Below, in pieces: positions 1-40,520 of a DNA stretch of 40,520 bases. Numbering within the stretch: position 1 is the first letter of the stretch; each line of letters starts with the position of its first letter. The notes under the pieces were generated by a model. That model did no database searches, was not told the DNA's origin, and was given only the letters and a program-made list of their open reading frames with translations. The stretch comes from Desulfuromonas sp. (GTDB lineage: Bacteria; Desulfobacterota; Desulfuromonadia; Desulfuromonadales; BM501): assembly GCF_002868845.1 (NCBI RefSeq), contig NZ_PKUB01000022.1:51407-91926 (forward strand). Direction: 5' to 3'. The position numbers and the translations under genes were made by a program.

Positions 1-1
1 C

Positions 2-1048
2 GGGCAGGTCCTGCGCAGCGCCCTGACCCTTTCCCTGCTGACGGGCCGGTCGATGCGGATCCGGTCCATCCGGGCCGGGCGCAGAAAACCCGGTCTGATG
101 GCTCAGCACCTGAAGGCGGTGGAGGCCGCCTCCGTCATCAGCGGGGCGAAGGCGGAAGGAGTCCACGGGGGATCGACGGAGCTCGTTTTCCGTCCCGGGA
201 ACCTTTCCCCCGGAGAATACCGATTCGACATCGGCACTGCGGGGTCAACCTCCCTGGTGCTTCAGGCCGTTCTGCTGCCCCTGGCTCTGTGCGGAGCCCC
301 CTCTTCGCTGGCCATCACCGGGGGAACCCATGTGGCCTGGAGCCCCTGTTTTCATTACCTCTCACTGCACTGGATGCCCTGCCTGCGCCTGATAGGCCTG
401 GTGGGTGAGTTGACCCTGGACAGGGCCGGATATTATCCCAAGGGGGGCGGCCGCATCAGGGCTCGGATCGCTCCCTTGTCGGCCCTGACTCCCCTGAAAA
501 TGAAAGAACGCGGACCCCTGCAGAGTGTCCACTGCCTTTCCGCGGTGACCAACCTTCCGCTGTCTGTTGCGGAGCGTCAAAGCTGGCAGGCGCGGACCAG
601 GTTGGAGGGGCTCGGGGTCGATGTGTCTTCAGAAGAGATTCGGTTGCCGGGGATCGGCAGAGGGACGCTGCTTCTGCTCCTGGGGGTTTTTGCCGCGTCC
701 CGGTGTTGTTTTTACGCCCTTGGAGAGCGGGGCAAGTCGGCCGAGGGGGTGGCCGACGAGGCGGTCGAAGCTTTGCTCGGCTTTCAGAAAACGGAGGGAG
801 ACGTTGACGAGTATCTGGCCGACCAGATGCTTCTTCCCCTGGCCCTCGCCCCCGGTCTTTCGGAGCTGAATACGGCACGGGTGAGCAGGCACCTGCTCAC
901 GAATGCCGAGGTCATAAAAACGTTTCTCCCGGTCCATATCGAGATCGATGCCCCCGCGGGCCGGCCGGGTCTGGTCAGAATCGAGGGATGCGGGCTCGAT
1001 GGGCTCCGAAGGATGAGGCGGGGAGGATTGCCCCTTTCACTTCGCTAG
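2..1048 (+). CDS. rtcA: RNA 3'-terminal phosphate cyclase (5' end cut by window)
   Basis: This enzyme converts an RNA 3'-phosphate to a 2',3'-cyclic phosphate using ATP, in RNA repair or processing. The reading frame is open from base 2, and its first residues (GQVLRSALTLSLLTGRS) are the standard RtcA N-terminal region, so the ATG at 53 is internal and only about ten residues are lost off the window. The frame gives 348 residues, in line with the family's roughly 340. Further signatures are the GGTHVAWSP stretch, the YYPKGGGRI stretch and, near the C-terminus, SRHLLTN, which holds the histidine that becomes adenylylated in the E. coli enzyme. No rtcB or rtcR is visible here. A terminator follows, so it ends its own transcript. 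Confidence 0.93.
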   Translation, partial: GQVLRSALTLSLLTGRSMRIRSIRAGRRKPGLMAQHLKAVEAASVISGAKAEGVHGGSTELVFRPGNLSPGEYRFDIGTAGSTSLVLQAVLLPLALCGAPSSLAITGGTHVAWSPCFHYLSLHWMPCLRLIGLVGELTLDRAGYYPKGGGRIRARIAPLSALTPLKMKERGPLQSVHCLSAVTNLPLSVAERQSWQARTRLEGLGVDVSSEEIRLPGIGRGTLLLLLGVFAASRCCFYALGERGKSAEGVADEAVEALLGFQKTEGDVDEYLADQMLLPLALAPGLSELNTARVSRHLLTNAEVIKTFLPVHIEIDAPAGRPGLVRIEGCGLDGLRRMRRGGLPLSLR

Positions 1049-1078
1049 TTGCGATTAGAAACCTGTCGTTCGTCTTTG

Positions 1079-1109
1079 CCCCCTTGTTCGTTCGGGGGGA
1101 TTTTTATTT
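1079..1109 (+). terminator. Intrinsic terminator after rtcA
   Basis: A run of five C (1079-1083) can pair with the G run at 1094-1099, and it is followed by a T-rich stretch (TTTTTATTT). It lies about 30 bases after the rtcA stop and before the kor promoter, so it separates the two transcripts. Confidence 0.7.
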
Positions 1110-1229
1110 CCCTGCACGGATCCGTTGACGCGCGCAAGTGAAGAAGGAAGATCGAGAGAGGATGAGAAAAAGCTAAGGAGTAACGGTATCTTGAACGGTT
1201 TGACCCGCGATGTCTACAGGAGATTCAGG

Positions 1230-1257
1230 TTGACGCGCCGGGCCCGAGTTTGATAAT
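1230..1257 (+). promoter_or_regulatory. Sigma-70-type promoter for the kor operon
   Basis: The -35 box TTGACG (1230-1235) and the -10 box GATAAT (1252-1257) are separated by 16 bases. Each box matches the consensus at 5 of 6 positions. An A/T-rich stretch follows. A start near 1264 would give a leader of about 45 bases before korD. Confidence 0.65.
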
Positions 1258-1308
1258 AATAAAAAGTTATTTGATACCCAAACCTTGCAGGGAAAGGATG
1301 GCAGGGAC

Positions 1309-1533
1309 GTGCCGAAAATAGTTATCGACGAGATGCGCTGCAAGGGGTGCGCGCTATGCACCATCGCCTGCCCCCGGGGCCTGATCCGCCTGAGCGAGCA
1401 TATCAACAAGCAGGGATTCCTGCCTGCCGTGATCTCCGAGGAGGACCTGGCCAAATGTACCTCCTGCGCTCTCTGCGCCCAGATGTGCCCCGACGTGGCG
1501 ATCTGCGTCTTCAAGGAAAAGAAAAGGGCCTGA
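1309..1533 (+). CDS. korD: 2-oxoacid:ferredoxin oxidoreductase, delta (ferredoxin-like) subunit
   Basis: This small protein of 74 residues carries two [4Fe-4S] cluster motifs, CKGCALCTIACP and CTSCALCAQMCP, each a CxxCxxCxxxCP pattern. It passes electrons from the catalytic subunits to ferredoxin. I chose the GTG at 1309 because it follows an AGGA/CAGG ribosome site and gives MPKIVIDEMRCKGC, the usual length; a TTG at 1285 would add eight unlikely residues. It is the first gene of a D-A-B-C operon. The exact substrate (2-oxoglutarate or branched 2-oxoacids) cannot be read from this subunit. Confidence 0.9.
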   Translation: MPKIVIDEMRCKGCALCTIACPRGLIRLSEHINKQGFLPAVISEEDLAKCTSCALCAQMCPDVAICVFKEKKRA

Positions 1534-1554
1534 CGGCCGTCTGCGGAGGATGTT

Positions 1555-2622
1555 TTGAGCAAAAGGCTCTTTGTCAAAGGGAACGAGGCGGTCGCCATGG
1601 GGGCCATTGAGGCCGGGTGTCGTTTTTATTTCGGATATCCGATCACCACCCAGAGCGACATTCCCGAATATATTTCACGGGAATTCCCAAAGGTGGGCGG
1701 AACCTTCATCCAGGCGGAAAGCGAAATCGCCTCCATCAACATGCTGCTCGGAGCCAGCGCTTGCGGCGAGCGGGCCATGACTTCGTCGTCCAGCCCCGGG
1801 ATCTCCCTCAAGCAGGAGGGGATCTCCTACATGGCCGGCAGCGAACTGCCCGGGCTGATCGTCAACATCTGCCGCTCCGGACCGGGTCTCGGCGGGATCG
1901 ACGCCTCCCAGGCCGACTATTTCCAGTCCGTCAAGGGCGGCGGTCACGGCGGTTACCACATCATCGTCCTTGCGCCAGGTTCGGTGCAGGAAATGTACGA
2001 CCTCACCATGCTCGCCTTCGATCTCTCCGACCGCTACCGCGTCCCCGCCATGATCCTCGGCGATTCGGTGCTCGGCCAGATGAAGGAGGCGATGACGCCA
2101 CACCCCTACGAGCCCCCCGTGGACCTGCCGGAGAAGGACTGGGTCGTGACCGGCAAGGGCGCGCACGGTGGGCAGCGCATTGTCAAGTCCCTCTATCTCG
2201 GCGACGGCGAACTGGAGGCCCACAACTGGCGTCTGCACGCCAAGTACGCCGAACTCAAGGAGAAAGAGGTGCGCTACGAGGGGGTCGGGCTGGAGGACGC
2301 CGAACTGGTCGTCACCGCCTTCGGTTCCACCGCCCGCATCGCCAAGACCGCCATTCGCATGGCCCGGGACGAGGGGCTGCGGGTCGGGCTGCTGCGCCCC
2401 ATTACCGTCTTCCCCTTCCCAGAGCAGGCGTTCCTGCAGGCCACCGAGACCGCTAAACGGGTGCTGTGCATCGAACTCAACGCCGGGCAAATGGTTCAGG
2501 ACGTGCGCCTGTCGGTCGATCGGGACGCCGAGGTCTTTTTTTACGGCCGTCCCCCCGGGGCGGGCTCTCTGCCGACGCCCGAAGAGCTTCTGGAACAGAT
2601 TCGAAAATACTACAAGGACTGA
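1555..2622 (+). CDS. korA: 2-oxoacid:ferredoxin oxidoreductase, alpha subunit (KorA/VorB type)
   Basis: Catalytic alpha subunit of 355 residues, with the pyruvate:ferredoxin oxidoreductase domain I/II layout. The N-terminal [21 protein letters not shown] stretch and the [17 protein letters not shown] stretch are hallmark sequences of the TPP-enzyme pyrimidine-type domain. The C-terminal half carries the [14 protein letters not shown] region typical of the transketolase C-like domain. With KorB it converts a 2-oxoacid, CoA and ferredoxin to acyl-CoA, CO2 and reduced ferredoxin in the cytoplasm. The start is TTG, with GGAGGA four bases upstream; the nearby ATG at 1550 stops after two codons. 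Known Desulfuromonadia homologues are called KorA or VorB, so substrate naming is uncertain. Confidence 0.92.
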
Positions 2623-2624
2623 AC

Positions 2625-3380
2625 ATGACCCAGCCTATGCAGCAGGTCTTCGGCCACCCCGCCTCGCTCAAAGACGTACAGACCCATTTCTGCCCCGGTT
2701 GCCAGCACGGCACCATCCATCGCCTGGTTGCCGAAGCCATGGACAGTTTCGGCGTTCAGGACCGGACCATCGGCGTCGCCTCGGTGGGATGCTCCGTCTT
2801 CCTTTACGGCTACTTCGACATCGACGTTGTGGAGGCCCCCCATGGCCGCGCCCCGGCGGTCGCGACCGGGGTCAAGAGGGCCCGCCCCGACCGGATCGTC
2901 TTCACCTACCAGGGCGACGGCGACCTGGCCGCCATCGGCACCAGCGAGATCATCCACGCCGCCAACCGGGGCGAAGCGATGACCGTTATCTTTGTCAACA
3001 ACACGACATACGGCATGACCGGTGGCCAGATGGCTCCGACCACCCTGCCCGAACAGAAGACCACGACCTCCCCCTATGGGCGGGACGTGGAGCAGGCCGG
3101 CCACCCCATCCGAATGGCCGAACTGCTGACCGGCCTCGAGGGGACCGCCTACAGTGCACGGGTCTCGGTCAATTCCCCCAAGAACATCCTGCAGGCCGGA
3201 CGGGCCATCAAAAAGGCCTTCGAAATGCAGATCGAGGGGAAGGGGTTCGCCTTTATCGAGGTCCTGTCGGCCTGTCCCACAAACTGGGGGATGAACCCTC
3301 TGGCGGCCAACGAGCGGGTGGCCGAGGAGATGATTCCCTACTTTCCGCTTGGCGTGTTCAAGGATAATTCCGAGGCCTGA
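2625..3380 (+). CDS. korB: 2-oxoacid:ferredoxin oxidoreductase, beta (TPP-binding) subunit
   Basis: Beta subunit of 251 residues that binds thiamine diphosphate. The TPP/Mg motif is visible as [13 protein letters not shown] followed by [11 protein letters not shown]. The FCPGCQHGT and SVGCSVF stretches supply conserved cysteines of the family. The start ATG is two bases after the korA stop, which suggests translational coupling; the open frame runs further upstream but only inside korA. It pairs with KorA to form the active site. Confidence 0.93.
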
Positions 3381-3393
3381 GGGCCCCTAACCG

Positions 3394-3966
3394 ATGGGAT
3401 ACTGTGCGATGACTTACGACGTGTTCATGGCCGGCTTCGGCGGCCAGGGAATCCTCCTGGCAGGGAACCTTCTCGCCTATGCCGCCATGGGAGAGGGGAA
3501 GAACGTTTCCTATTTTCCGGCCTACGGGGTCGAAAAAAGGGGCGGGGCGGCGACCTGCACCGTGGTGATTTCCGACGAGGAGGTCGGTTCGCCGGTGATC
3601 GGCAGTCCGGGCGCAGCCCTGATCCTCAACCAGCTGTCCATGGAGAAGTACTTTTCCCGGGTGCGCCCGGACGGGTTCTGCCTTGTCAACTCCTCCCTGG
3701 TGGACGAACCCGGTCACGGCCGGGATGACATCCAGATTCTGCGCATTCCCCTCAACGACATTGCCCTAGAGGTCGGCGACGCCCGCCTGGTCAACATGAT
3801 TTCTCTCGGGGCCTACGCCGCCCGGACCGGCGCGGTGGAACTGTCCAGCATCAAGGAGGCCCTCAAGGAGGCCCTCCCCGAGAGGAACCATCGCTTCATC
3901 CCCATGAACGCGCAGGCTATCGACATGGGCGCCGAATTTGCCCGGGGCAGGGCCGCCGTCGCCTGA
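3394..3966 (+). CDS. korC: 2-oxoacid:ferredoxin oxidoreductase, gamma subunit
   Basis: Gamma subunit of 190 residues with the family-defining MAGFGGQGILLAGNLL start and the YFPAYGVEKRGG motif. It completes the four-subunit Kor complex. Two starts are possible: ATG 3394 (after GAGGG at 3379-3383) and ATG 3409, which would begin MTYDVFMAGF and matches the usual family start better. I list the longer form. The gene lies 13 bases after korB, in the same operon. Confidence 0.9.
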   Translation: MGYCAMTYDVFMAGFGGQGILLAGNLLAYAAMGEGKNVSYFPAYGVEKRGGAATCTVVISDEEVGSPVIGSPGAALILNQLSMEKYFSRVRPDGFCLVNSSLVDEPGHGRDDIQILRIPLNDIALEVGDARLVNMISLGAYAARTGAVELSSIKEALKEALPERNHRFIPMNAQAIDMGAEFARGRAAVA

Positions 3967-3994
3967 TTTTTGTATTCGCTCCAGGGGCACCGCC

Positions 3995-4414
3995 ATGACC
4001 AAGGTCCACTTCATAAAACTGCGGCGTCAGGAAAAGGCCAGGCACCTCTGCGATCTGGCGGATGAGTTTTACGGACGGGGTCGGAGGGTGTTGATCACCG
4101 TGCAGGACCAAAACCAGGGGGTGACTCTGGATCGTTTCATGTGGACCTGGAAGAAGGATTCTTTCATCCCCCACGCCTACGACAACGGCGCCGTCGAATG
4201 CCTCGATGAGGCGGTTGTCATCGGGAACTGCGAGCGCAATCCCAACGGCGCCAAGGTCTTGATCATGGGGAAGCCTTGCGGCCTCGAGTTCCTTCGTCAG
4301 TTCGAGGATGTCATCGATTTCGCCGAGATTTTCGATGACCAGTTGGCCGCCGCCGCGCGGGATCGTTTTGCCAGCTATCGGGAGGCAGGCCTTGAGCCAG
4401 GAATGCGTCAATAA
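3995..4414 (+). CDS. holC: DNA polymerase III chi subunit (HolC-like)
   Basis: Protein of 139 residues resembling HolC, which joins the clamp-loader complex to SSB at the replication fork. Visible family features are the N-terminal TKVHFIKL strand, LADEFYGRGRRVLI, LDRFMWTW and SFIPHAY. The ATG at 3995 has an AGGGG site nine bases upstream; extending to 3938 would add an improbable leader inside korC. It overlaps the next gene by 23 bases, so it is probably coupled to rsmE. A replication gene behind kor genes has no clear functional link. Confidence 0.82.
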   Translation: MTKVHFIKLRRQEKARHLCDLADEFYGRGRRVLITVQDQNQGVTLDRFMWTWKKDSFIPHAYDNGAVECLDEAVVIGNCERNPNGAKVLIMGKPCGLEFLRQFEDVIDFAEIFDDQLAAAARDRFASYREAGLEPGMRQ

Positions 4415-5159
4415 GGGGGGCCCAAAAAGCCTGATTCGCCTGGACGCGGTCCCCGCCCTCGAGACGGAGGTGACATTGTCGCCGAAGGCCGTTGCGGCTG
4501 TGGGCTGCTGGGAAGCACGTCCCGGAGAGGTCCTGACCTGCGTCGATCCTGAGCAGGGCTGCTACCGGGCCCGCCTGGCCAGTCTCGACTCCGGCGGCGG
4601 AGTGGTTGTCCCCTTTGAAAAGCTCAAACGCCCCGCCGAGAGCCTCGTGACCCTTGAGGTTTTTCAGGCGCTGCCGGAGAAGGAGCGCTTCGAGCTGATC
4701 CTTCAGAAACTCACCGAGATCGGTGTGGCACGGATCGTTCCTTTTGTCTCCGAGCGTTCCACGACCCCCGAGGAGCGGGATGCGGGGCAGAAGAAATCCC
4801 ATCGCTGGCCCGACGTGGTCCTGCGTGCCGCAAAACAGTGCCGCCGGGCGGTGATCCCGGAACTTTTCCCGGTGGTCTCCTGGGACGAAGCCCTTTACCG
4901 GGCCAACCACTGCGCCCTGCGCCTCATGCTCTACGAGGGAGAGACTTCCTGGACCCTCAGGGAAGCCCTTGAGAAGGAAAACTCCGCCCGGATCGCACTG
5001 CTGGTCGGCCCCGAAGGAGGATTCTCGGAAGATGAGGTCGAGGAGGCCAGGGCTATGGGGTTTCTTCCCGTCTCGGTCGGGCCTCGAATCCTGCGCACCG
5101 AAACAGCGGCCATTGTTGGTGCGGCCGTCGTTCAGTTCGCCCTCGGAGACCTGGGATGA
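4392..5159 (+). CDS. rsmE: 16S rRNA m3U1498 methyltransferase RsmE
   Basis: SPOUT-fold methyltransferase of 255 residues that methylates N3 of U1498 in 16S rRNA. The C-terminal SAM-binding knot is clear: LLVGPEGGFSEDEVEEA, then VSVGPRILRTETAAI. The central ERFELILQKLTEIGV stretch and CRRAVIP are also typical. I chose the TTG at 4392 because a GGGAGG site lies at 4380-4385 and because upstream codons lie deep inside holC. The stop overlaps the trmJ start in an ATGA junction. Confidence 0.92.
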   Translation: MSQECVNKGGPKSLIRLDAVPALETEVTLSPKAVAAVGCWEARPGEVLTCVDPEQGCYRARLASLDSGGGVVVPFEKLKRPAESLVTLEVFQALPEKERFELILQKLTEIGVARIVPFVSERSTTPEERDAGQKKSHRWPDVVLRAAKQCRRAVIPELFPVVSWDEALYRANHCALRLMLYEGETSWTLREALEKENSARIALLVGPEGGFSEDEVEEARAMGFLPVSVGPRILRTETAAIVGAAVVQFALGDLG

Positions 5160-5911
5160 ATGGTTCGGTCGCTGCAAACCTGGACAATGTCTGCGTTGTT
5201 CTCGTCGAACCCCAGGGCGGGCTGAACATCGGCTCGGTCTGCCGTGCGATGATGAACTTCGGATTCTCCGACCTGCGCCTGGTCAACCCTGAAACGGACC
5301 ATCTCGGCGGCGAGGCTCGGCTCATGGCGGTGAAGGCCTCCAGGCTCCTCGAAGAGGCCGCGGTGTTCGGATCGTTGGAGAAGGCTCTCGAGGACTGCCA
5401 CATGGCCCTGGGGACGACCCGCCGTTTCGGAAAGTACCGAGAGGACTTCCTTCATCCGGACGATGCCGGACGGTTCCTTCTGCCTTGGAGCGAAAAGGGA
5501 AGGGTGGCCCTGGTCTTCGGGCGCGAGGACAAGGGGTTGCTCACCGACGAACTGGCGCTCTGCCAGCGCTTTATCACCATTCCCACCTCCGACCAGCTTC
5601 CCTCGATGAACCTGGCCCAGGCGGTCTCCCTCTGCCTTTACGAGACCGCAAAGGCCCTCGGGGAGTCCAGGGGCAAGGACTACGGACGGAAAAAGCAGGC
5701 CTCCGGAAAGACCCTGGAGGGGATGTACGGTCACATGAAGAAGACCCTGGTCGATATCGACTACCTCGACACCAATAACCCGGAACATATCCTGCGCACC
5801 TTCCGGCGCATCTTCGGAAGGGCCGGGCTCAACGACCGGGAAGTCCGTATTTTGCGCGGCCTCTGGAGCCGTATCGACTGGGTGGAGGGGGAACGGCGCA
5901 AAAAAGGCTGA
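5156..5911 (+). CDS. trmJ: tRNA 2'-O-methyltransferase, TrmJ family (SpoU)
   Basis: SpoU-family methyltransferase of 251 residues. TrmJ 2'-O-methylates position 32 of tRNAs. The motifs are NIGSVCRAMMNFGF (motif 1), VALVFGREDKGL (motif 2) and PSMNLAQAVSLCLYE (motif 3, knot region). The C-terminal helical region of about 80 residues is normal for TrmJ. It starts within the rsmE stop (ATGA overlap), so translation is coupled. Family assignment is firm; the exact target base is inferred. Confidence 0.9.
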   Translation: MNGSVAANLDNVCVVLVEPQGGLNIGSVCRAMMNFGFSDLRLVNPETDHLGGEARLMAVKASRLLEEAAVFGSLEKALEDCHMALGTTRRFGKYREDFLHPDDAGRFLLPWSEKGRVALVFGREDKGLLTDELALCQRFITIPTSDQLPSMNLAQAVSLCLYETAKALGESRGKDYGRKKQASGKTLEGMYGHMKKTLVDIDYLDTNNPEHILRTFRRIFGRAGLNDREVRILRGLWSRIDWVEGERRKKG

Positions 5912-5963
5912 ACCCCGAAGTGTCCCGGTCCATCTTCTTTTGCCTTCTGTTTTCAGAGACGCT

Positions 5964-6359
5964 ATGCAAACCCTGATATCCAGCAAAAGACTGGCCAACG
6001 GGCTGGTCGTCGAATTCCACGACGCCTCCAACCGCTATTACGGTGATTTCCACCGGGTGTGCATCGAAGTCCGGTGTCGCATTCCCCTGGCGGAGATTCC
6101 CCGTGAGGTGCTCCAGGCGGCTGGAGCCGACCCGGAGGGGGGCCTCGCCGTTCTCGGAGAGGTCGCAACCTTTTCGCGAACCCTTGAGAAAATGGGCGTG
6201 GCCGGGCCCGACCTGGAGAAAACAAGGGACGAGCTTGTGGAGGCCTTCTCAAAAAACACATTCCCCTATCTAGAAACCGCCAGGTTCCTTTCCGGCATGG
6301 TCGCCCGGAAGCTGGCCGGCAGCCGAAAGTCACCTTCTCCCTTCGCCCCCAGATCATGA
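5964..6359 (+). CDS. Hypothetical protein in the RNA-methyltransferase operon
   Basis: I do not recognise a named family for this 131-residue protein. It lacks a signal peptide, transmembrane segments and cysteine motifs. The N-terminus (LANGLVVEFHDASNRYYGDF) looks like a beta-rich start and the rest is mostly helical (KTRDELVEAFSKNT, then TARFLSGMVARKLAGS). The ATG at 5964 is preferred over the TTG at 5940. Its last codon overlaps the start of the rlmD-like gene (ATGA at 6356). The placement between two RNA methyltransferase genes suggests a cytoplasmic, perhaps RNA-related role, but that is only context. Confidence 0.75.
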   Translation: MQTLISSKRLANGLVVEFHDASNRYYGDFHRVCIEVRCRIPLAEIPREVLQAAGADPEGGLAVLGEVATFSRTLEKMGVAGPDLEKTRDELVEAFSKNTFPYLETARFLSGMVARKLAGSRKSPSPFAPRS

Positions 6360-7645
6360 TCGACGACCTTCTCATCGAAACCCTTGCCTACGGAGGAGCC
6401 GGAATCGGGCGCCACCAGGGCAAGGCTATTTTCGTTCCTTACACGGCGCCTGGCGACCGGGTCCGGTGCCGCGTCGTCCGAGAGAAAAAGCGGTACGTCG
6501 TCGGCGAACTGGTCCGCCTGGAGGTTCCCTCCGATCGGCGGCGGACTCCCCCCTGTCCCGTTTACGGCGTATGCGGAGGTTGCCAGTGGCAGCACATGCC
6601 CTATGCCGAACAGGCGAGGTGGAAGGAGCGCATTTTCAGCGAAGCTCTTCGACGGGGCTGCGGAACCGAGGGTCCTTTCCTCCCCCTGGCGAAAACTGAC
6701 GGTGAATGGGGATACCGCAGTCGGGTCCAGTTCAAATGCGGCCAATCCGCAGGCGCTTTCGTTATGGGGTTTTATCGCCGCGGTAGCCACTCCGTGGTGA
6801 ACATTGAGCATTGTCCCATCGCCGCCGCCCCGATCAACAAGGCCCTCGGCCTTTTCCGCAACTGGCTGCCAGGCGCCCCCCGTCCCGACTCGATTTCTCA
6901 GGTGGAGATGGCCGTGGACGATGAAAACGGGGTGCGGGCTACGGTTCATTGTCTGGAGGCGGCCGCCGAGGACCTCGGCGCCTACCTGGCTCCGTTGGCG
7001 GAAGAAGCCGGACTTTCCCTTTTTCTGCAGAGCGGCCGCAAGGATTCCCTAATACGGGTCCGCGGCGACGACAATCTCTGGATCCGCCCGCTGGCGGGCA
7101 GCGACCTGCGACTCGGTTACGGGCCCGGCGGCTTCGCCCAGGTGAACCTGGAACAAAACCGGGAGCTGGTTCGGTCCGTTAGGAAAGCCGCCGGACTCAC
7201 TGGACGGGAGAGGGTGCTGGACCTGTTTTGCGGCATGGGGAATTTTTCCGTTCCCCTGGCCCTGGATGCCGAAGAGGTCGTCGGGGTGGAGGGATACCCC
7301 CCGTCTATCGCCAGGGCGAGGAAGAATGCTGCTGCAAACGGGGTCAGCAATGCGAATTTTCTGGTCATGGAGGCAGAGGGCGCCGTCTCGGCACTGAGCA
7401 GGGACCGTGCCTTCGACCTGGTTGTTCTCGACCCGCCCAGGACCGGCGCTTTCGGGGTGACGGGGGAACTCCTCTCTGCGCGGCCGAAGAACATCCTGTA
7501 TGTCTCTTGCGACCCTCCAACGCTGGCCAGGGACCTTGCCCCTCTCCTGCGAGGTGGTTACGAGCTTCGTTGGTCAAGGCCCTTCGACCTCTTTCCGCAG
7601 ACTTACCACGTCGAAAGCGTCACTTTGCTGACCCGCCGCCCCTGA
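6356..7645 (+). CDS. rlmD: 23S rRNA (uracil-5)-methyltransferase, RumA/RlmD-like
   Basis: Protein of 429 residues. An N-terminal TRAM domain (residues 1-55, LAYGGAGIGR) is followed by a [4Fe-4S] site, CPVYGVCGGC, with a fourth cysteine in IEHCPIA. The class I methyltransferase domain shows RVLDLFCGMGNFSVPLA, VVLDPPRTGA and the catalytic cysteine in YVSCDPPTLARDL; the C-terminal YHVESVTLL has the conserved Glu. It makes m5U in 23S rRNA using SAM. Whether it acts on U1939, U747 or both is not decided by sequence. It is the last gene of the block starting at korD. Confidence 0.9.
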   Translation: MIDDLLIETLAYGGAGIGRHQGKAIFVPYTAPGDRVRCRVVREKKRYVVGELVRLEVPSDRRRTPPCPVYGVCGGCQWQHMPYAEQARWKERIFSEALRRGCGTEGPFLPLAKTDGEWGYRSRVQFKCGQSAGAFVMGFYRRGSHSVVNIEHCPIAAAPINKALGLFRNWLPGAPRPDSISQVEMAVDDENGVRATVHCLEAAAEDLGAYLAPLAEEAGLSLFLQSGRKDSLIRVRGDDNLWIRPLAGSDLRLGYGPGGFAQVNLEQNRELVRSVRKAAGLTGRERVLDLFCGMGNFSVPLALDAEEVVGVEGYPPSIARARKNAAANGVSNANFLVMEAEGAVSALSRDRAFDLVVLDPPRTGAFGVTGELLSARPKNILYVSCDPPTLARDLAPLLRGGYELRWSRPFDLFPQTYHVESVTLLTRRP

Positions 7646-7698
7646 GTTGGGCCGAGGTCCCCGGCAACGGACCCTTTTCGAACCTACCGTATTGCTGT

Positions 7699-7726
7699 TT
7701 GCAGCCTCCCATGAATCTGTTATGCT
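7699..7726 (+). promoter_or_regulatory. Possible promoter for the lipoprotein gene
   Basis: TTGCAG (7699-7704), a 16-base spacer and TATGCT (7721-7726) form a moderate sigma-70-like pair. A transcript starting about seven bases later would begin almost at the ATG at 7734, implying a nearly leaderless message. The match is modest. Confidence 0.3.
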
Positions 7727-7733
7727 CAGAAGC

Positions 7734-8408
7734 ATGAACGCTACCTGTTATATCGGCAGAGTCCTGATGGTGATGGTGACCCTCTGCTTGCTGAGCGGTG
7801 GATGCGCCCCACTTCCGCAACCCGCCCAAACAGTCTCTATCGCTCCGGACCTCGAACTGGGCCTGACCCTTCCCGGGGATCGCTGGGTGGTCGCCGAAAG
7901 TGCGCCCGATTTCCTGGTGGCCGACCGAGCCGAACATCTCGAGCACGATCTGGTGAAACAGGGCAAGAGCGCTACGTCCGAGCAGATTGCCGAAATGGCT
8001 TCGAAGCGCCTGGCTGGAAGCGAAGTGTTTATTTTTAATCCTTCGACCCAGGCCCGCCTTGAGATCGACTTCAGCGCTCTCGGACCTGGCGAGGCTTTCC
8101 CCTCGGCCGGTGCAGTATCCCGATCGGCTCGTTTTGCCGCGGAAAGCCTGGAAGGCGAAGAAGGGATCGAAGAAGTCGATGTGCGCACCGGTCGAACCAA
8201 GGTCTATGGCTCCGAGGTGGCATACCGGCTCGATGCAGGCTACCGGGCTCACGGGGAAGATACACGCTTCGTTGGGGTGATCGGTTTCGCCGCCCCCTAC
8301 TGGTTTTATTTTTACTATACCGATTCCCTTCGCGATCCCCTTGACAGGGAGGAGATGGAGGGGATTTTACGATCCCTCACGGTGACCGTTCGGGACGGTT
8401 CAAAGTAA
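7734..8408 (+). CDS. Putative lipoprotein of unknown function
   Basis: Protein of about 224 residues with a lipoprotein-type signal: a short polar start, a hydrophobic stretch VLMVMVTLCLLSGG, then Cys at about residue 23. The lipobox (SGGC) is imperfect at -3. After this the protein is soluble and would sit on the periplasmic side of a membrane. Recognisable stretches are few; YWFYFYYTDS and a C-terminal EEMEGILRSLTV recall small stress-type lipoproteins, but no family is assigned. Starts at 7722 and 7734 are both possible and neither has a good ribosome site. It stands alone between two operons. Confidence 0.75.
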   Translation: MNATCYIGRVLMVMVTLCLLSGGCAPLPQPAQTVSIAPDLELGLTLPGDRWVVAESAPDFLVADRAEHLEHDLVKQGKSATSEQIAEMASKRLAGSEVFIFNPSTQARLEIDFSALGPGEAFPSAGAVSRSARFAAESLEGEEGIEEVDVRTGRTKVYGSEVAYRLDAGYRAHGEDTRFVGVIGFAAPYWFYFYYTDSLRDPLDREEMEGILRSLTVTVRDGSK

Positions 8409-8417
8409 ACTTTTTTC

Positions 8418-8446
8418 TTGCAATTCACGGCTCTGCATGGTATCAA
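8418..8446 (+). promoter_or_regulatory. Promoter of the rimP-nusA-infB operon
   Basis: The pair is TTGCAA (8418-8423), a 17-base spacer and TATCAA (8441-8446), each 4 of 6 to consensus, with an extended -10 TG at 8438-8439. A start near 8453 gives a leader of about 65 bases that contains the hairpin at 8471-8500. Confidence 0.55.
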
Positions 8447-8470
8447 ACCAGCGTAATTGTTAGTTCACTG

Positions 8471-8500
8471 AAGAAGTGAGCATCTTGCTCGCTTTTTTTT
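8471..8500 (+). terminator. Terminator-like hairpin in the rimP leader
   Basis: GAGCA (8478-8482) and TGCTC (8486-8490) pair around a three-base loop. The stem extends outward by U-G, G-C and several A-U pairs into an eight-T run (8493-8500). It has the form of a Rho-independent terminator but sits only 18 bases before the rimP start and downstream of its probable promoter. It could close the upstream lipoprotein transcript, or act as an attenuator for the nusA operon. Terminators in rimP leaders are known in other proteobacteria. Confidence 0.75.
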
Positions 8501-8518
8501 ATTTGGAGAGAACGACAC

Positions 8519-9007
8519 GTGTCTCAGTCCACATTGCTTGACCAGATTCACACGTTGATTGGTCCGGTTCTGGAGGAGATGGGCCTGGAATTGGTCGATC
8601 TGGAATACAAGCACGAGGGAAGGGACTGGTTTCTGCGGATTTTCATCGACAAGGAGGGAGGGGTCAATCTCGACGATTGCGCCGACGCAAGTCGGGAGGT
8701 CGGTACCCTCTTGGAAGTCGAAGATCCGATCAGGACCGCCTATCGGCTCGAGGTTTCCTCGCCCGGCCTTGAACGGCCGTTGAAGCGTCCTCGGGATTAT
8801 GAACGTTTCAACGGGAAGTTGGTCAAGGTTAAGACCTTTGAGAAATGCGACCCGGACGGTCGCGGTTACGAACGGAAGACCTTCGTTGGAACCCTTCTCG
8901 GGCTTGATCAGGGGCAGGTGAGGATCGAGCAGGTCGATAAGAAGGGGGGGGTTGCGGCGTTCCCCCTCGAGAGCATCGCCCAGGCCAACCTCGAAATGGA
9001 CTTTTGA
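8519..9007 (+). CDS. rimP: Ribosome maturation factor RimP
   Basis: Protein of 162 residues that helps assemble the 30S subunit. Typical stretches are VLEEMGLELVDLEYKHEG near the N-terminus, LRIFIDKEGGVNLDDCADASR, YRLEVSSPGLERPLK, and the C-terminal SH3-like part ending in LESIAQANLEMDF. The start is GTG with GGAGAG eight bases upstream. A run of eight G lies at 8944-8951 inside the gene. It heads the nusA-infB cluster, the same order as in most bacteria. Confidence 0.95.
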   Translation: MSQSTLLDQIHTLIGPVLEEMGLELVDLEYKHEGRDWFLRIFIDKEGGVNLDDCADASREVGTLLEVEDPIRTAYRLEVSSPGLERPLKRPRDYERFNGKLVKVKTFEKCDPDGRGYERKTFVGTLLGLDQGQVRIEQVDKKGGVAAFPLESIAQANLEMDF

Positions 9008-9110
9008 GAGACGCCACGGACAGTGAGCGCACGGGATAAACAGAATCACGCCATGCGCAGACACCGCTTTGGCGGGTCTCGGGCAGAAGATTGAATAGGG
9101 GGATTGTGGG

Positions 9111-10433
9111 ATGGTGGTAAATTTGAACAATATCATCGACCAGGTCGTTAAGGAAAAAGGGGTCGAACGGGACGTTCTGGTCGAGGCTCTCGAGTCCGCC
9201 GTGCTTTCCGCGGCCAATAAAAAGTACCGCAACACGCGCGATCTGGAGGCCCATTTCAACGACGAGTTGGGGGAGGTTGACCTCTTTGAGTTCGTTACCG
9301 TGGTGGACGAGGTTCAGGATTCCTACAAGGAAATCGACCTGGAGGAGGCGCGGGAGATCGACCCGGACGTCGAACCTGGTGACTCCCTCGGGATGAAGAT
9401 GGATGCCGGTAATTTCAGCCGCATCGCCGCTCAGACAGCCAAGCAGGTGATTATCCAGAAGGTTCGCGAGGCCGAGAGGGAAGGGATCTTCCACGAGTTC
9501 AAGGATCGCGTCGGCGAGTTGGTCAACGGTATCGTGCGACGCTATGAGCGTGGAGACCTGATAGTCGATCTGGGCCGCGCCGAAGCACTCCTTCCCCACC
9601 GGGAGCAGGTTCCGAGGGAGAACTACCGGCAGGGTGACCGCGTCCGGGCCTACATCTCGGAAGTGAACATGTCGTCCAAGGGGCCGCAGATTATCTTGTC
9701 GCGGACCCATCCGGGAGTCGTGTCCGCACTGTTCCAAACCGAGGTTCCCGAGATTTCCGAAGGGATCGTTGAGATCATGGCCGTTGCCAGGGAGCCCGGA
9801 AGTCGGGCCAAGATCGCCGTGGTGTCCCACGATTCTGACGTCGATCCGGTCGGAGCCTGTGTCGGCATGAGGGGGTCCCGGGTGCAGAACGTGGTGTCGG
9901 AGCTGCGCGGGGAGAAGATCGACATCATTCCCTGGATTCCCGACATCGCTCGCTTTGCCTGTTCAGCCCTGTCTCCCGCCGAGGTGACCCGTGTCTACGT
10001 CGACAACGAGGAGCAGTCTCTGGAGGTCATCGTTCCCGATGACCAGCTTTCCCTGGCCATCGGGAAAAAGGGACAGAACGTTCGTCTGGCCGCTAAATTG
10101 ACCGGCTGGAGAATCGACATCAAGAGTGAGAGTCGGGCCGCCGAAGAGGAACTCGGCCTTGTCGAGGAGGAAGAGGCCGCCGATGCCGCAGAGGCAGCAC
10201 CGGAGGAGTTGGCGGACGCCTACACCAGGGACGACCTTTATGAGTTGGCCAAAGAGCACAAGTTGTCCGGGCGCAGTAGCATGACCAAGGAGGAACTGGT
10301 CAAGGGGCTGGCGGAACTGGGAGTGCTGGATTCGGTTCAGGCTGACGATGTCGTTGCCGACGCCCCTGCCGAGGACGATTCCGAAGGCGAGCCTGAGGCT
10401 GACGAGACAGCTGGGGACGAGACGCAGGAGTAG
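9111..10433 (+). CDS. nusA: Transcription termination/antitermination factor NusA with extra C-terminal module
   Basis: Protein of 440 residues that binds RNA polymerase and nascent RNA and modulates pausing and termination. Domains are an N-terminal polymerase-binding domain (about 1-125), S1 (about 135-200, [16 protein letters not shown]), and KH1/KH2 (about 225-345, with [12 protein letters not shown] and [14 protein letters not shown]). After an acidic linker, residues about 367-403 ([20 protein letters not shown]) resemble the Rho N-terminal/SAP-like helix pair instead of the E. coli AR repeats. The tail is strongly acidic. An AGGGGGAT ribosome site precedes the ATG. The 103 bases before it hold no gene that I can see. 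Confidence 0.95.
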
Positions 10434-10438
10434 GGCGC

Positions 10439-11035
10439 TTGGCATTTTCGGGGCGCAAGGCGCAGAGGACCTGCCTGGGTTGCCGCAAGGCACAGGACCA
10501 GGATTTGCTGGTGCGATACGTTCTCACTCCCCAGGGGGAGATCGTGGTCGACTACCGACGGAAGCTTCCGGGACGCGGCGCGTATACTTGCATCGATCCG
10601 TCCTGCGTTGCCTCGGCGGTGAAACAAAAGCAATTTCAGAGGGCGTTCAAGAGCGAGATTTTGTCCCCGCAGGGCGACGCGCTGGTGAAGAGCCTGGAAC
10701 TGCAGATTGAGACGCGTATCCTGAATCTGGTAGGGATGGCGCGAAAAGCTGGAAAGGTCGCAACGGGAGGCAATTTGGTCCTGGGCGCCTTGCGGGTTCC
10801 AGGGGAGTTGGCCCTGGTCCTTTTGGCCAGGGATGTTTCCTCGGGAATTGCCGACAAGGTTCTGGCCAAGGCTGAGGTCGCGGGTGTGCCCTGTTTCAGT
10901 CTTTCGGACAAGGGTCGCTTGGGCCAAATCACCGGGAAGGGCGAACGAAGCGTGGTCGGTCTTCGGCCCGGGCAACTTGGGGATTCCCTAAAGGGCGAGT
11001 TGTTGCGATATAAGTACATCGTAGGGGAGAGTTGA
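10439..11035 (+). CDS. YlxR (DUF448) - L7Ae-like RNA-binding fusion protein
   Basis: A 198-residue two-domain protein. Residues about 5-85 form the YlxR/DUF448 domain ([10 protein letters not shown], then GRGAYTC and AFKSEI). Residues about 95-190 match the L7Ae/L30e-like fold ([30 protein letters not shown]). In many Gram-positives these are separate genes, ylxR and ylxQ, between nusA and infB; here they are fused at the same place. The start is TTG with AGGAG nine bases upstream. It probably binds RNA or the translation machinery; the exact role is unsettled. Confidence 0.88.
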
Positions 11036-13752
11036 TGGCAAAGACAAGGGTATATGAACTGGCACAAAAACTGGGCCTTGACAACAAGGTGCTGCTGGAA
11101 CGGCTGCATCAGGCCGGAATCGAGGCCAAGAGCCATATGAGTGTTCTCGAGGATGACGAGGTCCGGAAGTTGGAAACTTCGGTCGAACCGGTTGCTGCAG
11201 GTGCGTCTGAAGAAAAGGTCGAAGAGCGGGTGGTTCGCCCAGGACTGATTCGCCGTCGCCGCCGGGAAATTCCCAAGGCTGTCGAGGAAGCCGAAGCTCC
11301 GGCCGAAGAGGTGGCCGAGGCGCCTCAGGCCGCCGAGCCTGAGAAGGTGCCTGTCGAGACTGAGACCGCTCCTCTCCCCGAGAAGGTTGTCGAGACCCCC
11401 ACCAGCGAGGCGGAAGCCAGGCATGAGGTTAAGGTAGAAGAGCCTGAGGTCAAGGGCGAGACCGCCCCTGAACCGAGCGCAACTCCTGCAGAGCCGAAAA
11501 TTGAAGAAGAAGCTGATCTTCCCAAGGAAGAGGCTGTCGAGCCCGCAGCGGTTGAAAAGCCGAAGGTTGACAAGGTGACCCCCTCGCGGGCCAAGATTCT
11601 CGGCCGGGTCGAGTTGCCCAAGCCCCGTGTCGCTACGCCTCGAGGCGGGCGTCCCGCCGCTGGCGGGGAGGCCGGTGCCCCCGGGCGGCGCGATGCCGGT
11701 AAACGCCCCGGCCGGCCAGCCCCTGCGCCCCGTACTGGTCGCCCTGGTCCGGGTGGGCCCATGATTGCACCGGGGCCCGCCTCTGCGGAAATACCCGGCA
11801 AGGACACGCGGGGAAGAAAGAAGGGCAAGAAGGGCAAGTCAGAGGCGCCGCGCGATGTTGAGCAGGCTCGTCGCAAGGGGCGCCGCGAGGTTTTCGAGCC
11901 CGACCGCACCGACCGCTATCGCAAGATGCGCAGGGGGGCAAAGCCCGCTAAGAAAACCGAAGTTACAGTCTCCAAGGCCATCAAGCGCATCATCCGCATC
12001 AGCGACGCCATTTCCGTCGGTGAGTTGGCCAAGCGCATGGGGGTCAAGGCTAACGACCTGATCAGGGAACTTATGCGCCAGGGGACCATGGTCACTATCA
12101 ACCATCCCCTTGACTTCGATACCGCAGCTCTGCTCGCCACCGAGTTTAAATACGAGGTAGAGAACGTCGCCTTCGACGAGGAGACGATTCTTGAACATGC
12201 CAGCCTAAAAGGGGGCTCCGAGGAGGAGAAGCCGGAGGATCTTCAGGAACGCCCGCCTGTGGTGACCATCATGGGCCACGTCGACCACTGCAAGACCAGC
12301 CTGCTCGATGCTATCCGCGCAACCAATGTCACCGAAGGCGAAGCGGGCGGGATTACTCAGCACATCGGGGCCTACGACGTCGAGCTGGAAGGCAAGAAGA
12401 TCAGTTTCCTCGATACTCCCGGGCACGAGGCCTTCACCTCCATGCGAGCACGTGGCGCACAGGTGACGGATATCGTCATCCTGGTGGTCGCTGCAGACGA
12501 CGGCGTCATGCCGCAGACCAAGGAGGCGATCAATCACGCCAAGGCCGCCGGGGTGCCCATCATCGTCGCAGTGAACAAGATCGACAAGCCCGGCGCAAAC
12601 CCCGAGCGGGTCAAGCAGGAGTTGACCGAATTCGAACTTGTCCCGGAGGATTGGGGGGGGGAGACGATCTTCTGCGAGGTTTCCGCCAAGGAGAACATCA
12701 ACATAGACAGCGTGCTTGAGATGATCCTTCTGCAGGCCGAGGTCATGGAGCTCAAGGCCAACCCTAACAAGCGTGCCAAGGGGGCCATCGTTGAGGCCCG
12801 TCTCGATAAGGGACGTGGTCCCGTTGTCACTATCCTTGTCCAGGAGGGGACCCTGCGAATCGGAGATCCCATTGTCAGCGGGGTTCATTTCGGCCGGGCG
12901 CGTACCATGACCGACGATCGTGGGAACCGGGTGGAAGAAGCCGGACCGTCCATGCCGGTCGAGGTCACGGGCCTGTCCGGGGTGCCCGATGCTGGAGACA
13001 CCTTCCATGCGGTGGACGACGAAAAGATCGCCAAGGAAGTTGCCGGCCACCGCCAGCAGAAGCTCCGCGAGGCCGAACTGGCGAAGACCAGCAAGATCTC
13101 TCTGGAACAGCTCTACGCCAAAATCCAGGAAGGGGAGGCTATGGAGCTCAAGGCCATCATCAAGGGCGATGTCCAGGGATCCGTCGAGGCCGTTAAGGAA
13201 TCTCTGACCAAGCTCTCTACCCCCGCATGTCGTCTTGTCGTTATCCACACCGGTGTCGGGGGAATCACGGAGAGCGATATCTCCCTGGCTTCGGCGTCCG
13301 ACGCCATTGTGCTTGGGTTTAATGTGCGGCCCGAACCGAAGGCGTCGGCCTTGGCTGATGTCGAGGGTGTCGACATCCGCATGTACAACATCATCTATGA
13401 TGCTGTCGCCGACATCCGTGACGCCATGGAAGGGCTGCTTGCCCCGACCCTGAAAGAAAACGCCCTCGGACGGGTCGAGGTGCGGGAGACCTTCTCCGTG
13501 TCGAAGATCGGGACAATCGCCGGGTGCTACGTTCTTGATGGGAAGGTTCTGCGCAACGCGCAGGCACGGCTGGTGCGGGACAACGTCGTCGTCTGGGAGG
13601 GGAAGATGGATTCCCTCAAGCGCTTCAAGGACGATGTCCGGGAGGTGGCTGCCGGGTACGAGTGCGGCATTGGCCTGGAAAATTACAACGACATCAAGGT
13701 TGGCGACATCATCGAAGTCTTCGAGATGGAAGAGGTGAAGACGACCCTTTAG
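11035..13752 (+). CDS. infB: Translation initiation factor IF-2 (with altered P-loop residue)
   Basis: GTPase of 905 residues that brings fMet-tRNA to the 30S subunit. Layout: IF2_N at 1-50; a long Ala/Pro/Glu and then Gly/Arg/Pro-rich linker (50-300); second IF2_N-like part (about 305-385); G domain from about 412; then domains II-IV. G3 (DTPGH) and G4 (NKID) are normal. The G1 motif reads GHVDHCKT: the codon at 12289-12291 is TGC, where the family has Gly (GHVDHGKT). This is the residue equivalent to Ras Gly15, so the change is striking in an essential gene. The ATG at 11035 overlaps the previous stop by one base. A nine-G run occurs at 12653-12661. Confidence 0.95.
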
Positions 13753-13797
13753 CCTCGCTTTTTATCGGTCCTGCTGCTTCCCCGTCGAGGACGTCCC

Positions 13798-14085
13798 ATG
13801 GTGGTCGGAGTTCTGCGTCTGGAGCTTTTTCTCCATACTCCCCAGAGCCTCAAGGAGAAACGGAGCCTTGTGAAGCGCCTGCTGGGCCGGTGCCGGGAAC
13901 GCTTCCCGGTCTCCTGCGCGGAAACCGGGATGCAGGACCTCTGGCAGAGAGCCGAACTCGGTTTCGCTTTCGTCTCCCATGACGAGGCTAGCGTTCACGC
14001 CCTTTACGAGCGCCTCGAAGAGGAGGTTGCACGGATCGGGGCGGGGGATGTCTGTGACCGCTACCTGGAACTCATTCGTTTCTGA
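13798..14085 (+). CDS. DUF503 (YlxP-like) protein
   Basis: Protein of 95 residues of the DUF503/YlxP family, recognised by the start VVGVLRLELFLHTPQSLKEKRSLVK and the conserved AELGFAFVSHDEA. Members sit between infB and rbfA in many genomes and are small alpha/beta proteins suspected of helping ribosome maturation. Position and length (about 90-95 residues) match the family exactly. There is no strong ribosome site upstream, so coupling with infB is plausible. Confidence 0.88.
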   Translation: MVVGVLRLELFLHTPQSLKEKRSLVKRLLGRCRERFPVSCAETGMQDLWQRAELGFAFVSHDEASVHALYERLEEEVARIGAGDVCDRYLELIRF

Positions 14086-14137
14086 GGGGGGTCCCGCTCG
14101 GCTCCCCCCCGCCTGAACGTCACTGGAGAACATCGTC

Positions 14138-14515
14138 TTGGATAATCCTCGTTCGCATCGCGTAGGCGAGCTTATACAGAAGGAAGTATCTTCTCTGCTT
14201 CTCAAGGGGATAAAAGACCCCCGGGTCGGTTTTGTCACCATAACCGCCGTTGAAGTGACTTCGGACCTGCGCCTGGCCCGAATTTATTTCAGCGTGATGG
14301 GGGACGAGGCCGCCCGCCAGGAGACCGAAAAGGGGCTGAAGAGCTCGGTGCCCTATCTGCGCCGTCAACTTGGGGGACGGCTTCACATGCGTCACATCCC
14401 CGACCTGCTTTTCCTGTATGACTCCAGCCTGGAATACGGGAGTCGAATCGAAACCCTGCTGAAAGAAATCCATTCCCGGCAAGACGATGATCAAAGCGAT
14501 ACTGAAGACGATTGA
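14138..14515 (+). CDS. rbfA: Ribosome-binding factor A
   Basis: Protein of 125 residues needed for 16S rRNA 5' end maturation. Family features are [30 protein letters not shown] near the start, followed by [32 protein letters not shown] and [14 protein letters not shown]. The start is TTG with TGGAGAA about eight bases upstream. The C-terminal acidic tail ([10 protein letters not shown]) overlaps the next gene by 29 bases, which suggests coupled translation. Confidence 0.94.
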
Positions 14516-15455
14516 GGACGGGCAGCGCTTTGTTGTTGCCTCCCATGAAAATCCCGACGGAGACGCCCTGGCCTCCACTCTTGCCCTTTGCCTTGCCCTT
14601 ACCGAGATGGGGAAGGATGTTGTTGCATACAACCGGGACGGGGTTCCTGAGGCATATGCCTTTCTGCCAGGAAGCGAAAAGGTCGTCAGCGACCTGGGCG
14701 AGGATGATTTTTTCGACGTCGGATTTGTGCTCGATGCAGGTGAACTGCGACGGGCGGGCAGCCACCTCCGCAAGAAGTGCCGGACCCTGGTCAACGTCGA
14801 TCATCATCCCCATTCCGAGCGTTTTGGGGAGATTCACTTCGTTGACGAAGGCGCCAGCGCCACCGGAGCCCTTATTTACCGCGTTTTGAAGTCTGCTGGG
14901 GCCAAGATCTCAGGGGACGTTGCATTGTGCATCTATACGGCTATCCTTTCCGACACGGGGTCCTTTCGATATTCCAATGCTGACCCCGAAGCTTTCCGCA
15001 TTGCGGCCGAGATGGTCGAGGTGGGAGTCGATCCCTGGACTGTGGCCTCCGGGTTGTACGAGAATCAGGATGCCTCCCGGCTGCGCCTTTTGGCTCTGGC
15101 CCTGGGAACCCTCACCGTCTCGCACTGCGGCCTTTATGCGTCGGTCAGCGTCACTCAGGAAATGATGGAGGAGGCCGGTGCCGGTCCGGAGCTTACCGAC
15201 GGTTTCGTCAATTATCCCCGCTCCGTCAACGGGGTAGAGGTGGCCGTATTTTTTCGGCAGCTCGGTCCGGAGCAGTTCAAGGCGGGCTTCCGCTCCAAGG
15301 GGAAGGTCGATGTGGGCGCCTTGGCCAGGGAGCTCGGCGGGGGGGGGCATCACAACGCTGCCGGCGCGGAGGTGAAGGGCACCCTTGAGGCCGTCAGAGG
15401 TTCGGTCTTCTCGCGCCTTGATGCACTCCTTCCCTCCTGCAAAGTCTCGGCTTAG
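14487..15455 (+). CDS. nrnA: DHH-family nanoRNase / PAP phosphatase NrnA
   Basis: Protein of 322 residues that degrades 2-5 nucleotide RNAs and may hydrolyse 3'-phosphoadenosine 5'-phosphate. DHH domain motifs are [13 protein letters not shown] (motif I), [11 protein letters not shown] (motif II), [12 protein letters not shown] (DHH, motif III) and [11 protein letters not shown] (motif IV). The DHHA1 domain ends in [13 protein letters not shown]. The GGGG of this motif is encoded by a nine-G run near 15338-15347. It overlaps rbfA and lies ahead of truB, a common arrangement. Its job fits the RNA turnover gene pnp downstream. Confidence 0.93.
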
Positions 15456-15472
15456 GCCGGAGGCCTTCGTTT

Positions 15473-16393
15473 ATGCACGGATTGCTGGTCATTGACAAGC
15501 CCCGAGGCTTGAGTTCTCACGACGTCGTGAGGCAGGTGCGGCGGGTGCTGAAAACGCGTAAGGTCGGGCACGGCGGGACTCTCGATCCCCTTGCCACCGG
15601 GGTCCTCCCGGTCGCCGTCGGGGAGGGGACGCGCATTCTTCAATTCCTTCTTGAGGGGGACAAGGCCTACCGGGCTACGTTCAAGCTCGGGGAGGTTACG
15701 TCCACCCAGGACTCCGACGGTGAACTTGTGGAGAGCCGTCCCCTTGATGGGGTGACGCAGGAGGCCGTCGGGAAGGCTTGCCGTCGTCTTGTTGGAACCA
15801 TCAGCCAGGTTCCGCCCATGTACTCGGCCCTCAAGCATAATGGCGTTCCTTTGTACCGCCTCGCCCGGCAGGGGGTGGAGGTTGAGAGGAAGGCCCGGCA
15901 GGTCGAGATACACCAATTGGACCTGGTCGAGGTCGATTTGCCCTTTGTCACCATCGAGGTCACCTGTAGCAAGGGGACCTATGTCCGGACTCTTGTCCAT
16001 GACATTGGGGCGGACCTGGGATGCGGCGCTCATTTGACCGCTCTGCGGCGAATCCAGAGTGGGCCTTTCAGCGAGTCGGACAGCGTCCCTCTTGGTGAAA
16101 TTCAAGATTGGGAGCCCGGGGAGGCCGAGGGGAAGCTCCTTGACCTTTCCGAGGCGTTGCGGCAATACCCTGGTCTGGAAGTCGACGGAGCCGCAGCCGA
16201 ACGGCTGCGCCATGGCATCCCCCCTTCTCTGGAAGAGGCGGTGGGACCTTTCCCGGGGGAAGAGGGGAACATGGTCCGCCTCCTTCAGGGAGGAGTCCTG
16301 ATGGCCATCGCCCACTTTGCGCCCTGTCGGAAGCGTGAGAAGCGAGGCGATTTCGAACTGATCAAGGTCCTTAATCTTCCGCCGGTCTCGTGA
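15473..16393 (+). CDS. truB: tRNA pseudouridine-55 synthase TruB
   Basis: Protein of 306 residues that makes pseudouridine 55 in the T loop of tRNAs. Visible motifs are LLVIDKPRGLSSHDVV, VGHGGTLDPLATGVLP with the catalytic Asp in TLDP, YRATFKLG, QVPPMYSALKHNG and CSKGTYVRTLVHDIG. The C-terminal part (about 235-306) is a PUA-like extension. ATG 15473 lies 17 bases after nrnA. Confidence 0.95.
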   Translation: MHGLLVIDKPRGLSSHDVVRQVRRVLKTRKVGHGGTLDPLATGVLPVAVGEGTRILQFLLEGDKAYRATFKLGEVTSTQDSDGELVESRPLDGVTQEAVGKACRRLVGTISQVPPMYSALKHNGVPLYRLARQGVEVERKARQVEIHQLDLVEVDLPFVTIEVTCSKGTYVRTLVHDIGADLGCGAHLTALRRIQSGPFSESDSVPLGEIQDWEPGEAEGKLLDLSEALRQYPGLEVDGAAAERLRHGIPPSLEEAVGPFPGEEGNMVRLLQGGVLMAIAHFAPCRKREKRGDFELIKVLNLPPVS

Positions 16394-16400
16394 ATTCTTC

Positions 16401-16429
16401 TTTACAGTCGGGGCGGGGTGTGTTAAAAG
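16401..16429 (+). promoter_or_regulatory. Possible promoter for rpsO
   Basis: TTTACA (16401-16406; 5 of 6), a 17-base spacer and TAAAAG (16424-16429; 4 of 6) lie just after the truB stop. The resulting leader of about 60 bases contains a GGCC/GGCC inverted repeat (16452-16455 with 16462-16465) and ends in a perfect AAGGAGGT ribosome site. S15 often represses its own leader; nothing here proves that. Confidence 0.45.
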
Positions 16430-16497
16430 AAAAAGCTTTTCAAACTGGAGCCGGCCGCAGTAGGCCATGGTAAACTATTAGCCACAAGGAGGTCACC

Positions 16498-16764
16498 GTG
16501 CTGGTCACGGAACGTAAGCAGGAACTCATTGACAAGTTCAAGACCCATGATGGTGATACTGGGTCTCCCGAGGTTCAGATCGCGCTTCTTTCAGAGCGCA
16601 TTACCTATCTGACCGAACACTTTCGCACTCACAAAAAGGATCATCATTCCCGGCGGGGACTGTTGAAGATCGTCGGCCAGCGCCGGCGCCTCCTCGATTA
16701 CCTAAAAAGGAAAGACGTCGAGCGTTACAGGACGATCATCAAAGCACTCGGCATCCGCAGGTAG
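16498..16764 (+). CDS. rpsO: 30S ribosomal protein S15
   Basis: Protein of 88 residues, the standard S15 length. It binds the central domain of 16S rRNA. Typical stretches are [44 protein letters not shown] and the C-terminal ALGIRR. The start is GTG preceded by a very strong AAGGAGGT site at 16486-16493. It stands between truB and pnp as in E. coli. Confidence 0.97.
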
Positions 16765-16769
16765 AACAG

Positions 16770-16815
16770 GGCAGCACGCTCCCCGGGACGATGGGGGCCT
16801 GCTGCCTTAGTTTTT
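16770..16815 (+). terminator. Large hairpin between rpsO and pnp
   Basis: GGCAGCA (16770-16776) pairs perfectly with TGCTGCC (16800-16806), and an inner CGCTCCC/GGGGGGC-type stem continues it across one mismatch. TTAGTTTTT follows. It can act as the rpsO terminator. By analogy with E. coli rpsO-pnp, it may also be leaky and serve as an RNase III site, but that part is inference. Confidence 0.7.
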
Positions 16816-16922
16816 CCATCATGGCACAGGAGGCTGTCCGGAGAGAGGGTCTGCATCGCCCAAGGGCGAATTGACGCAGGGTCTGTCTCAGGCCAACCTC
16901 CTTTGTCAATTGTGTCTTAGTA

Positions 16923-16946
16923 ACTATTGGCATAACTGCCAAAAGT
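16923..16946 (+). repeat. Inverted repeat in the pnp leader
   Basis: TTGGCA (16927-16932) and TGCCAA (16937-16942) are perfect arms around TAAC. Past one A/A mismatch, three more pairs extend the stem. It lies 42 bases before the pnp ATG. Possible roles are an RNA processing hairpin or an operator. Confidence 0.5.
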
Positions 16947-16987
16947 CCGAGTGCCGAGAGGTCCGGACGATGCAAAGGAGAAAGTCT

Positions 16988-19093
16988 ATGTTTACGGCTT
17001 ATCACAAGGTCGAAATTGAATTCAACGGTCAACCTTTGGCCCTGGAGACGGGGAAAATGGCACGGCAGGCCGACGGCGCCGTTGTCATCACCTTCGGCGA
17101 GACCAAGGTGCTCTGTACCGCCGTTTCCGCAAAGACGATGAGGGAAGGGCAGGGTTTTTTCCCCCTGACCGTCAACTACCAAGAGAAGTTCTTCGCCACC
17201 GGCAAGATTCCCGGCTCTTTTTTCCGCCGGGAGCGCGGCACGAATGAACGCGAAACCCTTATTTGCCGCCTTATCGACCGTCCCATGCGCCCTCTCTTCC
17301 CCAAGGGGTACATGTTCGAGACCCAGATCATGCCGACGGTCATTTCCGCCGATTGCGTCAACGACCCTGACACCCTGGCGATGGTCGCCGCCTCGACCGC
17401 CGTGGTCGTCTCCGACATTCCCTTCGCGGGGCCCATCGCCGCAGTGCGCGTCGGCCGCGTCGACGGTAAGCTCATCGCCAACCCTACCATCGAGCAGATG
17501 GAGCAAAGCGACCTGGAGATCGTCGTTTCCGGCTCCAAGGACGCCGTTATGATGGTTGAAGGAGAGGCCAACCTCGTCTCCGAAGACGAGATGCTTGAGG
17601 CGATCTTTTTCGGCCACGAGGCGATGCAGCCCCTCATCGACATGCAGACCGAGCTGGCCAAGCTCGTCGGCAAGGCCAAGCGCGAATTCAGCGTCCCCGA
17701 GATTGACGAGGCGCTCATCGCCCGGGTCACAGAGCTTGCCGAAGCCAGGCTCGCCGAGGCCGCCCGGATTCGCGGCAAGCAGGAGCGCTACGCCGCCGTT
17801 GACGCCGTCAAGGCCGACGTCAAGGCAACCCTGGCCGAGGAATTCGAAGGCTGCTCCGAGGACATCTCCTCGGTTCTCGGTTCGATCTCCAAGCGTCTGG
17901 TTCGCCAGATGGTCACCAAGGAGAAGATCCGCATCGACGGCCGCGACAGCAAGACGATCCGCCCCATCAACTGCGAGATCGGCGTCCTCCCCCGCGCTCA
18001 CGGCAGCGCCCTCTTCACCCGCGGCGAGACTCAGGCCCTGGTGGCCGCGACTCTCGGCACCACTCGCGACGAGCAGCGCATGGACAACATCCAGGACATG
18101 ACTTTCAAGAAGTTCATGCTTCATTACAACTTCCCTCCCTTCTGCGTCGGCGAGACAAGCATGCGTCTCTTCCCCGGCCGTCGGGAGATCGGCCACGGCA
18201 TGCTCGCTGAGCGCTCCATCGCTCAGGTTCTCCCCGCCTACGACGACTTTCCCTATACCATCCGCGTCGTCTCCGATACCCTTGAGTCGAACGGTTCCTC
18301 CTCCATGGCGAGCGTCTGCGGCGGTTCCCTGGCCCTCATGGACGCAGGCATTCCTGTTAAGGACGCCGTTGCAGGCATTGCCATGGGTCTGATCAAGGAA
18401 GGCGACGATGTCGCGGTACTCTCCGACATCCTCGGCGACGAGGACCATCTCGGGGACATGGACTTCAAGGTCACCGGCACCGCCGACGGCATCGCCGCCC
18501 TGCAGATGGACATCAAGATCACCGGCGTCGACAAGGCTGTCATGAAGCAGGCCCTCGAGCAGGCGAAAGAAGGCAGGACCCATATCCTCGGAAAAATGGC
18601 CGAAGCGATCGAGAAGCCGAAGGGCGACCTCTCCCCCTACGCGCCCCGCATTACAACCATCTACGTCAAGACCGACCAGGTCCGCACCGTGATCGGTTCC
18701 GGCGGAAAGAATATTCGCGGAATCATTGATGCCACCGGTTGCTCCATCGACATCGAGGACGACGGCCGCATCAATATTGCCTCCGCCGACGGCGACGCCT
18801 GCAAGAAGGCCATTCAGATGATCCGCGATCTCACCCAGGAAGCCGCTGTCGGCAAGCTCTACATGGGCACCGTCAGAAAGATTATGGAGTTCGGGGCTTT
18901 CGTCGAGATCTTCCCTGGCACCGACGGCCTTGTGCATGTCTCTGAACTGGACAAAGAGCGGGTTCGCAACGTCACCGACATTCTCAATGAAGGTGACCAG
19001 GTTCTTGTCAAGTGCATCGGCATCGACCGCAGCGGCAAGATCAAGCTCTCGCGCAAAGAGGCCCTGGGCCAGAAATTGCCCGAAGAGGGATAG
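16988..19093 (+). CDS. pnp: Polyribonucleotide nucleotidyltransferase (PNPase)
   Basis: A 3'-5' phosphorolytic exoribonuclease of 701 residues and core of the RNA degradosome. Layout: RNase PH domain 1 (about 10-140, with [20 protein letters not shown]), helical linker (about 145-310), RNase PH domain 2 (about 315-545, with [11 protein letters not shown] and the catalytic [15 protein letters not shown]), KH (about 555-615, [12 protein letters not shown]), and S1 (about 620-690, [18 protein letters not shown]). The ATG at 16988 ([12 protein letters not shown]) has AAAGGAG upstream; an open frame reaching 16871 would only add leader sequence. It ends the cluster beginning at rimP. Confidence 0.96.
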
Positions 19094-19108
19094 GTACGGG
19101 GCAAGGCA

Positions 19109-20368
19109 ATGGTCCAGAGTTCAACCCTCGAAAACGGCATCCGTGTCGTCACCGAGCAAATATCTGCTGCCCATTCGGTGGCCATCGGCTTCTGGGTTGA
19201 GTCGGGCTCTCGGCATGAGAAGCTCTCCGAGAACGGCATCAGTCACTTTGTCGAGCACATGCTCTTCAAGGGGACCGATCGGCGAAGTGCCCAGGATATC
19301 GCCCGGGAGATCGACTCCGTGGGGGGGGTGCTCAATGCATTCACCGGCCGGGAGTTCAGCTGCTACTTTGCCAAGGTCCTGGCAAAGAAGCTGCCCCTGG
19401 CCATCGATCTCCTCTCTGATATTGTCCTGGCGTCGGTTTTCGACCCCGATGAGATCGAGAAGGAGCGGCGGGTCATCCTCCAGGAAATCCACATGGTGGA
19501 GGACACGCCCGAAGACCTGGTCCACGATCTCTTCAGCCAGTCCTTCTGGGAGGGACACCCCCTCGGCCTTTCCGTTCTCGGAACGGCCGACACGGTCGGC
19601 CGCATCAGCCGGGAGGGCCTTCTCGGCTATATGTCGGAGCGGTACTGCGGCAAGAGTATCCTCATCAGCGCCGCTGGCGACCTCGTGCACCAAGACATCG
19701 TGGACGAGGTCGCGGCGGCTTTCTCCCGGGTGCCTGCCGGGTCCGAGCGGCCTCTTTGCCCCCTCCACAACTACCGAAGGTGCGTCGGTGTGGTCGAAAA
19801 GGACCTCGAGCAGGTCCACCTCTGCCTCGGAACGCGGGCTCTGCCGCAGAACCATCCCAAGCGCTTTGCCGCCCACATACTCAATACTCTGCTGGGCGGG
19901 AGCATGAGCTCCCGCCTCTTTCAGACCGTTCGCGAAGAACGGGGTCTTGCCTATTCCATTTACAGCTACCTTCACGGCCACACCGACGCGGGAGGGCTGG
20001 TCATCTACGCCGGTACCGCACCGGAGGACGCTTCTGAGGTCGTCAATCTGGTTTTGAGGGAGCTTCGTCGGTTGAAGCGGGAGACGGTCTCCGATGAGGA
20101 ACTGCGGTCCGCCAAGGAACAGTTGAAGGGTAACCTGATGCTGTCCATGGAGAGTACCGACAGCCGGATGACACGACTTGCCAAGAACGAGATTTACCTC
20201 GGGAAGTATCTCAGCCTTCGGGAGGTGCTCCGAGGCTTCGATCGGGTCACCCGTGAAGATCTGCGGGACCTCGCCGATTACATGCTTCAGGACGAGTACC
20301 TCAACCTTCAACTCCTGGGGCGGGTACGGGAGTCGGAATTTCCCTCCGACTCCCTGAACCTCAGCTAG
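19109..20368 (+). CDS. M16-family zinc metallopeptidase
   Basis: Protein of 419 residues of the insulinase/MPP family. The inverted zinc motif HxxEH is visible as [11 protein letters not shown], and the third ligand region as [22 protein letters not shown]. The second half carries [24 protein letters not shown], the R/Y motif typical of the family. No signal peptide is present, so it is probably cytoplasmic. In many bacteria this gene (pepR/ymxG-like) follows pnp, as here, and is followed by dut. Substrate unknown. An eight-G run lies at 19321-19328. Confidence 0.9.
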
Positions 20369-20420
20369 GCTGGCAAGGTCGCTAAAACCCTTCTCGGGGC
20401 CCCAAGGGGAGTTGTCGAGT

Positions 20421-20876
20421 ATGGAACCGATCACCATCCGCGTGAAAACCCTTCGCAGGCAGGCCGTTCTTCCCCGCTACATGACCGACCTGGCTGCCGG
20501 CATGGATCTTCATGCAGCCCTTGAAGTCCCTTTGACTTTCGCTCCTGGCGAGCGTGGGCTCGTTCCCACCGGCATTGCCATGGCCATTCCTGTCGGTTAT
20601 GAGGGGCAGGTTCGGCCCCGCTCCGGGCTGGCGCTCCGGGAAGGCCTGAGCCTCGTTAATTCCCCGGGGACGGTGGACGCTGACTATCGTGGCGAGATCG
20701 GAGTTATCGTTATTAATCACGGTCAGCAGGAAGTGTCCATCGCACCAGGGGACCGTATCGCTCAGATGGTCATCGCCCCTGTGCGCCGGGCCGTTCTTCA
20801 AAGCGTTGAGGCTCTCGATGAAACCGTCCGAAACGGTGGCGGTTTCGGTCACACCGGCATAACCGGCGGAGGGTGA
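20421..20876 (+). CDS. dut: dUTP pyrophosphatase
   Basis: Trimeric dUTPase of 151 residues that hydrolyses dUTP to dUMP and PPi. All five motifs are visible: AGMDLHA (1), RPRSGLAL (2), [16 protein letters not shown] (3), GDRIAQMVI (4) and [10 protein letters not shown] (5, with His where Ser is commoner). The ATG at 20421 is preferred to the TTG at 20412. The last four bases overlap the next gene (GTGA). Confidence 0.95.
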
Positions 20877-21151
20877 AGGTGGAGAAAAATCCCCAGGGCG
20901 AAGACCTGCTCGAGTTCCCCTGCGACCATCAGTTCAAGGCCTTTGGCCCGAACGAGGGTGACTTTTCCGCTACCGTCCGGAAGGCGATCGGTTCAGTCGT
21001 TTCCGTCCCCCTTGATGCTGTCAGGTCCCGACCGAGCAGCCGGGGGAGCTATGTCTGCGTTTCGGTTCTGGTCCGACTGCACAGTTACGACCAGATGAAA
21101 AGAATCTATTCCGCCCTGCAGGACATCGACGAGCTCAAGTACCTGCTCTGA
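20873..21151 (+). CDS. DUF493 (YbeD-like) protein
   Basis: Protein of 92 residues of the DUF493/YbeD family, with a ferredoxin-like fold. Recognisable stretches are [13 protein letters not shown] at the start, [13 protein letters not shown], and a C-terminal [15 protein letters not shown], which is the most conserved part. Its role is unknown. It starts with GTG inside the dut stop (GTGA), so it is coupled to dut. Confidence 0.88.
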
Positions 21152-21189
21152 AAATGTGCGTTGGGGCCATCTCTGAATAGGTGCTCACC

Positions 21190-21804
21190 ATGCTTTTGTC
21201 CATCAATCCTGAAAACCCGCAACGTAGGCATATTCAAAAGGTGGTGGAATGCCTTCGGCAGGGAGGGGTCATCGCCTATCCTACCGACACCACCTATGGG
21301 ATCGGTTGCGACATATTTAACAGGAAGGGGGTCAAGAAGATTTACCAGATCAAGCAGCGCGATCCCCGCAAACCCTTTTCCTTTATTTGCGCCGATCTCT
21401 CCGATGCCGCCAACTATGCCCAGGTGAGCAATTTCGCATTTAAAACCATGCGGCGGCGACTCCCCGGGCCCTACACCTTCGTTCTCGATGCGACTCGGAC
21501 CGTTCCCGATCTGCTGACGACCCGGCAGAAGACGGTGGGGGTACGGATTCCCGACAATCCCATCGTCCTGTCAATCGTCCGGGAACTCGGGCATCCTCTC
21601 GTCACGACCAGCGCCAACATTGCCGGGGACGAACCCTACCACGACCCCGCCCAGATCGAAGACGCCATGGGGAAGGTTCTTGACCTGGTGGTCGACGGGG
21701 GAATCCTTCTCGGCGATCCCTCATCGGTCATCAGTCTGCTCGGCGATCGGCCCGATGTGCTCCGGCAGGGCAGCGGCGACACCTCCTGGATCCATTCACT
21801 CTGA
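21190..21804 (+). CDS. YrdC/Sua5-domain protein, YciO type
   Basis: Protein of 204 residues with a YrdC-like domain. Motifs are GGVIAYPTDTTYGIGCD, IKQRDPRKPFSFIC, LPGPYTFVLDAT, VGVRIPDNPI and LVTTSANIAG. The domain binds double-stranded RNA and nucleotides; TsaC/Sua5 enzymes make threonylcarbamoyl-AMP for tRNA t6A37. Length and the lack of a Sua5 C-terminal domain match YciO, whose activity is less certain than that of TsaC. The ATG at 21190 has AGGTG upstream; a GTG at 21181 is an alternative. Confidence 0.87.
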   Translation: MLLSINPENPQRRHIQKVVECLRQGGVIAYPTDTTYGIGCDIFNRKGVKKIYQIKQRDPRKPFSFICADLSDAANYAQVSNFAFKTMRRRLPGPYTFVLDATRTVPDLLTTRQKTVGVRIPDNPIVLSIVRELGHPLVTTSANIAGDEPYHDPAQIEDAMGKVLDLVVDGGILLGDPSSVISLLGDRPDVLRQGSGDTSWIHSL

Positions 21805-21835
21805 ACAAAAGCAACACCCATCTCCGGGATGAATC

Positions 21836-22228
21836 ATGCAGACTAAAGAAATCACTCTGGCTTTTTATGGCCGTAGTTTTCCTCGCAGCGATTGGCGCCA
21901 GGACCTGGACGAGGATGCACTGGACGCTTTTCTTGGGGATTTGCAGACCGAGCTGGCTCCGCTCCGGGTCGTGGTGCGCGTTTTGCGTGAGCCGGGGACG
22001 GTGCTTGACATAAGGGGCTACGGAGATCTTCTCAATACGGTGCGGCTGCGTTCACCGCGGGATGGGATCGGCAACCTCTGCCTCGGCCACATCATCGGCA
22101 CCAGTCCCAACCGGAACATCTTCGAGGATATCCGGAGAGGGGTCAACAGGGTCGCCTTTGCGCCCGAGACGGTCATGCCCGAAGACGGCAACAGAAAGGT
22201 CTGCCACAACTGCGGATGTGGGTGTTAG
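21836..22228 (+). CDS. Hypothetical protein with CHNCGCGC C-terminal tail
   Basis: Unrecognised protein of 130 residues. It has no signal peptide or transmembrane segment. The middle is ordinary soluble sequence (LRVVVRVLREPGTVLDIRGY, RDGIGNLCLGHIIGTSPNRN). The last eight residues, CHNCGCGC, carry four cysteines and a histidine, a strong metal or cluster ligand candidate, or a site for modification. The stop (TAG 22226-22228) overlaps the stop of the convergent cytochrome gene. It closes the dut operon. Confidence 0.78.
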   Translation: MQTKEITLAFYGRSFPRSDWRQDLDEDALDAFLGDLQTELAPLRVVVRVLREPGTVLDIRGYGDLLNTVRLRSPRDGIGNLCLGHIIGTSPNRNIFEDIRRGVNRVAFAPETVMPEDGNRKVCHNCGCGC

Positions 22229-22536
22229 TTTTCCTGGCGTGAGCGCAGGTGAAGAAGGAGTGAATTCATCTCCGTGGATTCCCCATCCATGAGCCGGCCC
22301 AAAAGGGCGCTCTGGAGGCAGGCATTAATGGCTGTCTTGAGGGATGCGTCATTCAGGCGGACGATATTCTTCAGTCCGCGGCTGACCGGATGGCAGGATG
22401 AGCAGCTATTGCCGCTGCTGCCCAGTTTCGGTGAATCGTAAAGGATCCGGCCAATATCGGCCGAGGGGCCTTCAAAGCCTATTGCAGCTGCGGCCCCAAA
22501 AAAGAGCAGGGCCAGAGACACTGTCCAGGAGCGCAT
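22225..22536 (-). CDS. Small monohaem c-type cytochrome, exported
   Basis: Protein of 103 residues. A clear Sec signal peptide (MRSWTVSLALLFFGAAAAIG) is followed by a single haem c motif CSSCH (residues 45-49) in the context SPKLGSSGNSCSSCHPVSRGL. The C-terminal half (INACLQSALLGRLMDGESTEM) is typical of class I-like cytochromes, and the Met may be the sixth ligand. It would act in periplasmic electron transfer. The ATG at 22536 has a GGGAGGTGG site; an upstream ATG would add residues before the signal. Its stop overlaps that of the facing gene by two bases, with no terminator between. Confidence 0.88.
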   Translation of the reverse strand: MRSWTVSLALLFFGAAAAIGFEGPSADIGRILYDSPKLGSSGNSCSSCHPVSRGLKNIVRLNDASLKTAINACLQSALLGRLMDGESTEMNSLLLHLRSRQEN

Positions 22537-22564
22537 CGGTCCACCTCCCGTTGGGTTCATGAGG

Positions 22565-22592
22565 AGCATATCGCTATTCCGGTAAGATGCAA
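22565..22592 (-). promoter_or_regulatory. Possible promoter for the cytochrome gene
   Basis: Read on the minus strand, TTGCAT (22592-22587), a 16-base spacer and TATGCT (22570-22565) form a weak-to-moderate promoter about 30 bases upstream of the ATG. The boxes resemble those proposed before the lipoprotein gene. Confidence 0.3.
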
Positions 22593-22622
22593 CTCGAAGC
22601 GGGTTGCGCTGAGGAATGACTG

Positions 22623-22646
22623 CCCGGCCACTTGGCCGGGTTTTTT
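22623..22646 (+). terminator. Intrinsic terminator, plus strand
   Basis: CCCGGCC (22623-22629), loop ACTT and GGCCGGG (22634-22640) are followed by six T. It faces plus-strand transcription, although the nearest plus-strand gene ended about 400 bases earlier at 22228. It may stop read-through from the dut operon across the cytochrome gene, or end a small RNA. Confidence 0.8.
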
Positions 22647-22661
22647 ATAGCATCATATTAA

Positions 22662-22699
22662 TGGGGGAAATCCCCTTGTGGGTAGGGAGATTTCCCCCA
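22662..22699. repeat. Paired dyads / 11-bp inverted repeat upstream of the sigma-54 promoter
   Basis: TGGGGGAAATC (22662-22672) and GATTTCCCCCA (22689-22699) are perfect inverted arms. Each arm also begins its own dyad: GGGGA-AA-TCCCC (22664-22675) and GGGA-GATT-TCCC (22685-22696). Their centres are 21 bases apart, about two helical turns, and roughly 240 bases upstream of the predicted transcript start. This is suitable for an enhancer-binding protein, though an RNA hairpin is an alternative. Confidence 0.5.
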
Positions 22700-22895
22700 A
22701 TCGCAGGGGTAATACGTTGCTCTGCGGTTCAAGCACGGAAGGGTTATGCCCAAGGTCTGGCGCCTGCACGGTACAGGGCTTTGGATTTAGGGTGGAGGTA
22801 TCTTTCTGGTATCAAAAGGAAAAATTGAATCTCGAACCGTTTTCGCCGTTGAAAGAGAGCAAGGAAGGGGGAGGGGGCGCAGGTCGGTCTGTTTT
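22700..22895. other. Stretch without a recognised gene
   Basis: The 448 bases between the cytochrome start (22536) and the Cys-rich gene (22985) hold the terminator, dyads and promoter listed separately. In 22700-22895 I see only short open frames with no family resemblance or ribosome site, a GGCGCC palindrome at about 22760-22765, and a purine-rich run (22856-22880). Confidence 0.5.
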
Positions 22896-22911
22896 TGGCA
22901 CAGGTGTTGCT
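22896..22911 (+). promoter_or_regulatory. Sigma-54 (RpoN) promoter
   Basis: The sequence is TGGCAC (22896-22901), five bases, then TTGCT (22907-22911). This matches the -24/-12 consensus TGGCAC-N5-TTGC[A/T], with exactly ten bases between the invariant GG and GC. The predicted start is about 22922, giving a leader of about 60 bases to the Cys-rich gene. Confidence 0.75.
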
Positions 22912-22984
22912 CTACAGCTATAGATTATTGAGCAGCGCTGGTGTAGAGCATTGGCTGGCCGAAGAAATACGAGGGAAGCAAGAG

Positions 22985-23200
22985 ATGGATACCGTCCCAG
23001 GAAAAGTCTCCCGTTGCAAAGATGCCTGTTCCTGCTCCTGTGGCGAGGGGAAGGGGAATTGTTCTGCTGAACAGTGCCCGGGGAACAATCTGGTCTACAT
23101 CAAGCCCCTGAACAAGGAGTCTTGTGAGCATCAGATGAACTTCGGGAAATACTGCATCTGCACCTGCCCGAAACGCAACGAGCTTTATCACGACCACTGA
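22985..23200 (+). CDS. Small cysteine-rich protein, sigma-54 controlled
   Basis: A 71-residue protein with ten cysteines (11, 15, 17, 19, 26, 31, 47, 57, 59, 61) and histidines at 49, 69 and 71. The Cys clusters are CKDACSCSCG near the start and YCICTCP near the end, with CxC pairs as in metallothioneins. There is no CxxCH haem motif, signal peptide or membrane segment. I do not recognise a family. The ATG at 22985 is preceded by GAGGGA about ten bases upstream. A consensus sigma-54 promoter lies upstream and a strong terminator downstream, so it is a one-gene regulated unit. Metal binding is inferred only from cysteine content. Confidence 0.72.
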   Translation: MDTVPGKVSRCKDACSCSCGEGKGNCSAEQCPGNNLVYIKPLNKESCEHQMNFGKYCICTCPKRNELYHDH

Positions 23201-23225
23201 GCCTCTCCGAGGTCCTTTCCTTAAT

Positions 23226-23267
23226 AAAAAAGACCCGGCCCGTCTGTGACGGACCGGGTCTTTTTTT
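23226..23267. terminator. Bidirectional intrinsic terminator
   Basis: AAAAAAGACCCGG (23226-23238) pairs with CCGGGTCTTTTTT (23254-23266), enclosing CCGTC-TGT-GACGG, with one C/A mismatch. The A run on one side and T run on the other make it work in both directions. It separates the Cys-rich gene from the converging pilT. Confidence 0.92.
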
Positions 23268-23322
23268 GTTGAAGCGGGACCACCACCGCTATAGAGCCTC
23301 TCTCCCGCCGTCCGGCCCTTCG

Positions 23323-24393
23323 TTAGCTGGTAAAGGTCAGTTTTCGTTCCAGGTCGAGCGAATTGCTCACCCGCTTGGCCTCTTCCAGGGTAATGACCTT
23401 CTGCTTGCACAGGTGAATCAGGTGCTGGTCCATGGACTGCATGTGATACTGCGCCCGGCCATTCTCGATGTGTTTTCTGATCTCCTCGAGGCGTCCTTCC
23501 CGAATACAGGCTTGGATGGTCGTTGTCGAGCGCATCACCTCGACGACCGGCAGGATGTGCTCACCGCTCTTGTCTTTGATGAGGCGCAGGGAAACGGTTG
23601 CCACGAGGATGTCGGCCAGTCGCTGACGAATAATTTCCTGTCCCTCCGGGGGGAAGTTGCCGACAATGCGGTTGATGGTCGAGACGGCATTCTGGGTGTG
23701 GAGGGTCGAAAGGACGAGGTGGCCCGTCTCGGCCGCCTTGAGGCAGGACTCGATCGTTTCGGCGTCGCGCATCTCCCCGACCATGATGACATCCGGGTCC
23801 ATTCGCAGGGAGGCTCTCAGGGCGGTGCTGAAATCTTCGGTGTCGATGCCGACCTCTCTCTGAATGATGCAGGAGTTCTTCGACGCGAAGAGAAATTCGA
23901 TGGGGTCTTCGATCGTGACGATATTGTAATTGAACTTCTCGTTGATGAAGCGAAGCATCGAGGCCAGGGTCGTCGATTTGCCGTTGCCGGTCGGGCCCGT
24001 GACCAGGATCAGGCCGTTCGGGGCCTTTACAATCTCGCCGAGCACTGGGGGGAGGTGCAGGTCCTTGAAGTTGGCGACATGGGGCGGGATGACACGCATG
24101 ACAATGCCGACATGGCCCCTCTGCCGGAAAATGCTCGTTCGAAACCGACCGCCGTTCGGCAGGGAATATGATGTGTCGATTTCCCTGAGGGCATCGGGGA
24201 GCGTGCGTCCGTTGTGCTCCATGATGCAGCTGGCGATGAACTGGGTATCCTCGGGGGCCAGGTTCTGGAGTTTGGAACGAACCAGCTGTCCGCGCCCTCT
24301 GAAGAAGGGAGGGTTGCCGACTTCGAAATGAACATCCGAAACCCTTTTTTCAAAGGCGATCTCTAGGATCTGGTTCAAGGTCTTTATGTTCAT
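23323..24393 (-). CDS. pilT: Twitching motility ATPase, PilT family
   Basis: Secretion-type hexameric ATPase of 356 residues that powers retraction of type IV pili. Walker A is GPTGNGKSTT, the Asp box is TIEDPIEF, Walker B is DVIMVGEMRDAETI and the His box is TGHLVLSTLHTQNA. The N-terminal domain (1-100) starts LNQILEIAFEKRVSDVHFEVG. The ATG at 24393 follows a GGGGG-type site. No pilin or assembly genes are nearby. It lies 42 bases downstream of the PATAN-domain gene, probably in one transcript. A PilU-like paralogue role cannot be excluded. Confidence 0.9.
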   Translation of the reverse strand: MNIKTLNQILEIAFEKRVSDVHFEVGNPPFFRGRGQLVRSKLQNLAPEDTQFIASCIMEHNGRTLPDALREIDTSYSLPNGGRFRTSIFRQRGHVGIVMRVIPPHVANFKDLHLPPVLGEIVKAPNGLILVTGPTGNGKSTTLASMLRFINEKFNYNIVTIEDPIEFLFASKNSCIIQREVGIDTEDFSTALRASLRMDPDVIMVGEMRDAETIESCLKAAETGHLVLSTLHTQNAVSTINRIVGNFPPEGQEIIRQRLADILVATVSLRLIKDKSGEHILPVVEVMRSTTTIQACIREGRLEEIRKHIENGRAQYHMQSMDQHLIHLCKQKVITLEEAKRVSNSLDLERKLTFTS

Positions 24394-24435
24394 TGCAACC
24401 CCCTTTGGTCTGTCGAATAGGAGCAAAAATCCGGT

Positions 24436-26244
24436 CTACTGTTGGGAGACCTTTTTGAGTTGTTTGCGGCAAAGAGCGTTTTCCAGAACCAGTCCCGCAT
24501 GAGACGCGAGGATCTCCAGGTCCGGCCCCGGAAAGGGTGAAGGCGCGTTCTGCCCGGAGTCCCCATAGATGAGGGCGACGGGCTTGCCATGGATCTTCAA
24601 CGCCAGAAGGAGGGCCTCCGAATGCCGGGGCGGTCCGATGGCTTCAAATAGAGGTCTCGTGAACTGGTTGTCGACAATTTCCCCGAAAAACAGGCCCCCG
24701 GTCTCGACCAGGCGGAGAGCGGCCTTCGAGCCTGTCAGGGGGATTCTCAGATCAAGGGAATTGGATTTGCCTTTGCCGGCCTCTCCTCCGACCCCGATCA
24801 CCTTCTCGGCGAGCAGTTCGTTTCTGCCGACAATGAAAGTGATCGCCCGCTCGAACGTCTCTGCCGCACGCCGAAGAAGCACGAAGGAGATCTCCGAAGC
24901 ATCTTTGAGGCCCCGGAGTGATTCGACAGCGCCCAGCAGTTCGGTGCCGGCCTGCCCGTTCTTCGGTTCGGACGGCCTTTTTAAATAGGCATGGAAAGCC
25001 TCAAGGAACTCAATGGTGTCCTCGGCGAATGCTTCGTCTTTTTCACCTCTGGCGGGCCTGGGAATCACCGCTGCAATGCCATCGCGATAGGCTTGCAGGG
25101 AGGATCGGAGATCGTCCGGAGGGGCGAATCGAACGATGGGGGACTCTGGGAATATCTCTGCGAGCTGGGTCTGAAGGGCGGCTCTTTTCCCCTGGGATAA
25201 AGCATCCTTCGCCTCGAGGGGCCCATCGAAAACGAGAAGGGGCACGGCGCCGGCTGGCAGAGACCGGTCCAAAGCGGGGGTCAGGTCCAGTTCATCGCCG
25301 ATGAGAGTAACGCCGATACCCTCGTGCCTGCAGATCGTTTCGGCGGCATGGCCCAAGAATTCGTCTTCGGTGACGAGGATGAGGGGGCGGGTCCGTGGTC
25401 CCTTCATGGCTCTGCCGGCGCCGGTGGCCACTTCGGGGAACCCCTCCAAAAAGGATACGAGTTTCTGCTGATCGCCGACGGCGAGGCCTTCGAGGGCCTT
25501 GCTCACTTTGGTGGCATGGCCTTCTGCCGGGTCGAGACCTCCGAGGCTGGAAAACACATCCGGAATTTTCTGCTCCAGCAGGTCGAGGTCTGCCAGACCG
25601 AGGTCGACGGCAGAGAGCGAAGGATCGGCATCTTCCTGGTCTTCGTTGCCACCCTCGGGAAGGAGGGGCTCGTCCGCTTCCTCAAAGGCGTCTTCGATGT
25701 AAAAATCTTCGTCACCGATTTCGCCGTCCCGTTTCTTCTCGTCGTAGATTCGCAGGGCATCCATTAATACCCTCTGGGTGTCCAGATTGAAATCCTGGTC
25801 AAACTTCGCAGGGTAATATTCATATTCGTCGGATGCTTTTATCGAATCGACATCGAGGATGAACGTCCCGCTTTTCCATGTCAGTATTTCGACGACGGTC
25901 ATCTCGATCAGGTATTCGAGGCCCTTGTATCCATCATCCCTGTCGATTTGACCGTCTTCAATCAAAGTCGCTATGAGAGGTTTTTTATTCTTCCCGGCAG
26001 CCTTTTGAGCCGCGAGCGCTTTTCTCAGTACTTCGGTGGTGATGAACTCCATTTCGACAAGGATTTGGCCGATGCGGATATTGTTCTTGGAATGATTGGC
26101 GCTGACGATGAAGCCGTCCCTGAAAACGAGCTGACTTTCCCCCTTGCCACTTTTGACGCAAAGGGTGCCCGACTTCCTGGTCGAATGCAGCAGTTGAACG
26201 ACGTCAACAATGGGCAGGTGCTCCAGGTCGCCAGTAAAGGACAT
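24436..26244 (-). CDS. DUF4388/PATAN-domain regulatory protein
   Basis: Protein of 602 residues. Residues 1-115 form a DUF4388 (PATAN) domain (MSFTGDLEHLPIVDVVQLLH, SGTLCVKSGKGESQLVFRDG), followed by an IGQILVEMEFITTEVLRKAL segment. An acidic linker (about 180-270) leads to a receiver-like part (about 300-420; ILVTEDEFL, then LLVFDG), which looks degenerate. A GAF-like C-terminal part (about 460-595) ends in LEILASHAGLVLENAL. PATAN domains occur in response regulators, some tied to pili and motility; the neighbour here is pilT. The ATG at 26244 is preferred because MSFTGDLEHLP is the domain start and GAGGAT precedes it. The signal it senses is unknown. Confidence 0.82.
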   Translation of the reverse strand: MSFTGDLEHLPIVDVVQLLHSTRKSGTLCVKSGKGESQLVFRDGFIVSANHSKNNIRIGQILVEMEFITTEVLRKALAAQKAAGKNKKPLIATLIEDGQIDRDDGYKGLEYLIEMTVVEILTWKSGTFILDVDSIKASDEYEYYPAKFDQDFNLDTQRVLMDALRIYDEKKRDGEIGDEDFYIEDAFEEADEPLLPEGGNEDQEDADPSLSAVDLGLADLDLLEQKIPDVFSSLGGLDPAEGHATKVSKALEGLAVGDQQKLVSFLEGFPEVATGAGRAMKGPRTRPLILVTEDEFLGHAAETICRHEGIGVTLIGDELDLTPALDRSLPAGAVPLLVFDGPLEAKDALSQGKRAALQTQLAEIFPESPIVRFAPPDDLRSSLQAYRDGIAAVIPRPARGEKDEAFAEDTIEFLEAFHAYLKRPSEPKNGQAGTELLGAVESLRGLKDASEISFVLLRRAAETFERAITFIVGRNELLAEKVIGVGGEAGKGKSNSLDLRIPLTGSKAALRLVETGGLFFGEIVDNQFTRPLFEAIGPPRHSEALLLALKIHGKPVALIYGDSGQNAPSPFPGPDLEILASHAGLVLENALCRKQLKKVSQQ

Positions 26245-26310
26245 GCGTTTAGATCCTCGTTTTGAAAAGGGCTGTTTCTTGAAAAAGGCGAGAGCCGATT
26301 CCTTTGCCAC

Positions 26311-26339
26311 ATTAAACTCAAAAACGAACAAAGATTCAA
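26311..26339 (-). promoter_or_regulatory. Promoter for the PATAN gene and pilT
   Basis: On the minus strand, TTGAAT (26339-26334; 4 of 6), a 17-base spacer and TTTAAT (26316-26311; 5 of 6) lie about 70 bases upstream of the ATG at 26244. The surrounding DNA is A/T-rich for this genome. Confidence 0.55.
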
Positions 26340-26499
26340 GTACTCAAGTCGGTTGGGTGGGCTAAAAGGTTAAGGCGGGATATTCCCGGAGTGATTTTTT
26401 CCCCCTGGGGCCCCGATGATGTACTGAGGGGAGCTGGTATCCTGAAAGCCGTCAATGTTCAGCAGCGGCAAAAGATGCAGGCGCTGATCAGGGGATTGA
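26340..26499. other. Intergenic stretch without a recognised gene
   Basis: Between the PATAN-gene promoter and the tRNA terminator I see no credible open frame, only a GGGATATTCCC dyad at about 26378-26388 (read GGGA-TAT-TCCC). Confidence 0.4.
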
Positions 26500-26536
26500 A
26501 AAAGAAAAAGGCCCTACCTGACGGTCGGGCCTTTCT
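26500..26536 (-). terminator. Intrinsic terminator after tRNA-Leu
   Basis: On the minus strand AAAGGCCC (26534-26527) pairs with GGGCCTTT (26514-26507). An inner ACC/GGT stem closes a GTCA loop, and TTTTTCTTTTT follows. It lies about 30 bases beyond the CCA end and probably ends the gap-pgk-tpiA-secG-tRNA transcript. Confidence 0.88.
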
Positions 26537-26563
26537 TGATCCCCATGTTTGGGGCTTTTTAAC

Positions 26564-26650
26564 TGGTGCCGAAGGCGAGACTCGAACTCGCACGACCGTT
26601 AAGTCACCGCCCCCTCAAGACGGCGTGTCTACCAGTTCCACCACTTCGGC
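26564..26650 (-). tRNA. leuU: tRNA-Leu (anticodon GAG)
   Basis: An 87-base class II tRNA with encoded CCA. The acceptor arms GCCGAAG and CTTCGGC pair fully. The D arm region TGGTGGAACTGGTAGACA is the usual tRNA-Leu form. The anticodon loop reads CTTGAGG, giving GAG, which decodes CUC/CUU. The T arm is CGAGTTCGAGTCTCG, and the extra arm is long, as in all leucine tRNAs. It lies 68 bases downstream of secG, the same linkage as secG-leuU in E. coli. Confidence 0.96.
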
Positions 26651-26718
26651 AAAGGGAAAATATTTATACTTATTTGCTCTGCCGGTGTCAATATTAAATA
26701 CCGGCTTGTCTGGTTTTT

Positions 26719-27051
26719 TTATTCGGCGGCCGGTTTCGGCTCGGTCGGGATCGCGGCCGGAACCTCCTGAGTTGCGGGGGCCTGGGGTGCCACGGCGGTC
26801 GGCATGATGCTGCTTGAGCCGGGCTGCCCGTAGAAGTAGGCCAGCGTAAGGCTGGTGAGCATGAAGATGACTGCAGCGCTGACGGTGATTTTTCCGATGA
26901 AGCCGCGGCTGCCTGATGCCCCGAAGACGGTCTGGCTGGCCCCGGCGCCGAAGGATGCGCCGATCTCCGCGCCTTTGCCACCTTGAAGGAGCACGATGAC
27001 GATCAGGGCGATGCAAACGATAATGTGAACAGAGATCAGAAAATAAGTCAT
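26719..27051 (-). CDS. secG: Preprotein translocase subunit SecG
   Basis: Inner-membrane protein of 110 residues that assists SecYE in protein export. Two transmembrane segments are visible (about 3-22, FLISVHIIVCIALIVIVLLQ, and about 52-72, GKITVSAAVIFMLTSLTLAY). They flank the conserved LLQGGKGAEIGASFGAGASQ loop. The C-terminal 35 residues are Pro/Ala/Glu-rich and variable, as is usual. It follows tpiA in the same transcript, 83 bases downstream. Confidence 0.94.
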   Translation of the reverse strand: MTYFLISVHIIVCIALIVIVLLQGGKGAEIGASFGAGASQTVFGASGSRGFIGKITVSAAVIFMLTSLTLAYFYGQPGSSSIMPTAVAPQAPATQEVPAAIPTEPKPAAE

Positions 27052-27134
27052 GGTCCTCGCAAACTCCTCAAAAGGTATGTCGTTTTCCAGCTGAGAAATC
27101 TATCACAGTTTTTCCGGGGAGAAAAGGAAAAACA

Positions 27135-27893
27135 TCAGGCCCGCTCGAATTTGACAATCCGGGCGAAATCGTCGGCCTGCAGGCTGGCTCCGCCGACCAG
27201 GGCGCCGTCCACGTCGGGCTGGGCCATGAGGCCGTCCACGTTGCCCGGCTTGACGCTGCCGCCGTAGAGAATGCGAACTGCCTCGGCGGTTTCCTCATCG
27301 AAAAGGCCCCGGACCAGGCCGCGGATGAAGGCGTGTGCCTCGCCGGCCTGCTCGTTGCTGGCGGTCTTGCCGGTGCCGATGGCCCAGACCGGCTCGTAGG
27401 CGATGACCACGTTCTGCATGTCGGCCGCATCAAGGCCGGTGAGGCCCTCTTTGACCTGGGCGGAGAGGACGTCGTACATCTGGTCGCTCTCGCGCTCCTG
27501 AAGAGTTTCGCCGATGCAGAAGATGGCCTGCAGTCCCTCGTCCAGCAGGGCCTTGACCTTGGCGTTGACGAAGGCGCTGGTCTCTCCGAAGATTTGGCGC
27601 CGCTCCGAGTGGCCGACGATGGCGTAGGAGCAGCCGGCGTCCTTGAGGAACGGGGGGGAGACCTCCCCGGTGTAGGCGCCGCTCTTTTCCGTGTAGCAGT
27701 TCTGGGCTGCCAGCGAGATGTTGCTTCCGTCCAGTGCTTCGGCGACCTTGGTCAGGGCCGTGAAAACGGGAGCCACCACGATATCGACGCCATCGACGCC
27801 CGCCACCTGTTTCTTCAGGGCTTCTACAAGTTCAAGGGCCTCGCCGATTGTTTTCTGGAGCTTCCAGTTGCCGGCGATAAAAGGTCTGCGCAT
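27135..27893 (-). CDS. tpiA: Triosephosphate isomerase
   Basis: Enzyme of 252 residues that interconverts dihydroxyacetone phosphate and glyceraldehyde 3-phosphate. Key residues are visible: the catalytic Lys in AGNWKLQ, His in IVGHSERRQIFGE, Glu in AYEPVWAIGTGK (which also starts the flexible loop), and the phosphate-binding ILYGGSVKPGN and GALVGGASL. The frame starts MRRPFIAGNWK. It is third in the gap-pgk-tpiA-secG operon. Confidence 0.97.
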   Translation of the reverse strand: MRRPFIAGNWKLQKTIGEALELVEALKKQVAGVDGVDIVVAPVFTALTKVAEALDGSNISLAAQNCYTEKSGAYTGEVSPPFLKDAGCSYAIVGHSERRQIFGETSAFVNAKVKALLDEGLQAIFCIGETLQERESDQMYDVLSAQVKEGLTGLDAADMQNVVIAYEPVWAIGTGKTASNEQAGEAHAFIRGLVRGLFDEETAEAVRILYGGSVKPGNVDGLMAQPDVDGALVGGASLQADDFARIVKFERA

Positions 27894-27930
27894 GGGGTCA
27901 TCCTCCTTTGCGGAAAATCGGTAGGGAGAT

Positions 27931-29124
27931 CTAATCCTTGTCGGAAAGGGCGACGATACCCGGTAAGGCCTTGCCCTCCAGGAACTCGAGAGAGGCCCCT
28001 CCGCCGGTGGAGATGTGAGTCATCTTGTCGTTGAGGCCTGACTGGTTGACGGCGGCCACCGAGTCGCCCCCTCCGATAATGGAGACCCCTCGGGATTGTG
28101 CCAGGGCTTCGGCCATCGCGAACGTTCCGGTCGAGAAGGCCTTGAATTCGAAGACCCCCATGGGCCCGTTCCAGACGACCGTGGCGGCCTTTTTCAGTGC
28201 CCCGGCGTAGGTTTCCACCGTTTTGGGCCCGATGTCCAACCCCATCCAGTCGCTCGGGAAGTCGTCGTTGCCGCAGGTGCGGTGTTCGGCGTCCGCTTTG
28301 AACGCCTTCGCCACAACGTGGTCTACGGGAAGCAGAAGCTCCACGTTTTGCGCAGCGGCCTTGGCCATAAGGTCCCTGGCCAGTCCGAGCTTGTCCTCCT
28401 CCAGGAGGGATGTGCCGATGCCGTATCCCTTGGCCTTGAGGAAGGTGTAGGCCATCCCCCCTCCGATGACGAGGGTGTCGACCTTGGCGAGCAGGTTCTC
28501 GATGACCGTGATCTTGTCGCTCACCTTGGCTCCACCGAGAACGGCGACGAAGGGCCGCCTCGGGTTGGCGAGGGCCTGGCCGAGATAGCGGATCTCCTTC
28601 TCCATGAGCAGGCCAGAGAGGGCAGGGGAGAGGATGCGGGCCACCCCTTCGGTCGATGCGTGGGCCCGGTGGGCGGTGCCGAAGGCGTCGTTGACGTAGA
28701 TGTCGGCAAGTGCCGCCAGGGAGCGGCTGAAGTCCGGATCGTTCTTCTCCTCTCCGGAGTGGAAGCGGACGTTTTCCAGGAGCAGGACCTCTCCTTCGGC
28801 GAGGGAGGCGACCATGGCCTCCACCTCGGGACCGATACAGTCCTTTGCCATGGAAACAGGGCGGCCGAGGAGGGCGGAGAGGTGGGGCGCCACCGGGGCC
28901 AGGCTGTACTTGGGGTTGGCCTGGCCCTTGGGGCGGCCGAGGTGGGAGGCGAGAATCAGGCGGCCGCCCTGGTCAAGGATGGCCCTGATGGTCGGCAGGG
29001 CCGCCGCGATGCGGGTGTCGTCGGTGATCTTTCCCCCGTCGTCGAGGGGCACGTTGAAATCGACCCGGCAGAAGATCCGCTTTCCCTTGAGGTCCACGTC
29101 GTTGATGGTCATTTTTTTGAGCAT
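27931..29124 (-). CDS. pgk: Phosphoglycerate kinase
   Basis: Enzyme of 397 residues that transfers phosphate between 1,3-bisphosphoglycerate and ADP. The motifs are [66 protein letters not shown] and [10 protein letters not shown] with [13 protein letters not shown] near the C-terminus. The ATG at 29124 has GGAG eight bases upstream; ATG 29112 (MTINDVDL) is an alternative. It lies between gap and tpiA. Confidence 0.97.
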
Positions 29125-29203
29125 GTTCTGTCTCCGCAGCGGTTGGGAAAAAGGAAAGGGCAGGACCGTCAGATCCTGCCCCCTTGCCCGTTGAGCCGCC
29201 GGC

Positions 29204-30314
<1,111 letters not shown>

Positions 30315-30583
30315 CCCCTTTTCACATGCCGCACCGCGCGGCGGAAAATCGCCCGGAGGAGGAGGGAAGAGCAGCGTAACGGGACAAGGCGGAAGGACGC
30401 CTCAAAATGTATCGCAGACCGGGAATAATGCAACGGTAAAAACCGGCCGTTCCGGAGGACGGGTCCGGGGACGGAATGCCGACACGGCGGAAGCTGTGGA
30501 GCGGGGTTTCATGATGCAGGTCCAAGAAGAGGGACGTCAGGGAGGGGCAGGGGGATTTTCTCCCCGGAAAATGGTGTTTTCCC
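30315..30583. other. Stretch without a recognised gene
   Basis: Between the divergent gap and MBL-fold promoters I see no credible gene. Open frames exist on both strands but have biased, low-complexity translations and no ribosome sites. Confidence 0.5.
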
Positions 30584-30612
30584 TTGCAGGGCAGGGCGAA
30601 GTTCGCTATATA
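30584..30612 (+). promoter_or_regulatory. Promoter for the MBL-fold gene
   Basis: TTGCAG (30584-30589), a 17-base spacer and TATATA (30607-30612) form a plausible pair; TATAAA at 30609-30614 is a better -10 with a 19-base spacer. The start would be near 30619, about 25 bases before the gene. Confidence 0.55.
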
Positions 30613-30643
30613 AACATCGCCCGCCAAGGAGCGAGGAGGGATT

Positions 30644-31414
30644 TTGCGCGTCTGTTTACTGGCCAGCGGCAGCAAGGGAAACGCTGTCTATATCGAAACC
30701 CCCGAGAGCCGCGTCCTGATCGACGCCGGCCTGTCGGCCAGGGAGCTTTCGGCCAGGCTGGCCGGGATCGGGGTGGACGCCGCCGATCTCGACGCACTGC
30801 TGGTCACTCACGAGCACCAGGATCACTGCCGGGGCGTCGGACCGCTGGCGAGGCGTTTCGGGTTGCCCGTCTATCTTCACCCCGAGACCCGCCGTGCGCT
30901 GCCCCGCCTGGGTCGGATCGACGATTTGCGCGAATTCGAGGTCGGCTCCGAGATCGTTCTACGGGACCTTCACGTGGAGGCCTTCCCCTTGACCCACGAC
31001 GCCGCCTCCCCCGTGGGCTTCGTTCTGCAGGCCGGGGAGGGGAAGGTCGGGGTCGCCACCGACCTCGGCATCGCCACCCGGCTGGTTGCCGACCGCCTTC
31101 GGGACTGCCGGGTGCTGATTCTCGAATCGAATCACGACGAGGAGCTGCTGCGCGATGGACCCTACCCCTGGCATCTCAAGCAGCGCATCCGCGGAAACCA
31201 CGGTCATCTCTCCAACGGGGCCTCGGCCCAGCTGCTTGAAGGGCTGCTCTGGGACGGTCTGGAGGCGATCTTTTTGGCTCATCTGAGCGAGACCAACAAC
31301 GACCCCCGCCTCGCCGAAGACGCCGCCCGGGAAGTTCTGGGGGGCCAGAATCTCTGCGGACCGCAGCTGCACGTCGGCACTCAGGATCGTGTCAGCGCCT
31401 GCTTTGCGGCCTAG
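30644..31414 (+). CDS. Metallo-beta-lactamase-fold hydrolase, YycJ/WalJ-like
   Basis: Protein of 256 residues. The N-terminus VCLLASGSKGNAVYIE is typical of the YycJ/PhnP-like branch. The metal site HxHxDH is visible in THEHQDH (about residues 55-61), and further ligands are likely in FPLTHDAAS, GVATDLG, ESNHDEELL and LAHLSETNN. It may be a nuclease or phosphodiesterase; the physiological substrate is not known. The start is TTG with a strong GAGGAGGG site upstream. It has its own promoter and is followed by the purL leader. Confidence 0.87.
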   Translation: MRVCLLASGSKGNAVYIETPESRVLIDAGLSARELSARLAGIGVDAADLDALLVTHEHQDHCRGVGPLARRFGLPVYLHPETRRALPRLGRIDDLREFEVGSEIVLRDLHVEAFPLTHDAASPVGFVLQAGEGKVGVATDLGIATRLVADRLRDCRVLILESNHDEELLRDGPYPWHLKQRIRGNHGHLSNGASAQLLEGLLWDGLEAIFLAHLSETNNDPRLAEDAAREVLGGQNLCGPQLHVGTQDRVSACFAA

Positions 31415-31432
31415 GAAAACCATTTTAAAACA

Positions 31433-31616
31433 GGCCCTTTGGGGCCAACCTCTAAGGATGTCTCGAGCTGTGACCACCTATCGCGACGCATCGCAGAGCA
31501 ACCATCGTTCCGCAAACCGGGCGGCGGCAGGGTGCAATCAAGGCCGATCGAACCTCACGAGGATTGTAGAACTGGAAGCCGGGCAGGGGGAGTCGAGATA
31601 CCTGCCCTTTCTTTTT
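31433..31616 (+). promoter_or_regulatory. Candidate structured leader/attenuator of purL
   Basis: These bases between the MBL gene and purL hold several dyads: GGCCC/GGGCC (31433-31446), GCGA/TCGC (31483-31494), CCGC/GCGG (31510-31524) and CAATC/GATTG (31535-31566). A terminator closes the region. A long-range helix of AGGATGTCTCGA (31455-31466) with TCGAGATACCT (31593-31603), 11 pairs with one bulged A, would use the terminator loop and right arm, so the two are mutually exclusive. That is the layout of a riboswitch or attenuator. I could not match it to a known class; a stand-alone 6S-like RNA is also possible. Confidence 0.5.
31581..31616 (+). terminator. Intrinsic terminator 34 bases before purL
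   Basis: GGGCAGG (31581-31587) and CCTGCCC (31601-31607) form a perfect 7-bp stem with a 13-base loop, followed by TTTCTTTTT (31608-31616). Confidence 0.8.
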
Positions 31617-31650
31617 GGGAATCAACGGCAGTAACGCCGGGGAGAGAACT

Positions 31651-34632
31651 ATGGCTTGGCGCATAGTCGTGGGACTGAAGGACGGGGTGCTCGACGCCCG
31701 GGGGGAGCGGGTCAAAAAGGAGATCCGCGATCACCTCGGCCTGGAGCTGGACGGGGTCCGCACCATCGATGTCTATACCGTCGATGCCGAACTGAGCGAG
31801 GAGGAGGTGGCCGCTGCGGCCCGCGGGCCTTTCTCGGACCCGGTGATCCAGGAGGCGGCGGTCGACGCTCCTCTGGCGCGGGATTTCGACATCCTCATCG
31901 AGGTCGGTTTCCGGCCCGGAGTGACCGACAATGTCGGGCGCACCGCCAGGGAGGCGATCCAGTACATTTCGGGGCGTCCCTTCGGTCCGGGCGAGGGGGT
32001 CTACACGTCGGTGCAGTATCTGCTGCGCGGCAAGCTGCGCCGCGAGGACGCCGAGCGCATCGCTTCCGGCTTTCTGGGCAACGGCCTGATCCAGCGCTGG
32101 ACGATCGTCTCCCGGGAGGAGTTCGACCCCGAGCGCGGCCTGCCCGTCTCCATCCCCCGGGTGACCTCGGGCGCCGAGCCTACGGTGCGCCACCTCGACC
32201 TGGAGGTCTCCGACGAGGACTTGCTGGCCATCAGCCGCGAGGGGATGCTCGCCCTCAACCTCGAGGAGATGAAGACCATCCAGGCCCACATCGCCGATCC
32301 CGGCGTGATCGCAGCGCGCAAGAAGGCCGGCCTCGGCGCCCGCCTCACCGATGCGGAGCTGGAGGCCATCGCCCAGACCTGGAGCGAGCACTGCAAGCAC
32401 AAGATCTTCTCGGCGAAGATCGAGTACCGGGACGAGGCCGGCAAGCTCGAGACCATCGACTCCCTGTTCAAGACCTACATCGTCGGGGCCACCCGCGACG
32501 TGCGCAAAAAGATGGGAAAAAAGGACTTCTGCCTCTCGGTGTTCAAGGACAACGCCGGGGTGATCCGGTTCAACGACGACTGGAGTCTGGTCTTCAAGGT
32601 CGAGACCCACAACTCCCCGAGCGCCCTCGACCCCTACGGCGGCGCCCTGACCGGCATCGTCGGGGTCAACCGCGACGGCGTCGGCACCGGCATGGGGGCG
32701 CGGCTGATCTTCAACACCGACGTTTTCTGCTTCGCATCGCCATTTTTCGACAAGCCCCTTCCGGCGCGCCTGCTTCATCCGCGGCGCATCTTTGAAGGGG
32801 TGGTCGAGGGGGTCGAGCACGGCGGCAACAAGAGCGGCATCCCCACCGTCAACGGATCGCTGGTCTTCGACGAGCGCTTCGCCGGCAAACCCCTGGTCTA
32901 TTGCGGCACCGCCGCCATCATGCCCGCCGAGCTGAACGGCAAGCCCTGCCACGAGAAGAAGGTCCAGGTCGGCGACCACATCGTCATGGCCGGCGGCCGC
33001 ATCGGCAAGGACGGCATCCACGGCGCCACCTTCTCCTCAGAGGAGCTTCACGAGGGCTCCCCGGTGACCGCTGTGCAGATCGGCGATCCGATCACTCAGC
33101 GAAAAATGTTCGACTTCCTCCTTATCGCCCGGGACAAGGGGCTCTACAACTCCATTACCGACAACGGCGCCGGGGGGCTCTCCTCCTCGGTAGGCGAGAT
33201 GGCAGAGGATACCGGCGGCTTCGAGATGCACCTCGACCGGGCGCCCCTCAAGTACCCCGGTCTGCAGCCCTGGGAGATCCTCATCTCCGAGGCCCAGGAG
33301 CGCATGACCATGGCGGTGCCGCCGGAGAAGCTCGAAGAGTTTATCGCCCTGGCGGCCGAGATGGACGTGGAGGCGACGGACCTGGGCACCTTCACCGACT
33401 CGGGCTACTTCCACTGCCTCTACGAGGGAAAGACCGTGACCTGCCTCTCCATGGAGTTCCTCCATGAGGGCGTGCCGCAGATGGTCATCCCCGCCCGCTG
33501 GCAGGCCCCCGACCTCAAAGAGCCCTCCCAGCCACAGCCCCTCGACATGGAGGCCACCCTGCAGCACCTGCTGGGGCAGCTCAACATCTGCTCCAAGGAG
33601 AGCGTGGTGCGGCGTTATGATCACGAAGTGCAGGCCGGCACCGTCGTCAAACCCCTTACCGGAGTGGCCAACGACGGTCCCTCCGACGCCGCCGTTTTCC
33701 GGCCCCTGCTCGACTCCTTCGAGGGGGTCGTCGTCTCCCACGGCATCTGTCCCCGCTACAGCGACATCGACGCCTACCACATGATGGCCTGCGCCATCGA
33801 CGAGGGGCTGCGCAACTACGTCGCGGTGGGCGGCGACATCGAGCATGTCGCCGGCCTCGACAACTTCTGCTGGTGCGACCCGGTCCTCAGCGACAAGACC
33901 CCCGACGGCGAGTACAAGGCGGCCCAGCTGGTGCGGGCCAACCAGGCCCTCTACTACTACTGCGTCGCCTTCGGGGTTCCGCTGATTTCGGGCAAGGACT
34001 CGATGAAGAACGACTACCAGATCGGCGACACCAAGATCTCCATCCCGCCGACGGTTCTCTTCTCGGTCATCGGCAAGATCGCCGACGTGCGACGCGCGGT
34101 CACCATGGACGCCAAGCGCCCCGGCGACCTCCTTTACCTGCTCGGCATCACCCGCAACGAACTCGGCGGCTCCGAATACTACGCCATGCTCGGCGAGCTG
34201 GGGCGCAACGTCCCGCGGGTCGACGGCCCGTACGCGTTAAAGCTGTTCAAGGCGGTCAACCGGGCTCAGGCCAAGGGGCTGCTGGCCTCCTGCCACGACC
34301 TCTCCGACGGCGGCCTCGGCGTGTCCCTGGCCGAGAAGGCCTTCGCCGGCGGCTTCGGCCTCGACGTCGACCTGCGCGGGGTGATGACCGACTGGGAAAT
34401 GCGGGAAGACGCGGTTCTCTTTTCAGAATCCCAGAGCCGGTTCCTGGTGACGGTGCGGCCCGAACACAAGGACGCTTTCGAAGCCCTCTTCGCCAAGTGC
34501 GACCTTTCCCCCCTCGGGGCGGTCCGGGAAGACGCCGAGCTGCGCATCACCGGTCTGGCCGGGGAAATCCTGGTCCGCTCCGATATCGATGACCTCAAGC
34601 AGGCCTGGCAGTCGCCACTCAAGGAGCTGTAG
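31651..34632 (+). CDS. purL: Phosphoribosylformylglycinamidine synthase, PurS-PurL fusion
   Basis: Protein of 993 residues that catalyses the ATP-dependent conversion of FGAR to FGAM in purine synthesis. Residues about 1-90 (IVVGLKDGVLDARGERVKKE) look like PurS, which is normally a separate 80-residue subunit. The PurL part shows the active-site WSEHCKHKIF, VETHNSPSALDPYGG, MGARLIFNTDV, GGRIGKDGIHGATFSS, GLSSSVGEMAEDTGG, a second-half GVANDGPSDA and SGKDSMKNDY. No glutaminase domain is present; PurQ is the next gene. The ATG at 31651 has a GGGGAGAG site. It is longer than PurL of the small type (about 740) but shorter than the E. coli large type (about 1,295). Confidence 0.92.
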   Translation: MAWRIVVGLKDGVLDARGERVKKEIRDHLGLELDGVRTIDVYTVDAELSEEEVAAAARGPFSDPVIQEAAVDAPLARDFDILIEVGFRPGVTDNVGRTAREAIQYISGRPFGPGEGVYTSVQYLLRGKLRREDAERIASGFLGNGLIQRWTIVSREEFDPERGLPVSIPRVTSGAEPTVRHLDLEVSDEDLLAISREGMLALNLEEMKTIQAHIADPGVIAARKKAGLGARLTDAELEAIAQTWSEHCKHKIFSAKIEYRDEAGKLETIDSLFKTYIVGATRDVRKKMGKKDFCLSVFKDNAGVIRFNDDWSLVFKVETHNSPSALDPYGGALTGIVGVNRDGVGTGMGARLIFNTDVFCFASPFFDKPLPARLLHPRRIFEGVVEGVEHGGNKSGIPTVNGSLVFDERFAGKPLVYCGTAAIMPAELNGKPCHEKKVQVGDHIVMAGGRIGKDGIHGATFSSEELHEGSPVTAVQIGDPITQRKMFDFLLIARDKGLYNSITDNGAGGLSSSVGEMAEDTGGFEMHLDRAPLKYPGLQPWEILISEAQERMTMAVPPEKLEEFIALAAEMDVEATDLGTFTDSGYFHCLYEGKTVTCLSMEFLHEGVPQMVIPARWQAPDLKEPSQPQPLDMEATLQHLLGQLNICSKESVVRRYDHEVQAGTVVKPLTGVANDGPSDAAVFRPLLDSFEGVVVSHGICPRYSDIDAYHMMACAIDEGLRNYVAVGGDIEHVAGLDNFCWCDPVLSDKTPDGEYKAAQLVRANQALYYYCVAFGVPLISGKDSMKNDYQIGDTKISIPPTVLFSVIGKIADVRRAVTMDAKRPGDLLYLLGITRNELGGSEYYAMLGELGRNVPRVDGPYALKLFKAVNRAQAKGLLASCHDLSDGGLGVSLAEKAFAGGFGLDVDLRGVMTDWEMREDAVLFSESQSRFLVTVRPEHKDAFEALFAKCDLSPLGAVREDAELRITGLAGEILVRSDIDDLKQAWQSPLKEL

Positions 34633-34634
34633 TC

Positions 34635-35462
34635 ATGTCCAAGCAAGTTCGAGCAATCGTCATCGCCGGCAACGGCACCAACTGCGAGCGCGAGGTGGCC
34701 CACGCCTGCCGAATCGCGGGCGCCGACGTCGCCGATATTGTCCATATCGCCGAGTTGCTGGCCGGCCGGGCCCGTCTCGACGACTATCACTTCCTCAACC
34801 TGGCCGGCGGTTTTCTCGACGGCGACGACCTGGGCAGTGCCAAGGCCGGGGCCAACCGGCTGCTCAACGCCCCGGTGAAGGGGGGAGGGCACCTGATCGA
34901 CCAGGTGCGCCGCTTCATCGAGGCCGGCAAGCTCGTTATGGGGGTCTGCAACGGATTCCAGTTGATGGTCAAGATGGGGCTGCTTCCGGCTCTCGACGGC
35001 GACTACCGGCGCCAGAGCGCGACCCTGACCTTCAACGACGGGGGCCGCTTCGAAGACCGCTGGACTTACCTCAAGGCCGATTCTGCATCGCCCTGCATCT
35101 ACACCCGCGGCCTGGAGGGGATCTACCTTCCGGTGCGTCACGGCGAGGGCAAGTTCGTGGCCGAATCCCCCCAGGCCCTCGAGAGGATCGAGACCGGGCA
35201 CCTGGCTCCCCTCAAGTACTCCGATCCCGGGTACGAAGGGCCGACCATGGAATACCCCTTCAATCCCAACGGCTCGCAGAACGCCATCGCCGGGGTCTGC
35301 GACGAGAGCGGCCGCCTGTTCGGACTCATGCCTCACCCCGAGGCGTACGTTCACCGCACCCACCACCCCCGCTGGACCCGGGAGGAGGACCTGCCCGAGG
35401 AGGGGATGGGACTGTGGCTCTACCAGAACGCGGTGCGTTTTATCCGCGAGGAACTTCTTTAA
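34635..35462 (+). CDS. purQ: Phosphoribosylformylglycinamidine synthase, glutaminase subunit PurQ
   Basis: Class I glutamine amidotransferase of 275 residues that supplies ammonia to PurL. The nucleophile elbow is GVCNGFQLM (Cys at about 106), and the His/Glu pair lies in MPHPEAYVHR. The N-terminal AIVIAGNGTNCEREVA and FLNLAGGFLDGDDLGS are typical. It is longer than Bacillus PurQ (about 227), with a C-terminal stretch around WTREEDLPEEG. It begins two bases after purL, so the pair is coupled. Confidence 0.93.
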   Translation: MSKQVRAIVIAGNGTNCEREVAHACRIAGADVADIVHIAELLAGRARLDDYHFLNLAGGFLDGDDLGSAKAGANRLLNAPVKGGGHLIDQVRRFIEAGKLVMGVCNGFQLMVKMGLLPALDGDYRRQSATLTFNDGGRFEDRWTYLKADSASPCIYTRGLEGIYLPVRHGEGKFVAESPQALERIETGHLAPLKYSDPGYEGPTMEYPFNPNGSQNAIAGVCDESGRLFGLMPHPEAYVHRTHHPRWTREEDLPEEGMGLWLYQNAVRFIREELL

Positions 35463-35600
35463 TGAATCGGGAAGGCTATCTTTCCGTTCCATGGCTGTGA
35501 TAAACTGAGGCCGATCGCGGCCGCGGCAAGGATGGCCGGAAACCGTTTGTTTTTCCAAGGGATTCGCCCCCCCTCGGGCGCAGAGGAGCAAGCAGTCTGA

Positions 35601-37007
<1,407 letters not shown>

Positions 37008-37013
37008 AAAGAA

Positions 37014-37080
37014 GTGTTAAGTGACAGGTGTCAAGTTGAAGCAAGAAACCCTTAAACCTAAAGCTTAAAACTTAAAACCC
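37014..37080. repeat. AT-rich low-complexity spacer between purF and pyrE
   Basis: Unlike the GC-rich surroundings, this spacer has a TGACA-GG-TGTCA dyad (37022-37033) and three near copies of CTTAAA(A) at 37051, 37064 and 37071. It could hold a promoter or operator for pyrE, but no good -35/-10 pair stands out. Confidence 0.45.
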
Positions 37081-37118
37081 AACCCCCTGTTTTTAGACAT
37101 TTCTCCGGAGGAGATGCC

Positions 37119-37679
37119 ATGACCCAGGAAGACCGCGCATAACTTATCGCGATTGTTCGCGAGCTGTCCTACGAGGAGCGGGAGGTGACCCTCGCCTCGG
37201 GCCGCAAGAGCAACTTCTACTTCGACGGCAAGCAGACGACGCTGCACGCCCGCGGCGGCCTCCTCGTCGGCAAGGCCTTCTGGGACGAGGTGAAACAGTT
37301 CGCAGGTCCCATCGACGGCGTCGGCGGCCTGACCCTCGGCGCCGACCCCATCGCCACCGCCACCAGCATCGCCGCCTGCCTCGAGGGACATGCGACGGCT
37401 GCCTTCATCATCCGCAAGGAGCCCAAGGGGCACGGCACCGGGCAGTGGCTCGAGGGGCGCAAGAACCTTCCCCCCGGCAGCCGGGTCGTTATCGTCGAAG
37501 ACGTCACCACGACCGGCGGCTCGTCCATCAAGGCGGTCGAGCGGGCCCGCGAGGAAGGGCTCGAGGTGGTCGGCATCGTCACCCTCGTCGACCGCGAGGA
37601 GGGGGCGAGGGAGAACATCGAAGGGCAGGGGATCGCCCTGCGTGCCGTCTTTACCCGGACCGAGGTGGTGGGCGGATAG
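37119..37679 (+). pseudogene. pyrE: Orotate phosphoribosyltransferase with in-frame stop at codon 8
   Basis: PyrE joins orotate and PRPP to make OMP. From the ATG at 37119 (after a perfect GGAGGAG site) the frame reads MTQEDRA, then TAA (37140-37142), then continues in the same frame for 178 residues as normal PyrE. Features after the stop are ELSYEEREVTLASGRKSNFYF, with the catalytic Lys, GADPIATATS and the PRPP loop VVIVEDVTTTGGSS. The gene is therefore either broken, restarted at GTG 37185 (which has GAGGAG nearby and would give 164 residues lacking the first helix), or a sequence error. It follows purF and ends before a strong terminator. Confidence 0.88.
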
Positions 37680-37712
37680 ACCAACCCCGAGAATAGCTGA
37701 ATAGGAATGATG

Positions 37713-37742
37713 GAAGGGGGATGCCGGGTGGCATCCCCCTTC
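37713..37742 (+). terminator. Terminator after pyrE
   Basis: GAAGGGGGATGCC (37713-37725) and GGCATCCCCCTTC (37730-37742) form a perfect 13-bp stem with a GGGT loop. GTTGTTTTAGTTT follows. It closes the purL-purQ-purF-pyrE block. Confidence 0.85.
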
Positions 37743-37850
37743 GTTGTTTTAGTTTGGGGGCTTTTCGGGAGAATGCGTATTTACATTGTCTTCGCTGAAA
37801 ATGAACAGGAGGCGGAACCGCCTGTCATCAAGGGATGGGCCCTCTTCCCC

Positions 37851-39047
37851 TCAGGAGGAGAGTGAGCACTCAGGCAGGTCGTCAAGCCAGCCGCCGTTGT
37901 CCGTCAGCCTGCGCACCAGCATGCGGGATGATTCGTCCTGGTGCCCAGGGCGGGCATGCAGCTGCTTGAGGATCAGTTTGTCGTCGATGCGCCCGCAGAT
38001 CTCGAGCTTGCCGATGTCGTGGCCGATGATGAACTTGAAGCGCTTTGCGTAGCCGTCCATTTTGGCGCGTGCGGCATCGACGAGGTCGACCCCCTCCTTG
38101 AGCGGTACCTGGAAGTGGTGACGAACGCGGGTGACGGGCATGCACTGGTAAAGGTAGTAGGGGTTGACGCCGATCCGCAGCAGCCCGTCCATCAGTTCGG
38201 CCAGGGTATCCGCCGCGTCGTTGACCCCGCGCAGCAGAACCGCCTGGTTGTTGACCGTCACCCCGGCGCTGCGCAACCGCCGCACCGCCTCTCGGGCGGT
38301 CGGCGTGATCTCTCTGGGGTGGTTGAAGTGGGTCGGCAGGTAGAGGGGCTTTTCGCGGTTGAAGTCTGCGAGCAGTTCGATCAACTCGTCATCGAAGAAG
38401 CGCATCGGAAAGACCACCGGGGCGCGCGAACCGATGCGCACGTAGTTGAGGTGCTTTATGCCGCGCAGCTCCGAGAGCATGCTTTTCAGGGCGCTGGTCG
38501 GCAGCAGCAGCGGGTCGCCGCCCGACATGACCACGTTTTTAATCTCGGGGTGCGCTGCGATGTAGCTTGCGGCCTGGCGAAAGCTCTTCACCGTCTGATC
38601 GTTGGGCAGGCCGACCATGCGCTTGCGGAAGCAGTGACGGCAGTACATGGAGCAGTATTCGGTCGTCACCACCAGCGCGGTGTAGGGGTATTTGTGCAGG
38701 ATGCCGTTGCCCTTGTCGTGCTTGTCGTCGCCATAGGGGTCGCCGGTCGTGGCTCCCATGTCGCCGGCCACGATCAGTTCCTCGGTGGCCGGTACCGCCA
38801 TCTTGCGTACCGGGTCGTGCGGATCCCCGGGATCGATCAGCTCCAGGTAGTAGCGGGGGATGTTCATCGGGTGGGCGGCCGTGACCTGTTCCAGGTCGCG
38901 GCGCTCTGCCGGGGTCAGCGGGAGGTATTCCTCGAGCCCTTCCACCGTGGTGACGTTGTGCTGCAGTTCCCTTTGCCACTCGCAGGGTTCCCCGCCGGTC
39001 AGGGCCTCTTCTGTGCCGCCAAGGTCCGATTTCTTCGAGGTGATCAT
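37851..39047 (-). CDS. KamA-family radical SAM protein (first of pair)
   Basis: Protein of 398 residues related to lysine 2,3-aminomutase. The radical SAM cluster motif is EYCSMYCRHCFRKR (CxxxCxxC), followed by VMSGGDPLLLP and HFNHPREITP. The lysine expected to bind PLP lies in GHDIGKLEI, but the usual PGGGGK loop is absent. The position of the lysine-clamping Asp (QCDLS in the Clostridium enzyme) reads QCMPV. The substrate is therefore probably not plain lysine. The ATG at 39047 has a GGGAGGG site; the ATG at 39062 is less likely. It lies 35 bases downstream of the second KamA gene. Confidence 0.85.
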   Translation of the reverse strand: MITSKKSDLGGTEEALTGGEPCEWQRELQHNVTTVEGLEEYLPLTPAERRDLEQVTAAHPMNIPRYYLELIDPGDPHDPVRKMAVPATEELIVAGDMGATTGDPYGDDKHDKGNGILHKYPYTALVVTTEYCSMYCRHCFRKRMVGLPNDQTVKSFRQAASYIAAHPEIKNVVMSGGDPLLLPTSALKSMLSELRGIKHLNYVRIGSRAPVVFPMRFFDDELIELLADFNREKPLYLPTHFNHPREITPTAREAVRRLRSAGVTVNNQAVLLRGVNDAADTLAELMDGLLRIGVNPYYLYQCMPVTRVRHHFQVPLKEGVDLVDAARAKMDGYAKRFKFIIGHDIGKLEICGRIDDKLILKQLHARPGHQDESSRMLVRRLTDNGGWLDDLPECSLSS

Positions 39048-39082
39048 GGTGTCCCTCCCCATTTAAGCGCTTTCAAGTGTTT

Positions 39083-40174
39083 TCAGACAGACCCGGACGA
39101 TTCGGGCATGTTCGGGATCGAGGTCGCCTCGCCCTTGTGGTTGCGCAGGTGATAGCACTGGGCATCCTTGCCGGTGATGTAGTAGTCGGGCATCAGCGGC
39201 ACCTTGCCGATGTTGGTGGCGATGACGTGCATTGGCTGGGCGAGGCCGGTGGTGTGGCCGCGCAGCGCATCGCGGATCAGCTCGGCGCCTTTTTCCACCG
39301 GGGTGCGGAAGTGGTCGATTCCGGGGGCCGGTTCGCAGTAGAAGACGTAGTAGGGCTTGATGCGAACCGAGAGCAGTTTCTGGTGCAGGGCGCGGAAGGT
39401 TTCAACGTCGTCGTTGATCCCCTTGAGCAAGACCGCCTGGTTGCCGACGTTGACCCCGCAGGAGAGGAGGTCGAAGACCGCCCGGGCGGTGATCTCGGTG
39501 ATCTCCCCGGGGTGGTTGCACTGGGTGTTGACCCAGATCGGCACGCGGTGATAGGCGCCGAGGACCTTTTTCAGGCCGGGTGTGATGCGCTGGGGCAGCA
39601 CGATCGGCAGGCGGGTGCCGAAGCGGATCATCTCGATGTGAGGCAGTTCGCGCAGCTTGCGGATCAGGTATTCGAGCTGCTCGTCGGAGAGCAGAAAGGG
39701 ATCGCCGCCGGTGACCAGCACGTCGCGCACCTCGGGGTGGGCTGCGATCCATGCGAGCCCCTCGTCGACGTCGAAGTTGAGCTGAAGGTCGCCGTCGACC
39801 ACCAGCTCCTTGCGAAAGCAGTGGCGACAGTAGATGCCGCAGGTCTGGGTCACGGTGAAGGCAACGCGGTCGACGTACTGGCGGGCGATGCTGTCGGGGC
39901 GCTTCTCTTCGGTGTCGCGATTCTCCTTCCAGATCAGGTAGTCGCTCATGCCGTAGCGATTCTGCTGCTCCTGGATCGAGGGGATCACCTGTTTTCGGAT
40001 CGGACAGGCGGGATCGTAACGGTCCATCAGGGAGGCGAAGTAGGGGGTGGTCCCCCAGGTGGTCTTCGTGGTGCGCAGGACCTCCTCTTCGCCGGGGGTG
40101 AGGTTGACGTGTTGCTTGAGTTTGTCGATCGTGTTGACAAACTCTCTGATTTGGCGTTGCCATTCGTCCGACAT
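39083..40174 (-). CDS. KamA-family radical SAM protein (second of pair)
   Basis: Aminomutase-like radical SAM protein of 363 residues. The cluster motif is QTCGIYCRHCFRKE, with VLVTGGDPFLLSDEQ and NTQCNHPGEIT as family markers. The likely PLP lysine is in ATNIGKVPLMPDYY. The Asp of the lysine clamp is replaced by Glu (YCEPAPGIDHFR), and the PGGGGK loop is reduced to TNIGK. It is closer to true aminomutases than its neighbour (it keeps GIDHFRTPVEKG). The ATG at 40174 follows AAGGAGG. It is first in the two-gene unit; no acetyltransferase (ablB) is beside it. Confidence 0.86.
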   Translation of the reverse strand: MSDEWQRQIREFVNTIDKLKQHVNLTPGEEEVLRTTKTTWGTTPYFASLMDRYDPACPIRKQVIPSIQEQQNRYGMSDYLIWKENRDTEEKRPDSIARQYVDRVAFTVTQTCGIYCRHCFRKELVVDGDLQLNFDVDEGLAWIAAHPEVRDVLVTGGDPFLLSDEQLEYLIRKLRELPHIEMIRFGTRLPIVLPQRITPGLKKVLGAYHRVPIWVNTQCNHPGEITEITARAVFDLLSCGVNVGNQAVLLKGINDDVETFRALHQKLLSVRIKPYYVFYCEPAPGIDHFRTPVEKGAELIRDALRGHTTGLAQPMHVIATNIGKVPLMPDYYITGKDAQCYHLRNHKGEATSIPNMPESSGSV

Positions 40175-40288
40175 GCAGCCTCCTTTGCAGGTTGAAGTCG
40201 TGCCGAAACGATCCACCTCCCCCATAAAGAAGAGTGTGGACCCGGATCAGCTGGGGTTCCTGCGGCAGGCGTGACAAAGGAGTGGGCA

Positions 40289-40307
40289 GACAAAAGAGAC
40301 TTTTGTC
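40289..40307. repeat. Perfect dyad upstream of the KamA pair
   Basis: GACAAAAG (40289-40296) and CTTTTGTC (40300-40307) are perfect arms around AGA, about 115 bases upstream of the KamA start. It could be an operator or a leader hairpin. Confidence 0.5.
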
Positions 40308-40520
40308 GCGGAGATAGGAAGGCAGCCAGGCAGCAGTGTGCCCGAAGAGAGATGGTGATTGGATTGTTGTGAAGAGACAGGGCCACCCGCACCCGGTATT
40401 GTGACGGATCATCACAAGCCAGTGCTGCCCTGAAGAGAGAGGGTTCGTCCCGAACGTGCCGGAGCACGAACGGTCCACCTCGTTTGCGGGTCTATGGTCG
40501 GAACGTCCTGAGGGGACGCC
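40308..40520. other. Upstream region without a recognised gene
   Basis: From the KamA start (40174) to the window edge I see no convincing gene on either strand. Besides the dyads, the minus strand repeats TCTCTTC several times (near 40329, 40372 and 40431), of unknown meaning. Confidence 0.4.
40399..40417. promoter_or_regulatory. CRP/FNR-like dyad
   Basis: TTGTGA (40399-40404) and TCACAA (40412-40417) are perfect inverted arms, like CRP-type half-sites, but with a seven-base instead of a six-base spacer. It lies about 230 bases upstream of the KamA pair. Confidence 0.4.

Follow-up and report, generated by a model that had tools for sequence, protein, structure and literature searches.

The window considered in this study (the whole stretch of Desulfuromonas sp. 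DNA that was analysed, 40,520 nt) carries on its forward strand, at 22985–23200, a gene for a 71-residue protein with ten cysteines. The protein is a member of an undescribed family, found across many anaerobic bacteria as well as some archaea, whose members are typically about 75–85 residues long and are marked by six cysteines and the motif CxCPxRxE. The family is unnamed and has a reproducible link to sigma-54 signalling. The reading that I favour, with moderate confidence and from sequence, is that the product is a folded cytosolic protein, probably binding zinc or an iron-sulphur cluster, and made in response to a signal sensed by an activator.

The coding region runs from the ATG at 22985 to the TGA at 23200, preceded on the same strand by a ribosome-binding-like sequence, GAGGGAAG, at 22971–22978. 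A preliminary description of this DNA spoke of ten cysteines and three histidines in 71 residues, of CxC pairs at each end, and of a single small gene closed off by a strong terminator. Translation gives the same composition, the sequence has C-x-C runs at both termini (CSCSC and CICTC), and there is no CxxCH haem motif in the protein. It has no evident signal sequence, and a cytosolic location is presumed. Directly behind the stop codon lies a small hairpin (23201–23213, forward strand), followed by a strong intrinsic terminator (23231–23267, forward strand) between two convergent genes. The RNA fold of 23201–23275 has an energy of -34.7 kcal/mol (z -5.84) and includes a run of T at 23261–23267. 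Because the next gene downstream, encoding an ATPase with a T2SSE domain according to Pfam (23323–24426, reverse strand), is convergent, the gene stands alone. The four neighbours in the window that were scanned against Pfam gave, in turn, no match, a weak match to di-haem peroxidase, T2SSE and DUF4388. The weak match, below the cut-off, belongs to a 114-residue protein with one CxxCH (22228–22569, reverse strand).

Membership in the family was assessed with a profile from which the window protein had been left out. Against this profile the protein scores 49.8 bits, as compared to a maximum of 22.9 bits amongst 1000 shuffles with cysteines held in place and 10.6 bits amongst 1000 full shuffles, none of them reaching 49.8. 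The similarity to the family thus exceeds what cysteine content provides. When 136 genomes of the window's order were searched with the single sequence, nine had a match, the protein's own genome included (those in G019 and G045 are weak and contain internal stop codons). With a profile, 20 of the same 136 genomes had a match, again counting its own genome and one sequence with an internal stop (G085). Across the phylum, an eight-row profile found matches in 11 of 395 genomes, its own included, the weakest with an internal stop. The relatives searched included no genome of the window's own genus or family. The earlier suggestion of a profile search has therefore produced homologues, and the cysteine pattern is conserved in them.

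Named genome contigs provided 33 family loci, whose titles refer to Deltaproteobacteria, Desulfuromonadales, Syntrophaceae, Pseudomonadota, Nitrospirae, Deferribacteres, Bacteroidetes, Melioribacteraceae, Neomarinimicrobiota, Omnitrophota, Binatota, Methanoperedens and other archaea. Two sets were drawn from these loci, each with the window protein added: A4, with 30 of the 33 (all except L056, L062 and L065), and A5, with 31 of the 33 (all except L043 and L062). Of 295 genomes from the phylum to which the Nitrospiraceae genome G525 belongs, 21 have the family. Some genomes have several members (six matches in G523, five in G212). One copy, found as L007, L033 and L062 (the last from Desulfuromonas sp. 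BM304), has no in-frame counterpart of the first conserved cysteines and is perhaps a broken gene. Viral contigs gave 19 pattern matches, none of which was confirmed, and plasmids, searched with the relative L059 only, gave no match.

Existing collections provide no name for the family. The window protein matched no family in Pfam or NCBIfam at E-values up to 10, in a search where the filters of HMMER drop most weak matches. A scan of 31 members against the same collections gave no consistent match, only weak and scattered ones: DUF7107 in seven of the 31 (best E 0.12), the Elf1 zinc ribbon in three (best E 0.0035), and the rest in one or two members each. PHROGs gave no match for any of the 31, nor for the window protein. 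The window protein had no match by sequence in the PDB, and the single match found there with the family profile (E 2.3) is meaningless. In Pfam and NCBIfam at E up to 10, then, no curated model marks the window protein as a prokaryotic metallothionein. A literature search that included motif strings, with most subscription journals lying outside it, found no account of the family, nor does the searched portion of PMC12316311 contain a description of a six-cysteine CxCPxRxE family.

What defines the family is best seen in an alignment of 85 members (the window protein included), in the numbering of the relative L041. Six cysteines are nearly invariant: C16 (in 80 of the 85), C22 (85), C31 (85), C52 (84), C64 (85) and C66 (82). 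So are three other residues, P67 (82), R69 (85) and E71 (80). Positions 43, 54, 58 and 73 are mostly aromatic, their commonest residues found in 68, 74, 60 and 65 members, respectively, and position 59 is mostly glycine (71/85). The C-terminal motif may be written CxCPxRxE[LI][YF]. The window protein has all six family cysteines in register (its C11, C17, C26, C47, C59 and C61), has the equivalents of R69 and E71, and shows the motif as CTCPKRNELY. At family position 54 it has histidine rather than tyrosine. Of its remaining cysteines, C31 falls in a facultative column, 36, with cysteine in 32 of 85 members, and C15, C19 and C57 do not belong to the family set. Two further positions are nearly exclusive of each other: C29 occurs alone in 28 members, C46 alone in 33, both in one and neither in 23 (p = 2.7e-7, 85 members), a pattern that suggests one structural site served from two places. 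The window protein lacks cysteine at both.

The structure predicted for L041 combines two beta hairpins with a C-terminal helix starting at CPxR (mean pLDDT 78.6, pTM 0.61), two of its five models reaching a pLDDT of 77–79 and three 53–60. The window protein's own model is poor, with a mean pLDDT of 44.6. Because the best match of the L041 model to folds in the PDB has an E-value of 2.0, and none has a Z of at least 2, no fold name can be assigned. The conserved residues other than cysteine, taken together with the L041 model, point to a folded domain, and the cysteines suggest that it may bind metal, either as zinc or in an iron-sulphur cluster.

The metal might instead be bound without such a domain, by a flexible chain rich in thiols that is made under metal stress and takes up several metal ions, in the manner of a metallothionein. 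Ten cysteines in 71 residues, the C-x-C runs at both ends and the three cysteines beyond the family set would suit such a buffer, and the poor model of the window protein could reflect flexibility. The conservation of arginine, glutamate, proline, glycine and aromatic positions, however, is unlike what selection for thiols alone would leave, and L041 is predicted to have a defined fold. Against the idea stand also the empty Pfam/NCBIfam search (tempered by the filtering of weak matches) and the four scanned neighbours in the window, none of them a known metal-handling protein. Since the R, E, P and aromatic positions are conserved, a folded domain that works with a partner is more likely than a metal buffer, and I regard the metallothionein-like reading as unlikely. 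The preliminary description had guessed at a metallothionein-like, metal-buffering or cluster-carrying protein. A protein that carries a cluster or binds metal is still a reasonable idea; the metallothionein-like part is the weaker, six of the ten cysteines being family-wide.

The genes around family members provide a second line of evidence. In bacteria, 21 of 119 immediate neighbours have kinase, receiver or activator domains, as compared to 2 of 63 genes at least four places away (p = 0.003); this test used 72 distinct family proteins as non-overlapping ORFs, missed some loci (e.g., L150 and L153), drew its kinase, receiver and activator profiles in part from proteins of the loci under comparison, and left kinship among loci uncorrected. 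None of the ten archaeal loci examined has a signalling gene as neighbour. In several Nitrospirota (L055, L153 and L154) the order is kinase, activator, family gene, small gene and a gene of the sigma-70 family. Pfam identifies the kinase domains at L055 and L153 and the sigma-70 domains at L055 and L147 only, and finds no match for the small gene of L055. Taken more broadly, six Nitrospirota loci (L055, L152, L153, L154, L147 and L148) have a sigma-70-family gene after the family gene, the small gene intervening in some of them. In Methanoperedens (L042, L043, L045 and L047), the family gene directly follows a gene with a Vms1-like release-factor domain (seen by Pfam at L042 and L045), upstream of which lie genes that we take to encode exosome components and L37Ae. 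At L066 (3623–4936) a radical SAM protein is two genes upstream, with a receiver-LuxR regulator between.

The company of sensor kinases, response regulators and activators, frequent in bacteria, is what one might expect also of a thiol/disulphide redox or regulatory protein that works without metal, such as a switch giving feedback to the kinase or activator. Six near-invariant cysteines with C-x-C-P also fit a metal site, however, and the organisms that carry the family are largely anaerobes, with a reducing cytosol, a poor setting for such a switch. That the L041 model matches no solved fold, redox folds included, weighs weakly in the same direction. I consider a metal-free thiol switch improbable.

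I turn now to the control of the gene in the window. The sequence TGGCACAGGTGTTGCT (22896–22911, forward strand) is an exact match to a sigma-54-type -24/-12 promoter, with GG at 22897–22898 and GC at 22909–22910, a spacing of ten bases, in the correct orientation and 89 bases before the ATG. It is the sole match with zero mismatches to TGGCACN5TTGC in the 40.5-kb window. When up to two mismatches are permitted, 28 matches are found where shuffled sequences lead one to expect 33.8, and since matches of that quality are no commoner than chance, only the perfect one carries weight. In the whole genome of 3.70 Mb, TGGCAYN5TTGCW occurs 15 times, versus three for the reversed control, and several of the other sites (on contigs C4, C13, C14 and C16) are by their coordinates near activator genes. 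A comparison of sites upstream of 34 genes singled out the window gene and three relatives, for which 2, 4, 4 and 6 of 400 random windows were as good. A search of 21500–25000 for sigma-70-like promoters found none (0.8 expected). The consensus promoter with exact spacing claimed beforehand is therefore present, and the claim that went with it, control of the gene by sigma-54, is well supported by the perfect site and by the recurrence of such sites in the family. Expression of the gene is accordingly likely to be regulated.

By the standard geometry of sigma-54 promoters, transcription begins about 12 bases downstream of the -12 GC, which would place the start near 22922 on the forward strand. 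A 9-nt inverted repeat (22908–22950) spans the expected start. Another inverted repeat, of 14 nt with near-palindromic arms, occupies non-coding DNA at 22662–22699, about 200 bases upstream of the promoter, and is a candidate activator site. A loose version of it, GGGGAWWTYYCCC, occurs 15 times in the genome and twice in the control, and the genome-wide search connected it with no activator.

The host genome has 21 matches to the sigma-54 interaction domain (PF00158), 19 of them strong and two weak (31.6 and 27.3 bits), and sigma-54 itself is implied by their presence. None of the 21 is on the window's contig (C22). The genome has no clear orthologue of the activators that are linked to family genes elsewhere: the best candidates have 46% identity, or 51% over partial length, and sit amongst many similar paralogues.

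To place the promoter in the context of the family, a sigma-54 matrix written from consensus frequencies was run over the 260 bases before each of 95 distinct family genes (the window gene included). Thirteen of the 95 score at least 11, a threshold chosen after a gap between 11.3 and 9.6 was visible, and the window gene scores the highest. The same threshold is reached by 3 of 95 stretches on the other strand, by 2 of 95 downstream stretches and by 2.5% of random windows (2.4 expected). Promoters of this type thus recur in the family. The remaining 82 genes have no strong site within the 260 bases, though three of these have one further up.

High scores go along with activators. In 8 of the 13 high scorers and 3 of the other 82 genes, an activator (called at E 1e-100 or better with a home-made profile) precedes the family gene in the same orientation, at a distance of no more than about 550 bases (Fisher p = 1.5e-6), kinship among the loci being left uncorrected in these counts as well. 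A tree of 85 members, from which shorter or weaker rows were dropped, places the window protein, with weak support (47/76), on a long branch in the half where most sigma-54-controlled members are found. Inside this weakly supported half the contrast is 8 of 11 versus 3 of 21 (p = 0.0018, from counts entered by hand from the promoter scan and the tree). The three exceptions, L093, L094 and L103, have a long gap between activator and family gene. When the full gaps were rescanned, after the first count, they proved to hold the sites TGGCATGCTTCTTGTA, TGGCACGTTTCTTGTT and TGGCATGTTTCTTGTT, 315–335 bases before the gene, with scores of 12.6–13.9 (best on the other strand, 2.2–6.5) and close in sequence to TGGCACATTTCTTGTT of the relative L055. 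Since each of these gaps holds a site, a site stands between activator and family gene in all 11 cases where an activator closely precedes the gene, in three of them by the longer, later scan only.

Five high scorers have no activator upstream: the window gene, L011, L101, L034 and L125. L011, from the window's order, heads a cluster consisting of the family gene, a gene with a phosphoribosyltransferase domain and a PAS activator. L101 heads a cluster in which genes for a phosphonate-binding-type protein and a kinase come next, and then a regulator similar to the activator of L057, cut off after its first 61 residues by the end of the contig. For L034 and L125 no activator is found in the stretches read (L143 and L144). 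Within the same order, six genomes of genus g13 have distant members of the family divergent from an activator-type gene, the adjoining protein at L161 (the one taken to Pfam) having two GAF domains and a sigma-54 activator domain. The four g13 genomes that were scored have no strong site (scores -0.6 to 3.9).

The activators linked to or near family genes differ in make-up (receiver-PAS-AAA-HTH, receiver-AAA-HTH, PAS-AAA-HTH and GAF-GAF-AAA), with identities of about 56–74% within groups and about 30–50% between groups. They are thus several distinct groups rather than one lineage. Archaea are not known to have sigma-54, and because they carry clear relatives nonetheless, the biochemical role of the protein must be independent of the route by which its gene is switched on. 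Control by sigma-54 is a trait of certain lineages rather than the core function of the family.

It may still be asked whether the -24/-12 site in the window is a chance match and the gene transcribed by other means, given that the contig has no activator gene and that the upstream scan turned up no strong site for most of the family. A perfect and correctly oriented site 89 bases before the ATG, the excess of such sites in the genome over the reversed control, their recurrence in the family and the lack of a sigma-70-like promoter between 21500 and 25000 make this very improbable. That the product is a precursor peptide modified by a maturase, as the radical SAM protein near L066 might bring to mind, can be set aside almost entirely: conservation extends along the full length in bacteria and archaea, with no division into leader and core, and such a neighbour is confirmed by Pfam at L066 only.

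On the favoured reading, that of a folded metal-binding protein made on an activator's signal, a sensor would activate an enhancer-binding protein, which in turn would permit sigma-54 polymerase to open the promoter at 22896–22911, the gene being silent before. The single-gene transcript would end at the terminator. In its product, the six near-invariant cysteines and the CxCPxRxE[LI][YF] segment would form a small domain, most likely holding zinc or an iron-sulphur cluster, and the protein would probably serve as an adaptor, a feedback partner or a metal- or redox-protective factor of the signalling circuit. More tentatively, and with some doubt, the family may have come under diverse sigma-54 activators several times over because signal transduction or transcription is its direct target. 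For example, a partner loaded with metal or changed in redox state might reset or shut off the sensor-activator pair; in several Nitrospirota the gene is beside that of a sigma-70-family protein.

Small proteins that lack a family model usually stay "hypothetical", and here such an orphan joins a widespread six-cysteine family. If its members bind metal and feed back on their circuits, they would represent a new type of signalling output; if they are protective, they would put a name to a stress response in many uncultured anaerobes. The linked units of sensor, activator, promoter and protein are a directly testable system.

The nearest known systems each share some of these features. The sigma-54 regulons of Geobacter sulfurreducens (PMC2725144) and Desulfovibrio vulgaris (PMC4641369) likewise concern related anaerobes with sigma-54 promoters, some of which, in the parts of those accounts considered here, precede hypothetical proteins; in their main texts as searched by term, no word begins with "cysteine", and the passages considered name no such target. 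Metallothioneins of the SmtA/BmtA type resemble the window protein in being small and cysteine-rich with C-x-C motifs. The window protein differs from them in having no profile match, conserved residues other than cysteine, and a sigma-54 promoter, whereas metallothioneins of that type are controlled by a metal repressor. The ZraSR-ZraP system of enterobacteria, which responds to zinc, is alike in pairing a sensor kinase with a sigma-54 activator to control the production of a small metal-binding protein. ZraP is periplasmic and of another family, unlike the window protein with its lack of an evident signal sequence. Because small metal-type proteins controlled by sigma-54 two-component systems are already known, ZraP being one, the arrangement described here is not categorically new.
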